Below are positions 1 to 54,708 of a stretch of DNA of 54,708 bases, one piece after another (within the stretch, counting starts at the first letter, position 1; each line of letters starts with the position of its first letter). The DNA comes from a virus. The notes below the pieces were generated by a model. That model had not been told where the DNA came from, ran no database searches, and saw only the letters and a list, made by a program, of their open reading frames with translations. Location: the IMG/VR virus record IMGVR_UViG_3300028178_000003, positions 1 to 54,708 of that record; one strand, 5' to 3'. The translations under genes were made by a program, and so were the position numbers.

Positions 1-255
1 ACAATAATCCTTGCCATTGCTTATACTGCCAGTGTCCATAGCCGTTGCTGTCGATACATTGGTATCAGTGTCGATCAGGAACCAGCTCGTACCGATCCGC
101 ATTGGGATCAGATTGCTCCCTTTGACAACCACTATGGCATGATCCGATGCGTGGGCTTCTAGGATTCTGTCTGCTTTGTTGAGCGGAAACGAGGCCAGTA
201 CAGCAGCAGCGATGCAGGAATCTGACACATCAAGGGTGACTTTTCGATTAGCCAA
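1..255 (-). CDS. Unidentified tail/appendage-region protein, cut by window edge
   Basis: An open frame runs off the left end of the window; the first 85 codons are present. The likely start is TTG at 255-253, because GGAGGTG lies 4 bases upstream and the start overlaps the TAA of the preceding gene (TTGGCTAA arrangement), as is usual for coupled phage genes. The visible part is a mixed alpha/beta sequence beginning LANRKVTLDVSDSC with no recognisable domain. Position after the fibre-like genes suggests a virion appendage role, which is inference only. Confidence 0.6.
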   Translation of the reverse strand, partial: MANRKVTLDVSDSCIAAAVLASFPLNKADRILEAHASDHAIVVVKGSNLIPMRIGTSWFLIDTDTNVSTATAMDTGSISNGKDYC

Positions 256-541
256 TTTTCACCTCCGCTTCTTCAATCTTTGCGCTCACAGTTGACAGCA
301 TTGCGTCGATATTTGCTGACTTCGTGATTCCGAGCTGCTTTGACATCAAACAGGGATTAGGGATGGTTTCTACCACTAGGTCCTTTGTTTCCTCACTGCC
401 CGATATCACACGTTTAACTGTAGCGTGAACTGCGTCATGGGCTTTGATACGCTCCAGATCCCGCTTGACCTCATGCGGATAATCTTCCATCAGATTAATC
501 AAATCCTGATCACAGCCAATTCGTTTTGGGTATCCAATCAT
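248..541 (-). CDS. Hypothetical protein (97 aa) in fibre gene cluster
   Basis: A small, charged, mostly helical protein without signal peptide, membrane segment or known motif. An AAAGGAG-type ribosome site precedes the ATG, and its stop overlaps the TTG start of the next gene downstream. It sits last but one in the visible run of small structural genes. I do not recognise the family; it could be a fibre chaperone or a connector because it lacks the low-complexity look of its neighbours, but nothing in the sequence proves this. Confidence 0.6.
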   Translation of the reverse strand: MIGYPKRIGCDQDLINLMEDYPHEVKRDLERIKAHDAVHATVKRVISGSEETKDLVVETIPNPCLMSKQLGITKSANIDAMLSTVSAKIEEAEVKIG

Positions 542-552
542 TATATGCTCCT

Positions 553-888
553 TTAAACCTTTGTGGGGTAGGCTTTTACGTAATACGGCGTTGCTCCATC
601 GTATATGGTGAAGATTTTAGGAACGCCTGATAGCGTGGTATCAGATATTGCAGCTACAATCGGCATCTTCAACGCCAGCGCGTCAAACACGGCATTTCCT
701 GTGGGAGCATGAGTGATGTCCCCGTCACTGATCGAATCCGCTAACCCAGGAGTTACCACAACTTCGTTGCCGTTAGAATCTTTTCGATAAAAAAGATGAT
801 CGGTTTTAGCATAAAACGCGGACTGCCCACTTGCCGGAGTCGCCGGGGCGTCCCCTTCGGTCAGTAATATTTTTGCAGCACCAGACAT
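553..888 (-). CDS. Small fibre/appendage protein (111 aa)
   Basis: The protein contains stretches common in phage fibre and appendage proteins: a segment around residues 25-45 (AFYAKTDHLFYRKDSNG) and a segment around residues 53-70 (SDGDITHAPTGNAVFDAL). No enzymatic motif is present. AGGAGGAG lies just upstream of the ATG, and the start abuts the stop of the collagen-like gene, so the two are probably translated together. Assignment as a virion fibre part is inference from this resemblance and from the neighbours. Confidence 0.6.
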   Translation of the reverse strand: MSGAAKILLTEGDAPATPASGQSAFYAKTDHLFYRKDSNGNEVVVTPGLADSISDGDITHAPTGNAVFDALALKMPIVAAISDTTLSGVPKIFTIYDGATPYYVKAYPTKV

Positions 889-1500
889 TTAGTCTCCTCC
901 TAATGCTATCAGTAAGCCTATATCTGTAGGCGTTGCGTCTGCTCCGGCGGGGCCTTGTGCTCCAGTAGCACCTGTTGCTCCCGTGTTGCCAGTATCGCCC
1001 TTGTCACCTTTAGCGCCAGTAGCTCCAGTATTGCCAGTATCGCCTTTTACACCTTGGATTCCCTGCGTTCCCTGAACCCCTTGAATCCCCTGGCTTCCAG
1101 TTGCACCTTTATAATTCTTCCATAATCCAGTGAAATCTGAAGCCTGCGGGGAAGAAATAACGGAGTTCGAGTTCTTGATTGCAATGTAATCAAGGGAAGA
1201 ATTGAAAGTCGTAGTGAAATTAGTCCCACTGGCATCACTGGCATAGGCAATATAAATAAAATTACTCACACCGCCGACAAACAGGATTGCGTCCGCTCCG
1301 AGATCCAGCGTTCCTTCATTGTCAAAGACCCCGGAATTGATCGCATACTCCTGCCTTTCTCCGACAGCCACCGTTTCTCCCGAAATAATCTTCCAGAAGG
1401 GAAGCTGAAGACCTGTCGGGGCTTGACCAGGAACAGTATCTCCTGAGTCCAGTTCCCTAACTATACCGTTATACATACATAGTGGTCGTTTAACAGCCAT
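889..1500 (-). CDS. Collagen-like fibre protein (203 aa)
   Basis: The N-terminal two thirds (about residues 1-130) form a non-repetitive domain, and residues about 130-190 are a run of Gly-X-Y triplets ([13 protein letters not shown], then [10 protein letters not shown] and similar) ending in a short globular tail. Gly-X-Y runs form collagen-like triple helices and are a known feature of trimeric phage fibres. The GC-rich triplet repeats (about 945-1100) are prone to expansion and contraction. It lies in a tightly spaced cluster of fibre-like genes. The virion surface role is inferred from the family. Confidence 0.75.
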
Positions 1501-1510
1501 GTCTTATCCT

Positions 1511-1825
1511 CTATGTTATTTCTACTAATCCCAGGATATAGTGTATACCACCAGATAATGTATCAACTACCAGTGTATCATACTCAGATAATACAAGCCC
1601 TTTGCAGGTTACTGGCGCTGCTTGGTATGCTGTCAAACTCCCACTTCTAACAAAATACCTAACACCATCACTATCTGAATGATCTGTAATCCATACGCGA
1701 TATGATGCTGTGCTGTTATTATACTCAGTCACGGAAAGAAAAGTCACAATAGCTGTTTTACCTGCTGGACAAGTGTAAAGAGTAGCATCAGTAACAGAAG
1801 TAGCTCTTTTCAATACGGTAGTCAT
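1511..1825 (-). CDS. Small beta-rich structural protein (104 aa)
   Basis: A compact protein rich in alternating hydrophobic/polar residues (for example KTAIVTFLSVTEY and VWITDHSD), suggesting a beta sandwich of the kind found in phage fibre or decoration proteins. No catalytic motif is visible. It is separated by about 10 bases from the collagen-like gene downstream and about 9 from the gene upstream, so it belongs to the same transcript. Family not recognised. Confidence 0.55.
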   Translation of the reverse strand: MTTVLKRATSVTDATLYTCPAGKTAIVTFLSVTEYNNSTASYRVWITDHSDSDGVRYFVRSGSLTAYQAAPVTCKGLVLSEYDTLVVDTLSGGIHYILGLVEIT

Positions 1826-1833
1826 ATCTCACC

Positions 1834-2436
1834 TTACGTCGTCACAAGAGTAATCGGCACCTGCGACTGGAAATTAAGCGCCGTCGCATTGATCGCAAAA
1901 CCAACCCTTTGTACAACTTGCGCTGATCCAGAAGGAGCCGTTGCAGTACAAAGACCCGGAGTTGTAGAAAGGTACTGGACACCAGGAGTCAATGACGTTA
2001 CCTGAGAGTTTGTTCCCTCAAAATACACTGTAGCGTTTGCACCATTTTCAACGGAAGCCAATACAAATCCATGTGCTTCTTTTCCGGCGGTTGAAGCGTC
2101 AGCTTTCCGACATTTTGCTCCGGTTGAATTCCAAACATTGACCAAATCTCCAGCTGCCAATGCTTCTGACGCCGCGATAATCGCAACATCCGCAGCAATA
2201 CCAGTCGGCATGAATGTCGTGTCCAATTTGCCAGTAGCGTCAAGTGCCGGGAGCTTTCCAGAATCCCCAGCACCCGCCGAAGTCGTTTTGCTGTTGACAA
2301 TCGTGGAATCCAGAACACCAGACGAATTCAGCGCCGGAATCTTCCCATCATCGCCTGCACCAGCACTTGTCGCAATTGCCACTTCTTCTGTAATAACGCC
2401 TGCAAGGTTCTTCAAGAATTTATGTGGTCCAGCCAT
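1834..2436 (-). CDS. Fibre-type structural protein with internal repeat (200 aa)
   Basis: The N-terminal part has two related repeats (about residues 22-45 and 50-75) each carrying TSAGAGD-GK-PAL-G-LD, a linker-like repeat often seen in phage fibres. The rest (about residues 80-200) looks like a beta-rich domain. The start is preceded by AAAGGAGAAG and follows the stop of the small upstream gene by one base, implying coupled translation. A virion role is likely from composition and context; no exact family is recognised. Confidence 0.6.
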   Translation of the reverse strand: MAGPHKFLKNLAGVITEEVAIATSAGAGDDGKIPALNSSGVLDSTIVNSKTTSAGAGDSGKLPALDATGKLDTTFMPTGIAADVAIIAASEALAAGDLVNVWNSTGAKCRKADASTAGKEAHGFVLASVENGANATVYFEGTNSQVTSLTPGVQYLSTTPGLCTATAPSGSAQVVQRVGFAINATALNFQSQVPITLVTT

Positions 2437-2437
2437 T

Positions 2438-2581
2438 TCACTTCTCCTTTACTTCTTCTTTGCGAACTGTTAATTCTGGCTGAAGAACAAGCACGTCATA
2501 AAGAGCTTTTCTTGTTTCTTCAGACATATTTTTGAACCTATTATCGTAATCTCTTAAGACCTCTTCACTTATATTTTCCAT
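2438..2581 (-). CDS. Very small hypothetical protein (47 aa)
   Basis: A short frame starting MENISEEVLRDYDNRF, highly charged and probably helical. GAGG lies 8 bases before the ATG, and the stop is separated from the next ATG by a single base, the spacing expected of a real coupled gene. It fills the otherwise empty gap between two structural genes. No function is assigned. Confidence 0.55.
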   Translation of the reverse strand: MENISEEVLRDYDNRFKNMSEETRKALYDVLVLQPELTVRKEEVKEK

Positions 2582-2590
2582 TTTAATTCC

Positions 2591-2995
2591 TCAGGCCAGA
2601 AAAATAGGTTCGCTTATTCTAACCAGTAATTTAGTAGCCGATACTGGAAATCCAACAGTTAAACTAAAACCTGATAATGGTGGAGTCTGCGATAACAGTC
2701 CTGTAGTACTAAGCCACACCGGAACATCAAGAGTCCATGACCAGGAGGGCTCGGTCAATTCTCCACTGACCTGCACGTTTGCCAAGACTCCTACCATGGC
2801 GGCGCCGGTCGTGATCCCCAGGATTCGCTTGGCATGTGACAGGGTGGTGCAGTCAGCGTAATAGACTTTTTCGTCCTCCAGAATTACGGCCCGATGACCG
2901 CTGACCGTCTGACCAGCCTCATAAGATAATATCGTGTCGTCAGTTGATGTACCAGGTTCACCCTGCCGCCCATTTTTACCAGTAAAGATATTCAT
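2591..2995 (-). CDS. Fibre/decoration-type protein (134 aa)
   Basis: The start chosen is the ATG at 2995, which has GGAG 7 bases upstream and gives the N-terminus MNIFTGKNGRQGEPG. The longer in-frame start at 3112 would overlap the upstream gene and translate a hairpin, and its extra residues look non-coding. The short GXY-like start (GRQGEPG) and a beta-rich body (GQTVSGHRAVI, then VVLANV-like strands) fit a fibre or decoration protein. No enzyme motif is seen. Confidence 0.55.
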   Translation of the reverse strand: MNIFTGKNGRQGEPGTSTDDTILSYEAGQTVSGHRAVILEDEKVYYADCTTLSHAKRILGITTGAAMVGVLANVQVSGELTEPSWSWTLDVPVWLSTTGLLSQTPPLSGFSLTVGFPVSATKLLVRISEPIFLA

Positions 2996-3043
2996 AGACT
3001 CCAATAATACCTGTATACACAGAATATAAGTTCTAACTAAGGT

Positions 3044-3068
3044 CTCTCTGGCCAAAACGACCAGAGAG
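3044..3068 (-). other. Hairpin built from two copies of the dispersed 10-bp motif
   Basis: CTCTCTGGCC and GACCAGAGAG face each other with five bases between, giving a 10-bp stem (one G-U pair) between the stop at 3079 and the start at 2995. No T-run follows in either direction, so it is not a typical intrinsic terminator. It could be an RNA-processing or protein-binding site. Confidence 0.6.
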
Positions 3069-3078
3069 GTCGGAATGA

Positions 3079-3984
3079 TTAGAACGCGGATCCTAAAGAT
3101 ATACGCCGCCAATTAGCGTCAGCCACAGTATTAGTTGCAATACAATGGTAAATGTACGAGGCATTGGCGCAAGTCTCATTTGCCACACCTGTAGTACCGT
3201 TGATACCGCCGTCGAGTTTACCGCCTGTTACACTTGATACTGCAGTACCAGTCGCAGTCTCAGACAAAGCAATGAGATTACCACTCGTACCTTTGATTGC
3301 TGCGGTAACTGTAACTACACCGTCAGTGTTAGCAGCTGTTACATTTGTTACATCGGCGTTAATAGCCGTGACAAGATTTGCGGCTTGAGTTGTGTTATTG
3401 GCATTTACAGTAACTTCAAAGGACCCGGCACCAGCACGTGCGGTAACAAAAATAAACTCTTGGGTACCGACCATAACGGACTCATGCACATGATCTACAC
3501 CACCCGCGAGAGTACCGGCGCCACTTACTGCTACACCAGTAGCGACCTCAGTGAGAGCAAGAGCATTACCAGCCACGCCAGCTGCGACTGCAGTAACTGT
3601 GACGATATGGGTATTACCGCCTGTACCCCGTGCAGCAGTCACAGTAGCGAGGTCTGCTGTAATAGCGGCCACGATATTTGTAGCCTGGGTAGGTGCGTCA
3701 GGACTGATCGTGATTTGACCTGCGGCCGCACGGAGCGCTTTGAATGTAAACTCTTGGGCCCCAACAGTAAGGGTCTCTTCTGCGACAGGTAAGTCCGTGA
3801 TAGTGATGGTACCGGTTGCCTGTACGTTGGCTACATGAACGAGGGGAGTTCCAGTGAAGGTTACAACACCGGAAGCAGCTACAGCATTAACAGGGGTTTT
3901 CTCAGCCAGGGAGGCTGGAGAAACGAGATTGAGACCACTACAAGGGACAATCTCTTTTGATTTATTAACATAAAACATTGCCAT
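3079..3984 (-). CDS. Virion protein with two tandem beta domains (301 aa)
   Basis: Residues about 60-165 and 165-260 are two copies of one domain, recognisable by VGAQEFTFKALRAAAG / VGTQEFIFVTARAGAG, then ATNIVAAI / ATNLVTAIN, and GNALALTEVATG / GNLIALSETATG. This repeat family is common in phage structural proteins, probably as exposed beta domains. The N-terminus (MAMFYVNKSKEIVPCSG) is a separate short segment. It is the first gene after its own promoter (4162-4190), with AAAGGAG before the ATG. It is Thr/Ala/Val rich and has no catalytic site. Confidence 0.65.
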   Translation of the reverse strand: MAMFYVNKSKEIVPCSGLNLVSPASLAEKTPVNAVAASGVVTFTGTPLVHVANVQATGTITITDLPVAEETLTVGAQEFTFKALRAAAGQITISPDAPTQATNIVAAITADLATVTAARGTGGNTHIVTVTAVAAGVAGNALALTEVATGVAVSGAGTLAGGVDHVHESVMVGTQEFIFVTARAGAGSFEVTVNANNTTQAANLVTAINADVTNVTAANTDGVVTVTAAIKGTSGNLIALSETATGTAVSSVTGGKLDGGINGTTGVANETCANASYIYHCIATNTVADANWRRISLGSAF

Positions 3985-4044
3985 GACTTAATCTCCTTTT
4001 ACTTACTTGTTTAAGGTTTTTAAAACGACAAGAAAAGGACCAAC

Positions 4045-4085
4045 TTACACCAAACGATGACGTTAGCCATCTTCAAAAAGTGTAA
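4045..4085. repeat. 41-bp element, copy 1
   Basis: This copy starts TTACACCAAACGATG and ends CTTCAAAAAGTGTAA; the same 41-bp layout occurs at 16149-16189 and 35391-35431, but in the opposite orientation. The ends are inverted (TTACAC / GTGTAA). It lies in the leader between a promoter and the first gene of the fibre operon. Confidence 0.7.
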
Positions 4086-4161
4086 ATGACCTTATCACTT
4101 ACACTAACTTTCTTAAAAGTAGCCTTAAATGACGAATTAAGCCTATTCTTATTTAACTTTT

Positions 4162-4190
4162 ATTATAGCATACTTTTCCGTAAAAGTAAA
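4162..4190 (-). promoter_or_regulatory. Sigma-70-like promoter for the fibre operon
   Basis: On the minus strand TTTACT (4190-4185) and TATAAT (4167-4162) are separated by exactly 17 bases. The upstream box AAAATAAGTG directly before the -35 is the same as in the plus-strand early promoters. It lies just beyond the stop of the giant gene and reads toward the gene starting at 3984, so this late cluster has an early-type promoter. Confidence 0.8.
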
Positions 4191-4214
4191 CACTTATTTT
4201 CAGCTCGTCCTACT

Positions 4215-7200
4215 TTATACCCCAGCTGGAGGTCTTTGCTTTTCGTACTTATCGGGTTTTTGGCTACGTTTAAGACTTGATACTAACCATTTTGACGTAA
4301 TATACGGAACTTGATATTTTGGGTCAGCACCTGAAACGTCATTATTATACTCCGTAATCCGTCTATATAAGTCTGCAAAATCTGTATTATTTGTATTATT
4401 TATATTAACTAGCGCATGATTAAAACCTTCTAGTATGCCTGCGCGCTCTTTCTGATACTCAAGACGTACTTGATTCTCGCGCCATTGTTTTTGCCGTACA
4501 CCAGATATACTCCCTGGGTTAAAAGCTAAGACCCGTAATGCAAAATCTGTAGGCGAACCTTTTAATTTATCTGAACCATAAAAAATAGGTTTATAGACTT
4601 TGTCTGTAACACCTTCATCCCATTCACGGTAACCTTTAACTATAGATCCAACAGCTGTTGGTAAAAGTTTCTCAAGACCTTTTTCCCACTGGCCGTCCAT
4701 AAAGGAGTCAATAGAACTCATGATATCTAAGAATACTCCACCAGGCGCACCCATAGCTCCCAACCAGCCCTTAGATAAGTCAGGCATCGGGTTTGTAATT
4801 TCTAAAGACCCTTTAAGGTTTATGCCAATGAGTCCTGCAAAACCGTGTCGTGCAAATGCATCTGACCCAAAAGCTTCTTCAGCCCAGGTATAAAAAGCTT
4901 CTTCAGGGTCATCACCTCCGCCCATAGCCTTAATTGCCGCGGCCACGATTGGCATGACCAGGGAGGCTCCAGCACCTGCGAGGATTGCTGGTGACATGAG
5001 CATGTACGGTACCGACGTCCCCCATTTATTATACTTTATGCCGAGTTCCAGCATATTCAGCATATAATTCTGCTGGAATTTAAAGAAGGTATATGGCATG
5101 TCGAGGAGACGTACCTTCTGCACGATCCAAGGTTTAGCGCCTTTACCATATTCACCATGTGCTCTATTAGAGGTATGATATGCTTTCTGCAGGGCCTCTT
5201 CCATTGTAAGACTTTTGTTCATCTTCATATGCGCTTTTGTCGCCGCAAAGATCGTAGTAGCACGATTTGCTTTCTCAACAGCGCCAAACATAAACATCGC
5301 GCTAGCCATTGTGTTATTCCAGGTCTCATTCGCAGTAGTCTGCAATACCCGCACAGTGTCCTGGTTAAATTGTGCTTCGTCCCACCCGCGCTCTGTAATG
5401 TATGTGAATATGTCATAATCTTGCTTTGCTAAAGGGAGCTTTCCTAAATGTTCCTTAAAGCCTTTAGAAATGACATTTGAACCTTCCAGTATAGACGCGC
5501 GATACTTGGCGTACTTGGCAGCCGCTGAGGTAATCTCGCCCCAGGATTTCGTGATTGACATACCTGTGTGCGCAGCAATTGTAGCTGGTGCCGCGAACGC
5601 CATGTTTGTAGCGTTAACTGCAACTGAACTTACACGGAAACCAAGGTACTTAAGAACTGTTAAACCTTTGAGATAACCCACAGCTCGTTCTACCGCGTTA
5701 TCAGGTCGTAGAACATGGTTCATATACAATCGTGTATCATCATACAAGTTCTTTTGGTTCACTGCACTTATTGCTTTGCGCTTTACTTCAGCGCGGTAGT
5801 CTTTATACTTTGTGCCTGGGTTAGATTTCTGGAAATCTGCGAAAGATACGTCACGTCCGGTAAAAGCCTCAAGCATCCCTCTGGCCACTGTTCTACGTGC
5901 AACACCAGCCGCGATCTTCTGCGCATAAGCCGTAAGTGCTTTAAGCGGGTCAGTCTCGTACCCTTCCCAGTGCGACTCAGAACGTTTGAGGCGCGAACTA
6001 AAACTACCTTTTGCTTTATAGATGTTACCAATGTTGTAATTTATTTTTGCGTAAATGGCCTCAAGTAACTTCTGTTCAGCTTCAGACATATCTTTGCGGT
6101 CTACATTCTCAAGGGCCGCGGAAACGAGTGAATCCGTCGCTGTAAGAAGACCAGGGGTGTCGTAGATCGTTTCAGTTGCCGCCTTGACAGGGTTAATGGA
6201 AATCTCGCTTTCCTTAAAACCTTGCGCCATAAGCTTCTTGACTTCTGCAGCCACCGGTAACTTCTGGTTAATAAAGCCTTTGATACCTGCTTTTAATGCA
6301 GAATCCAATTCATTCGCCGGAAGATATAAGTCGATAGGAATAAGTACTTTCTTTCCAAGGGCGTTCTCCTTTTGCGCGGTCAATACATAATTTTTCTGCG
6401 GGCGTTCACGTGGAAAATATGTACCGCGTAAATCACCGACAATAGCAATTGCCTCAGACAGTTTAACAGCTACGTCTTTACCACCGACGGTGTGTACCGC
6501 GGTTGTTTCTGTTATACCGTTATCTCGCGCAAGTTTTATCTGCCTGCGCATATCGTCTACAATTACGTCAAAACCGCGATTTGTAAGATCGCGGCACTCT
6601 TTAACCATTGCCATAGCTTTCTCAGAGAAACCACGAGCTTTAAGACTTTTCTGTTCCTCTGCAGTCATGGCTGTAACTGCGTCAGATTCTTTAGCGTAAT
6701 CAAGAATACTTTTACCGATAGGGCTCATTACATGCCAGCGGTCTTTTACAAGCCGGACTGAATACCCGATACCTGTCTTATCAGCGTCTAATAAGTAATT
6801 CATACCTGCTTTATATGATCGCGGATCAGTTTTCTTCATGCCCTCTAAAAGCGGTATAAAAGTATTACCGACGACCATGCCTTCTGTAACATGCTTGATC
6901 TCACCTTGTTTCTGCGCCCATTCGAGCACTTTCTCAGCAGAACTATCACGGCGCATATAATACTCTGGAAGACTAAACATGCGGGTAAAGATGTTTGTGG
7001 TCTGTGTATCTATAGTACGCGTATATCCTTTAATACCTTTTTTTGGTTTACCAAAGTTCAAGCGCTCTTGCTCAGCCTGTACTGTATTCATAATTTGGCT
7101 GGTCAGTTGTGCAAGTTGTTTAGTCTGAATATTTTTTGCACGCTGTGCAATGGTATCTGCTGCAGCAAGTTTATCCAGATGTGCTGCATACTCAGCCTCT

Positions 7201-10200
7201 TCACGTGTTTCAGGACGCCGGCCCATCGTATCAACAAGATCAGGCATTATTTCAGGTCGGTGTACCCAGACATCAGCCGTTTTGTAGTTGACAGCCTCTG
7301 GGATATTGAGCCCTTCAGTCGGTTGACCTCGGCCAGAGAGGAGCTCGAAGCCTAACTTCTCGGCCATCTTATTCATTTCAGGTGATACTACGGCGAGGTA
7401 GATAGGCCTATCATAGGCGTCCATTACTTCTCGCATCATCGATTCGCCAATACCTTGGCGTCGATCATTCGGGTCAACAAACATGCTGTGGATCACAACG
7501 CCGAGCTTTACTTCCTCGAAGTCAAGATCACTACTCTCTCTGGTTATTTTGTAACTCTTACCTTTCTCTGTGCTTAGACCGTGTGGCTCGGTTTCCGCAA
7601 AGTCAGCTATTGGGATTTCACCGCGTTCAGCCATATCTTTGAGTTTATCGCCAATTACAAACTGGTGATAAGTATTCGCAAAATCTGCAGACCCAGTTTC
7701 TTCGATATCCTCAAGAGCTTTTTCTGCTTCAGCTTCTGTTTTAAAAATATGCGCAATCGTACTATCTGGGTCTATGTTTGCATCGTCAAATTCAAAGTCA
7801 TCAGCACTATTTCCATCGTTCTCCCAAGCGTCACGTGCATTAGTCTCTGCTCTATTCCATGCTGTATCTGATGTATACTCAATAATATATCCACCTTTTA
7901 CTTCTGATATAAAAGGCATATTAAAACCATAATTCAACGCCGGAGACATACCTGGTATTTCTACAGAACCAAGAGTTCCACCGTATGGTACAATGTTCTT
8001 CTTCGTAGCATTAGTAAGTACTTCAGTAAGTTGTCTAACACTACCGCCTACTTTATACGTACTGCCGCCAATTATCCATTTTCCATCGGAGTAATGTAGT
8101 TTAGCTCCCCAGTTTTCAATTTTTGCTACTTGTATAGGACTCATGGGCCAAACTACAGTATTAATACCACGTTTTACCGCTTCTTTTACAACTTCTTTAA
8201 AGATCGTGGGGACATAGTTATCCTTAAACGGAAGTTCTGGAATCACAGTAAGATACGGTCTTGACAACGTACGTTTTGCCAAATACCGGTTATGTATTGC
8301 AGTATTATAACTTACTGCCGAAGGTCTCATTTTTTCCATCATACCACGTACTTTTTCTATATCAATACCTGGAATAATTTCCTGCAGTTTTCGTATAGGC
8401 TCAGTAGCTGTAGTTGTTGGTTTTTTAAACTTCATACTGTTAAGGTAAGAGTCTATGTAAGCTCTAATTCGTGCATTTGCTTTTCCTTTTTGCTTTCCGT
8501 GGTTATCTGCAATATACTGCTTAATTTCTGTGCGTACGTTATTACGTGCGGATTCATAAGCACTAATTGGCTCTGCAAACTCTGGTCTTGACCATATCTC
8601 CGCTTTCTTTGAAGTATATTCAGCTTGGTACTTACGAAAATCAGCTATCGCTTCTAATGAGGTATATCCATGTTTTTTACCCTGATTATGCAGGTCTGAT
8701 TGTACCTCGTTTATAAATACTTCACCTGTAGGTAATACCGCACAGCGCGCCCATGCAATTTGATTTTTTGTTTTACTGAAATGCACGGCCCTATAGTCTG
8801 AATCCCCGATACCTTTAGGTAAACTCAACTCTACGTTAAATGTTTCTTGAGCTTGATGTGCTGGAATGATACTATACTGTGACCAAGGCACCGCAGCTCT
8901 TTCAGCGCCGGTAAAGGTCGCATTTACGTATTCTCGTATAGCTCGCGCAGAATGTATGAAGTTTGTATACATACTTCCGCCGAACCGAATTGCTTTTGAT
9001 AATTTGGCACTTGAATCAAGTTCCTTAATAAAACGGCTAATGCCAGGCAATGTAGTTCCTGTAAAAGTTTCTTTAAGCTGCCTAATATACTTACTGCTGT
9101 CGTAGTCCTCAATTATGGGTATATTACCATGGAGCGTATCACGCAGAACATCTCGTTCTTGCAAGTCAAGGTATTTCAATTTATCAATAGTATCAAACAA
9201 AGCCATGAATGCAGGGTTTATACTTTCAGCGTCTTCATTCAGCCATTGCGAGAACGTAGAGTCCTGATAAGTTTTAAGGACTGCAGCGGCTTTATTAGCA
9301 GCTTTATTAGCGTTTGTATCATGCGGTATTGAACCAGCAGTAGCTGCGGCTATTAAGCGTTGCCGTGAACCTGCTTCATCATCCGCGCTATATGCCCAAG
9401 GCGCAGTTGATTTACCTTCTACATTTTTAAACTCTACTTTGCTTGACGTTACTTTTACGTCTAAATCATTCTTCAGACTGTTCTCATTCAAGAAGTCAAG
9501 CACTTCAGTCTGGGTTACATTGTCACCTTGCTTTTGTACAAGCCATTCACGAAGCCCTGACCAAAATACCTCTTCTCTTATCGCGGCAGGCATAGAGCCC
9601 TTAAGCCATCCGTCAACTGACTTAATCCAGTTTTCAGCCATAGGAAACTTATTCTGTGGGCCCTTCTTCATAACATATTCAGTTTCAAGACGCGAGCTGG
9701 CGCTGATCCTGTCAGTATACGCGTGAATGCTTTCTACTTTGTGAATCAGGGGCTTTTCGACGGCTTTACGAAGATCCGCCATAAGCATATCTGCGACGTC
9801 TTTAGCTTCAAACCGGAGGGTCTTCATTGAAACGCCAAAGTTCCTGAATAAGAAGGCAGATACGGCTTTCCAGATCCTTGTCCAGAGAGAGTACTTAGCC
9901 TGACGTTCTTGATGCGTGAGACCATCCTGCGAAACCAGTTGCAAATACTTCATCATCACTTCTTCTTTATACATGCCCCGGCGTTCTAAATCGGACAGTC
10001 CTTGCGCTTCCCATACTTTAGCATGGCCTAGTCTTACTTCTTTGTAGATCCTGTCCAGTAAGGTTTTATCCATCTCGGAGAGACTCTTCTCATCAGTCAG
10101 AAGATCGTAGATATTTTCCCATTGCTTACGCCATACGGTATCAGCCCGCAGGAGCATATGCCCACCTTCATGCGTAAGGATACCGCGTATCGCGTCAATC

Positions 10201-13200
10201 GGGTCTGTAATCCGGTCAGCCACAAGGTGTATTTGTTTTTTGTAGTACGCGCCACGTATAGGCTGGTTACCTAACCGGCGTCGCATAACTGGCGTAAGAT
10301 CACTGTTTGATGCGTGTATCACAAGCCATTTGGGTATTTTACGAGTACCTAGGGCCTTCATTACCCCTCTGGCTACTTCGCCAGGTGTAAGGCCTGTAGT
10401 CCCAGCTTCAGCTCGGTCGGCCAATGGAATCTCACCGCGTTCGGCCATGCCTTTAAGGTTGTCACCGATCGTGAACTGATTATACGTATGCGGCAGCGTT
10501 TCCATATTGGCGCTAAGGGCTTCAGCTTCCGTTTTAAAGAGATGCGGATACTGATCTCCTACCTGGTCACGCAGCATATAGCCTTTGTCAACTTTATTGC
10601 CATCTTTATCAGTACCGACAACTTTCTCAGCTCTCCAGACGAAGTCCTTATCCGTGTTATACCGGGTACCGAGGTCTTTTTGCGTAGTCCCCAGAGTCCC
10701 ACCATACGGTACAATGCTTTTTTGTACAACGTTAGTAAGGTTCTGAGTAAGCTGGTTAACGCTTCCGCCTACATGCTGACTCCAAGCTACCCACTTACCT
10801 TCTACGTTGCGTAGTGTGCCCCACTGTTCAATTCTAGCCACTTGTGCAGGGCTCGCGGGCCATACGATCTTTGTAATACCGCGTTTTGTAGCTTCCTTAA
10901 CTACTTCTTTAAACATCACTGCGACGTAGTTATCTTTAAACGGGAATGCTGGTGGATGTTTTTCTATGGCCGAATTTACAGCGTTATACGTCTGCGCTTT
11001 TTCTTCTAACGGCTTTAAACGTGTCATGATCTCGTCTATTTGGTTAGGCGTATAAAAATGTGCGAGTTGTCTACGCAGGTCTCTTTTAACTTGGTCAACG
11101 TTCTTTGAATACATAACGCCGCCTTTGAAGTTAGCAATAGCTTGGTCAAGGGCTTTAGCTGGATCTTTTAATGTCTCAGGACCTGTACCGTCGTATATTT
11201 CAGACAGATGATCTAGAGCTTTAGCCATTTCAACACTTAACTCATTATAAGCTTTAGTAACTTCAGCCAGCAGCCCTTGTTTAGCATAACCACCAGATCT
11301 ATGAGCCGCGTTATGTAAATCAGATTGAATTTCATTGATAAAGAGTTCACCAGTTGGTAATACAACACAGCGGGCCCAAGCTACTTGATTTTTGGTATCC
11401 CAATGACCTGTTGTATATACCTTCAGGTCTTTACCGTGCTTAGGTATACTTAACTCAATGTTAAACATCTCTTTCGCATTGTTCATTGGGACAACAGAAT
11501 AGCCGCTGTACTCAAAGTCGTTTACCTCGTCCTGATAATCTCGGGCATACTCATCTCGGTCATACCCACCTGACCAAAACTCGGCTGCGTACTCTATCCT
11601 CTTTAGTTCTAGCAATTGTTGCTGTATACGTTCTAACTCAGACCGTTGAGCGTCAGCTGAAAAGTATTCACGGAATCGCGCATATGTCCCAGTAGTTCCT
11701 CCAGCGAGGTTATCTAAAAAAAGGTCAATGGAGCTTCTTTCAAAGTTCCGCATAAGTCTATCGCGTGTTGTAAGATCAACATTTGGTGCTTCGCCTATAA
11801 TTAATAAAGCTCGTTTGCGGAGTTCCTCTTGAGCGTTGGTATCCCCGCCCATAAGAGTGGCAATAGATTCATCGGGGTATTCACGCAACGCTTCTGCTAC
11901 CTTCTTAGCTGCATTGCCTTTTTCAGTATCTGGTATTTCACCAGCGTCGTATGCGGCTAATAATTTGACTTCTAAATCCGGCGTACCACCATCAAACATC
12001 CAACTCTCATACGGTATTACAGAGTCGGACTCTTGGCCTTCTTTTTTATTAGACGTAACTTTGACGTCAAGCTGACTCTTGAGGCCATGTTCACTTAGGT
12101 AATCGAGGATTTCGTCTTGTGTTACGTTTTCACTGGGTTTACCTTCAAGCCATTCACGTAAGTCTGACCAGAAGAGTTCTTCTTTAACAGCAGAAGGCAT
12201 AGAGCCTTTAAGCCACCCGTCGATAGACCGAATCCAGTTCTCAGATGTTGGGAGCTTGTTCTGCGGGCCCTTCTTCATAATGTACTCGGTCTCAAAGCGC
12301 GAGGTGGCCTCAATCAAGTCTGGTACAACTACATCAGCGTATGTGGACTCGATATCATCGATTTCGTCATCGTCAAGAGGCGTATCAGACAACGGGCCAG
12401 AGAGTTCCCATACACTCGTAGCCGATTCCCAGCGATCTTTGCTATCTTCAATAAGACCGCGTTTCTCTAATGCTCTGAGCGTAGATGACGGCACTTTAGG
12501 TACTGCGGTGCCAATATTCTCGCCATTTGCGATACGGATTAAGACAGCCCTCTGTTTATCGTTAATACCGTCTATGAGGTTTATTGCCTTAGTAAAGTGC
12601 ACAGCCCGCGGTGATAAAGGCGCTACAGGAGGCGTCTCTTTCTTCTTGTTCTTCCGCTCGCCTGGGATCTTCTCTTCATTGCCCTTAAGAGCCTCTCTGG
12701 CCGCTTTGGCTTCAGCCTCAACTTCTTCGTCCTTGGCCTTTGCAATTTTGTCTACCAAGTAATGTTTGGCTTTGTCTTTTAACTCACGGACGATCTGCGA
12801 GTTAGTTCGTGCTTTCAGTTCACCTTTGGTGTCTTTTACTGTCAGGGGCACGTCAAAGACTTTCGCAAGACGGCGTAACTTGGTAGCGTCTTCCTCGAGC
12901 ATAGACAAGGTGGTTACTTCCGCAATTGCCTTACTCGTTGTTTCGTCTACAGCTTTTTCCTCGGCTAGTTGGGCTTTGGCTTTTTCAACTTTGGCGTTGG
13001 GTTTTACTTCTTTTTTGGGCTTGATGGCTTCAATCTTAGTGTTACCATTTGCAAGCCATTCTTTAAACGCGGACATAGGCATTTCAACAATAGATCCAGC
13101 ACCTTTCCAGCCTTTCTCGTAATTGGAATTGTATGCTGTTCTTGCATCATTTCCCGAGTTAAAACCAAGCATTACTTTGTGCTCGTCAAACTTCTTTGTT

Positions 13201-16061
13201 TCTGGGTCATTTTGATTTACTACAAACACCTTCTCAGAAGCCAGGTTAGTGCCAATAAAAGTGTCAATGTGGTCCTTATCCTTACCAACGGTACCCTTTA
13301 TATATCCGTAATGATGTTTAACGGTGGTAGACCATTCTTTGCCGCTTTTAGACACGCCTTTACGCTCTGAGCCAACAGGATTTTCAATTGAGATATCAAG
13401 ACCTTGAAGGTTAATATGCCCCTTTTTATAGTTACCCGCTTCCTTCTGCGCTGGTGTAGGTTCTGGTATTTTATTCAACGGTGATGTAGCTGCCTCGTGT
13501 GCTGCGGCATCAATTGTGGCTTGCGCTGCACGCAGTTTCGTGATGAGAGACTTATGGTTTACCGTACCGTCGGCATTAAGGGGTAATTCTATTTTACGGT
13601 CTTTGGCAAGTTGTTCTAACTCTTCCTTAGACGCCCACCCAAGGCCTGTTTTGGGTTTTGCTGCTGCTACTGCTTTTGCCTCTTCCTGAGCTATAAACTC
13701 TTCAGCTTCATCCGGCGTAAGACTATGCGCTTCAGGAACAGGCTCTGCGGCTTTAAGTTCCTTAGCTGCGGCCTCAAGGTCATCAGCAGTAGTATTTTCA
13801 GCTGCGTCGTACTTGTCTAATGATTTAGTATCGGTGGTAATTTCAGGTTCCGCGTGTAAAGCGTTAATCTCCATTTGTGCGGCGATCTTTTCGCGTAGTT
13901 CCTTAGCCCGGAAGTAAAAGGGTTTGTCATCCTTGGTATAGCCTTTAATAGGCTCAACACCGATACTTTTCGCGAAAGCCTGAATCTCAGCCGGTTTTGA
14001 CTTATCATCAATAAGTTTATACGCCTTTACATTCAACTCATGCTGTGCCTGAGTAATACCTTCTTTCGGCTGAATGTTATTTGTACTCTCAGGTGCAAGT
14101 GCTTTAGCTGCATGATCCAGGAAAGTCGGCATACTGAAGTCTTGCTGAGTACGATGCGTATTTGCATACGCATAAGCAGCATTACCATACTTTTTTGCGA
14201 AGGTTTTAGCGTCCCCACCGGTGCGTAAAGTTTCAACGTCAGACAAGATATCTGCAGCGGTCATACCACCTTCAACGTTTATCTTACCGGTCTCAGGTTT
14301 CTCAGTGTCGTCAAGCGTTACAGTCCGTGAAAGAGAATCTTTGATCGCTTGAGCCGCGTCACGGCGTTTTGTGGCTTCTGTTAACTGAGTCTGAACCTCA
14401 ACGAGCTGAGTTGCTATAGCTTCGCGGCGTTCAGCGTTTATTGGCCGACCAGCGTCATCCTGTATATCAATTTGTTCAAGTTCACGTTCAAGGGGATTTA
14501 TTTTAGCAGAAATAACCTGTACTTCTTTATTCCACTGGGTAACGTCTTTAACAGCGCCGACTTCCCGCACAATCACAGGACGAATCGCATCGAGCACGTC
14601 AGAGTCTACACGTTTCTCGATCGTGGACAATGCACCTTTCTTCATCGCCTCTGTAGGCATCGTGTCAATTTCAATTTTTTCAGTACCAAGGGCTTTCTCA
14701 TAAAATTTTCGTGCTTTCATAATATACGGTATGTCGGCATCAGTAAGACCAACTGCAGACAGAGCTTCAGGCGTAGGTGCTTTATCTTCTTTGGCCAGAG
14801 AGAGTATGGTCAAGGCTTTCGCCTCATTGGACGCGTCCTCTCTGGCCACGTTCTTCTGGTAATATGAGTCGTCGTCAAATAGGATAGGTTTACCTACACT
14901 ATGTAACTTCACGGCCTGTTCGGTAAAGAGTTTTGCGAGTTCTGGGTCGGCTTCATTAATACCATGTGCAGTCTCAGCAATAGCTCTGTGTACTGCTTTG
15001 GTCGGTGCGTCTGGGTTAAGTAGGGTCTTACGTACATCAGATGCATGCTTAACACCATATGGGATACCAAAGGCATTGAAGACTAAAGTCATCATAAGTG
15101 CTGACTTTGCGGCATCAACCATATCAGTAGTTGTGTCTTGGGTAGGATTAAGACCTACTGACTTATCTGACCATGCTTGAATAGCAGTATTTGCAGCCTC
15201 GCCTCCAGACTCTACAAGACCAGTCACAAAGAAATCTTTTGCAATTTCGCCAAGAGACTTACCTGCGACCACTGACTTAATAATGCCACCAAGGCCCTCC
15301 TTGACAGCATTCTTAACTGGTGTACCGAGACCTTTAAAGACAAGTCCACTGATAGCATCTTGCGCCCACTCAGTGACCACCTCAGCTGCACCCGATATGT
15401 TGGCTTGACGGATGTTGTCTTCCTTACTGAGTCCTGCTGCTTCACCTTCGCGTAACTTTTGTTCTGTAGTCGCACCATAGAAGAGAGGTATCATTGCAGC
15501 AGTGCCCGCCGCAACACCAGCGAGGGGATTACCACCCGTTGCTATAGACGCTACTGCACCTACTGCGAAGGGCGCTAAGGACATTGGCGTAGACTCACCA
15601 GAACTACTTGCTGCACGTTGCCATGACCCAGGTACATCTGCTGCCTTAGAAGACTCCCATCCAGGCATCTTCTTCTTCATGTCCGTGCCAAAAGCCTCAA
15701 TACCTTTACCTACTGTACTGAGTATAGTAGGCGCTTCGCCCTCAGCAGTAATTGCTCGGTCCGCGAGTTGAAGACTCTGTCCAGCGGCCTCAGGAAGACC
15801 CTGCATAACACCGCGTCCAACACCACGACCAAATTCACGAATGAGGCCTATAGGTTTATCTTTTGTGGCCTGTACTTCTCTTTGGTAATTATCTTCTTCG
15901 ACTTGATTTGGGACTACTGCAGTTTTGAGCCAGTCTTCGTAGGGAGTATTAGCAAATTGAGAACTCGCATGAACTTCTCTCGCAACTTTGTCAAGGGGGG
16001 TATCAGGACCGTAATAGCCCTTGTTTTCGTCAAATTCTTTTCTAATATCAAGTAAGCCCAT
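4215..16061 (-). CDS. Giant polyvalent virion protein, probably ejected (3948 aa)
   Basis: Giant frames of this type belong to the phage large polyvalent proteins thought to be packaged in the capsid and delivered with the DNA. Approximate layout: hydrophobic Gly/Ala segment near 160-195; coiled and charged Ala/Lys/Glu region 500-1200 containing an inorganic-pyrophosphatase-like module near 875-1005 (KGHINLQGLDISIENP, then HHYGYIKG and DKDHIDTFIG); module copy 1 near 1255-1880; a zinc metallopeptidase-like HEGGH at 1964-1968; module copy 2 near 2123-2820; an acetyltransferase (GNAT)-like stretch near 2830-2900 with RRQGIGESMM; and a long helical C-terminus, resembling polyvalent domain LPD38, near 3560-3720 with a hydrophobic segment. 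The two module copies share KGPQNK, GWLKGSMP, AWARC-VLPTGE and KDNYV. The ATG is preceded by AAAGGAT and a 128-base leader carrying the 41-bp element. Domain names are from motif recognition, not a search. Confidence 0.8.
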   Translation of the reverse strand: MGLLDIRKEFDENKGYYGPDTPLDKVAREVHASSQFANTPYEDWLKTAVVPNQVEEDNYQREVQATKDKPIGLIREFGRGVGRGVMQGLPEAAGQSLQLADRAITAEGEAPTILSTVGKGIEAFGTDMKKKMPGWESSKAADVPGSWQRAASSSGESTPMSLAPFAVGAVASIATGGNPLAGVAAGTAAMIPLFYGATTEQKLREGEAAGLSKEDNIRQANISGAAEVVTEWAQDAISGLVFKGLGTPVKNAVKEGLGGIIKSVVAGKSLGEIAKDFFVTGLVESGGEAANTAIQAWSDKSVGLNPTQDTTTDMVDAAKSALMMTLVFNAFGIPYGVKHASDVRKTLLNPDAPTKAVHRAIAETAHGINEADPELAKLFTEQAVKLHSVGKPILFDDDSYYQKNVAREDASNEAKALTILSLAKEDKAPTPEALSAVGLTDADIPYIMKARKFYEKALGTEKIEIDTMPTEAMKKGALSTIEKRVDSDVLDAIRPVIVREVGAVKDVTQWNKEVQVISAKINPLERELEQIDIQDDAGRPINAERREAIATQLVEVQTQLTEATKRRDAAQAIKDSLSRTVTLDDTEKPETGKINVEGGMTAADILSDVETLRTGGDAKTFAKKYGNAAYAYANTHRTQQDFSMPTFLDHAAKALAPESTNNIQPKEGITQAQHELNVKAYKLIDDKSKPAEIQAFAKSIGVEPIKGYTKDDKPFYFRAKELREKIAAQMEINALHAEPEITTDTKSLDKYDAAENTTADDLEAAAKELKAAEPVPEAHSLTPDEAEEFIAQEEAKAVAAAKPKTGLGWASKEELEQLAKDRKIELPLNADGTVNHKSLITKLRAAQATIDAAAHEAATSPLNKIPEPTPAQKEAGNYKKGHINLQGLDISIENPVGSERKGVSKSGKEWSTTVKHHYGYIKGTVGKDKDHIDTFIGTNLASEKVFVVNQNDPETKKFDEHKVMLGFNSGNDARTAYNSNYEKGWKGAGSIVEMPMSAFKEWLANGNTKIEAIKPKKEVKPNAKVEKAKAQLAEEKAVDETTSKAIAEVTTLSMLEEDATKLRRLAKVFDVPLTVKDTKGELKARTNSQIVRELKDKAKHYLVDKIAKAKDEEVEAEAKAAREALKGNEEKIPGERKNKKKETPPVAPLSPRAVHFTKAINLIDGINDKQRAVLIRIANGENIGTAVPKVPSSTLRALEKRGLIEDSKDRWESATSVWELSGPLSDTPLDDDEIDDIESTYADVVVPDLIEATSRFETEYIMKKGPQNKLPTSENWIRSIDGWLKGSMPSAVKEELFWSDLREWLEGKPSENVTQDEILDYLSEHGLKSQLDVKVTSNKKEGQESDSVIPYESWMFDGGTPDLEVKLLAAYDAGEIPDTEKGNAAKKVAEALREYPDESIATLMGGDTNAQEELRKRALLIIGEAPNVDLTTRDRLMRNFERSSIDLFLDNLAGGTTGTYARFREYFSADAQRSELERIQQQLLELKRIEYAAEFWSGGYDRDEYARDYQDEVNDFEYSGYSVVPMNNAKEMFNIELSIPKHGKDLKVYTTGHWDTKNQVAWARCVVLPTGELFINEIQSDLHNAAHRSGGYAKQGLLAEVTKAYNELSVEMAKALDHLSEIYDGTGPETLKDPAKALDQAIANFKGGVMYSKNVDQVKRDLRRQLAHFYTPNQIDEIMTRLKPLEEKAQTYNAVNSAIEKHPPAFPFKDNYVAVMFKEVVKEATKRGITKIVWPASPAQVARIEQWGTLRNVEGKWVAWSQHVGGSVNQLTQNLTNVVQKSIVPYGGTLGTTQKDLGTRYNTDKDFVWRAEKVVGTDKDGNKVDKGYMLRDQVGDQYPHLFKTEAEALSANMETLPHTYNQFTIGDNLKGMAERGEIPLADRAEAGTTGLTPGEVARGVMKALGTRKIPKWLVIHASNSDLTPVMRRRLGNQPIRGAYYKKQIHLVADRITDPIDAIRGILTHEGGHMLLRADTVWRKQWENIYDLLTDEKSLSEMDKTLLDRIYKEVRLGHAKVWEAQGLSDLERRGMYKEEVMMKYLQLVSQDGLTHQERQAKYSLWTRIWKAVSAFLFRNFGVSMKTLRFEAKDVADMLMADLRKAVEKPLIHKVESIHAYTDRISASSRLETEYVMKKGPQNKFPMAENWIKSVDGWLKGSMPAAIREEVFWSGLREWLVQKQGDNVTQTEVLDFLNENSLKNDLDVKVTSSKVEFKNVEGKSTAPWAYSADDEAGSRQRLIAAATAGSIPHDTNANKAANKAAAVLKTYQDSTFSQWLNEDAESINPAFMALFDTIDKLKYLDLQERDVLRDTLHGNIPIIEDYDSSKYIRQLKETFTGTTLPGISRFIKELDSSAKLSKAIRFGGSMYTNFIHSARAIREYVNATFTGAERAAVPWSQYSIIPAHQAQETFNVELSLPKGIGDSDYRAVHFSKTKNQIAWARCAVLPTGEVFINEVQSDLHNQGKKHGYTSLEAIADFRKYQAEYTSKKAEIWSRPEFAEPISAYESARNNVRTEIKQYIADNHGKQKGKANARIRAYIDSYLNSMKFKKPTTTATEPIRKLQEIIPGIDIEKVRGMMEKMRPSAVSYNTAIHNRYLAKRTLSRPYLTVIPELPFKDNYVPTIFKEVVKEAVKRGINTVVWPMSPIQVAKIENWGAKLHYSDGKWIIGGSTYKVGGSVRQLTEVLTNATKKNIVPYGGTLGSVEIPGMSPALNYGFNMPFISEVKGGYIIEYTSDTAWNRAETNARDAWENDGNSADDFEFDDANIDPDSTIAHIFKTEAEAEKALEDIEETGSADFANTYHQFVIGDKLKDMAERGEIPIADFAETEPHGLSTEKGKSYKITRESSDLDFEEVKLGVVIHSMFVDPNDRRQGIGESMMREVMDAYDRPIYLAVVSPEMNKMAEKLGFELLSGRGQPTEGLNIPEAVNYKTADVWVHRPEIMPDLVDTMGRRPETREEAEYAAHLDKLAAADTIAQRAKNIQTKQLAQLTSQIMNTVQAEQERLNFGKPKKGIKGYTRTIDTQTTNIFTRMFSLPEYYMRRDSSAEKVLEWAQKQGEIKHVTEGMVVGNTFIPLLEGMKKTDPRSYKAGMNYLLDADKTGIGYSVRLVKDRWHVMSPIGKSILDYAKESDAVTAMTAEEQKSLKARGFSEKAMAMVKECRDLTNRGFDVIVDDMRRQIKLARDNGITETTAVHTVGGKDVAVKLSEAIAIVGDLRGTYFPRERPQKNYVLTAQKENALGKKVLIPIDLYLPANELDSALKAGIKGFINQKLPVAAEVKKLMAQGFKESEISINPVKAATETIYDTPGLLTATDSLVSAALENVDRKDMSEAEQKLLEAIYAKINYNIGNIYKAKGSFSSRLKRSESHWEGYETDPLKALTAYAQKIAAGVARRTVARGMLEAFTGRDVSFADFQKSNPGTKYKDYRAEVKRKAISAVNQKNLYDDTRLYMNHVLRPDNAVERAVGYLKGLTVLKYLGFRVSSVAVNATNMAFAAPATIAAHTGMSITKSWGEITSAAAKYAKYRASILEGSNVISKGFKEHLGKLPLAKQDYDIFTYITERGWDEAQFNQDTVRVLQTTANETWNNTMASAMFMFGAVEKANRATTIFAATKAHMKMNKSLTMEEALQKAYHTSNRAHGEYGKGAKPWIVQKVRLLDMPYTFFKFQQNYMLNMLELGIKYNKWGTSVPYMLMSPAILAGAGASLVMPIVAAAIKAMGGGDDPEEAFYTWAEEAFGSDAFARHGFAGLIGINLKGSLEITNPMPDLSKGWLGAMGAPGGVFLDIMSSIDSFMDGQWEKGLEKLLPTAVGSIVKGYREWDEGVTDKVYKPIFYGSDKLKGSPTDFALRVLAFNPGSISGVRQKQWRENQVRLEYQKERAGILEGFNHALVNINNTNNTDFADLYRRITEYNNDVSGADPKYQVPYITSKWLVSSLKRSQKPDKYEKQRPPAGV

Positions 16062-16148
16062 TTTATATCCTTTCCTAGATAATCTAGGCTATCTAATTAG
16101 CCGTTTAAGGCTATTTTAAGCTTGTACCTTTATAAAAGTATAAGCTCT
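16062..16148 (-). promoter_or_regulatory. Leader of the giant gene with small hairpins
   Basis: Between the 41-bp element and the ATG of the giant gene the minus strand holds an AT-rich stretch (TTATACTTTTATAAAGG) and two small inverted repeats, GGCTA...TAGCC and CCTAGAT/ATCTAGG. They may form 5' leader hairpins. No convincing sigma-70 promoter is seen here, so transcription may come from upstream genes or through an unknown late signal. Confidence 0.4.
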
Positions 16149-16189
16149 TTACTCTTTTTGAAGACGAACAGTTACATCGTTTGGTGTAA
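16149..16189. repeat. 41-bp element, copy 2
   Basis: On the minus strand it reads TTACACCAAACGATG ... CGTCTTCAAAAAGAGTAA. It lies directly upstream of the giant gene leader and next to the stop of the Pro/Ala-rich gene. The orientation relative to transcription is the same as copy 3 and opposite to copy 1. Confidence 0.7.
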
Positions 16190-17509
16190 TTATTGGCCGT
16201 AATTTGGCATCAACGGATTTGTTGATTTTTTAGGTTTATTAAGATCTTTAAACCAATCAATAACACCTGCGGCTAGTTTAGGTACACCAGAACCATGTTT
16301 TTCTTGGGCTAGTTTATTCAGGTACCCTGAAATACCAAATTCTGAGGGCCGGTCAAAATAACTATAATTTCGAGTATCATTTGCTACAACATCTGCCGCG
16401 GTAGGTTGTGCAATTTCAGGTACGGTTGTTGCTGGTTCAGGTATACCAGGAACTATATTTACTGCGGGTATAGCCGACGGTGTATACGCCTCATCGGTGT
16501 TAATAATAGGAGCTAACGGTGAAGCATATTCACCAGGGTGTTTTTCAAGAAAACGTACTATTCTTCCTGCCCAATCACCAAACATTTTATTAGACGCCGA
16601 TGCTGGTGCTGAGGCCGGTGCTGAAGCTGGTGCTGAGACTGAGGCTGGTGCTGGTGCTGATTCAGTCATGTCAGGAGTTGTATTTACCGCGGGAACACGA
16701 GTTCGTGCGGCCCCTGCGTTAGCAAAAAATGTAGTACCGTCTGGTTGTTTAAACCGCGCGATCTGGTCATTTATTATTCCAGGTTGATTACCTTGGTATA
16801 CCATACCTGGACTTTTTGCATCAGCATACTGTTGCCACTGATTCTCAGTTAACGCTGTTGATACGTTTTTATGCCCAGGTACTAAAGTTTGTCGTTGTGC
16901 ACGTTCTTCAGGTGTTTCACCTGGTAATGCATAACCTACACTGCCTTTTGCAGCATTCTGTTCAGTTACTGACGGAGAAGTATTTTTAACTATGAGGCCA
17001 GTAACAGGGTCTCTTTGTACAGCGCCTCGTCCGGTAATACTTTTTAATACCTCTCGGTGTATATCGCCATATGGTTTAGGTTGTTGTCCTGGTATTACAG
17101 TCTGTTTTTCGTATATAGCTGCAGCTAATTTTGCAGCTTCAAGTTCATCTGAATTCTTTCCTCGCCGTCCGCCTAAAGAAGACCCAGACCCGTCACCGCC
17201 TGCTCGGATGTCTGCAACTTGGAGTGCTGTACGGTTCTTTTCGTCAGCAAGATTATAATCTCTTTGTTCTTTCGCTTGTAGGGCTTGCTGGTTTGAGACA
17301 ATTTTATTTTCACCTAACCGTACGAGGCCACGTTGTTTTTCACGTTCAGCAATATCTTTATCACGTATATCATTCCGCTGATCTTGATACATACGTTCTT
17401 GGTTATTTTTGAATCCTACTGAGCCAAAAGCATCTATACCACGGGCTTTTTGGCTTTGTTCAGCCATATCTGCTACTTTACTAATGAGTCTTTCAAAATC
17501 TGTAGGCAT
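16190..17509 (-). CDS. Internal/virion-associated protein with Pro/Ala/Ser repeat (439 aa)
   Basis: Residues about 1-110 are Gln/Lys/Glu/Arg-rich and predicted to form a coiled coil (many Q, N, K; DKDIAEREKQRG). The middle carries a low-complexity linker, residues about 280-305 (repeats of SAPASAPA), encoded by an 18-bp-like DNA repeat around 16600-16665. The C-terminus is disordered and Pro/Asn rich. There is no enzyme motif. It lies directly upstream of the giant gene, where podoviruses usually place internal ejection proteins, so an ejection or core role is a reasonable guess. The spacing to the gene upstream is one base. Confidence 0.6.
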   Translation of the reverse strand: MPTDFERLISKVADMAEQSQKARGIDAFGSVGFKNNQERMYQDQRNDIRDKDIAEREKQRGLVRLGENKIVSNQQALQAKEQRDYNLADEKNRTALQVADIRAGGDGSGSSLGGRRGKNSDELEAAKLAAAIYEKQTVIPGQQPKPYGDIHREVLKSITGRGAVQRDPVTGLIVKNTSPSVTEQNAAKGSVGYALPGETPEERAQRQTLVPGHKNVSTALTENQWQQYADAKSPGMVYQGNQPGIINDQIARFKQPDGTTFFANAGAARTRVPAVNTTPDMTESAPAPASVSAPASAPASAPASASNKMFGDWAGRIVRFLEKHPGEYASPLAPIINTDEAYTPSAIPAVNIVPGIPEPATTVPEIAQPTAADVVANDTRNYSYFDRPSEFGISGYLNKLAQEKHGSGVPKLAAGVIDWFKDLNKPKKSTNPLMPNYGQ

Positions 17510-17510
17510 A

Positions 17511-18737
17511 TTACATTTCCTTATAAAAGGTTATCGGCAGTATCACAAACTCAAGTGAAACCTGACTCTTTACTGGGTGCGCTCCATCCCGCTGGTCTTT
17601 CCAGGAAAATGATCTTGTGGCCTTTGCCGATGTTGTCCAACGTTTCAAAACCGCTACCCGGTCGTCAACTTCATACCGCCTGAAATCAGAGGCATAAGCA
17701 ATGAACTCAATCCCGTTCACCTTAACCCAGTATTCGTCGCCTATACCGTTGTCAATCCGTACAGCCTCAAGCGTCACCATCGTTATAACACCACTGGTCA
17801 GGTTCTGCGTCTCCACCCAGTTGCCTGCATAGAGGAGCGGGGTAGATTCCTGAAACCACCAGATATGCGGGGGACACGAAAGTGGTTTGATAAGTATACC
17901 AATGAATTCCCCGGGTACTGGATATTTGTCGGTTTTTTTAATCCATAACCGCGTCCAGGATTTTGGCTTGACGTTCTGCGTGTAATCTCTTTCGCTGATG
18001 GGACTGGCCATGATCTCAACAACTGGCTTAACTTGATCGGGAATAAGGTATCCGTGATCCACCAGGTATTTCCCGAACGACCGGTTCTCTCCGGCGTGTT
18101 CCATCGGCGGGAACATTTGGGGATCGTCGATGATGACCGGCTTTTCATCATCTTCCAGGCTAAAATCTTCAGCTTCCAACTCAGTTTCTTGAAACACCGA
18201 GATAACTTCCATAATACCGAGTTGCCCGACCGGGAAAGTAACGTGCCCAATAAATTCTTCCTTGCTGTACCCACTTGGCCCATCTGAGTCATAATCAAAT
18301 CCCGTTCCTTTCTGACACATTTCAAATGGCATTACCTGAATAAAATAAGCGCCCTCATTCTTCCAGTTGTCCTTGTAAGACGAGATCGTATATTCATAAG
18401 TCGCATCGTTTCTTAAATCAGACGCGGTCATTGCCTTCATGGGTTTTAACCCATTGAGATAGTCATCAAGAAACTTCAAATTCTCGTTGACATAGACCCC
18501 GGAATCCGTTCCAGGATCAATATGATGAACAAGATTCACGTCATTGGATAAATACCAAAGGTCATATGCCAATGGCGCTGACATGCGAATCGGCTTATCT
18601 CCAGAGTGAAAAAAATCTCCTGGTTCAAGCGTTCTTCTTGCTCCGGATTTTTCAAGGAGGCCAGCCATCCGTCCTAAAAGCTGCCCGGTCCCCTGTACAC
18701 CTTTTAAAGCATTTATGAGATTTTCAAATTCGCTCAA
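17511..18737 (-). CDS. Tail-region protein of unknown family (408 aa)
   Basis: The first 35 residues look helical (NALKGVQGTGQLLGRMAG), and the rest is a Trp/Tyr-rich beta-type protein with short motifs such as WTRLWIKKTDKYPVPGEF and SCPPHIWWF. No catalytic residues are recognised. Start and stop abut the neighbouring genes, so it is part of the tail operon. The body composition (aromatic and beta) fits a tail or receptor-binding component. Base use is more GC-rich than in the genes just downstream, suggesting a module boundary at its 3' end. Confidence 0.55.
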   Translation of the reverse strand: MSEFENLINALKGVQGTGQLLGRMAGLLEKSGARRTLEPGDFFHSGDKPIRMSAPLAYDLWYLSNDVNLVHHIDPGTDSGVYVNENLKFLDDYLNGLKPMKAMTASDLRNDATYEYTISSYKDNWKNEGAYFIQVMPFEMCQKGTGFDYDSDGPSGYSKEEFIGHVTFPVGQLGIMEVISVFQETELEAEDFSLEDDEKPVIIDDPQMFPPMEHAGENRSFGKYLVDHGYLIPDQVKPVVEIMASPISERDYTQNVKPKSWTRLWIKKTDKYPVPGEFIGILIKPLSCPPHIWWFQESTPLLYAGNWVETQNLTSGVITMVTLEAVRIDNGIGDEYWVKVNGIEFIAYASDFRRYEVDDRVAVLKRWTTSAKATRSFSWKDQRDGAHPVKSQVSLEFVILPITFYKEM

Positions 18738-19928
18738 TTATGGGGCCTTTTTAATCGAATGTATTAAGGTACTCGCTACATTTGCCTCGGCCAACTTTTC
18801 TGCAGCGGCTACAACAGCATCTGCTGTTGTTTTTGCTGCTGAAAATTGGGCATATCTTTCTCTTATCTTATCAAGGTCAGTAATGGCTTGTGTTGTGTTA
18901 GTTTTTTCGCCTATCGACTTTTCAAGAGTCGACGAGATTTCTTTTTCTTTAATCGCAAACAATGCAGTTTCAGTCCGGTTTGCTATGGACTGAATCAGTT
19001 CATTTTGTTTAGCCGCTAAGGCATTAAGTCTTTCGTTGTAAAGAGCATCTTCATCGGAAGAAGCCGCTGCGACTCCAGATATTTCTTTGGCAATTGAGTC
19101 AACTTGCATCTTTGCAAGATCGACTCTTTTCTCTATGACGGAAAGATCCGAACGCTCGGCTTCAGTTCTGGCCTTGGCGATATCAAGTTCTGATTCGGCC
19201 ATTACAGCTTTTGCAATTTGGTTTTCAGTCTGCTGGATATCAAGATTTGTTCTGGCCACCTTCATATCCACATCAATCAATTCGAGCCCAGCTTCAACGA
19301 TCTGAAGTTGAATCTTTGCTATTTCATTGCCGGCCTGAAGAATTGCGATTTCTTTTCTGGATTCTTCAAGTGCCTTTTCAACAAGTTGTAGGTCCTTTCC
19401 AGCAAGTTGGACCTCTTTCTCGGAAATCTCCACATTGACAAGTTCAAGGTTTGCTTTTTCTACCTGGATATACGCTTCAAGTTCAAGTATTCGGGCGGCG
19501 ATCCGCTTTATTTCCGAAGCGATTTTCACCCGGAGGGTCTCAAGAGCTGCACGGTCGGCGGCCAGTGCAGCGATCTTGGCGTCCCATTCATCGGCATCGG
19601 CATCTATCTTTTGAAGTTGAGTCGCCATCTTCCCATCATGGACCAGCGTTTCAATCCCGGAGATGTACCGCTTGGCGGAAATATCAGCCACCACCTTCTG
19701 TTCATCTACAGTAAGTTCGGCAACCTTGGCCGTATAATCTGACAGGATATTGGCCATGTCGATATCATATACGCCTTGCATGTAACCGTCGTCGTTCCTC
19801 CAACTATTTGAGTACAACCCGAAAATAATGGCCCGCTCTGCCTCCTGAACATCGTTATACGATCCGTAATACTCAAATGGAGACCAGATGGTTGACTGCC
19901 TTATTTGTGAGTTTTCAAAGGATGTCAT
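18738..19928 (-). CDS. Long coiled-coil tail-region protein A (396 aa)
   Basis: After an N-terminal globular part of about 70 residues (FENSQIRQSTIWSPFEYYG) the protein is almost entirely heptad-like helix from residue 80 to 380, rich in Ala, Glu, Lys, Ile and Leu (for example RILELEAYIQVEKANLEL). The final residues are short and basic. Its architecture matches the adjacent 532-aa protein, so the two may form one fibrous complex or be distant duplicates. No signal peptide or enzyme motif is present. A tail or internal fibre role is inferred. Confidence 0.6.
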   Translation of the reverse strand: MTSFENSQIRQSTIWSPFEYYGSYNDVQEAERAIIFGLYSNSWRNDDGYMQGVYDIDMANILSDYTAKVAELTVDEQKVVADISAKRYISGIETLVHDGKMATQLQKIDADADEWDAKIAALAADRAALETLRVKIASEIKRIAARILELEAYIQVEKANLELVNVEISEKEVQLAGKDLQLVEKALEESRKEIAILQAGNEIAKIQLQIVEAGLELIDVDMKVARTNLDIQQTENQIAKAVMAESELDIAKARTEAERSDLSVIEKRVDLAKMQVDSIAKEISGVAAASSDEDALYNERLNALAAKQNELIQSIANRTETALFAIKEKEISSTLEKSIGEKTNTTQAITDLDKIRERYAQFSAAKTTADAVVAAAEKLAEANVASTLIHSIKKAP

Positions 19929-19933
19929 TTTAG

Positions 19934-21532
19934 CTATCCTATTAAATGCGTGAGACTAGCTGAGACTTTTGATATCGCATCAAGTTCAGCTTTTTTTATA
20001 ATACTGTCAGCATGAACATTTGCAATCCCTGTCGTTATATAAACAGCATTACTAGCAAGATTTCCAGAACTTGAAACGTCCTGAGCCAAACGTGCATCAA
20101 CCGTCTCTGTTTTTAAGTTCACCCACATTGACTGCGTCTGACTCTCTTGATCCATAATGCTACGGTGACTGTCATTTTCTGAAACCGTAGCAGACACGAG
20201 GTTTCCCGTTTCCAGTTTCTTTAATAAAAACTCGTACTCCCTCTGGGTATTGGAGAAAGCAAGTTTAGCATCCAAAAGTAAAAGCCGTTTTTCTTCTTCA
20301 TCAATCTGTGATCCAACAATTAAAACCTGTTTTTCAGCCTTTTGAACCATGATTTCAGAATCAAGAACCTTTTGGGCCATTATCAGAACTTCATTTTCAA
20401 TTTGCGCCCGTGTAACCACGACAAGTTCTTCTGTTTTGGAAATCAATTCTTGAGTAACTGGCAGTAGGTCATCTCTTTTTTTGTCAGCAATTTCAGATTC
20501 AATGCCCACCAGGTCCGAAAGATACTCGATCTTTTCAGTTTCGCTGGCCACCAAGATTCTTTCTTTTTCGATAATGGCCCGTTCAGCGGTAATAATCTCG
20601 CGTTCAACATCAAGGATCTGCTGCAGGATCGGGATGACTTCAAGTTTCTTGTTCGCCGTCAGCAATTTCTGTTGTGCAAGCGTAACCTCATAATCCACCG
20701 AATCATCTTCAATCCCGGCAAGCTCGGCCTTGAGAGCCTCCGCCTGTAATTCAATGGATGTTTTAGCCACAAGAAGCGTAATCCCGCGCCTTGATACTTC
20801 TATGGCAAGTTGATCAAGAGACTGCTCCTTTGCAGCCATGCCCTGTTTAATCCAGGCAAGCTCCTTGTCCCAGTCGGATAGAAGCATCTGTTTATTTATT
20901 TCCCACGCCATCGCCGCATATTTATATGCGATACCGTAATCGATACCAGCCTGTTTCAAATCCCGTTCAATGGCTTCTTTCAGTATAGCATAACTGACTT
21001 CAGAAAGTTTTTGTTTTGTATCAACTTCAAGTCCGGTTTCGTATTCATACAAAAATCCAGGGGCCAGGAGAAAACCACGTCCAGCTACCATTGAAACCAG
21101 TTTCCGGCGCTCGTCAATGAAAAACTGGATGACTGGTTGTTTGTTTTTGAGCCATTGCGATCTTTCTAGTTCCGTCCTGGCTTCTGATGAACTCATCGGA
21201 ACAGAAGATGGTGGGTATGACCAAGGGACCGTTCCGATAAGAGATAGGCTATCGATCTTCTGCTCGATGGTAATCAGCTCGTTTTCAATGCTCGTTGCCG
21301 AAACAGAATACCGGTCAGTCGCGCTCAATGCACTTCCACCGTCACTGATAATAACGTATTCTTTCGTCGGGTCATGATTGATGAAGGCGTACCGATAAAA
21401 ACCTCCGCCTATCTCCGACATGGCAGCACTGATCACGACTGCATAACCCGTCAGGATCTCCCTTATCGTAACAACCGGGGAAAGTCCTGTTGCCGGTGCA
21501 CCCTGATTGGAAAAGTATGATGTTATGTCCAT
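19934..21532 (-). CDS. Long coiled-coil tail-region protein B (532 aa)
   Basis: Residues 1-120 form a beta-type domain (SYFSNQGAPATGLSPVVTIRE, a start often seen in phage tail/fibre proteins, then YAFINHDPTKEYVII). Residues about 130-230 include an aromatic-rich segment, and 230-450 are a long coiled coil (Glu/Lys/Ile/Leu heptads). The C-terminus (about 490-532) is Ala/Ser-rich. It is followed after 5 bases by coiled-coil protein A. It is probably an adhesion or stalk component; the exact family is not recognised. Confidence 0.6.
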   Translation of the reverse strand: MDITSYFSNQGAPATGLSPVVTIREILTGYAVVISAAMSEIGGGFYRYAFINHDPTKEYVIISDGGSALSATDRYSVSATSIENELITIEQKIDSLSLIGTVPWSYPPSSVPMSSSEARTELERSQWLKNKQPVIQFFIDERRKLVSMVAGRGFLLAPGFLYEYETGLEVDTKQKLSEVSYAILKEAIERDLKQAGIDYGIAYKYAAMAWEINKQMLLSDWDKELAWIKQGMAAKEQSLDQLAIEVSRRGITLLVAKTSIELQAEALKAELAGIEDDSVDYEVTLAQQKLLTANKKLEVIPILQQILDVEREIITAERAIIEKERILVASETEKIEYLSDLVGIESEIADKKRDDLLPVTQELISKTEELVVVTRAQIENEVLIMAQKVLDSEIMVQKAEKQVLIVGSQIDEEEKRLLLLDAKLAFSNTQREYEFLLKKLETGNLVSATVSENDSHRSIMDQESQTQSMWVNLKTETVDARLAQDVSSSGNLASNAVYITTGIANVHADSIIKKAELDAISKVSASLTHLIG

Positions 21533-21549
21533 GAATCCGCTTTCCCTTT

Positions 21550-23607
21550 CTATTTCGCCAGTACAACTGGATATAACTTAATAAAATCCAACTGATCGAA
21601 ATCTGTTACCGTCAATTTCCACTTCTTTCCCTTGATCGCCCGACTTGCATCAACTTCGCCGTCAGCATCAATTGAATAAACCTTTTTCGATCCGTCCTCA
21701 GTTTCCATCACCATCTTCGGCGTTGTACCTTCCACGCCTACGTACGCCTTCATAAACCGCTTTTGGTTTGGTATCCCGAATCTTGTCTCTGAAAGCTGGA
21801 CCCCGGTGTGAAATGCGACGCCAGCATCGGTATCCCCGGTCAATTCGTATATCCCGTCTGACTTGCACCCGTAAGCCCGATTCTCAAACACGCAGTATGA
21901 GTTAAAATTGAATCCGGAATAAACCGATGGGAGAAAACGCGGCGTGTTTAAAACGTAGCATTCCCAGGTCTCCCCATCCAATTCAACGGAGACATTCAGG
22001 TGCAAGGTGTCGTAGATGATATTGTATAGAATGCCTTGGCTTGACACTGTGTCTGCGAACGATAGGGACTCGGAGACGGGGATACACATTTTCAACCCAG
22101 GAATAACAGCGTCAGCAGCCACAAGACTTTCTGTGATCGAATTAACCAAAGCCCCTATCACGCTGGCAACATCAACGACACCGAGTGCATCTGACACCGC
22201 CTTGATAAATCCGAACTGAAGCGAATCCGCCGCGTCAATCGTATCAGAGACCGATTTGTTTAATATCCCAACGGCCGTTACAAGTTCGCCAAACCAAAGG
22301 TATTCAAGGACTTCAAGGATAAGCATCACGGAAGATGTGTCACCCAGGGCAACTGTGTCGGAAATGGATAGGTAAAGCGCAGGGTATGCCGCGTCATTCA
22401 GCATAAGCGATTCGGATATGGTCTTGGTTCCACTTTGGTTGACGGTAATCGCCTCTTTCGCCAACACATAATCGTGGATCATCAGACAAAGTTGTGCTGC
22501 AGCAGCGTCAGTGAGACCGAGTGCTTCTTGTACCGCAATAGTAAGCCCATTGATTACCGTATCTCGAATATAAAATGTGTCAGCAATGATGGGCAGTATA
22601 TAACAGTGCGTCAAGATATCCTCAGCAGCCAATGACTCGTTTATACTTTCTCTGAGGTAAATAACTGGATCATTGGATGAAAACGACTGGGCAGTTGATA
22701 TCTCCGGTATTACCAGAAGAACACCAATGGTCACTGATAAGGATTTCTGAACAGTTATTTCAGGAACTATAATGGCAGTACCAACAAAGAAACTAATGTC
22801 TGGTGAAAAAGACTCCTGGATTAAAATGTTTGGAATATTTACAGCTATACCTACGACAACTGACAAGGATTCTTGAGATAGTATTTCAGGAACAGCTATA
22901 ACTATGTTAGCCGAATTATCGTACTCAACCACAGGAGGGATAAAACTTTCCGTCCATCGGGCGACGCCTTTAGAAATCCTGAATTCATCGATATACCCGT
23001 TTAAAAATTCATCCCAATCAGAATACGCGCCAATAATTAACGGAACATCGGAATCATAAGAAAAATCATGGATGATAGATCGCGAAAGAGTACAGGAGAC
23101 GCCATCTATAAATATCATCGGAGCGCCGTCATAAAATACAAAGGCCAGATGATGCCAGGTATTGAGAGATAACCCGGGGAAATCCTCTCCGTAACAAGCA
23201 AAGTTCAGGGTACCGCTTCCATACACTTCATCCGGGACACACTCCCCATAAAAATAAATGCCCGAATCGGGATTGAATTCAATTCCCCACCCATTATATT
23301 CAGTTTCGTCAAACTTTCTGCACAGCATATACCAGTCATCAACTGCACCGGTCAGATATACCCAACAGTCCACCGTCCAGTCGCCATATCCCGGATACAA
23401 ATCCGCGGAATCCGGAATGCTCAGATAATCCGAAACTGACCCGGAAAGAAGCGATCCTCCGCCGAATTTGCTTTGCGCTGTGCTGACCTGGGCGTCTCCG
23501 TAAGCTGTCACGGTATGGGCGGAGGCACTGTCGTCCGTAAACGCAGTGCTTTCATCCGCGCCATCCATGTGCAGCAGCAATTTGGTATATGCGTCATTAC
23601 CTGGCAT
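21550..23607 (-). CDS. Tail protein with LamG/concanavalin-like domain (685 aa)
   Basis: Residues about 10-225 form a laminin-G/concanavalin-A-like sandwich: YTKLLLHMDGADEST near the start, then GGGSLLSGSVSDYLSIPD, WTVDCWVYL, NTWHHLAFVF and FNGYIDEFRISKGVARW-type strands, which are classic for this fold. Residues about 230-560 contain many degenerate repeats of the form (S/E)SL-x-D-A (for example SVSDTIDAADSLQ). The C-terminal 120 residues are a separate beta domain. Such proteins bind glycans or surfaces and are common on phage tails. Receptor contact is a reasonable inference. Confidence 0.7.
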   Translation of the reverse strand: MPGNDAYTKLLLHMDGADESTAFTDDSASAHTVTAYGDAQVSTAQSKFGGGSLLSGSVSDYLSIPDSADLYPGYGDWTVDCWVYLTGAVDDWYMLCRKFDETEYNGWGIEFNPDSGIYFYGECVPDEVYGSGTLNFACYGEDFPGLSLNTWHHLAFVFYDGAPMIFIDGVSCTLSRSIIHDFSYDSDVPLIIGAYSDWDEFLNGYIDEFRISKGVARWTESFIPPVVEYDNSANIVIAVPEILSQESLSVVVGIAVNIPNILIQESFSPDISFFVGTAIIVPEITVQKSLSVTIGVLLVIPEISTAQSFSSNDPVIYLRESINESLAAEDILTHCYILPIIADTFYIRDTVINGLTIAVQEALGLTDAAAAQLCLMIHDYVLAKEAITVNQSGTKTISESLMLNDAAYPALYLSISDTVALGDTSSVMLILEVLEYLWFGELVTAVGILNKSVSDTIDAADSLQFGFIKAVSDALGVVDVASVIGALVNSITESLVAADAVIPGLKMCIPVSESLSFADTVSSQGILYNIIYDTLHLNVSVELDGETWECYVLNTPRFLPSVYSGFNFNSYCVFENRAYGCKSDGIYELTGDTDAGVAFHTGVQLSETRFGIPNQKRFMKAYVGVEGTTPKMVMETEDGSKKVYSIDADGEVDASRAIKGKKWKLTVTDFDQLDFIKLYPVVLAK

Positions 23608-23619
23608 ATCGTAGGATTC

Positions 23620-24051
23620 CTAAGTGGTTTTGCCGACCAATGTCCGAAGCTGGAAACTGGCCGTGTCGGGAATAGTGTAGTCCGTCCCGAAATCAATGCA
23701 GCAATACACCGTGTCATCACTGGTAGTGTCGTCATAGATGATAGCGGAGCCGGTCGGGCCAATCGAGCCTCCATCTGCGACCCATTCTACGTCGTCCCAA
23801 ACAGTTTTCCCGCAATCATCCGTATCGTCTTCAGTCGTTACCGGATTTGCGAGTGATTTGGAATCCTGCGTGTACCCATGACTAGTTGCAAGCTGATCTG
23901 CCGTGACATCGGCCAGAGTTGCATGGGAGTCCTTGTTGAAGGCAAACGTGGTATTCATCAGGATTACTTTGAATGCATCCGATGACATGTCCACATTGCC
24001 CTTGTCCTTCTGATATTTGAAATGGTTCGATACTGTTACTGTAATAGCCAT
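23620..24051 (-). CDS. Conserved phage tail/fibre-region protein (143 aa)
   Basis: The sequence has the pattern of a small conserved phage structural protein: SNHFKYQKDKGNVDMSSDAF near the N-terminus, NKDSHATLADV, GYTQDSKSL, then WDDVEWVADGGSIGP and AIIYDDTT in the C-terminal half. It is probably a beta-rich virion component. It lies 12 bases from the LamG-like gene downstream and 24 from the CAP-like gene upstream. The family is known from many podovirus and siphovirus tail clusters, without a firm function. Confidence 0.65.
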   Translation of the reverse strand: MAITVTVSNHFKYQKDKGNVDMSSDAFKVILMNTTFAFNKDSHATLADVTADQLATSHGYTQDSKSLANPVTTEDDTDDCGKTVWDDVEWVADGGSIGPTGSAIIYDDTTSDDTVYCCIDFGTDYTIPDTASFQLRTLVGKTT

Positions 24052-24075
24052 GGCAAAAATTCCTTTTTATTACCC

Positions 24076-26064
24076 CTATGGTTCTGGTGTCATCTTAACA
24101 ACGAAGCATTTAACGTGACCCCTGTTTTCAATGGGGATGTACTGAACAATTATTTCTGTGGTATAGGTTTCCGATATAGCGTTATACATTCCAGGCCCAA
24201 AGGTGATTTGCGTGAAGTTGGGCGGATATGTACCAGTCGCCCACCCCATGACTTTGTATGATGGTTCCATTATCGCCTCGGCGTGAAGTGGTGATGCCAT
24301 CCACCCGGCAACGATGTCCCCAAGAGGAACAGTATCAAGCGCAACGCAAATGACTTCCATCCCGACATAGGTCAGTGGGCTCCCATCAGGATTCTCGTGT
24401 TGGGCGACGCCATTTGCGACAAAGAAATTAATCTTTTCGATTGAAGCAGACATACACCACGGATCTTCTGTCAACAGTTCTGGATATCCCCGGACTGCAT
24501 TCATCATGGCAATCATGTCATTTCCAGTATTACTTGCCGTACGCTTTGCACTATAATATGCCCCCGTAACACCAACAGCAGAAGTATTCCCACCAGCAGA
24601 CCGGATCAATTCACAAATTGCTGTTTCAAGATTGGAACTTCGAACAGTGCTGGGAGGAGATATTGCACTTGGCCGTTTTTCACATTGGCCTGCGGTATTA
24701 ATTTGGTAACCATGGTACGTATAAAACTGGAAGCAGAAATCGTCTGAACAAACTGCCAGTTCACCACTTACACTTGGCCAATCTGATGATTTGGTTTGCG
24801 TATGTGGCAATGGCAAATATTTATCATAAACGGTGTACTCAAAATTAGTAGAGGCAAGAGGGTTTAAAATCCCTGATGTACGATATGTTTGCAAAACATC
24901 AATGGATGAAGATCCTCCTGAAAGGTAGTCTCCAAGGAAATTTATAACTCGTTCAAAGGAGTCAAAGTAGTCTCTTGAGTACGACACTGCGAAGTTTTTT
25001 AAGACATTTGCGATGTAATTATATTTGGTTGCACCTGTATAGAAACGATAGGCATGGCCATAAAGACTCGGCGGATAGTTACAATCTACTGAGTCGTAAA
25101 TAACAGAACCATCAGCATAAGACCCAGAATTAGCAGGAAGAACATCACTTGTATTTTCAATATAATCATAGTGGTGGCCGCCACGATCTTTATGCCCTGA
25201 ATATGTCCAACCTACACCACCAGGACAGACATAATGCCCCGCATTGTATCCTTCAGCATCTTCAGTTAATCCCAATGGCGTTTGATCATAAACCCAACCT
25301 TCAGAGCGAACATAAAGCGGGAGGGAAGATGAGATTATCCATCTCCCATAAATACTGGTCTGGACCACAAGATCGATGGTCTTTATCATGCAACCAGCGA
25401 CAGATTTAACCTTCGACCATATCCATGGATAGTATTCGCTATAAACATAGTCACCTGCCTTCACCAGTCCTGCTCCAAAATCCAACGAGTTCACGACGAA
25501 CATCTTTTGAGATTCGACAATTCGGGTAGGAGTTACTGTGAGGGAGGCAAATCGCTCGCCTTTCCAGTAAGCCATAATATCTTGCTGCAACTGAGTATCG
25601 AATGGGTACTGATCTTTTGTAATTAGGTTTTTAATACCAGACTGATACACAGACCAATAAGCGTCCTCTGCATAGTTATTTGACGCCATATCCCAAACGA
25701 AAAACCATACCGAGCCATACGCTGAAGCATAGATAAGAACCTGATCACCTCCAGAACACCGCTTAACCCCGTCATAACGACCAACCACATAATACTTCTG
25801 TCCCAGGACATCAGCCCCATTGATCCCTTTTAGAACCACAGCCGAATCACCCACAGTAAAAGCGCCAGCAGCACCCGTAAGCGCCCCATTCGATCTTGCA
25901 GCCGAATCAGGCTTGCAGTGATAAAAAATCGGGACTTTCGATAAAGTACCACACACCCCGGAGACATCGGCGGTGTCGTCGTCCGGGTAAAGTGCTGTGA
26001 TCGTGCCTTGCAGATAATCATACTCAACAAGCGCACCGGCATTTTCGTAGTTCAGAGTTGGCAT
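24076..26064 (-). CDS. Tail protein with C-terminal CAP/SCP-like domain (662 aa)
   Basis: The first 450 residues are an aromatic-rich beta protein of unknown fold (many YY, WW and GG). The last 190 residues resemble a CAP (SCP/TAPS) domain: MMNAVRGYPELLTEDPWC, then AQHENPDGS, and WMASPLHAEAIMEPSYKVMG, which matches the CAP pattern of an N-terminal helix with NxxR, a central HE and a late Wxx(S)xxH...Y..xG. The His/Glu pair in AQHENP is a candidate cation site. CAP domains in bacteria and phages may be adhesins or hydrolases; which applies here cannot be told. The domain reading is by motif only. Confidence 0.6.
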   Translation of the reverse strand: MPTLNYENAGALVEYDYLQGTITALYPDDDTADVSGVCGTLSKVPIFYHCKPDSAARSNGALTGAAGAFTVGDSAVVLKGINGADVLGQKYYVVGRYDGVKRCSGGDQVLIYASAYGSVWFFVWDMASNNYAEDAYWSVYQSGIKNLITKDQYPFDTQLQQDIMAYWKGERFASLTVTPTRIVESQKMFVVNSLDFGAGLVKAGDYVYSEYYPWIWSKVKSVAGCMIKTIDLVVQTSIYGRWIISSSLPLYVRSEGWVYDQTPLGLTEDAEGYNAGHYVCPGGVGWTYSGHKDRGGHHYDYIENTSDVLPANSGSYADGSVIYDSVDCNYPPSLYGHAYRFYTGATKYNYIANVLKNFAVSYSRDYFDSFERVINFLGDYLSGGSSSIDVLQTYRTSGILNPLASTNFEYTVYDKYLPLPHTQTKSSDWPSVSGELAVCSDDFCFQFYTYHGYQINTAGQCEKRPSAISPPSTVRSSNLETAICELIRSAGGNTSAVGVTGAYYSAKRTASNTGNDMIAMMNAVRGYPELLTEDPWCMSASIEKINFFVANGVAQHENPDGSPLTYVGMEVICVALDTVPLGDIVAGWMASPLHAEAIMEPSYKVMGWATGTYPPNFTQITFGPGMYNAISETYTTEIIVQYIPIENRGHVKCFVVKMTPEP

Positions 26065-26073
26065 GAAGCAGCC

Positions 26074-26670
26074 TTAACTGGTCGTCAAACTCAAGGCATA
26101 GGTGATACCAAGGACATCCGCAATCTCCGTAGTCCGGGCAGTCGTGAACTTCTTGGCGCACATCAGTGTTCCGTCCACCGCTGTTTTTGCCTGTGTGGAA
26201 CTGGAACTGTAGGCCAGAAACGCCCCGTAAACCGTGATTGCTGCGGCCATGGTAAACTCAGCCTTGGAAGCCGCGTTCGTGCACCCGGCCGTTGAAGTCG
26301 ATGCGATGGTATAGACGGGCCTGTTCGTTGCCGGCGTGTAGTCGGCATCCTGGCATTCCTGATACGTGCCGGCCGCGCCCAATTTTGCAGCAGCAGTATC
26401 TCCAACCGCCGGACTGACGTTGCCCTTGAAGATTCCGACACAGGTAACAATGGCCGCGGCTTTTGCGACATTGCCAAAAACCACGTTGCAAATCTTGGCC
26501 ATACCTTCAGTCGTGAAAGTGTTATACCCGGATTGCGTATGGATCAGCTCACCCTTACGGTAGTGATCACAGGTGACAAACCCCTTGGCGACAAGATTCC
26601 CGTGAAGAATATCATCCAGGTTGTCAAAAACAGGAACAAGGATTGATGGTACTCTATGAATAATGTTCAT
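26074..26670 (-). CDS. Structural protein, tail/fibre cluster (198 aa)
   Basis: The protein shows a recurring phage structural pattern: FTTEGMAKICNVVFG near residue 52, a segment VGIFKGNVSP, then Thr/Ala-rich strands with KAEFTMAAAITVYGAFLAYSS, ending YALSLTTS. It is Ala/Thr/Val-rich and probably beta. It lies 10 bases from the CAP-like gene and 37 from the tail-nozzle-like gene. Family recognition is moderate and function is unknown beyond virion part. Confidence 0.6.
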   Translation of the reverse strand: MNIIHRVPSILVPVFDNLDDILHGNLVAKGFVTCDHYRKGELIHTQSGYNTFTTEGMAKICNVVFGNVAKAAAIVTCVGIFKGNVSPAVGDTAAAKLGAAGTYQECQDADYTPATNRPVYTIASTSTAGCTNAASKAEFTMAAAITVYGAFLAYSSSSTQAKTAVDGTLMCAKKFTTARTTEIADVLGITYALSLTTS

Positions 26671-26706
26671 GATAAAATTCCTTTTTAAAGCAGTATTGAA
26701 TTAAAT

Positions 26707-28044
26707 TCAGGGCACCAAAACCCCGTTACGATAAAGTTCACATGAAACTGTTTCCGACATCCCGACGCCGGACCCGATTGCATTTGACTTGAAACTTGAA
26801 ATATCAAACGCACCAGACTTTAAGGCAGCAATGGTGTCAGCATCGAAAAACCCCGCGCCAGATCCGCCCGTACCAACTTTTGCGCTGGTTAAGAATTGAA
26901 TGGCACCTCCAAGGTTCCGGTAAAGAGAAGCCCCGCGCTCCGGGATTCCAAAGACGAGTTTGTTTTTTGTGAGATTAAACAGCCTTCCAGAAGCATTCCC
27001 GGCCACAATGCCCTCAGTTGTGCGCCATACCGGAACATCGACATATCCCTTTTCAGGTGAGCCCAGGATATCCCCCATTTCTGGCAAGTTGTTGCAGTAG
27101 GCCAGTGTCCCGGACACACTTCCGGCCCCGGCGTCTGATTGCTGCATTTTTTCCGGCTCAGTCCCAGAGAGAAACCGGGTCTTGTCCTTCATCCCGACAA
27201 AAATCCCGGTCGGGACTTTGGCGATTACGGTCACTTCAGAATCAAATTCAAATCTGTTGGCCGATAACCGAAACCACCCAAACTTAAACGGTTGGCTGTA
27301 ATAGACGGTTTTTCCGGATGATCCCCAGATGCGCCCGAATGCATAACAAAGGTTAGAGAGAAACGGTGGCGGAGAACACATCAGGGACGGACACGGTTCA
27401 ACGGTAGGAATAGAGACAATCTTACTGGCTGCGCCTATCCGGTAAAAAATGAATTCGTTGGCATCCGTACACCAGACTTCGGACCCAGACGGACGATTGA
27501 GAATCTGGATTCCGCCAGTTTCTGTCAACTCTATCGAAGTGATGGGACCGGTCCCGGAAATTTCGTCGCCATTAGATGACGTCATGGCCACGTTATAGGC
27601 CCCAGGAGGAAGGGAGCCGGAACCGGTCAGCAACATCGGACCTGACGGGGGAAGGATACCCCAATCCGATATTGTGTTCGTTGTCGGGTTGAAAACACCT
27701 TTGCAATATTGGTTGGAAAAATAGACCTTATCTTCAGCCTCGACGTAATCAAACGATGCGCCTTTATCATCAAGTGCCGATACCGAGACCTTGGTCGGAG
27801 GCGTGAACCTGTAAAGTGTTCCGTTATCAACAAACAGGGTACAACTTAATCCTGACCATAGACTATGTGCCTTAGTCAGGGCGAGAATCTTTATCTGACC
27901 ATCTCGTGCAATAAGACTTTGTGTAATGCCAACGTCAGCATTTAAAATGATCTTTGGCTCCGCTACACCTTCAGCAGAGAAAAAGTTCTCATTCCGTTTG
28001 ACGTTATTCATACCCGAGAAAGCGTTTATTGAAATTTCAGACAT
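26707..28044 (-). CDS. Probable tail tubular/nozzle protein (445 aa)
   Basis: A beta-propeller-like protein: INAFSGMNNVKR near the N-terminus, then repeated blades with patterns such as GTLYRFTPPT, KVYFSN, GAYNVAMTSSNGDE and GRIWGSSGKTVYYSQP, as seen in podovirus tail tubular B/nozzle-type proteins. It directly follows the adaptor gene (the adaptor stop overlaps its start), the usual place of this component. No enzyme motif is found. Composition here is more GC-rich than the adaptor gene. Confidence 0.6.
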   Translation of the reverse strand: MSEISINAFSGMNNVKRNENFFSAEGVAEPKIILNADVGITQSLIARDGQIKILALTKAHSLWSGLSCTLFVDNGTLYRFTPPTKVSVSALDDKGASFDYVEAEDKVYFSNQYCKGVFNPTTNTISDWGILPPSGPMLLTGSGSLPPGAYNVAMTSSNGDEISGTGPITSIELTETGGIQILNRPSGSEVWCTDANEFIFYRIGAASKIVSIPTVEPCPSLMCSPPPFLSNLCYAFGRIWGSSGKTVYYSQPFKFGWFRLSANRFEFDSEVTVIAKVPTGIFVGMKDKTRFLSGTEPEKMQQSDAGAGSVSGTLAYCNNLPEMGDILGSPEKGYVDVPVWRTTEGIVAGNASGRLFNLTKNKLVFGIPERGASLYRNLGGAIQFLTSAKVGTGGSGAGFFDADTIAALKSGAFDISSFKSNAIGSGVGMSETVSCELYRNGVLVP

Positions 28045-28700
28045 TATACCCAGTCCGATCGTCTAATAGGCGTAGGTCTAGATTGACCTGTTCTAAAGTA
28101 TATACCTAATTCAGTTATAGCCGCATCAAATAATTTATAATACTTTGTGGTATTTATCTGTACACCATCTATACCGTCCTCTTTTTCACTGTAAGTTTTA
28201 AAACACGCAAAATTTGCCAAAAGATCGTAGTGTAAAAATTCAGGCAAAATACTCGGTTCAACTGAATCTACTGTTAATAAAGTCGGTTTTTTATAAAAAG
28301 CACACAAAAGTGGTGTAACTACAGTAGGTACCCGGTAATAAATAAACTGTGTACGCGTAGCCGTACAAGCTTCTATTTCACCGGTGTTTACACTAAAATC
28401 AAAATCAGAATATTGGCCAGAGAGTAAAATGGCCGACGAGAATACTTTAACTTTTCGTTTATCCGCGACTGTACTACACATATATAAATTACGATCAAAA
28501 TTCCATGCGACTGGTATATCTACTGAATACGCAGTTATAGATGTCAATATATCACCAGTACTCATTAAATCCGGTAATAATACAAGACTCGCGCATCGCT
28601 GAAGACCTTCGTTAATAAAACTATCGATAATTTCATCAATATATAAGTCGTCTTGTACGTTTCGTATAACGCGATCTCTAATTTCTTTGAGTGTTGCCAT
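28044..28700 (-). CDS. Head-tail adaptor (gp4/gp6-like, 218 aa)
   Basis: The N-terminus TLKEIRDRVIRNVQDD and the helix IDSFINEGLQRCASLV match the helical core of podovirus head-tail adaptors that dock under the portal. The middle is beta (residues 50-150) and the C-terminus helical. It follows the major capsid gene after a terminator, the normal order, and shares its stop base with the start of the next gene. It would join portal and tail nozzle. Family placement is inferred from order and the helix motif. Confidence 0.65.
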   Translation of the reverse strand: MATLKEIRDRVIRNVQDDLYIDEIIDSFINEGLQRCASLVLLPDLMSTGDILTSITAYSVDIPVAWNFDRNLYMCSTVADKRKVKVFSSAILLSGQYSDFDFSVNTGEIEACTATRTQFIYYRVPTVVTPLLCAFYKKPTLLTVDSVEPSILPEFLHYDLLANFACFKTYSEKEDGIDGVQINTTKYYKLFDAAITELGIYFRTGQSRPTPIRRSDWV

Positions 28701-28732
28701 AAGACACCTTTTGTTAGATGTGGTTTCAGCAA

Positions 28733-28760
28733 AACCCGTCTACTAAAGAGCAGACGGGTT
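28733..28760 (-). terminator. Terminator after the major capsid gene
   Basis: A 9-bp stem (AACCCGTCT / AGACGGGTT) with a 10-base loop lies between the capsid stop at 28780 and the adaptor start at 28700. On the minus strand the stem is followed by TTTTGC. A leaky terminator here would make capsid mRNA more abundant than tail mRNA. Confidence 0.7.
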
Positions 28761-28779
28761 ATACTTGAAACAACATCGA

Positions 28780-29865
28780 TTAAGTAGGATCTGCGCTATA
28801 TGTGTCTACTGCTACGACACCCCAGTCCTTACTGTTAAATCGAGTTTTCTTGATGCCGAAGATCGTACCGGCAGTGATTGCCAGAGCATTACCACGGTCA
28901 TCTTTATCTTCATTCCAGGAATACCGGTTAGGACCAGAATCCTGGCCATAGGCCATAAGACCAGCTTGGGCGCCCATGAAAAGAGCACGGGCCCCAGGAA
29001 GGTTAACACCGGCACCAACATCGTTATGTCGAATTACATTACGATGTTTATGCAGGATAACATCCGCGTATTCACCAAGTTTACCGGTATACAATTTGGA
29101 TGCCTCACCACGACCCATGTCGGTCGTTTTGGTGATATCCAACCAGTCATTGGTAGTCGTCGATGTCCGAAGATCAAAAGCCTGGAAAGTATGCATAAGC
29201 AATACAAATTTCTTTGTACCGCCGATCATAAAAGGCTGCATCATCGGGTCCGTGGTCTCGGCCTTAGCGACGAGTTTCTCGACTAAGGAGAGTTCGAATT
29301 TGTCAGTGTTGGTGATGTTATTGTATGCGGTAGCCGTTCCACCATATACAAGATGTCCAACGTCGGGCACGGTAAGGGCGTTATTTGCACGGCCGGTCCA
29401 GGTGGTTGGATTATGCATGGTACTTTCACCACGGCAACCGGAAAGATAACAGAAAATTTCCTCGTCCATTTCTTCTGCCCACCATACCGCAAGAGCATCA
29501 CGACCTTTGGCACGAAGATCATAGGGAACACGCTGTTCAGACATCTTACCCTTTGACTTCGTGGACTTTCTGAGTTGGTCGATAAACAAATAGTCACTCC
29601 AGAAAGTAAGGGCTTCTTCACCGGTTGCATGACCCTCGATAATAGCATCACCCTCGATACCAGCTTCAACCAGTTTCATCTGCAGACCGATAGTGACTTT
29701 TTCACCGGCACCTTTATTGAGTTCATTCTGCAGGGTGATGAGATCCTCCGGGGACGTGCCAATAAATGGCGCAAAATACTGTTTCTTCGCGGCTTCTACC
29801 GCAAGCGAAGTGGACCAACGTTGAATTGCTAACGCATGTCCTAATGCAAAATCTGTCATAGCCAT
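28780..29865 (-). CDS. Major capsid protein (N4 gp56 family, 361 aa)
   Basis: The sequence has the layout of the N4 gp56 major capsid family: an N-terminal segment AKKQYFAPFIGTSPED, KGAGEKVTIGLQMKL, EGHATGEEALTFWSDYLFIDQLR, a helix MSEQRVPYDLRAKGRDAL and later KFVLLMHTFQAFDLR and RALFMGAQAGLMAYG. These would form the HK97-like shell. Length is near the normal 350-400. It is preceded by scaffold and portal and followed by a terminator. No protease site is obvious. Confidence is high. Confidence 0.88.
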   Translation of the reverse strand: MAMTDFALGHALAIQRWSTSLAVEAAKKQYFAPFIGTSPEDLITLQNELNKGAGEKVTIGLQMKLVEAGIEGDAIIEGHATGEEALTFWSDYLFIDQLRKSTKSKGKMSEQRVPYDLRAKGRDALAVWWAEEMDEEIFCYLSGCRGESTMHNPTTWTGRANNALTVPDVGHLVYGGTATAYNNITNTDKFELSLVEKLVAKAETTDPMMQPFMIGGTKKFVLLMHTFQAFDLRTSTTTNDWLDITKTTDMGRGEASKLYTGKLGEYADVILHKHRNVIRHNDVGAGVNLPGARALFMGAQAGLMAYGQDSGPNRYSWNEDKDDRGNALAITAGTIFGIKKTRFNSKDWGVVAVDTYSADPT

Positions 29866-29877
29866 AATTCAAATCTC

Positions 29878-30885
29878 CTATTCGCCGGAGAGGTAAGCCT
29901 TTTGTTGAGCTGGAGTTAATTTCATATACTGTGCTTCTGATAAAACACCTTTAGACGCAGGTGTTTCAGAATCACTTGTTGGAATATCACTCAGCGATTT
30001 AAAAGACTTACCACCGGTTTTTATTTTCTTGAGGACTTCAGCCTCAATTGATTTTCGTAATGCGGTTTCGTCTACCGCGGATTTCGGGTCTTTTACAATT
30101 TTTCCTTGAAGCCCGGCGAGCATTTTAAGAATCGATGCGGCTTGTGTACCAAGATAAACTGGTTTAGTTTCGCCGGGTAAAATAATTTGGGTTTCAGGAT
30201 TTGTTAAATAAAACATATCTTTAGTAAAACCCACAGTTTCAGCAAACTCAGCAAGTATTTTTGGGGCTTCTGAGTCTTCGTCAAATAAAGTAGGCACTGC
30301 TTCTTCCATCAGTTTAACTGATTCACGAAATATAGCATCTACTTCTTGTTCACGCGCCTGAGAAATACGCTGTACATTCTCGTAGTCTCGTAATTCTGCC
30401 ATATACACCAATGCATCTCTAGGTGACTCATCTGACAGTTCGCGGAACTCTGCTGTAGTAAGAACCTTAAAATCCGTGCGTACCTCCGGAACAACCTCTG
30501 CAGGGGTTTTTACTTCCGGCGTAAGTACTTTCGCCTCAAGGGCTTTTATACGGTCTTTAAGTGCACGTGTCTCTTCTCTACTTTCTTTTAACGCGGCAAG
30601 TGGAACATAACCTTTAGGTGGTGGTTCGACCTTCGGAGGAGGTGTAGTCTCCGTATCTTCGGTCACCTCTGGTTTTACCTCTACCTCTTGGTCTGTTTTT
30701 CCTTCTGCCGTTCCTTCTTCTTTTCCTTCAACGTCTTTCTCTTCTGCTGTTTCGCCACGTAAATCATCCTCCGAAATTGCAGTTAATCCTTGGTCTATAA
30801 GGACATCAAAGACCGGGGTTTCTAACGTTTGTACTTCATTTGATGTTTCCGTCGTTTCTGACGATACTGGTGTTTCTTCGCTCAT
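29878..30885 (-). CDS. Scaffold/capsid assembly protein (335 aa)
   Basis: A very acidic, Glu/Thr/Pro-rich first third (residues 1-95, with runs such as EEKDVEGKEEGTAEGK and TTPPPKVEPPPKG), a Lys/Glu coiled coil (about 95-125, KESREETRALKDRIKALEAK) and a short conserved C-terminus ending KLTPAQQKAYLSGE. This is the usual build of phage scaffolding proteins. AAAAGGAGAA precedes the ATG. It lies between portal and capsid genes, the normal place. The C-terminal end probably docks to the capsid. Inferred mostly from build and order. Confidence 0.75.
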   Translation of the reverse strand: MSEETPVSSETTETSNEVQTLETPVFDVLIDQGLTAISEDDLRGETAEEKDVEGKEEGTAEGKTDQEVEVKPEVTEDTETTPPPKVEPPPKGYVPLAALKESREETRALKDRIKALEAKVLTPEVKTPAEVVPEVRTDFKVLTTAEFRELSDESPRDALVYMAELRDYENVQRISQAREQEVDAIFRESVKLMEEAVPTLFDEDSEAPKILAEFAETVGFTKDMFYLTNPETQIILPGETKPVYLGTQAASILKMLAGLQGKIVKDPKSAVDETALRKSIEAEVLKKIKTGGKSFKSLSDIPTSDSETPASKGVLSEAQYMKLTPAQQKAYLSGE

Positions 30886-30927
30886 TTAATTCTCCTTTTA
30901 ACGCCGCGTGGGCGAGGTTTACTTGTT

Positions 30928-31125
30928 TTACGCCCGCGAAGGGCGAGTTTCTGGAACTTTTTCAGACCAGTTAATCTGGTCATAGTTCTGCCGATAATTG
31001 CGGTCACCGGTTACGTCTTTATCACGATTCCAGCATCGAAAATTTCGGCCCACTGGAAGTTCTCGGTGACTACGAAAATGTTTCTCAGCTTTTGCTTCAA
31101 ATGCGGCTTCTTGGGCTGCGTTCAT
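30928..31125 (-). CDS. Small protein after portal (65 aa)
   Basis: A short, basic, Arg/Asn-rich protein (HRELPVGRNFRCWNRD) whose start overlaps the portal stop by four bases, so it is translationally coupled. Small genes here are common in podoviruses with this capsid type, often without known function. No domain was recognised; a role in head assembly is plausible from its place only. Confidence 0.55.
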   Translation of the reverse strand: MNAAQEAAFEAKAEKHFRSHRELPVGRNFRCWNRDKDVTGDRNYRQNYDQINWSEKVPETRPSRA

Positions 31126-33134
31126 TTCTTTTTAGCCTCCGTCTTTTTATCGAATTTTGCCTGCATGAGTTCATGCCCAGCTACAAAACCCTCTTGATCA
31201 GCGCGCTGTTTCATAGCCTGAGCAGTTAACATCGCAGCTTGGCCCTCGTTGTGTGCTTTAGATGCCGCTGCTTGAGTTTTCTGCATTTCAAGATCTTGCA
31301 TCTGTTGTTGACGTTGTCGGTCTTCTGCAGACATAGCTTGTTTTTGGTCCATTATCTGGCGTTGTTTTTCTTTACGCTGATCCGTAGTAAGGTCTTCATC
31401 AGCTGGTGCCATGCCTGTAGCTTCTCTTATCTGCGCTAAAATACGTTCTTTCTCAGGTATATCGGAAATCTCAAAAGCGACATTTAACAAGGGGGCCACA
31501 GCTTCTGGTGGGGCCTTGTTAATTGCAGAGAATAACAAGTCCATGTTCTTCTCGCGCATCGTGTCCGTGATCTCTTTAGTGGCAATTACTAAATCAAATC
31601 GACCTTGGGTTAAATCGTTTTTAATAGTATATGCACCAGTATCTGCGTCGTGAATACGTGTATTTATTTCAACAAATTTCTCAACACCCGAAAGTCGGTC
31701 AATAACTCGCATTACTTTTTGTTCGGTCCAGGAATCCTGGATAAGGCACATGATTTTTTCACCCATAATCTTTTGAGACTGATTCGCGTTTTCAAGAAGC
31801 GATAAAGTCATTGTAGAACTAAGTAATACTTTTTTATCAAGTGCAGTACCTGATTGTGCAGGCGTATTCATACCCATTGCTTCATCATTAACACCGACTA
31901 TTTCTTTTATCTCCTGTTCGGATTGTTGCATCATAGAAATCTGAGGTGCGGCCAGAGAGGCCATATCCTCTATTTTAATTTTTTCTAATGCACCTTTATT
32001 TACGACTATAAAACTGTCTAGTCTATTTGCTTCATCCTGTACCACGTTAAGGTCTTCTGCGGCACCTGTTTCTACAGTTGTTCTACGACTGCCGATAAGT
32101 GCCAGACCCATAGACCGGCGTTTATTGACTTCCATATTCTGTTCTTTGACTTGCCGTGGAATACCATAAGGAAAATTATATCGGTCAAGGTATCCGACGT
32201 AAGGTACAAAAGGGAAATCGTCATACGGAAAAGGTGTTGGAATATCCTGAAGTACCAGTTCACCTAAAAATGTCGTTACATACATACGCTTAACATGCGC
32301 CTTAACTAATTCTCGTGATGCTTGTACCATTTGAAACTGTTCGCTTAACGGGGCATTATCCATGTCAAGAACACGGCCGTCGGGTAATACAGCAAACCAT
32401 CTTGGTTCGACATTTGTATACCACATTTCCACTGGTCGTACTCTGGAACGTTCTGAATTAACCCAACGGCCGGAGGAGAGAAAATTTTTGTAGTCCTCAA
32501 TCTCTGTAGCTGCATCGTATACATAAGGTGCTGACATACTGTCAGTCATAGACCTAAATTGTTCTCGTAATTCTCTTTCAAACTCTGGAAAAGCTCCAAT
32601 TAAATTTTCAATATCTTTCCATTCGGCGGTAAAAGCATAACGTGTATTATTGATATTAAGCCAAGGAGTTCCGTATGGGTCCCACCAAAATGAATGCCAC
32701 GGTAATTCACGTAGCATGACTTTTTCTTTTCGTGGATCCGAATTATACCCGACATATATGTCTCCATAACCGACGGATATTTCACTTTCATATGCACTTC
32801 GTTGAATCATTGTACCTTGGTTCTGGTCCACAACAAATGCAATTGCTTCAGACATTACCTGCGATATTTCGTGATCCTCTTTTGTACGTCCTTTTGCGAT
32901 AATATCTTTACGTGCACGAATATAATTTCCGTGAGCCATATTTAGAATCGGAAAAATTCTATTAATGGTCAATGGATTAATATTCTTATCACTGAGTTTA
33001 GAAAAATCTATTTCATTCCAATGAACACCATCCTTAAACTCGGCGTCTTCCCAGCTTTCTTTACGCCAACCTGAATGCCCGAGCATCGCTTCGCAGACCC
33101 AGTTAAGATGTGTTTTAATATCAGGTTTAGGCAT
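31122..33134 (-). CDS. Portal protein (P22-like, 670 aa)
   Basis: The start of the protein (PDIKTHLNWVCEAMLGHSGW), INPLTINRIFPILNMAHG, NQGTMIQRSAYESEISVGYGDIYVG and the Gln/Ala/Lys-rich C-terminal helix are those of the P22-type podovirus portal. The protein forms the dodecamer through which DNA is packaged and to which the adaptor docks. Length and order (terminase, portal, scaffold, capsid) agree. The C-terminus (residues about 590-670) is a Gln-rich helix like a portal barrel. The start is directly next to the terminase stop. Confidence 0.85.
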   Translation of the reverse strand: MPKPDIKTHLNWVCEAMLGHSGWRKESWEDAEFKDGVHWNEIDFSKLSDKNINPLTINRIFPILNMAHGNYIRARKDIIAKGRTKEDHEISQVMSEAIAFVVDQNQGTMIQRSAYESEISVGYGDIYVGYNSDPRKEKVMLRELPWHSFWWDPYGTPWLNINNTRYAFTAEWKDIENLIGAFPEFERELREQFRSMTDSMSAPYVYDAATEIEDYKNFLSSGRWVNSERSRVRPVEMWYTNVEPRWFAVLPDGRVLDMDNAPLSEQFQMVQASRELVKAHVKRMYVTTFLGELVLQDIPTPFPYDDFPFVPYVGYLDRYNFPYGIPRQVKEQNMEVNKRRSMGLALIGSRRTTVETGAAEDLNVVQDEANRLDSFIVVNKGALEKIKIEDMASLAAPQISMMQQSEQEIKEIVGVNDEAMGMNTPAQSGTALDKKVLLSSTMTLSLLENANQSQKIMGEKIMCLIQDSWTEQKVMRVIDRLSGVEKFVEINTRIHDADTGAYTIKNDLTQGRFDLVIATKEITDTMREKNMDLLFSAINKAPPEAVAPLLNVAFEISDIPEKERILAQIREATGMAPADEDLTTDQRKEKQRQIMDQKQAMSAEDRQRQQQMQDLEMQKTQAAASKAHNEGQAAMLTAQAMKQRADQEGFVAGHELMQAKFDKKTEAKKK

Positions 33135-34568
33135 TTAACGTCCCCACCGTGAAGTATCTTTTGGTCGTTTATATGGCTTACTAACGCCGACGTCTCCACG
33201 GAAATACATCATGAGATACTGGAGTGCATCATGTGGATGCGAGTAAAGATTTTTATCCGGTACGTTCATATATTTCTCTTCACCTATAACCTGGATTCGT
33301 CTAAATTTATAACCGCCATTAAAACCTTTACGCACTTGGTGACACCTGGAGTGCAACTGAAATGCTGGCTTATCTCCTGCCATAAGTCGCAAATAAAAAC
33401 GAACGGATTCAATCCGCATCGTGAGGTCATTTGTATTACCCGGTTCGACTTCGATACCAAGGTCACTCAATTCTTTAAACACCGTCTTTTCGTCAGTGTC
33501 AGCTCGTTTATTCCCAGACGGGTCACCAATCCAGGTTATACGGGAAGCCTTCGAAAAATGTTTAAGTACAAAAGGCCGAATGACCAGAGAGTAGAACTGA
33601 TTTATACCCATTCCGTCGCTGGTCAATTCCGCTAGAATATTTACGCCACCTCTTGCTGTTTGCTGGCCAAAGACTGCAGCCGGGGTCAATCCGAAGTCCA
33701 GTCCTACTGCCAAGGGTTCGTCTTCCATAAAGAGAATGGAGTCATTGATGTGCATTCCATCGTTGTACTGCTCTTTGTAAACGGCTTTGCCATCACTGAC
33801 TGACCCATACTTATTCCCAAGATTGACTTTAATCCATTCCTCTTCCTTACCCTCGAGACCGGCCTCGTAGTAGTCATCCGGAAGATTCAATATATTTTCA
33901 GCATTTGGATTAATCACCCAGGCTCCGTCTATTCCTTTAAGAACTCCACCTGGTTGGGTGAAGAATGACCAATTCTTTGGTTTAGTTTCTTGCGCTAACT
34001 CGTATAAATAATGATCCTGATCTACCTGGTTAGTATCGCCGATCATCCCATGCCAACTTGGGCCACCGTCCATCTTTGAAGGATACCTACCATGCCTTAA
34101 ATCACACATATCAATAACTGACTTAGGTAATTCTTTAATCTCGTTTAACCAAAACCCTGTGGCTTGGGCCCCTCTTAACTTCTTGATCGCTTGCGGTCTG
34201 TCAAGGGCGAGAAAGATGAACTCGGAATCAACCAATGTTCTATCCGGCAATAAAAACCGCAATTTATGACTGGGTGGCTCGATGCCCCCTCCCTTATACC
34301 TCCCCAATTCTCCGAAGAGGTCCATCCAATCTTTTACCGTAGTACCAAGTAGATCAGGATAAGTGTTCCGGATCGCATAAAATCTCGTCTTGCGAATCCG
34401 TTGTGAATTTGGTTTTTGTGTTCGCATCCAGTAGAAGATTTTCTCGCAGGATGTGAACGTTTTACCACTACCAAGTGGACCAGTAATAATTGCTACACGG
34501 TCCTGGCAGTGGTAATAATCATCAAGAACTCGGTCTTGACCGTGGTCACAGATAAGTTCAAATCGCAC
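33135..34568 (-). CDS. Terminase large subunit (477 aa)
   Basis: The packaging motor: ATPase domain with Walker A GPLGSGKT (about residues 31-38), a Walker B-like strand GFWLNEIKELP (about 138-148) carrying the catalytic acidic pair, and a nuclease domain with GLDFGLTPA (Asp near 288) and TWIGDPSGNKRADTDE (about 345). ATP hydrolysis drives DNA into the head and the RNase H-like nuclease cuts it. Length is normal. The start lies 2 bases from the small subunit stop. This makes the genome end-forming step headful or cos; the sequence cannot say which. Confidence 0.88.
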   Translation of the reverse strand: MRFELICDHGQDRVLDDYYHCQDRVAIITGPLGSGKTFTSCEKIFYWMRTQKPNSQRIRKTRFYAIRNTYPDLLGTTVKDWMDLFGELGRYKGGGIEPPSHKLRFLLPDRTLVDSEFIFLALDRPQAIKKLRGAQATGFWLNEIKELPKSVIDMCDLRHGRYPSKMDGGPSWHGMIGDTNQVDQDHYLYELAQETKPKNWSFFTQPGGVLKGIDGAWVINPNAENILNLPDDYYEAGLEGKEEEWIKVNLGNKYGSVSDGKAVYKEQYNDGMHINDSILFMEDEPLAVGLDFGLTPAAVFGQQTARGGVNILAELTSDGMGINQFYSLVIRPFVLKHFSKASRITWIGDPSGNKRADTDEKTVFKELSDLGIEVEPGNTNDLTMRIESVRFYLRLMAGDKPAFQLHSRCHQVRKGFNGGYKFRRIQVIGEEKYMNVPDKNLYSHPHDALQYLMMYFRGDVGVSKPYKRPKDTSRWGR

Positions 34569-34570
34569 AA

Positions 34571-35056
34571 CTAGATAGCCCTCCCTGACAGGTCCTTGAT
34601 CACGACCGTCGGTAAGCCCATCTCGTCCACACCAAAAGACGCACTCGCAGCACTCGCACTCTTTTGCATGTCTTTCCAGAGGGACGAGAGCGCCTTGACC
34701 GTCGCGATCCCAACTTGCGGGTCGACGAGATCCAGTACCTCGTTAGCCTTACTGACGAGTCCGGCCTCAAGTTCCAAATAACGGGTGGCCAGTAAGACAT
34801 CTTTTGCGAGGGAGTAAGCGTAGAGGCGTTTGCGGGTTTTCTCAATGAAACGGTCAGAGGTTAGTTTAAAGGCGTCTTCACCTTCAGCTATCTCTATAGG
34901 AGGTTCTTCGTCATCTGGCCATACGGGAGTCCAGCCTTTACGGTCAATCTCGTCCTGAACTGCGGAGATGGGGAGATTAGTTGCGCGAGCTATAGACTCA
35001 GCTGACACGTTAAGTATCTCATATTGAAGCCGCAGGAGTTCTAAATCAATCGCCAT
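34571..35056 (-). CDS. Terminase small subunit (161 aa)
   Basis: The N-terminus contains a helix-turn-helix-like part: YEILNVSAESIARATNLPISAVQDEIDRKGW (split as YEILNVSAESI and RATNLPISAVQDE), the DNA-recognition part of many small terminases. The C-terminal 90 residues are helical and Ala/Lys/Leu-rich, fitting an oligomerisation domain. It directly precedes the large subunit, separated by 2 bases. Start support is weak: no clear Shine-Dalgarno lies upstream (the sequence there is the dispersed-motif variant CCTCTCTGGTT). It is the first gene of the late transcript. Confidence 0.72.
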   Translation of the reverse strand: MAIDLELLRLQYEILNVSAESIARATNLPISAVQDEIDRKGWTPVWPDDEEPPIEIAEGEDAFKLTSDRFIEKTRKRLYAYSLAKDVLLATRYLELEAGLVSKANEVLDLVDPQVGIATVKALSSLWKDMQKSASAASASFGVDEMGLPTVVIKDLSGRAI

Positions 35057-35194
35057 AACCAGAGAGGCCTTCGTCTAAATAATTTTCCAGTACTACGCGG
35101 ACTGACAAGGGTCCGCGTAGCATCACCGGAGGAGAACAACATGCATAACTATAATCGAAGCCGCGGAGAAACTAAGCTGACTTCATTTTGCTTT

Positions 35195-35223
35195 ATAATA
35201 GCATAGTAAAACGAAAAAGTAAA
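35195..35223 (-). promoter_or_regulatory. Sigma-70-like promoter for terminase and head genes
   Basis: On the minus strand TTTACT (35223-35218) and TATTAT (35200-35195) are 17 bases apart, with a short T/A-rich upstream stretch. It reads into the small terminase gene (start 35056) through a 130-base leader that contains the 10-bp stem hairpin. It lacks the AAATAAGTG box of the other promoters. Confidence 0.7.
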
Positions 35224-35390
35224 CAAGAAAATGAGGCAGGGCTGAGATAAAATACAGTAAACGATAAAGTGTAAATACAAGTCAAATATTAGAACTTTTA
35301 TGCGAAAGTTGTCTTGAAAATCGATCAGAGCAATCTTGAATCGTCGTTTTTGAGCCTTTTAGAGTTCAAGTAGGTATTAATAAAGGCTAT

Positions 35391-35431
35391 TTACTCTTTT
35401 TGAAGACGAGTCACTACGTCATTTGGTGTAA
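35391..35431. repeat. 41-bp element, copy 3
   Basis: On the plus strand it reads TTACTCTTTTTGAAGACGAG ... CATTTGGTGTAA. It matches the element at 16149-16189 in the same orientation, and its CTTCAAAAAGAGTAA half (minus-strand sense) also appears inside the tandem repeats to its right. Confidence 0.7.
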
Positions 35432-35474
35432 ATTTATATAAAACGGGGACCAGATAATTCAAGAAGAGTAAACT

Positions 35475-35720
35475 GTGTTCAAATGACTTACAGTTTTGTG
35501 GATTATAGTAAAAATCAATTGTGTTCAAACGACTTATAGTTTTGTGGATTTTGTGCTTCAAAAAGAATTATAGTAAAAATCAATTGTGTTCAAACGACTT
35601 ATAGTTTTGTGGATTTTGTGCTTCAAAAAGAGTAAATTGTGTTCAAACGACTTATAGTTTTGTGGATTTTGTGCTTCAAAAAGAGTAAATTGTGTTCAAA
35701 CGACTTATAGTTTTGTGGAA
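35475..35720. repeat. Five tandem repeats, iteron-like
   Basis: Units start at 35475 (diverged), 35521, 35586, 35639 and 35692 with a basic period of 53 bases. The core is GTGTTCAAACGACTTATAG, then TTTTGTGGATTTTGTG and CTTCAAAAAGAGTAAAT. The second unit has an insertion and the last is truncated after GTGG. TTTTGTGGAT resembles the reverse of a DnaA box. No variable spacers are present, so this is not CRISPR. An iteron or operator array is inferred. Confidence 0.75.
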
Positions 35721-35910
35721 AACGGTTGAAAGGAGTCTGGGCACTTTGACTGGTCTGCTATACACCCCTTCGTGTATAAAAAATTTTTGAATTATTATAT
35801 GAGTAATATTCATTTTTAAATATATGATTTTATTAAATAAAAAATAATTGTATATTTTTTTAAAAAAATTTTATATAATTATTTCAAATTAAATATGAAG
35901 ATTAATTTAT

Positions 35911-35916
35911 TATAAT
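35911..35916 (+). promoter_or_regulatory. Weak possible promoter of the first plus-strand gene
   Basis: TATAAT lies in the AT-rich stretch about 100 bases before the gene, but the -35 at 17 bases (ATTAAA) is poor. After it come short inverted repeats (GTGTGC, GCACAC-like) that could fold the leader. The evidence is weak because the whole stretch is AT-rich. Confidence 0.3.
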
Positions 35917-36015
35917 ATATTATAATAAAAAGATCTTGATATTTAACTATGTGTGCATGACGCACATGTAGATGTGTGCACGGCACATCCCGTGCAGTAG
36001 AACCGGAGGGTCATC

Positions 36016-36411
36016 ATGGCAAGTATCAAAGATCTGCAGAAACAGGTAGAGGAACTCACGGCGCAATTGGCTGTGGCTCGAGAAGTTAAACCCGCAGTTA
36101 TAGTTGTAGAGAAAGCCGGCAAAAAGGCTCAGGCTCTGCAACTACTGATGTCCCATGAATCGCTGAAGTCACAGCGGTTTGCGGATTTGCTCGGCATCAA
36201 AGTGCGCAATATGCAGAGTGTTGTGCACTACCTGAGAGACGATGGTTGGAGCATCTCTGAGGGTGGAGTGTACAGGCTGCAAGTTAATCAGAAACTGGTT
36301 GACTTTGTACACAACAATGCAAGCTGCGCAGAGTTTCTGCGAAACAGGGTGGGTGAGTATGAAGCGATACTCGCTTACAGAGCAACCAAGTCTGCACCGG
36401 TTGCTGAGTAA
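36016..36411 (+). CDS. Coiled-coil plus winged-helix DNA-binding protein (131 aa)
   Basis: The first 35 residues are a coiled coil (SIKDLQKQVEELTAQLAV), followed by a winged helix (about 45-100): LQLLMSHESLKSQRFADLLG, then NMQSVVHYLRDDGWSISEG and YRLQV, a hallmark of regulators that bind DNA through a recognition helix and a beta wing. Residues 100-131 are helical. GGAGGG precedes the ATG. It is the first plus-strand gene and is followed by a large hairpin. Together with the genes at 38199 and 47141 it forms a set of related proteins, each at the head of an operon. Regulator is inferred. Confidence 0.65.
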   Translation: MASIKDLQKQVEELTAQLAVAREVKPAVIVVEKAGKKAQALQLLMSHESLKSQRFADLLGIKVRNMQSVVHYLRDDGWSISEGGVYRLQVNQKLVDFVHNNASCAEFLRNRVGEYEAILAYRATKSAPVAE

Positions 36412-36418
36412 ATAACAC

Positions 36419-36450
36419 AAGTGTGCATGTGAGAAATCACATGCACACTT
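36419..36450 (+). terminator. 14-bp perfect hairpin with GAAA loop, probable terminator
   Basis: AAGTGTGCATGTGA and its exact complement flank the tetraloop GAAA, directly after the stop at 36411. The stem is followed by only a short T-run (CTTTG), so termination efficiency is unknown. It is also the first stem of a structured array (see findings). Confidence 0.6.
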
Positions 36451-36500
36451 TGTGATAGTATAACAGGGAGTCAGCCAAAACACTATCACACCCCGCGGGG
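36451..36500 (+). other. Structured array copy A: long stem and GC palindrome
   Basis: TGTGATAGT (36451-36459) pairs with ACTATCACA (36482-36490), enclosing about 22 bases; it is followed directly by the perfect palindrome CCCCGCGGGG (36491-36500). The same order recurs at 37240-37342. It is non-coding and of unknown function. Confidence 0.6.
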
Positions 36501-36598
36501 CAGGACCCACACAACTAGTAGATAAGGCCCCGCAAGACCGAAGAGTTCGACCAGAGGGATCCGTCCAATTATAATTATATTTGCGGGAGAAATAAACA

Positions 36599-36627
36599 TG
36601 TACTTTGCGTCGCAAATGTGATATAAT
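36599..36627 (+). promoter_or_regulatory. Early promoter P2
   Basis: TGTACT (36599-36604) and TATAAT (36622-36627) are 17 bases apart, with GGGAGAAATAAAC upstream, related to the box of the other promoters. It reads into the gene at 36686 through a leader containing a 9-bp hairpin. Confidence 0.65.
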
Positions 36628-36637
36628 ATATTTATAA

Positions 36638-36658
36638 ATGCGGTAGCTTCTACTGCAT
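36638..36658 (+). other. 5'-leader hairpin (P2 transcript)
   Basis: ATGCGGTAG, a CTT loop and CTACTGCAT form a 9-bp stem with a single G-U pair in its centre, close to the predicted start of the transcript. It has the same size and layout as the hairpins at 42016 and 44491. Confidence 0.6.
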
Positions 36659-36685
36659 ATCTTATTAAGCAGGGCTGGAGGAAAT

Positions 36686-37039
36686 ATGAAATTCACTGAA
36701 GCGTTGGCTGTAGAAGAACAGATCGTAGAAGCAGTGCAGCGAGGATGTAGCAGGCTGCGTGGAGAGATCACGAACTTGCAGAGGGCCTTACGTGACCTGA
36801 CAGATGATTATGCACGACTAAATGACCAGCACGACAGGATGGCGGACGCACGGGAATTGCTCATTCAATCCGCAGTTAATTGGTATGATGAGAGATACCC
36901 TGACCGCGGTGAACAGCTTAACACGGCTAGATGGTGTGATCTTTGGCAGAGCATCTCGCAGCCGCTGGAGATGGACGTACGAGCTGAGATGATTAAGCGA
37001 GGATGTAAGGTTGAACTGTGGCTTGGATTGGAGGAATAG
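36686..37039 (+). CDS. Small early protein (117 aa)
   Basis: The first 60 residues are a helix with heptad-like repeats (VEEQIVEAVQRGCSRLRGEI, NLQRALRDLTDDYARLND); the C-terminal half is mixed with Trp residues (NWYDERYPDRGE, CDLWQSISQPLE). It may dimerise through the coiled coil. It is the first gene of a P2-driven transcript, with GGAGGAAAT before the ATG, and its stop abuts the next ATG. No family was recognised. A host take-over or regulatory role would be usual for this position but is not shown. Confidence 0.55.
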   Translation: MKFTEALAVEEQIVEAVQRGCSRLRGEITNLQRALRDLTDDYARLNDQHDRMADARELLIQSAVNWYDERYPDRGEQLNTARWCDLWQSISQPLEMDVRAEMIKRGCKVELWLGLEE

Positions 37040-37207
37040 ATGAATATAACTATACGTCAAAACGGACGGTGTTATGATTACCGTATTGTTGAAGAGAATG
37101 CTGACAAATGTAAAGGATGCACTGACGAAGTTAGGGTGTATACACCGAGCTTCGCGTATCCTTGCTGTAAGGACATGACGTGTTATAAGAATCTACCGCA
37201 CGATTAA
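37040..37207 (+). CDS. Small Cys-rich protein (55 aa)
   Basis: A 55-residue protein with six Cys residues, arranged C-x10 to 13-C-x2-C-x16-CC-x4-C, which fits a zinc-binding fold or redox site. The ATG at 37040 directly follows the stop of the preceding gene, with GGAGGAAT upstream. It is short but well supported by context and by Shine-Dalgarno. A large hairpin follows its stop. No function is known. Confidence 0.6.
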   Translation: MNITIRQNGRCYDYRIVEENADKCKGCTDEVRVYTPSFAYPCCKDMTCYKNLPHD

Positions 37208-37213
37208 TGACAC

Positions 37214-37240
37214 CACGTGGTTGGGTAACCCAGCCACGTG
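37214..37240 (+). terminator. 13-bp hairpin after the Cys-rich gene
   Basis: CACGTGGTTGGGT and ACCCAGCCACGTG form a stem with one G-U pair and practically no loop, 6 bases after the stop of the small gene. It lacks a T-run, so it may be a stop for transcription, an RNA-end protection structure, or part of array copy B. Confidence 0.55.
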
Positions 37241-37342
37241 TGATAGTGTTTCCCGTCAGGCCCTGGGCCGTTTCAGGCCCGAATTCCAGTTAATATAGTA
37301 GACTCAGCCCGCCCAAAACACTATCACTCCGGCCCCGCGGGG
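37240..37342 (+). other. Structured array copy B
   Basis: GTGATAGTGTT (37240-37250) pairs with AACACTATCAC (37317-37327), enclosing an inner hairpin GGGCC-GTTTCA-GGCCC, and is followed by CCCCGCGGGG (37333-37342). Sequence GACTCAGCC...CCAAAACACTATCAC is shared with copy A. It looks like a structured RNA or binding element of unknown role. Confidence 0.6.
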
Positions 37343-37516
37343 TTGGAAATAGCATGGCCAGAGAGCACCTGGCACGAGCAATTAGGCCCATCCCGGTCCC
37401 GCATATGCGCTAAATGCAGGACCGGGGTTGTGCTATGCTGAGCTTTTTCAAAAAAAGTAAATACTCTTTTTGATGAGATGCACAAAGGGCTCAGTACGGG
37501 TCCGGCACGACAAAGC

Positions 37517-38035
37517 TAACTATTTGATTTTATTAGCTTTTGCTATTCAGTCTTAGTATACCTTTGCACATGCGCAGCTGTTTTATAGCTAAAAAGACCT
37601 GGAGATAGGCTGCTGAGGCATCCGGATTTCGATACTAGTTTCAGGAAAGACCGGTCGTGCCGGATGCGTGCCAAGAAATGCTCATTCCAGCATATTTACT
37701 CTTTTCGTAACTATTTGATTTTATTAGACTTATTTTTGCCGCCGACCAGAGTGTAAATGAAGAATTTCGCTGATTTTTACAAATTTAGTAAGTTCATTTT
37801 AACCTAACTATTTGTTTTTATTATATATTATTATATCTTAATGAGCGGAATGGAAAAATGAAAAGGTATTGGAAAAGTATAGCTAGTCCCTAAATGTAAA
37901 TAAGTGTTGGAAAACGCTCATTCGTCTAGCTTTCATTCGTTTTGATCAAAAAAGCTAATAAAATCAAATAGTTATGACCAAAATGAACTCATTGGCCAAT
38001 TATTTCAACTAGTTATAACTATTTGATTTTATTAG
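37517..38035. repeat. Five copies of a 20-bp repeat, one inverted
   Basis: TAACTATTTGATTTTATTAG occurs at 37517-37536, 37708-37727, 37805-37824 (two changes), 37955-37974 (inverted) and 38016-38035. Several copies are extended by AGCTTTT. Spacing is irregular (about 60-190 bases). It is likely a protein-binding or origin repeat. Confidence 0.75.
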
Positions 38036-38041
38036 CTTTTT
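37949..38041. repeat. 27-bp perfect inverted repeat
   Basis: Arms 37949-37975 and 38015-38041 are exact complements (ending GTTAT and starting ATAAC), separated by 39 bases. The arms include the 20-bp repeat. It could form a cruciform, or a strong RNA hairpin if transcribed. Confidence 0.75.
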
Positions 38042-38091
38042 ATTCGAACCGGGACACCCAATTTTTTATTAATATGCGGAAGAAATAATTG

Positions 38092-38120
38092 TTTACTTTT
38101 GCAGTGCTTTACGTTATAAT
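38092..38120 (+). promoter_or_regulatory. Early promoter P3
   Basis: TTTACT (38092-38097) and TATAAT (38115-38120) are 17 bases apart; upstream is GGAAGAAATAATTG, the family box. The transcript leader (38130-38171) can form a long, imperfect stem with an inner TCAAGA/TCTTGA hairpin. Confidence 0.75.
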
Positions 38121-38198
38121 ATATTTAAAGATTGTGAGAGGCATCAAGATTGTCTTGAAGTTCCCGCAATCATTAACACATTAAGCTGGAGGTCCAAC

Positions 38199-38921
38199 AT
38201 GGCAAAGAAACAATCAGTAAAGAATGTGGCAAGTGTAGAAGCTCCGATTAATCAGGAGATTCGGTTGGCTGAAACGAAGCCTGGTGAGATTGAAAAGCTT
38301 GAAGCCGAACTCTCTCTGGCCGAAGAGACTAATCTTAACCAGGAAGAGTCTCTGCGTCGCCAGGAAGCTGAGCTCACGTTTCTTCGGGCGCGTGACGGTT
38401 TCTGGCTTGACCAGATGATTCCAATCAATGATGTTTATGGCACGGACGATGCATTCAAAGCCGCGCCGATTAGCTTCCTGTTCAGCATAACCCAGGACAT
38501 GGAACAGCTTATCCACAAACTCATGGACGAACTCAAAACCCGCACTGCGCAACCGCAGCAGATGACTAGTACACTCCGCGGCGCAAGCCGCAAGGAACAG
38601 ATCTTGGCGGTTCTGTGTCCCAACAATATCGTTCCTGGTCCTCCGGTCACGATCAGTGAACTGGCCATCGCGGCGGGCACGAACAACAAGAACATCAGTT
38701 CCATTCTCACCGCAGTCCGTGACATGGGCTACTCCATCGCGACGGATGAGTATGGCCGAAAATACGTCACGGCGTACAATCCAGGCGAATCCGCCAAAGG
38801 CGTAAGTCATGGATCCTCCAACTCTGTCAAATCGGCACCTGTAACCACAATTACTCCTGACCAGTTTATTAGCTCAATTGTGAAGCGTTCCACTGACGGT
38901 ACGATCACGAAGATCAGCTAA
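38199..38921 (+). CDS. Coiled-coil plus winged-helix protein (240 aa)
   Basis: Residues about 25-70 are a Glu/Leu-rich coiled coil (GEIEKLEAELSLAEETNLNQ) and residues about 128-185 a winged helix: SRKEQILAVLC, TISELAIAAGTNNKNISSIL, VRDMGYSIATDEYGRKYV. The C-terminal 50 residues are Ser/Thr-rich. The build is the same as the 131-aa protein at 36016, with a longer linker. GGAGG precedes the ATG, and it is led by promoter P3. A hairpin carrying two motif-like sites follows its stop. A DNA-binding regulator is inferred. Confidence 0.65.
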   Translation: MAKKQSVKNVASVEAPINQEIRLAETKPGEIEKLEAELSLAEETNLNQEESLRRQEAELTFLRARDGFWLDQMIPINDVYGTDDAFKAAPISFLFSITQDMEQLIHKLMDELKTRTAQPQQMTSTLRGASRKEQILAVLCPNNIVPGPPVTISELAIAAGTNNKNISSILTAVRDMGYSIATDEYGRKYVTAYNPGESAKGVSHGSSNSVKSAPVTTITPDQFISSIVKRSTDGTITKIS

Positions 38922-38927
38922 ATCAAT

Positions 38928-38964
38928 CACCTCTCTGGCCATCCCATCGTTGGCCGGAGAGGTG
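38928..38964 (+). other. 13-bp hairpin made of the 10-bp motif
   Basis: CACCTCTCTGGCC and GGCCGGAGAGGTG form a 13-bp stem (one G-U pair) with an 11-base loop, 7 bases after the stop of the gene at 38199. No T-run follows. It contains the dispersed motif in one arm and a one-base variant in the other. Confidence 0.6.
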
Positions 38965-38981
38965 CATTTACTGGAGGTACT

Positions 38982-39209
38982 ATGCCAAACCAATTTGATA
39001 TAACCAAAGCCGTCATTAAGAAACTATGCATACCAGGACGTCCGATCACGTTCCATGACCTACATACAGCTGGAGCCCGATGCATCATGACATGCACCAA
39101 GCTGATAGAAGAAGAAGGCCATAAGTTCTATATCCATATTGACAAGGCCTTTTGGTGGGGTTCCACAATCACTAAATTAGACCGCAAAGAAATAGGGGGA
39201 CCACTATGA
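38982..39209 (+). CDS. Small early protein (75 aa)
   Basis: A short protein with mixed charge and two Cys residues (GARCIMTCTKLIEE), probably alpha/beta, with aromatic VKKLCIPGRP-like start. Its stop overlaps the next start (ATGA), so the two are coupled. The ATG follows GGAGG by the usual spacing. No family was recognised. It is in an operon between the winged-helix protein and the primase gene. Confidence 0.55.
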   Translation: MPNQFDITKAVIKKLCIPGRPITFHDLHTAGARCIMTCTKLIEEEGHKFYIHIDKAFWWGSTITKLDRKEIGGPL

Positions 39210-39538
39210 ACCTCGAATCTGAAAGCCTTATAGCCACAATGAATACACAAGACCAGTCCTCTCTGGTCACGAAGGAATCATACGAATACTACTTCCGACA
39301 TATTATGACCCAACCACAACGAATCAAAATGCTGCGAGACTCAGCTGACCAATTGCAGTCACAGCTTTACACCGTTGAACAACAGATGGACGAACATGAC
39401 AAAAGTATGCCTGAACATGATCCTGCAAACCGTACAGCCCTACGTAACCGGTACAATGTACTGATGGCCAAACGGCATAACCTGCTTGACCATATGCGCA
39501 AGATCTATCTTCACCTTACTTCATTGGATGCTGGATAA
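39206..39538 (+). CDS. Small helical early protein (110 aa)
   Basis: A helical protein: RHIMTQPQRIKMLRDSADQL, QLYTVEQQMDEHDKSM and RYNVLMAKRHNLLDHMRKIY. It has no membrane part or enzyme motif. The start overlaps the preceding stop by four bases; a GGGGGA lies upstream. It is last of the P3 transcript unless transcription continues into the primase. Function unknown. Confidence 0.55.
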   Translation: MNLESESLIATMNTQDQSSLVTKESYEYYFRHIMTQPQRIKMLRDSADQLQSQLYTVEQQMDEHDKSMPEHDPANRTALRNRYNVLMAKRHNLLDHMRKIYLHLTSLDAG

Positions 39539-39573
39539 TCCAGTTTTATTTTATCGTGCGGAGAAAATAAGTG

Positions 39574-39602
39574 TTTACTTCGTGCTCAAACCATGCTATA
39601 GT
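39574..39602 (+). promoter_or_regulatory. Early promoter P4 (primase)
   Basis: TTTACT (39574-39579) and TATAGT (39597-39602) are separated by 17 bases, with GGAGAAAATAAGTG upstream. The possible GTG start at 39571 lies inside this promoter, so the coding region must begin later. Confidence 0.75.
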
Positions 39603-39646
39603 AATAATTAAGTGTGGTTCAATTGGTGATACGGTTTCTTCAACCC

Positions 39647-39678
39647 GCCCGCTACACTCTGGCCAGAGTGTAGTGGGC
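39647..39678 (+). promoter_or_regulatory. 32-bp palindrome in the primase leader
   Basis: A 22-bp perfect palindrome (39652-39673, CTACACTCTGG and its complement) extends to 32 bp with one imperfect pair. Its centre is CTCTGGCCAGAG, closely related to the dispersed motif. It lies between promoter P4 and the primase start, where an operator or an attenuating hairpin could act. Confidence 0.7.
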
Positions 39679-39738
39679 ATACCTGTTCTCATCGATCCTA
39701 CTGCGCATAACCGTATAACCAAGAAGGACATCAAGCCC

Positions 39739-41961
39739 ATGCCACAAGCAGAATCAGGCCTAATTTCCGTGTCCACAGAATCTTTTCCTCAAGCTTTACT
39801 CTCCGAACCCTACTGGCTATATTGGCAACCTGAATGGTCAGAAGCCCGCAATAAGTATATCAAGGTACCACTCCACAAGTCTTGGCAAACCCAACGTCAT
39901 CAGTTCTCCCAGCTCCCGCAACCCCGCCAGTCCGGTCATGGCTACGGCTTTATCTATTCCGCTGAACACGACTATATCTGCATAGACGTAGATGACGGAC
40001 GGCCAATCAACGCGAGACTCGTAGAGCGCCTCAAATCATACTCAGAATGGTCTCCCTCTGGTCAAGGCGCGCATGTCATCGTCAGGACTACAGACAAACA
40101 AGCACTTATAGCCGCATTTGGTAATGCAGTGCATAATAATACTGAGAAGCGTGATCTTTATATCTCGACTGGATATGTTACTATCACAGGCCGGTTGCTA
40201 CCAATGTTCAGTAACCACGCTCTACGAACAATACCCGCTGACGAGTTAATAGAGATACTTAGTCCACATTTCAGAATGCTAGCGTCTACATCTATATCTA
40301 CATCTAATGCTCAGGTACTTAGTTTCCCCCCTAAACCCGCTAAAAAAGACTCTTCTGAACCAACTTTCTCTAAACAGCTTATTGATAAAGTCTTAACAGC
40401 ATTACCAGTTAAGTACTTACCTACTAATGCTTTTACAGACTTTCCAATTATAGACTTAGATACTCCCACTCCGCCGGAATCCCGTGATGCGTGGCTGACT
40501 GTGGGACAAGCCCTACATAACATTAGCAATGACTTAACCAGCTATGTCGTATGGAGTAAATGGTCAGAGCAAGGTGACAAGTATGACCCGGATGCAACAT
40601 ACGCGACATGGCGGTCCTTTAATACAGGCCCCAACGGGGGATGTACGTCTAATAATATCACCTTCGCTACCGTCTTAAAGTTATATTACGCGCAGAGACC
40701 ACAATATATAGACTTTACAGGTGAGCCACCGAGACTTGTACCTTCACTCGACAACATCAAGATATACATTGCGCATGCTAAAATAACTGGGCGATATAAC
40801 ACTGTAACTAACAACCTTGAGATACAACTGCCACCCAAACTGTACTCTCTCCTGGGCACTACAGACGTTAAGGCTGTATCTTATGTCGTCGACTCAGAGA
40901 TGATGAAGCATGGTACGCGGGATGGGGCTGTCAGACACAAGGCCAGAGAGATACTCGTGGCGCAGGCGTCACAAAACATCTATAACCCAATCGTCGAGTA
41001 TTTTACTAAGACACTCATACCTTGGGATAAGCGATCCCGTATACCTGAGCTTATGACAACGATCGACTGCCAAGCTAAGGACCTTCTACAATACACAACC
41101 TATGTCCGTAAATGGCTAATCCAGGTCATGGCCGCGGTGTTCACTACGCCTGACCAACCTAACCGGCTAAACAATGTACTTATCTTACAAGGTGAACAAG
41201 GTGTTGGCAAGACAAACTGGGTTGAGTCACTCTTCCCACCCGACTTACGTAATTACTGTGTTGGTAGCAAGTCAGTAAACATGTCACAATTCAGAAATGA
41301 CATGGTCAAACTTGGTATGGAGTTAACCAATACACTCATCTGTAATATAAATGAGATTGACACAGTCTTTTCACCTAAGACCTATTCTGAGTTCAAACAG
41401 TTCCTGGATAAAACAGTGGATAAAGTCGTGCTACCGTATGGTGCAACCGCAACTGACGTACTCAGACGTACTGTGTTTATCGGCTCCACTAACAAGTACG
41501 AACTGTTTACAGACGCGACGGGTAACAGACGATTTATGCTCATCAATGCGATGTCATATGACTTTAAGCATACCATCGACCTTAACCAACTATGGGCTGA
41601 GGCGTATTACTACTACAAACAAGGCGAGGCATGGTGGCTTGAGGACAAAGTAGTCTTAAGCCAGCAACGAGAAACAAATGATTCAGCCCTAACAGGTATA
41701 GATGAGTCATTGCTAGACCAGCTTAACAATATGTTTGATGCAGACGATAAAAAGGTAGGAAACTGGGATACCTATACTTTCCCACGCGTCAAAGCGTTAC
41801 TCAGTTTAAATATCCGACCTAATACTCAAGAGTTTTACATGGCTAAAAGGACTATCACCCAGTGGCTCAAGGTTATAGCACCAAGTCACTCTCTGGTCAA
41901 GATACCTAAGCATCAAGGAACACCCTGGTCATGCAAATTACCACCTTTGAAACTTGAGTAA
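39739..41961 (+). CDS. Primase/helicase (primase-polymerase N-terminus, VirE-type ATPase)
   Basis: 740 residues from ATG 39739, which has AAGGA upstream; longer in-frame starts overlap the promoter. Residues about 10-165 look like an archaeo-eukaryotic primase-polymerase: IYSAEHDYICIDVDDG near 75-87 and RDLYISTGYVTITG near 138-151. Residues about 240-300 resemble a PriCT primase C-terminal region (WLTVGQALHNISND). The C-terminal half is a superfamily 3-type VirE ATPase: Walker A GEQGVGKT (about 485-492), LICNINEID (Walker B-like), TVFIGSTNKYELF and GNRRFMLI, with the arginine pair. Together it can unwind and prime DNA at the fork and so works with the polymerase and ssDNA-binding protein. Confidence 0.8.
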   Translation: MPQAESGLISVSTESFPQALLSEPYWLYWQPEWSEARNKYIKVPLHKSWQTQRHQFSQLPQPRQSGHGYGFIYSAEHDYICIDVDDGRPINARLVERLKSYSEWSPSGQGAHVIVRTTDKQALIAAFGNAVHNNTEKRDLYISTGYVTITGRLLPMFSNHALRTIPADELIEILSPHFRMLASTSISTSNAQVLSFPPKPAKKDSSEPTFSKQLIDKVLTALPVKYLPTNAFTDFPIIDLDTPTPPESRDAWLTVGQALHNISNDLTSYVVWSKWSEQGDKYDPDATYATWRSFNTGPNGGCTSNNITFATVLKLYYAQRPQYIDFTGEPPRLVPSLDNIKIYIAHAKITGRYNTVTNNLEIQLPPKLYSLLGTTDVKAVSYVVDSEMMKHGTRDGAVRHKAREILVAQASQNIYNPIVEYFTKTLIPWDKRSRIPELMTTIDCQAKDLLQYTTYVRKWLIQVMAAVFTTPDQPNRLNNVLILQGEQGVGKTNWVESLFPPDLRNYCVGSKSVNMSQFRNDMVKLGMELTNTLICNINEIDTVFSPKTYSEFKQFLDKTVDKVVLPYGATATDVLRRTVFIGSTNKYELFTDATGNRRFMLINAMSYDFKHTIDLNQLWAEAYYYYKQGEAWWLEDKVVLSQQRETNDSALTGIDESLLDQLNNMFDADDKKVGNWDTYTFPRVKALLSLNIRPNTQEFYMAKRTITQWLKVIAPSHSLVKIPKHQGTPWSCKLPPLKLE

Positions 41962-41979
41962 TCGCAGGAAAAATAAGTG

Positions 41980-42008
41980 TTTACTTTTGCAATGCAATGT
42001 GTTATAAT
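41980..42008 (+). promoter_or_regulatory. Early promoter P5
   Basis: TTTACT (41980-41985) and TATAAT (42003-42008) are 17 bases apart. Upstream is GGAAAAATAAGTG. It is almost identical to P7 over 28 bases. Confidence 0.8.
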
Positions 42009-42015
42009 ATATTTA

Positions 42016-42036
42016 ATGATTGAGTTTCTCAGTCAT
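42016..42036 (+). other. 5'-leader hairpin (P5 transcript)
   Basis: ATGATTGAG, loop TTT and CTCAGTCAT form a 9-bp stem with a central U-G pair, immediately at the predicted transcript start. Confidence 0.65.
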
Positions 42037-42055
42037 CATTTAGCTGGAGGTTATT

Positions 42056-42277
42056 ATGACACAGAAAAAATGGCATGGCGATCATACCAAATGTGACTTA
42101 TGCGCAAATCAGTTCATGGATATCCCATGGTTCGCAGATGCAAAAGTCCTATTTAATGGTCGACGTTGCTGGGCACTTGTCTGCCCCGAATGTCACGCAA
42201 AATATACGAGTGGTACGTTCGGACTTGGTATTGGCCAGAAATACGATGCATCAACCAAAGTCAAAATTGAAGGCTGA
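42056..42277 (+). CDS. Small zinc-ribbon-like protein (73 aa)
   Basis: CDLCANQF near residue 13 and CPECHAKY near residue 45 form two CxxC knuckles, likely to bind zinc. The rest is short and neutral. It is the first gene of the P5 transcript; AGCTGGAGG precedes its ATG. A role as a small regulator or adaptor is plausible but not shown. Confidence 0.6.
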   Translation: MTQKKWHGDHTKCDLCANQFMDIPWFADAKVLFNGRRCWALVCPECHAKYTSGTFGLGIGQKYDASTKVKIEG

Positions 42278-42282
42278 GTCCC

Positions 42283-42741
42283 ATGAAAGAAATACAACTT
42301 ACTAAAGGCTTTGTTGCACAAGTCGACAATGAAGATTATACACACTTGTCACAGTTTAAATGGCATGAAGGACAAGGTTATGCAGTACGTAATATAACTA
42401 ACCCTAACGGCACACAATCTCAACGTCTCATGCATCATGAGTTATTGCCTGGAGTTAAAGTTGACCACAAAGATGGTAATAGCTTTAATAATTGCCGGCA
42501 TAACTTAAGGCCATGTACAGTTCAGCAGAATGCTTGGAATAGCAAACAGACTCCAGGTATCTCAGGGTTCCGAGGTGTGACAAAAAACGGCGATAAATGG
42601 CAAGCAAAATTAGCGTGTGGCACGAAGCCAAAATATTTAGGTACATACGCTACAGCTGAATTAGCCGCTCATGTATATGATGCGTATATACTAGAACAAC
42701 GAGGTGAATTTGCAGTACTAAATTTTCCAAAGGAGGGTTAA
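42283..42741 (+). CDS. HNH homing endonuclease with AP2 domain (152 aa)
   Basis: N-terminal half (about residues 10-85) is an HNH-type nuclease of the phage type: QRLMHHELLPGVKVDHKDGNSFNN with RHNLRPCT. The C-terminal part is an AP2 DNA-binding domain: SGFRGVTKNGDKWQAKLACG and YLGTYATAELAAHVYDAY. Such HNH-AP2 proteins are selfish homing endonucleases that copy themselves into related phages. It stands alone between unrelated small genes, a usual insertion pattern, and lacks introns. Its codon use is similar to its neighbours. Confidence 0.8.
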   Translation: MKEIQLTKGFVAQVDNEDYTHLSQFKWHEGQGYAVRNITNPNGTQSQRLMHHELLPGVKVDHKDGNSFNNCRHNLRPCTVQQNAWNSKQTPGISGFRGVTKNGDKWQAKLACGTKPKYLGTYATAELAAHVYDAYILEQRGEFAVLNFPKEG

Positions 42742-42742
42742 A

Positions 42743-43027
42743 ATGAATCTTAAGTACGTAGGTGGATATCTGACAAGAGATGGCAAGTTCCACGTAGACC
42801 GCGAACTTGCTGAATTGCATGACGCAAAACTCGAGTTTATTGAGATGTACGACAAGTCAGGGCATGGGTTAATGTGTACAGACGATACAGATACAATGAT
42901 TTGTACTGTCCCGCCAGAAAATATTCATGCCTGGATCACCAGTATGCCTGATCATGTTCTTCAGCAATTCAAAGCGATGGTAAAAGATATTAATTACACT
43001 CCAATGGAAAAGGACGATGACGAATGA
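42743..43027 (+). CDS. Small early protein (94 aa)
   Basis: A short acidic protein (IEMYDKSGHG, FKAMVKDINYTPMEKDDDE) with one Cys; no domain recognised. AAGGAGGG lies before the ATG. Its stop overlaps the next start (ATGA type). It sits between the HNH-AP2 gene and a coupled small gene, within the same transcript. Function unknown. Confidence 0.55.
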   Translation: MNLKYVGGYLTRDGKFHVDRELAELHDAKLEFIEMYDKSGHGLMCTDDTDTMICTVPPENIHAWITSMPDHVLQQFKAMVKDINYTPMEKDDDE

Positions 43028-43218
43028 CCCCTGAGCTTTGTACTGTGACACCTGAGCGGCATTACCTGCAGTTTGAAACTGCTCAATACGACAAGAGTGC
43101 AGTCTATAAACAGTTTTTAGAAATCATGCCGACTGCGAAGCTTAAAAAACTTTCACTTGCGTCACCAACATTGTGGCTTATCGAGCTGCAGGAACCGTGG
43201 AAAGGAACTCCAATATGA
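43024..43218 (+). CDS. Small early protein (64 aa)
   Basis: A short neutral protein coupled by overlap (start at 43024 within the preceding stop) and overlapping the next gene by four bases. It has no recognisable motif. Its value as a gene rests on the tight overlaps on both sides. Confidence 0.5.
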   Translation: MTPELCTVTPERHYLQFETAQYDKSAVYKQFLEIMPTAKLKKLSLASPTLWLIELQEPWKGTPI

Positions 43219-44435
43219 GTGAGGAACAACATGCCAAATATTCTCCTAGCAAACTACCTCGAATTGTGGCTTGCCCAGCATCCGGATTATTTGAAAGATC
43301 TGATGACAACGCTGAATCCAATATTTATGCAGACGACGGCACTAACTTGCATTCCGCGACCCGGGAACATCTGGATGCCGATATATATTCCATCGACACA
43401 GATATCGCACAAAAGTATAACTTGGACATACCAAGAATGGATGCTGTCCAAGAGTGCTTAGACTATGTGTGGTCACTGCGGCAAAAGTACAGTCAGAACA
43501 AGATCCCGTTCTATGACTTTATTGAAACTCGTGTCACAATGGAAGGATGGATTCCGAATACAAAGTGTGAAGCACTCAGCGAAGTGGCAGGAACTCTGGA
43601 TTACGCGCTTGTGGTCAATCCTGAGTACGGACCAAAAATCCTGCATGTAACCGATTGGAAATTCGGCCAGGGAATTGAAGTCTTCCCTGATTCTGAACAA
43701 CTCATGGCGTATGCCTTAGGCATGTTGAAGAACGAAGCCAAAGCAATTACCTTCGATGAGGTACACCTCACTATCGTGCAACCGAGACTCATTGGCGAGG
43801 ACCATCTGAAGACAATCATCGTCACAATCAATTCTTTGGTTGACTGGATGGGTAGCACTCTTGTGCCGGCACTTAATGGCATACACGCCAAACACCCGCT
43901 TTTCAGACCATCAATCAAAGCATGCCGTTGGTGCCCCAATAAGATGACGTGTAATGCGCGGCATGAAATGGTTATGCAATTGGCTGTGGATGTCTTTACC
44001 ATTCATGACCAATTACCTACACCTGATATGCCGGCACTTATCGCATTGTACGAGAAGTCCGGCATCATCAAAGACTACCTCAAAGACATCGCCGAGTTCA
44101 TGTTTAATGAGCTGGTACGTGGACGTACTGTACCTGGTTACAAGATTGTAGAAGGTAAGTCCAATCGCGTATGGGCCGACGAAAAGAAAGCCCTTGAGTG
44201 GTGTACCAAGCATGAAGTTGACCCGGATAAGATGTTTGTATCCAAGTTCTTCACGCCTGCTGCGGCCGAAAAAGTCATCGGCGCGAAACTCAAACGTGAT
44301 GAGACTTTCGGCGCATTGATTGTAAAACCGGCTGGCAAACCCTCTCTGGTCACTGAGACTGATAAACGTATGGCTATCGAGTACCGTGACGCGACTGAAA
44401 TTTTTGCTAACTTAGAGTTCCCTGAAGAGATTTAA
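43215..44435 (+). CDS. DUF2800 family nuclease (PD-(D/E)XK, RecB/Cas4-like, 406 aa)
   Basis: Start ATG 43215, which overlaps the preceding stop and follows AAAGGAAC; earlier in-frame ATGs lack a ribosome site. The protein matches the DUF2800 family: EVAGTLDYALVV (active-site Asp) near 130, HVTDWKFGQGIE with Asp/Lys pair near 145-152, SEQLMAYALG. A Cys in RIVACPASG (about residue 20) and a cluster CRWCPNKMTC (about 236-245) suggest an iron-sulfur cluster as in Cas4/AddB nucleases. DUF2800 genes commonly sit near DUF2815 and PolA in phages, as here. Likely a DNA-end processing exonuclease in replication or recombination. Confidence 0.8.
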   Translation: MSEEQHAKYSPSKLPRIVACPASGLFERSDDNAESNIYADDGTNLHSATREHLDADIYSIDTDIAQKYNLDIPRMDAVQECLDYVWSLRQKYSQNKIPFYDFIETRVTMEGWIPNTKCEALSEVAGTLDYALVVNPEYGPKILHVTDWKFGQGIEVFPDSEQLMAYALGMLKNEAKAITFDEVHLTIVQPRLIGEDHLKTIIVTINSLVDWMGSTLVPALNGIHAKHPLFRPSIKACRWCPNKMTCNARHEMVMQLAVDVFTIHDQLPTPDMPALIALYEKSGIIKDYLKDIAEFMFNELVRGRTVPGYKIVEGKSNRVWADEKKALEWCTKHEVDPDKMFVSKFFTPAAAEKVIGAKLKRDETFGALIVKPAGKPSLVTETDKRMAIEYRDATEIFANLEFPEEI

Positions 44436-44454
44436 TTCACCGGGAAAATAAGTG

Positions 44455-44483
44455 TTTACATTGGTTACACTGTATGTTATAAT
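44455..44483 (+). promoter_or_regulatory. Early promoter P6
   Basis: TTTACA (44455-44460) and TATAAT (44478-44483) are 17 bases apart, with GGGAAAATAAGTG upstream. It drives the 44534-47032 group of small genes. Confidence 0.8.
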
Positions 44484-44490
44484 ATATTTA

Positions 44491-44511
44491 ATGACTGAGA
44501 TTCTCAATCAT
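44491..44511 (+). other. 5'-leader hairpin (P6 transcript)
   Basis: ATGACTGAG, loop ATT and CTCAATCAT form a 9-bp stem; the central fifth position is a C-A mismatch at the same place as the U-G and G-U pairs in the two sister hairpins. Confidence 0.65.
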
Positions 44512-44533
44512 AATAACATCACAGGAGGTCCTT

Positions 44534-44800
44534 ATGAAAAAATGTAAAAGATGCGGAACATATGACGTAGTCCTCAAAGCCGACAAAAGTCAGCCGTCAA
44601 GATTTTGTGACATCGCACCGCAAAGTGATTCGGAAGAAACGCATTGGGCTGCAATAAAACGCTGGATATTCGCGTATCTGACCGTTGAAACAGATTATTG
44701 TTATTACTGTACAAAAGTTCTCAACAACCGGATTACGAAACCAATTGACTACAGCGTAGCGTATGAAGCCAAACAAACACCGACATGGGAGATCCGTTAA
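44534..44800 (+). CDS. Small Cys-rich protein (88 aa)
   Basis: CKRCGTY at the N-terminus and CYYCTKVLN near residue 55 are two CxxC knuckles that could bind one zinc ion; between them lies another Cys (RFCDI). The body is otherwise helical. The stop overlaps the next start (TAATG). ACAGGAGG precedes the ATG. Zinc-knuckle function is inferred. Confidence 0.6.
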   Translation: MKKCKRCGTYDVVLKADKSQPSRFCDIAPQSDSEETHWAAIKRWIFAYLTVETDYCYYCTKVLNNRITKPIDYSVAYEAKQTPTWEIR

Positions 44801-45234
44801 TGAATACAGATAAACCGGATTACAAAAAAGCCAGACGCCCCAGTGTAAGTGTTACTGACTTAGTGGCACAAATTGCTGGACAGATTGCTCACGAGCAAGT
44901 ACAGAAGCTTGAAGACGAGCTTATGGAAAAACTCAATAAGTCAAAAACTTATGATTCTTTGATCGCGGATATAGAACAGCTTCGCAGGCAACTCCGAGAC
45001 ACAAACAATGAGTTCCGCAATTACCGTATCAAGCAAGTCAAAGATGCAGACACAAAACGTGTCGAGTCCTCTTTGCAACGCTCAGGTTTCATATGGCCAG
45101 AGGAAGAAGATAAACAGCTACATGAAGAACTGATAACGGCCCTGAACACTATCGCAGCCAACCATGGGCGTTCAGCACATAGCATCCGATGCAGGCTGCA
45201 AGACAAAAATCTACTTAAATTGGTGACATTTTAA
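44800..45234 (+). CDS. Coiled coil plus Myb/SANT-like protein (144 aa)
   Basis: Start ATG 44800 chosen because it overlaps the preceding stop (TAATG) and follows GGGAG. Residues about 30-80 form a coiled coil (VQKLEDELMEKLNKSKTYDS, QLRRQLRDTNNEFRN). The C-terminus (about 98-140) has the W-EEE-L ... IAANHGRSAHSIRCRLQ pattern of Myb/SANT-like or phage Myb-type DNA-binding helices. This may be a small DNA-binding regulator. Its stop overlaps the next start. Confidence 0.6.
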   Translation: MNTDKPDYKKARRPSVSVTDLVAQIAGQIAHEQVQKLEDELMEKLNKSKTYDSLIADIEQLRRQLRDTNNEFRNYRIKQVKDADTKRVESSLQRSGFIWPEEEDKQLHEELITALNTIAANHGRSAHSIRCRLQDKNLLKLVTF

Positions 45235-45416
45235 TGACCGGACCGGACGACTATGACCCTAATGATTTATGTCATAACTGTGGAAAACGACCCATCTACG
45301 GTTATGCTGGTAATGGCATCTTTGTTCCAAACCTCTGCAAGGTGTGCTACAAGTTAGGAATTTGTGGAACACCGGGCCGGGGTTATCATAATAACCCTAA
45401 GAGAGGTAAAGAATGA
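45234..45416 (+). CDS. Small zinc-ribbon-like protein (60 aa)
   Basis: CHNCGKRP and CKVCYKLG give two CxxC pairs, plus a further Cys in GICGTPGRG, fitting a small zinc-binding protein. The start overlaps the previous stop (TAATG) and its stop overlaps the next start. Very short, but its context and motif support a real gene. Confidence 0.6.
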   Translation: MTGPDDYDPNDLCHNCGKRPIYGYAGNGIFVPNLCKVCYKLGICGTPGRGYHNNPKRGKE

Positions 45417-45616
45417 GCTTACGCGCAGTGCGAAAGAGGACAGCGGGTATCATAGAGTTTTCGAATACCGTGATCGATATACTGGAAGACGCTCATGGCG
45501 ACCCAGCATATCCTGCAGACTTTTTCAAAGACGTAATGTACATGTACAACGCTGGACACACTGAGCAAGGAACCGCTTATGACTTAGCTAAGAAATATGG
45601 CTGGGAGGAAGTATGA
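45413..45616 (+). CDS. Small early protein (67 aa)
   Basis: A short alpha/beta protein (IEFSNTVIDILEDAHGDPAY, AYDLAKKYGWEEV) without recognisable motif. Overlapping four-base junctions with both neighbours and an AGAGGTAAAG ribosome site support it. Function unknown. Confidence 0.55.
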   Translation: MSLRAVRKRTAGIIEFSNTVIDILEDAHGDPAYPADFFKDVMYMYNAGHTEQGTAYDLAKKYGWEEV

Positions 45617-45888
45617 CATCTGCAGAATTACGGCAAACGCTAAATGACGTTGAAGCTATCCGTGTAGCATTACGTAAGGTTAAAGAAACCGCGCGTATAG
45701 CACAAGATCGGCTAACAAAACTTCCATGTACAACGGCACAATGTAAGATCTTTGAGAACGTTGAAACAAATGCACAGTATAGCGAAAACGACTTAAATGA
45801 CATGACATTTGGTTTCAGCGTATCAGATCTTAATGCGTTGCTTAACATTGACACGAAAATTAAAGATATTAGCGGAGGTACCAAATGA
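45613..45888 (+). CDS. Small early protein (91 aa)
   Basis: A helical, charged protein (QTLNDVEAIRVALRKVKETA) with two Cys residues in KLPCTTAQCKIF. Coupled to both neighbours by overlapping stop/start. GGGAGGAAGT precedes the ATG. No family recognised. Confidence 0.55.
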   Translation: MTSAELRQTLNDVEAIRVALRKVKETARIAQDRLTKLPCTTAQCKIFENVETNAQYSENDLNDMTFGFSVSDLNALLNIDTKIKDISGGTK

Positions 45889-46076
45889 CGGCGGTTGACC
45901 TATATAACGAGTTCATTAAGAATGATCGTAGCGTAACATCCCATATATATGATTTTAAGACGTCCTTAAAGTCTGTACGTGCGAGTCTTTACCGTATGCG
46001 AAAGCAAAAAGGCGAAACCTTTCAGCTTAAGACTGACGATCTTATGTTAACTATTTATGATGGTTTGGAGGTCTAA
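45885..46076 (+). CDS. Small basic early protein (63 aa)
   Basis: A basic helical protein (FKTSLKSVRASLYRMRKQKG) with possible DNA contact, based only on charge. Coupled to neighbours by overlap, and led by GCGGAGGT. Function unknown. Confidence 0.5.
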   Translation: MTAVDLYNEFIKNDRSVTSHIYDFKTSLKSVRASLYRMRKQKGETFQLKTDDLMLTIYDGLEV

Positions 46077-46327
46077 TGAAAATTGAATTCCCAACCAAAA
46101 TCATAATTACCGCGCCTACTAAAATTCATGCTGTAGACATATTAATGCTAGAACAGTATCTCAATGGTACTATAGCTAATAAAGTATATACAGAATTTGG
46201 CCTGGGTATTCGTTTTCATATCAATCAGCCCGCGGCATATAACTATATGTACGAGGACGACGGGTTAGACCCAGATATCCCAGGTCCTGATCCAAGGCAA
46301 TTCATGCCGAAGAGTTCACATTTATAA
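46076..46327 (+). CDS. Small early protein (83 aa)
   Basis: A mixed protein with an N-terminal strand (FPTKIIITAPTKI) and an acidic/proline-rich tail (DDGLDPDIPGPDPRQFMP). It overlaps the preceding stop by one base, with TGGAGG upstream. No family recognised. Confidence 0.55.
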   Translation: MKIEFPTKIIITAPTKIHAVDILMLEQYLNGTIANKVYTEFGLGIRFHINQPAAYNYMYEDDGLDPDIPGPDPRQFMPKSSHL

Positions 46328-46337
46328 GGAGACGCCA

Positions 46338-46715
46338 ATGAAACTCCTGGCCGCATTAGTCATCGCCGGCACTATCACGGTGCAGGCACATGCTAACGAC
46401 CTGAGCCAGCATATAGCAAAGATTAATCCAGCTCTAGACAAAGCAACTATTCATGCGGTGGCCAGAGAACTAAGGTTGTATCCACCCATTATGACCTACA
46501 TTGCAAGACGAGAATCATCTTTCAACCCGAAAGCACACTCACGAGGTTGTGTAGGATTGACGGGCGTTAACTTAGCAGTTTGGCACAAACATCTTACGGC
46601 GAAAGGAGTAATACAAAGTTCACGTGACTTGTGGACAATCAAGGGGAACCTCAAAGCTGGCTGGTATATTTTTAAACACTATAACAAGAGTTATCGTAGA
46701 TATAGGGGGCTATGA
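46338..46715 (+). CDS. Lytic transglycosylase-like endolysin with signal peptide (125 aa)
   Basis: Residues 1-19 are a typical signal peptide (MKLLAALVIAGTITVQAHA, AHA-type cleavage site), so the product probably acts outside the membrane. The mature part is SLT-like: IARRESSFNPKAHSRGCVG carries the catalytic Glu of soluble lytic transglycosylases followed by the GCVGLTG loop (normally GxxGLMQ). A peptidoglycan-cutting role in lysis or DNA entry follows from the family. It is short for this family (the usual domain is 120-150 residues). AAGGAGACG precedes the ATG. No holin is seen beside it. Confidence 0.72.
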   Translation: MKLLAALVIAGTITVQAHANDLSQHIAKINPALDKATIHAVARELRLYPPIMTYIARRESSFNPKAHSRGCVGLTGVNLAVWHKHLTAKGVIQSSRDLWTIKGNLKAGWYIFKHYNKSYRRYRGL

Positions 46716-47032
46716 TGGGAGATATGGCTGACCACATTGAATGGGCAAACGGAGGTGATGGAATGGGAGATATGGCTGACTTTTCGTTATTTAACGATGG
46801 TTATGATGGCAATGACTATGGCTCCGATGAAGACTGTTACGGCCACGACGGTAGCTATGATTACCATAAACTCGGTAAGCTCCGGCACGTAACCTGTAAG
46901 AACTGCGGAACTGAGAGGCTTCATTGGACAGACTATAAAGGCAAGTGGTATTTGTTTAACGAAAAAAGCCAACAGCACGTATGTGAAAAACGAAAGCAAG
47001 ACGCTGCTAAAGCGTTCCGGCATCTTTTTTAA
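46712..47032 (+). CDS. Acidic protein with zinc-knuckle C-terminus (106 aa)
   Basis: The N-terminal 50 residues are Asp/Gly-rich and contain a small duplication (MGDMAD at residues 2 and about 18). The C-terminal part carries CKNCGTERLHW with a later Cys (QQHVCEKRKQ), probably a zinc knuckle. The start overlaps the previous stop (ATGA). A second ATG, at 46763, has its own GGAGGTG and may also be used. It is the last gene before promoter P7. Confidence 0.55.
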   Translation: MMGDMADHIEWANGGDGMGDMADFSLFNDGYDGNDYGSDEDCYGHDGSYDYHKLGKLRHVTCKNCGTERLHWTDYKGKWYLFNEKSQQHVCEKRKQDAAKAFRHLF

Positions 47033-47050
47033 AAACAGGAAAAATAAGTG

Positions 47051-47079
47051 TTTACTTTTGCGAAACGAAATGATATAAT
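47051..47079 (+). promoter_or_regulatory. Early promoter P7
   Basis: TTTACT (47051-47056) and TATAAT (47074-47079) are 17 bases apart; upstream is CAGGAAAAATAAGTG, as in P5. It drives the 47141 winged-helix gene. Confidence 0.8.
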
Positions 47080-47140
47080 ATATTTAAAGATTGAGTATGA
47101 GAAGTAAATAACCCACAACACAATACAAAGGAGCACGACC

Positions 47141-47731
47141 ATGACTGAAACAGACGAAGAAAAAGCATTACCGAAACGTGATCAGGTCCTCGAACTTCTG
47201 AAAGAAGGCGGATACACCCGTGAGGAAATAGCAACCAAGTTGGCAATGAGCGTGGCAAGTGTCAACAGTCAATTCACCTACCTGCGGTGGATGGGCAATT
47301 TTATCCGGTATGACGAAAACAAAAAACTGTCCATCTGCACGGAAGCCGAATTCAACGAATGGGAAGCCAGCAAAAAGACCGCCACCAAAGCGTCCACGGC
47401 CAAACCCAAGTCTCCGGTGGAAGTATATGAGGCTATGAAGAAAACCCTCGCCACTGACATCAAGAATCGTGATGCTTGGATCGCTAAAGCCGCGGCCGCA
47501 AATAAAGCCGCAGCTGGCAACGAAGACGATGAAGATCTGATGGACGCGATCGACGAAGCCGAAGCCATGGTCGTTCTGTTGGCCCTCAAGGTCAAACGTG
47601 GCCAGATCAAGTTCGACGCCACCCCGGTTCCGGTGGTCGAGCCCATTGTTACCCCGGAAGCCCTGACGGAAGAGCCTTCGGAAGATGTTGAAGTCGAAGA
47701 CGGAATTGCCGCCGACGATGACATCATTTAG
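47141..47731 (+). CDS. Winged-helix protein with charged tail (196 aa)
   Basis: Residues about 10-65 form a winged helix: LPKRDQVLELLKEGGYTREE, IATKLAMSVASVNSQFTYLR, with KKLSIC as the wing strand. Residues about 85-160 are an Ala/Lys/Glu helix (KAAAANKAAAGNEDDEDL) and the C-terminus is very acidic. It leads its transcript after P7 and is followed by a terminator. It is the third DNA-binding protein of this build in the early region; a regulator role is inferred. Its start follows AAAGGAG. Confidence 0.65.
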   Translation: MTETDEEKALPKRDQVLELLKEGGYTREEIATKLAMSVASVNSQFTYLRWMGNFIRYDENKKLSICTEAEFNEWEASKKTATKASTAKPKSPVEVYEAMKKTLATDIKNRDAWIAKAAAANKAAAGNEDDEDLMDAIDEAEAMVVLLALKVKRGQIKFDATPVPVVEPIVTPEALTEEPSEDVEVEDGIAADDDII

Positions 47732-47750
47732 TACATAAACCTGGCAAGAG

Positions 47751-47776
47751 CGCGTCGAGTTATCTCGGCGCGTTTT
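47751..47776 (+). terminator. Intrinsic terminator after the winged-helix gene
   Basis: CGCGTCGAG and CTCGGCGCG form a 9-bp stem (one G-U pair) with loop TTAT, followed by TTTTGGTTT. It ends the P7 transcript or lowers read-through into thyX. Confidence 0.7.
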
Positions 47777-47801
47777 GGTTTAACTCACAAGGAGAAACAC
47801 T

Positions 47802-48476
47802 ATGATCCTACAGGACTACCAAGACATGTCCATAGAGCTCATGGAACAGCCACAAAACGGAGCCATTCTTATAGGTCTCGCATTGGCTATGACTATGCGT
47901 TCGGACAAAGAGTATAAGCCTGTGACCAGAGAGAAATGTAAGTTTCTCATCGACGCTGAGCACATGTCTGTATTTGAGCACGCCACATTCACCTTCCTTA
48001 TAAACGGTATCTCACGGTCGCTTCTTGCACAGATCACAAGACACCGTACAGCCACTATCACGTCCGGTAGCCAGCATTACCAGGACTACAGCGATTATCC
48101 TTGTTCAGCGGGTATTACACATTTGAACAACTATAATGCCGAGTTGCTACTGCGCCAGTCGTTGACTCTTTCTACGACGAATTACAGTAAGTTGCTGGCC
48201 TTGGGCCAAGCTCGTGAAGAAGCAAGGCAAGTACTACCAAATGCCTCAGTTGTAAATATCCTTTGGACGTGTGATGCACGAAACTTATTTGGCTTCTTGC
48301 GTCAACGGCTTTGTAACCGCAATGTCATGGAAATGCGCGTGTTCGCGGCCAAACTTCGTGTCATTTTGTTGGGCGAGTTTCCTGAACTGTTTACATGGAG
48401 CGGGCCGCAATGTGCACACGGCGAGTGTCTCCAAGGGCGCATGCAATGTAAGGAGCGAGCATGGGTACAAGTCTAA
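47802..48476 (+). CDS. thyX: Flavin-dependent thymidylate synthase ThyX (224 aa)
   Basis: The ThyX signature is RHRTATITSGSQHYQDY near residues 79-95 (RHR then S, the RHRx7S motif), with EHMSVFEHATFTFLI before it and NLFGFLRQRLC-type helix after it. This family makes dTMP from dUMP with FADH2 and methylene-tetrahydrofolate, supporting DNA synthesis. Length is typical (220-250). It is coupled by overlap with the dUTPase-like gene, a sensible pair because dUTPase makes dUMP. AAGGAGAAAC precedes the ATG. Confidence 0.85.
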   Translation: MILQDYQDMSIELMEQPQNGAILIGLALAMTMRSDKEYKPVTREKCKFLIDAEHMSVFEHATFTFLINGISRSLLAQITRHRTATITSGSQHYQDYSDYPCSAGITHLNNYNAELLLRQSLTLSTTNYSKLLALGQAREEARQVLPNASVVNILWTCDARNLFGFLRQRLCNRNVMEMRVFAAKLRVILLGEFPELFTWSGPQCAHGECLQGRMQCKERAWVQV

Positions 48477-48826
48477 CAGTCCAACAAATGTTTGAAGCCA
48501 TATCAAAGTACCAATACCATGTTCATCACGTTGACTATGCTACACTGTCCATGAAGCAGCGTATGCAACTTATGCGGGACTACGTTTTAGCAATGCAAGT
48601 GGAACAAGTAGAACTGCTGCAAGAGTTGCCGTGGAAACCATGGAAATACGCCGAAGACCACAGTTGTTTGATTGACATGCAAAAACTTATAGAGGAATGG
48701 GTTGACTGTCTGTTCTTTTTGATTGACCAAGCCCTTGTCCTCAAAATATCAGCCGAAGATGTCACAGAAACTTTTCAAGCAGTACTAACTAAAAATTATG
48801 CACGCAAAAAGGAAAACGCAATATGA
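48461..48826 (+). CDS. Dimeric dUTPase/MazG-like pyrophosphatase (121 aa)
   Basis: An all-alpha protein with the acidic metal-binding pattern of the dUTPase-2/MazG family: QVEQVELLQELPWKPWK (acidic pair and WK) near 45-62, then EEWVDCLFFLIDQAL near 86-100. It would convert dUTP to dUMP, giving substrate to ThyX next to it. The start overlaps the ThyX end by 16 bases, so it is coupled. Length is somewhat short for the family but complete. A general NTP-pyrophosphatase is an alternative. Confidence 0.7.
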   Translation: MGTSLTVQQMFEAISKYQYHVHHVDYATLSMKQRMQLMRDYVLAMQVEQVELLQELPWKPWKYAEDHSCLIDMQKLIEEWVDCLFFLIDQALVLKISAEDVTETFQAVLTKNYARKKENAI

Positions 48827-49398
48827 TTACGCCAATTATGAGATTGTCATTTCCGGCCTTGTTTGAACCAAAGGCCAATCCTTCCGGCAAAATGAAGTAC
48901 GGGTGTTCTTTGCTTATCAGCAAGGACGACGTAGCCGGTGTTAAACAGTTACAAGACGCTATCCAGAAGGCTATGCAAAAAGGTAAGGAAACTCTCTGGT
49001 CAAACAAGATTCCTGCCTTCCGGTATCAGCCCCTTCGTGACGGCGACGCAGAGCTCGCAAGCGGTGAAAAGACGGATCCCGTCTATAAGAACACGTTCTT
49101 CCTCAACGCCTCCGCAGATACCGCCCCTGGCATTGTTATGGCCACGGGGTCTGGCCCCAAGCCTATCCTTGATGTATCCGCAATCTTTGCGGGCTGCTGG
49201 GTTCGTGCCGACATCAACGCATTTCCGTATAAGAATAGCGGCAATTGCGGTGTTGGTTGGGGCCTCAACAATGTTCTACTCGTCAAAGAAGGTGAGCGTC
49301 TTGATGGTCGCATGCGGGCAACCGATGCCTTTGCCAACTACGATGTCGTAGAAGAAGACGGCGCGACTGGTGATCCTGCAGGCGACGACATTATGTAA
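48823..49398 (+). CDS. DUF2815 ssDNA-binding protein (191 aa)
   Basis: The sequence fits the DUF2815 family: MRLSFPALFEPKANPSGKMK at the N-terminus, YGCSLLISKDD, then FFLNASADTAPGIV and GCWVRADINAFPYKN, ending with an acidic tail (EEDGATGDPAGDDIM). DUF2815 proteins are considered T7 gp2.5-like single-stranded DNA-binding proteins; the acidic C-terminus is typical of such proteins and used to contact the polymerase or primase. Starts by overlap with the dUTPase-like gene. A strong terminator follows. Its partner DUF2800 is encoded at 43215. Confidence 0.8.
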   Translation: MITPIMRLSFPALFEPKANPSGKMKYGCSLLISKDDVAGVKQLQDAIQKAMQKGKETLWSNKIPAFRYQPLRDGDAELASGEKTDPVYKNTFFLNASADTAPGIVMATGSGPKPILDVSAIFAGCWVRADINAFPYKNSGNCGVGWGLNNVLLVKEGERLDGRMRATDAFANYDVVEEDGATGDPAGDDIM

Positions 49399-49419
49399 AC
49401 TGTAACACTTCGGCTGTTA

Positions 49420-49449
49420 AGAGGCTCGGGCTGTCCGAGCCTCTTTTTT
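49420..49449 (+). terminator. Strong intrinsic terminator after the ssDNA-binding protein
   Basis: AGAGGCTCGG and CCGAGCCTCT form a perfect 10-bp stem with a 5-base loop, followed by TTTTT. It ends the thyX-dUTPase-DUF2815 transcript. Confidence 0.9.
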
Positions 49450-49486
49450 ACCCCGCTAATTTACTAAAAACGAAATGGTGTAAACT

Positions 49487-49915
49487 ATGGAAGCTCAATT
49501 GAACCGCTGGCGACAATTACTTGATGATTGGACTGATGACATATTTACAATGCCTTGGTCTACTGATGGCCGTCGGCAAGCGAGATTTGAGGCTTGGACG
49601 CAGAGCGCCAGAGAGTACGAAACATTACGAAAGGAACACGAGATGACAATTCAAGATACCCTTAATGAACGGCAGAAGACACATGGTAATTTTGGTACAC
49701 ATGCAGATATCTGTCAAGCCTTGAAACGTGTGATGTATCAAACACCTAGCTGGTATGAACTATCAGCGCCTCAGAAAGAAGCGCTTGATATGATCCAGCA
49801 TAAAGTGGCAAGGATTCTTAACGGCAATCCTGGTGAACAAGACCATTGGCGAGATATCGCGGGATACGCTGAACTTGAACGACAAATCCTAGAATACGAG
49901 GAGGCACATATATGA
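49487..49915 (+). CDS. DUF6378 family protein (142 aa)
   Basis: The C-terminal 90 residues match a phage family (DUF6378): TLNERQKTHGNFGTHADI, PQKEALDMIQHKVARILNG, DHWRDIAGYAELE. The N-terminal 52 residues look like an extra helix; a second ATG at 49643 with its own AAAGGAAC gives only the conserved domain. The start is therefore uncertain. The function of the family is unknown. The stop overlaps the next start. Confidence 0.65.
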   Translation: MEAQLNRWRQLLDDWTDDIFTMPWSTDGRRQARFEAWTQSAREYETLRKEHEMTIQDTLNERQKTHGNFGTHADICQALKRVMYQTPSWYELSAPQKEALDMIQHKVARILNGNPGEQDHWRDIAGYAELERQILEYEEAHI

Positions 49916-50187
49916 CGCCAGAGCAAATGAGGAACATCGCAGATCGTGCTGAAGTTCAACGCATTGTAGAACGGTACCGAGGTAAGTTCGGTCGTACTCT
50001 TACTGTGCATATCAGCCGCACGATCAATATGGGCAATTACAACAGTCTCAAGGTCGAGGCTGGACTATCACAGGAGATTGCCCATGATGCAAACCAAGAT
50101 GCCGTATACAAGCAGATGTGGAATGACTGCAACAAAGAAGTCAATCGTGCAATTGCGGCATTTGACAAGTCAAAGGCACCCAAATGA
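49912..50187 (+). CDS. Small early protein (91 aa)
   Basis: A helical basic protein (EQMRNIADRAEVQRIVERYR) with no recognised family, overlapping both neighbours at start and stop by four bases. GAGGAGG lies upstream of the ATG. It sits directly before the DNA polymerase gene. Function unknown. Confidence 0.55.
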   Translation: MTPEQMRNIADRAEVQRIVERYRGKFGRTLTVHISRTINMGNYNSLKVEAGLSQEIAHDANQDAVYKQMWNDCNKEVNRAIAAFDKSKAPK

Positions 50188-53048
50188 CAGAACTCTTATT
50201 CATTGACTTTGAAACCTACTCCGCTGTAGATATCAAAGTGGCAGGAGGCATGGCCTATGCATCAGATGACTCAACTCAGATCATCTGTTTGGCGTGGGCC
50301 TTTAACCAAGAAGAACCTACTCTTTGGACAGTCGCGTCAGGACGTTTACCAGAGAGAGTCATCAAACATGTAACCGAGGGTGGTAAGGTCTGTGCCTTCA
50401 ATGCAACGTTTGATTGGCGTATATGGAACAAGGTAGGTGTGCGTGACTTTAACTGGCCGGCAATACCGTTACTTCAAGTTGCAGATGCGCAGGCTCTGTG
50501 CGCCTGCTATCAGTTACCCCAGAATCTTGCAGATGCAGGAGCGGCACTCGAGATTCCAATGCCAAAAGACGCAGCGGGCAAAGCATATGTCAAGGCGTGC
50601 TGTATACCAAACAAGCACGGTGAACAACCGTTTCCTACTAGCACAAACACGACATCGTTTCAGGGCCTATTCCGTTACTGCTTACGAGACGTTGTTGCAA
50701 TGCAGCAAATCGTCTACAAGCTGCCACGTCAGGAACTCATTCCACAAGAACAAGAGATCTGGGAATTCACAGTCGAGATGAACTGTATTGGCTTACCTGT
50801 AGATATAGACTCAGTCATCAGTATCTATGAGTACCTGCAGAAGTATATCGAAAAGACCGTCGTCGAGCTCCCGATTCTTACAAACGGTATCGTGACTACT
50901 CCTGGTCAAATTGCGCGTATTATTAAGTGGTGTGCGTCTAAGGGTTTTATTATACCAAACCTTCAAGCAGAAACCGTAGAGCTCGCAATCGCCAAGACAA
51001 ATACCCCGAAAGATGTACGGCGTATACTCGAATTACGGCAAGAACTGGGCCGATCCTCGACGGCTAAGTACAAGAAGATCGCGGAGCAAGCTGTTATATG
51101 GAGTGGCCAAGCCTGGGTACATGACAACTTACGGTATCATGGTGCGGGCACTGGCCGGCTTGCAGGCCAAGGTTTTCAGATGCATAATTTACCACGCCTC
51201 AGTATTGAAAAGATCTGTAAAGAACGTAAGCTTCAGCGGGCAAATATTGCAGGTGAGAGCATAATCGAGCCAATCGAGGATTATGAAGACCCCGAAACCT
51301 GGATCAACATGTTTAAAGTAAACATGGTCATAGATGATCCAGTACAAGTGGCTAAGGCTCTTATACGACCTATGATCTGTGCGCCTCCAGGATATACAAT
51401 CGCTGTTGCAGATTACTCGTCGATTGAAAATCGTATCTTGGCCTGGGCCGCAGATGACTGTCAAACCATGGAGGACTTCAACAATGGACTTGACCAATAT
51501 GTCACAATGGCTGCAGCGAGATTTGGAGTGCCTTATGACAAAGTTACGTCAGAGCAAAGACGCGTCGGAAAAGTTATTATCCTTGGCTGTATAGCGGAAC
51601 ATACGAAGGTCCTTACAGATCGTGGTCCTGTGCCTATTCAAAATATACAGCTTACCGACAAACTATGGGACGGTGAGAAGTGGGTATCTCATGATGGCGT
51701 ACTTAACAAGGGCCAAAGAGAATGTGACGCATTTTGCGGTACATGGCTCACGCCGGACCATGAGATATATTTTGGTGATACGAAGGAGGAAGTATGGCGC
51801 CACGCCGGCAGTACCCAATCAGAGGTCCAGGCCATATGTTTGGCTTTTGGCAAGTTCTTGACTATAAATCACGAGCAGATTCTCCAAAACGCGACGCAGG
51901 TTATGACGTCTTATGTACACTCTGCGGAAACATACATTTTCAAATTCTGGCAAACCTTGAAAAAGGCAACAGTACTAAATGCGGAATCTGCGGGCGAAAA
52001 ACTGTTTACAAATTTAATTTGGAAACACATAGTAAAGTTACAGGACTTGACGAAGCAATTGTTGAACGCCTTATCAATCGATGGTTCGCTGCAAAATCCA
52101 GATGTTATGACAAGAATAATTTTGCGTTTCATTGCTATGGCGCCCGAGGAATCAAGATGTGTAATGAATGGACAGACTCTCGAGCATTTATTATACATGC
52201 TTCTACCATACCAGGATTTGACAACCCAGACCTTGAGCTCGACAGAATCGACAATGATAAGGATTATGAACCCGGCAACATCAGGTTTTGTACGCGCTCG
52301 GAAAATATGTTTAACTCACGACATTCTAAACGCTGGAAATCTGAACAGATTCACACTACTGACAAGTAAAGGCCCTATTGTCGTAAGTAATTGTGGATAC
52401 GGAATGGGTGGAAAGAAGTTTAAAACCACCGCCGCGCTCCAAGCCGGCCTGGATTTATCAGACGAAGAAGCTAAAGCTTCAGTGGACGCCTACCGAGATC
52501 GATATCCTCTGGTTAAAACTCTCTGGGCGCATCTTCGAAACGCTGCTGCTGAAGCTGTCATCAGTGGAAGCAAACGCCGTTATAAAAACACTACGTTTGG
52601 TGTGTTCAGTAGAAACGGAATTAAATGGCTCGCACTGCAGTTACCGACAGGAAAATCATTATACTATATGAACCCGACGATCAAAGATGAGTTCATTCCT
52701 GACTACGAGTACATGGGTGCTGTGGCGACTATCACGCACTCCGGGATTAACCCTTATACAAAAAAGTGGTCCCGACTTAAACTCATTCCAGGCCGTATTA
52801 CTGAGAATCTTGTACAAGGTACGGCCAGAGAGGTTATGATGCGGGGTATGCTTAACGTAAAGAAGCATATGCCGCATGTAAAGATCATCGGCAGCGTACA
52901 TGATGAAGCTTTAGCGCTGATAAAGACTGAGGATGCCACACCTGACGCAATGGCTAAGTTTACGCATCACCTATGTGATGTTGATTTCCTCCCCGACTGT
53001 CCTATTAAAGCGGTTGGCTTTTTTACCAAACGTTATAAGAAAGGATAA
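50184..53048 (+). CDS. Family A DNA polymerase with intein in motif B (954 aa precursor)
   Basis: N-terminal 3'-5' exonuclease: LLFIDFETYS (Exo I, residues 4-13), AFNATFDWRIW (Exo II, about 70), FRYCLRDVVAM (Exo III, about 165). Polymerase motif A is VADYSSIENRIL (about 408-419). Motif B is split: GKVIILG ends at residue 468 and CGYGMGGKKF restarts at 737, so residues 469-736 are an intein. Motif C is SVHDEAL (about 904-910). Without the intein the enzyme has 686 residues, the normal size for phage PolA. The start overlaps the previous stop by four bases. The insertion is in the active site, so polymerase activity would depend on splicing. Confidence 0.88.
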   Translation: MTELLFIDFETYSAVDIKVAGGMAYASDDSTQIICLAWAFNQEEPTLWTVASGRLPERVIKHVTEGGKVCAFNATFDWRIWNKVGVRDFNWPAIPLLQVADAQALCACYQLPQNLADAGAALEIPMPKDAAGKAYVKACCIPNKHGEQPFPTSTNTTSFQGLFRYCLRDVVAMQQIVYKLPRQELIPQEQEIWEFTVEMNCIGLPVDIDSVISIYEYLQKYIEKTVVELPILTNGIVTTPGQIARIIKWCASKGFIIPNLQAETVELAIAKTNTPKDVRRILELRQELGRSSTAKYKKIAEQAVIWSGQAWVHDNLRYHGAGTGRLAGQGFQMHNLPRLSIEKICKERKLQRANIAGESIIEPIEDYEDPETWINMFKVNMVIDDPVQVAKALIRPMICAPPGYTIAVADYSSIENRILAWAADDCQTMEDFNNGLDQYVTMAAARFGVPYDKVTSEQRRVGKVIILGCIAEHTKVLTDRGPVPIQNIQLTDKLWDGEKWVSHDGVLNKGQRECDAFCGTWLTPDHEIYFGDTKEEVWRHAGSTQSEVQAICLAFGKFLTINHEQILQNATQVMTSYVHSAETYIFKFWQTLKKATVLNAESAGEKLFTNLIWKHIVKLQDLTKQLLNALSIDGSLQNPDVMTRIILRFIAMAPEESRCVMNGQTLEHLLYMLLPYQDLTTQTLSSTESTMIRIMNPATSGFVRARKICLTHDILNAGNLNRFTLLTSKGPIVVSNCGYGMGGKKFKTTAALQAGLDLSDEEAKASVDAYRDRYPLVKTLWAHLRNAAAEAVISGSKRRYKNTTFGVFSRNGIKWLALQLPTGKSLYYMNPTIKDEFIPDYEYMGAVATITHSGINPYTKKWSRLKLIPGRITENLVQGTAREVMMRGMLNVKKHMPHVKIIGSVHDEALALIKTEDATPDAMAKFTHHLCDVDFLPDCPIKAVGFFTKRYKKG
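51588..52391 (+). other. Intein (268 aa) in polymerase motif B
   Basis: The intein begins with Cys1 (residue 469, TGT 51588) and ends with Asn (residue 736), followed by Cys+1. Block A: CIAEHTKVLTDRGPVPIQNI, then LWDGEKWVSHDGV and a later LTPDHEIYF (block B, Thr-x-x-His). Near the end are HDILNAGNLNRFTLL (block F) and GPIVVSN before Cys+1 (block G). These match the mini-inteins of phage PolA genes. Between B and F (about 155 codons) the in-frame sequence has no known intein or endonuclease motif; instead another frame encodes an HNH enzyme. Splicing would join GKVIILG to CGYGMG. Confidence 0.85.
51794..52369 (+). CDS. HNH endonuclease nested out of frame in the intein (191 aa)
   Basis: This frame (shifted by one from the polymerase) encodes a phage-type HNH protein. 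Residues about 15-67 are a zinc module of the usual kind: MFGFWQVLDYK, then CTLC (41-44) and CGIC (63-66). Then INRWFAAKSRCYDKNN, YGARGIKMCNEW, and ELDRIDNDKDYEPGNIRFCT with RSENMFNSR, the classic HNH core with final Asn. ATG 51794 is preceded by AAGGAGG (4-base gap), an independent ribosome site. Its stop TAA lies within the block F to G region of the intein. It would be the homing enzyme that spreads the intein; normally such domains are fused in frame. It could also be an old independent gene inserted later. Confidence 0.85.
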   Translation: MAPRRQYPIRGPGHMFGFWQVLDYKSRADSPKRDAGYDVLCTLCGNIHFQILANLEKGNSTKCGICGRKTVYKFNLETHSKVTGLDEAIVERLINRWFAAKSRCYDKNNFAFHCYGARGIKMCNEWTDSRAFIIHASTIPGFDNPDLELDRIDNDKDYEPGNIRFCTRSENMFNSRHSKRWKSEQIHTTDK

Positions 53049-53053
53049 TTGTA

Positions 53054-53548
53054 ATGTTTTTCTTAGACAGGATAACACCATTTGAACCTCACCAGTGGGC
53101 TGAAATGGAACGTAAGTATTCTAACTGGCTTAAAGTCTCAGATATAGTTTACAAACTTACTGACACGACCCAGTTAATACGTATGCTTCAATTAGAACTT
53201 ATGGGTAAGCGTAGAAGAATAATCCTTGACCGCGTATACTCAAGGTTCTCGGCCCTACGCGCGCAACGTGAATACCCCATCTTCAATAATCAGTTTGTAG
53301 ACCCTATAATCATGGATAAAGAAGATGCCGCACGGTATGACCGGCTACTTATCAGCTGGGACCATGTTGTGGGGTATATAGAACGGTTGGACGTTAAGCC
53401 ACTGGAAGAGATAAAGAAGATCATGCATTACGAATACCAGGGCAAGCGCCGCCGGTATCTTATGCATCGGCTATTTACTAAGTATCAAACAGTACGCCGT
53501 AAAATGGAAAAACAAGACATGATGCGGTGGCGATTAAAACGAGGGTAA
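53054..53548 (+). CDS. Basic helical protein after the polymerase (164 aa)
   Basis: A basic protein with two related parts: LIRMLQLELMGKRRRIILDR (about 50) and IKKIMHYEYQGKRRRYLMHR (about 125), the duplicated GKRRR core marking an internal repeat. The basic repeats suggest nucleic acid contact. It begins 5 bases after the polymerase stop and ends one base before the next gene. No family was recognised. Confidence 0.55.
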   Translation: MFFLDRITPFEPHQWAEMERKYSNWLKVSDIVYKLTDTTQLIRMLQLELMGKRRRIILDRVYSRFSALRAQREYPIFNNQFVDPIIMDKEDAARYDRLLISWDHVVGYIERLDVKPLEEIKKIMHYEYQGKRRRYLMHRLFTKYQTVRRKMEKQDMMRWRLKRG

Positions 53549-53549
53549 T

Positions 53550-53879
53550 ATGCCTGAATCAGAAAAAGATACGGAACGGTATCTGTGCGATCAAGTACGG
53601 GCTCTTGGCGGTGAAGCATATAAGTTTGTAAGTCCTATGCGACGTTTTGTATTAGACCGTATGTGCGTACTGCCAAAAGGTAAAGTGTGGTTCGTAGAAG
53701 TCAAGAGCGAGGGCCAGATTCCATCAGAAGGTCAGTTCCGCGAAATTGAACGTCTTGTACTAAAAGGACATCATGCGACTTATGTGAGTTCTAAGGCCGG
53801 AGTAAACAAAGTAATTAATCAAATGCAGGAGGAACAAAATGCTAATCAAACAGGTGATCAAGAAGTTGCAGCAGACTAA
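53550..53879 (+). CDS. VRR-NUC nuclease (109 aa)
   Basis: The PD-(D/E)XK core is FVLDRMCVLPKGKVWFVEVK (Asp about 29, Glu/Lys in EVK about 44-46) with E5 in the N-terminal ESEKDTERYL. VRR-NUC stand-alone proteins are common phage nucleases resolving or trimming DNA structures. Length (about 100) is typical. It lies between polymerase and ligase, overlapping the ligase start, so it is part of the replication and repair module. Confidence 0.82.
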   Translation: MPESEKDTERYLCDQVRALGGEAYKFVSPMRRFVLDRMCVLPKGKVWFVEVKSEGQIPSEGQFREIERLVLKGHHATYVSSKAGVNKVINQMQEEQNANQTGDQEVAAD

Positions 53880-54708
53880 CAGTTTGAATGACAAGGTAAT
53901 GATTCTCCAACGATACGACTCTCCACGGTTACGCGAAATGTTATTAGCCGCGTATCATCCATACCAAAAGTATGGTCTTAAACAGGTTCCTTGGACCGGC
54001 GATGGTTTAGCTACACTTGAAGATAACTGGGTGCAATTGCAAACGCATTTAATGTTTATGGCTAATACTCATGGCGACGGTATAGTTAAACAACTTACTG
54101 CTCAATGTATAAACCAGTTATTAAAAGAAGACGCCGAGGTCTTTAAGTGTATCATTAAAAAGAACCTTGAGTGCGGTATTACCGCAACGACGATTAATAA
54201 AGCCTTTCCGGAACTCATACCTGTCTTTGGTATCATGAAGGCTGCAACCTTCGAAGACAAACTCTGGCGTTCTGGTTTACTTGGCAGCGTAAAACTTGAC
54301 GGGTACAGATGTCTCGTTCGCGATGGCCAACTATATTCGAGTGGCGGGCACTTGATACAAGGTGCAAAGCATATTGAGAATGCAATTGTCGGTCTTGGTG
54401 ACTTTGACGGTGAGATCATGGTTCCGAATATGGAGTTCAACGAAAGTGGCGGTCTGATCAGGAGTGCCAATGTAACACCTGACGCTAGACTTCTCTTATT
54501 TGACGCCATTGGCAACATGCATATGCCGTTTAAGGCGCGCTACAGGGCACTGGAAGAAATCGGCAAAGAGCAAGGATGGTCATTCTCTCTGGCCAAACCG
54601 ACAACTATCACGGTCATACGGCACAAAACCTTTGAGTCCCTCGAGGAGATGAAAGCCACGTACGAGAAGGCATTGTACGCCGGTTACGAAGGCCTTGTGC
54701 TTAAAGAC
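53839..54708 (+). CDS. ATP-dependent DNA ligase, cut by window end
   Basis: Start ATG 53839 (GGAGGAAC upstream) overlaps the VRR-NUC gene by 41 bases in another frame. The first 290 residues are seen. Motif I is GSVKLDGYRCL (about 149-159, Lys is the AMP site), followed by GDFDGEIMV (motif III-like) and YEGLVLKD at the window end (motif IV). The N-terminal 140 residues are a helical region as in phage ligases (KQVIKKLQQTNSLNDK). It seals nicks in replication and recombination. The rest lies outside the window. Confidence 0.85.
   Translation, partial: MLIKQVIKKLQQTNSLNDKVMILQRYDSPRLREMLLAAYHPYQKYGLKQVPWTGDGLATLEDNWVQLQTHLMFMANTHGDGIVKQLTAQCINQLLKEDAEVFKCIIKKNLECGITATTINKAFPELIPVFGIMKAATFEDKLWRSGLLGSVKLDGYRCLVRDGQLYSSGGHLIQGAKHIENAIVGLGDFDGEIMVPNMEFNESGGLIRSANVTPDARLLLFDAIGNMHMPFKARYRALEEIGKEQGWSFSLAKPTTITVIRHKTFESLEEMKATYEKALYAGYEGLVLKD

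Follow-up and report, generated by a model that had tools for sequence, protein, structure and literature searches.

The family-A DNA polymerase gene of the viral DNA analysed here, a stretch of 54,708 nucleotides (the window), very probably carries a mobile cis-splicing intein with a separately translated homing-endonuclease gene nested inside it, one stretch of DNA thus encoding two proteins. At the level of sequence, the window and its relatives display two open frames, a set of splicing blocks with a predicted intein fold, a start codon preceded by a Shine-Dalgarno (SD) motif, selection that differs by segment among relatives, empty sites and horizontal spread. Such a parasite, with two genes in one stretch, is widespread and mobile and has largely been overlooked.

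The polymerase gene (50184-53048; plus strand, as are the parts of the insert described below) is open throughout and encodes 954 amino acids including the intein, with profile matches to PF00476 (DNA_pol_A, E=6.5e-23) and phrog_17 (DNA polymerase, E=2e-82). Its N-extein occupies 50184-51587 and its C-extein 52392-53045, followed by the stop codon at 53046-53048. The insert (51588-52391) lies in polymerase motif B, between the codons for RRVGKVIILG and CGYGMG, and adds 268 in-frame codons, from Cys1 to Asn268, with the Cys+1 of the extein encoded from 52392. The first-pass annotation had reported a complete set of intein blocks in this frame, and all four were recovered within the coordinates it gave: block A (CIAEHTKVLTDRG, 51588-51626), block B (TPDHEIYFG, with the TPDH motif, 51750-51776), block F (DILNAGNLNRF, 52320-52352) and block G (GPIVVSN, 52371-52391). 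The blocks are kept across 27 aligned inteins, in which C1, T6 and V8 of block A, T55 and H58 of the block B TxxH motif, and D245 and N268 of blocks F and G are invariant. The penultimate residue of block G is Ser267 in the window and His in all aligned relatives. A penultimate His is not universal among inteins, as some splicing-competent ones lack it, and Ser267 is therefore not disqualifying.

The AlphaFold2 model of the intein has pLDDT values of 91-96 over residues 1-60, 64-78 over residues 61-90 and 90-95 from residue 241 onwards. Values fall below 50 throughout residues 94-234, the HNH-overlapped middle, which is predicted to be disordered. From these values we delimited an N-terminal splicing domain with blocks A and B (residues 1-93, 51588-51866); it is followed by a linker (residues 94-234, 51867-52289) whose DNA has the HNH frame as its selected message, and by a C-terminal splicing domain with blocks F and G (residues 235-268, 52290-52391), the 5' part of which overlaps the 3' end of the HNH gene. 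In Foldseek searches the leading matches of the model were all inteins or intein-like domains (best E=1.3e-3, probability 1.0), and a profile search matched the Mtu RecA intein (E=2e-4), while Pfam searches for HINT, and for HNH, returned little or nothing. The modelled fold is that of a HINT domain, and together with the conserved blocks it suggests that the intein would undergo protein splicing.

Nested in this intein, in the -1 frame (an offset of 2 nt from the polymerase frame), is an HNH-family endonuclease gene of 191 codons (51794-52369). An HNH gene in a shifted frame, with AAGGAGG and a stop of its own, had already been noticed in the first pass, and the profile search supports it: the ORF matches phrog_374 (HNH endonuclease) with E=5.9e-36. 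The SD sequence AAGGAGG (51783-51789) lies inside intein codons, with a 4-nt spacer to the ATG. Among 26 HNH members compared, all 26 match phrog_374, 3377 and 2081 and 12 match an endonuclease VII family, and none matches Pfam HNH, the endonuclease assignment of the family thus coming from PHROGs alone. The AlphaFold2 model of the HNH protein has a mean pLDDT of 86, and a PDB fold search with it gave no convincing match. The protein has four conserved Cys (CxxC...CxxC) and a strand-strand-helix motif at the C-terminus, and Asn residues are conserved in the family. The first His of the classical HNH motif is absent, Arg standing in its place (LDRID); D150-R151 is invariant in the whole family, so that D-R replaces D-H. 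Because of the PHROGs-only assignment, the lack of Pfam and PDB matches and the Arg in place of the first His, we treat HNH catalysis as putative.

A sequencing indel, a worry of the first-pass annotation, was ruled out as the origin of the shifted frame. An IMG/VR contig from another assembly (L004) aligns with the window across 5511 bp without a gap and with 2 mismatches, and the arrangement recurs at about 100 other loci. Chance was likewise ruled out as the origin of the second open frame, by codon shuffles at many loci and by comparison with non-nested relatives. Over the HNH domain the third frame has 20 stops and the polymerase frame 0. When the HNH codons of the window were shuffled synonymously, the polymerase frame stayed open in 36 of 2000 shuffles (1.8%); at 26 other loci it did so in 0-30% of shuffles each, and the real polymerase frame is open in all 26. 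Among 77 non-nested relatives, the -1 frame is open over the 110-codon core in seven.

We estimated pN/pS (NG86) per segment and frame in five clusters of relatives, values that are approximate in overlapping frames and come from pairs that are not independent; as the window lineage has a single near-identical relative, the test rests on more distant ones. Selection switches frame along the gene. In the polymerase frame, pN/pS is 0.15-0.52 in the exteins and 0-0.42 in the splicing blocks across the five clusters, and over these same segments the HNH frame is unconstrained (1.05 and above). Over the HNH domain the pattern is reversed: values reach 1.07-1.38 for the polymerase frame and are 0.08-0.34 for the HNH frame (five clusters). 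Constraint acts on both frames (0.23-0.66 and 0.34-0.62) in the C-terminal tail of the HNH protein, which lies over the C-terminal splicing region. An N-terminal extension, found in most relatives and absent from the window, is under constraint in the polymerase frame and under weak or no constraint in the HNH frame. In the cluster of Jersey-type sequences, differences by HNH codon position number 955, 471 and 2472. The splicing domain and a separate HNH-family gene thus share the same DNA in different frames, as had been claimed at the outset, and relatives show selection on both.

Regarding the start of HNH translation, the window contains 2 SD-ATG matches of this kind in its 54.7 kb, against 0.57 expected by chance. 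A strong SD is absent in many -1-frame relatives. In most -1-frame relatives the candidate start is an ATG that arises where the codon ahead of the conserved intein Trp ends in A (xxA TGG); for Glu, Gln or Lys codons at that position, A is the last base in 45 of 62 distinct contexts, compared with 40% in exteins (p=4e-7, kinship ignored). Several +1-frame members have AGGAGG-like SDs ahead of the start. Taken together, the SD-ATG of the window, the A-ending codons and the SDs of the +1-frame members make initiation inside the polymerase mRNA likely, and the HNH protein is presumably translated.

The insert is precisely absent from some homologues. The first-pass annotation had looked to polymerases with and without it, and both kinds exist: nested relatives are many, and two polymerases are empty. 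That of L118, with exteins 75-89% identical in amino acids to those of the window, reads RRVGKVIILG-CGFGMG with no insert, which is an exact empty site; that of Salmonella phage S106 matches the extein query from intein-bearing phage Ent1 at 98% identity and also has no insert. Conversely, similar inserts occur in dissimilar polymerases. L097 and L101 share 57% identity in the exteins, 97% in the intein blocks and 98% in the HNH, and L095 and L101 share 53%, 92% (intein) and 96%, respectively. Inteins 92-97% and HNHs 96-98% identical in polymerases only 53-57% identical therefore argue for mobility. Correlations between intein, HNH and extein distances (r of 0.77, 0.73 and 0.65) mean that lineages partly co-diverge with their host polymerases and that transfer between distant polymerases is not constant. 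At one locus (L199:3872-4591) the nested HNH has decayed, with an internal in-frame stop, and the intein frame is still open, as would be expected if the endonuclease is the first part to decay in a homing cycle.

These observations are consistent with the following cycle. Ribosomes in the polymerase frame would produce a polymerase precursor interrupted by a cis-splicing intein, whose HINT domain (residues 1-93 and 235-268) would excise itself and join the exteins at motif B. The middle, of about 140 residues, would be an unconstrained linker on which the main demand is that it contain no stop codons. Internal initiation at the SD-ATG at 51794, in the -1 frame, would yield a free HNH-family endonuclease. 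This protein would cut intein-less polymerase alleles at motif B, and repair from an intein-bearing copy would then copy in the whole unit (homing).

The nested arrangement was found well beyond the window. Using tblastn with the HNH, we recovered polymerase genes of Vibrio phage 97.13, Pseudomonas phage MR14 and Salmonella phage Ent1, with the HNH in the same offset-2 frame inside the intein. Scans of viral and genome contigs gave about 102 distinct -1-frame (offset-2) loci, which form 83 clusters at 90% and 25 at 60% HNH identity, and 16 nested loci in the +1 frame (offset 1). The latter lie in terminase-like and helicase-like genes and in polymerases near CENATQA (sites judged by eye from the flanks), and, in genome contigs of Bacillota and other bacteria, also at polymerase motif B. 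The +1-frame HNHs of L037, L094 and L107 are in inteins of terminase-like and helicase-like genes (again assigned by eye), and the arrangement is therefore not limited to polymerases. Three polymerases (L188, L217 and L235) have two inteins each, the motif-B one with a -1-frame HNH and the second with a +1-frame HNH. About 163 GenBank phage records, mostly of Salmonella Jerseyviruses, have an HNH that shares at least 80% identity with the Ent1 protein; among the matches listed, the annotation is DNA polymerase, intein-containing polymerase or hypothetical protein. Shigella phage EP23 also carries the nested arrangement, as does Sodalis phage SO-1 (L252, GQ502199), in which gp39 is annotated nested inside gp38 as a 'type I self-splicing intron'.

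That SO-1 annotation embodies the first rival reading, which takes the insert for a group I intron, or another RNA intron, containing an HNH ORF and places its removal at the RNA level. Phage HNH homing genes are indeed frequent in group I introns (e.g. PMC3428280), but no Rfam family reached the gathering score in the window, L001, L002, L003 or L252, and a group I intron was rejected as a candidate. The polymerase frame is open across the whole insert in about 100 loci, and the ends of the insert encode intein blocks that are under protein-level selection (pN/pS 0-0.42) and HINT-folded in the model. RNA-level removal thus has a negligible probability in our judgement, and the SO-1 gp38/gp39 insert is indicated to be an intein rather than an intron. 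Scarcely more credible is an insertion that does not splice and persists in the polymerase. The out-of-frame HNH logic is that of a published phage case (PMC11855218), and the penultimate Ser of the window intein also speaks for it; the splicing blocks, on the other hand, are complete and conserved, a HINT fold is predicted, and the insert breaks a catalytic motif of the polymerase, which would have to keep it.

The arrangement could also be a fused intein in degeneration, its once in-frame HNH shifted by a pair of indels, in a transitional or decaying state toward a split intein. Both inteins whose endonuclease is in frame and split inteins whose halves flank a free endonuclease gene are known, but we consider this origin improbable. 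The frame relation is kept in the 25 clusters at 60% identity, with the HNH frame under purifying selection, and a search among relatives for an in-frame-fused (offset-0) or split member of this HNH/intein family found none. In the window itself the HNH has an offset of 2, and the single open frame 50184-53048 has no stop between the halves. The existence of two registers (-1 and +1) is better explained by self-contained genes inserting into mini-inteins. The suggestion in the first-pass annotation of an intermediate between fused and split inteins thus finds no support, the arrangement being a stable one in many phage lineages. We lean instead towards an unrecognised, widespread class of dual-coding mobile inteins, in which HNH genes would have invaded mini-inteins at least twice, in two registers and sometimes both in one polymerase, and would persist as the dispensable middle of the intein tolerates any stop-free translation.

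Several known systems share features with the mobile intein and nested gene proposed here. Fused mobile inteins, with in-frame LAGLIDADG or HNH domains, likewise combine a cis-splicing intein and a homing endonuclease as one mobile unit in a conserved active-site motif; the endonuclease of the window differs in being a separate polypeptide in another frame, with its own start and stop. Split inteins (fractured genes) whose halves are separated by a free-standing endonuclease gene were reportedly described by Dassa et al. in 2009. In these, too, the splicing element and the endonuclease are separate proteins and the endonuclease gene is mid-intein, whereas in the window intein and polymerase form one unbroken ORF that overlaps the endonuclease gene, and splicing would be in cis. 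I-PfoP3I is encoded by an HNH ORF in a group I intron of a phage DNA polymerase (PMC3428280), also a homing gene in a self-removing insert of such a gene; removal in the window would be by protein and not by RNA, and no intron family was detected there. Salmonella phage vB_SenS-Ent1 gp37 (Jerseyvirus) has a nested -1-frame HNH in the same polymerase region and is annotated as 'intein encoding splicing domains', the splicing domains alone being annotated. It differs from the window in that the insertion point is a few residues away in motif B and that the N- and C-terminal extensions of the HNH are longer and overlap the splicing blocks.

The nearest published case is that of phage ShiLan, described in 2025, in which an out-of-frame HNH lies in a methylase insertion without splicing blocks (PMC11855218). 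As in the window, the HNH ORF is in an alternative frame, the host frame is left open, and the distribution is sporadic, suggesting homing. In the ShiLan insertion neither a splicing domain nor a ribosome-binding site was detected, and the insertion is believed to be retained in the protein; in the window, full intein blocks, which are under selection in relatives, flank the HNH in the host frame, the HNH gene has an SD, and the insert breaks up a catalytic motif of its polymerase host. ShiLan and the annotated SO-1 gp39 inside gp38 come near enough to qualify the earlier statement that no such case had been described. The literature surveyed contained no true intein with an out-of-frame nested HNH, but did not include an actinophage 'non-canonical' intein preprint from the same laboratory as the ShiLan study (10.1101/2025.01.02.630785); true inteins with out-of-frame endonucleases may thus have been described before.

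A protein that removes itself tolerates almost any stop-free linker, which leaves room in its shadow for a second gene with translation of its own. If our interpretation is right, endonuclease expression is uncoupled from polymerase synthesis, and splicing elements have a testable route to acquire, and maybe later release, homing genes. The more than 100 loci form a data set on the entry of homing genes into inteins and on shared selection in overlapping genes, and also bear on why host-frame surveys of inteins miss endonucleases. Since sequenced phages (Salmonella Jerseyviruses, Shigella phage EP23 and Sodalis phage SO-1) carry the nested arrangement, it is directly testable.

Some loci and neighbouring genes deserve mention. 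L170-L178, the genome contigs of Bacillota and other bacteria in which motif-B inteins hold +1-frame HNHs, in several cases with an AGGAGG-like SD, are probably prophages. A Taishania pollutisoli contig (L163) has a Jersey-type polymerase intein and HNH, and is probably phage contamination of the assembly. The Jersey-like polymerase of L015 has its frame broken upstream of the HNH, perhaps by a sequencing error or in a broken intein, and was left out of the evidence. In the window, a gp2.5-like ssDNA-binding protein is encoded upstream of the polymerase (48823-49398); downstream (53550-54708) are an endonuclease (phrog_93) and an ATP-dependent DNA ligase, the latter cut by the window end. An ORF of 3948 amino acids on the minus strand (4215-16061) is of unusual length for a phage.
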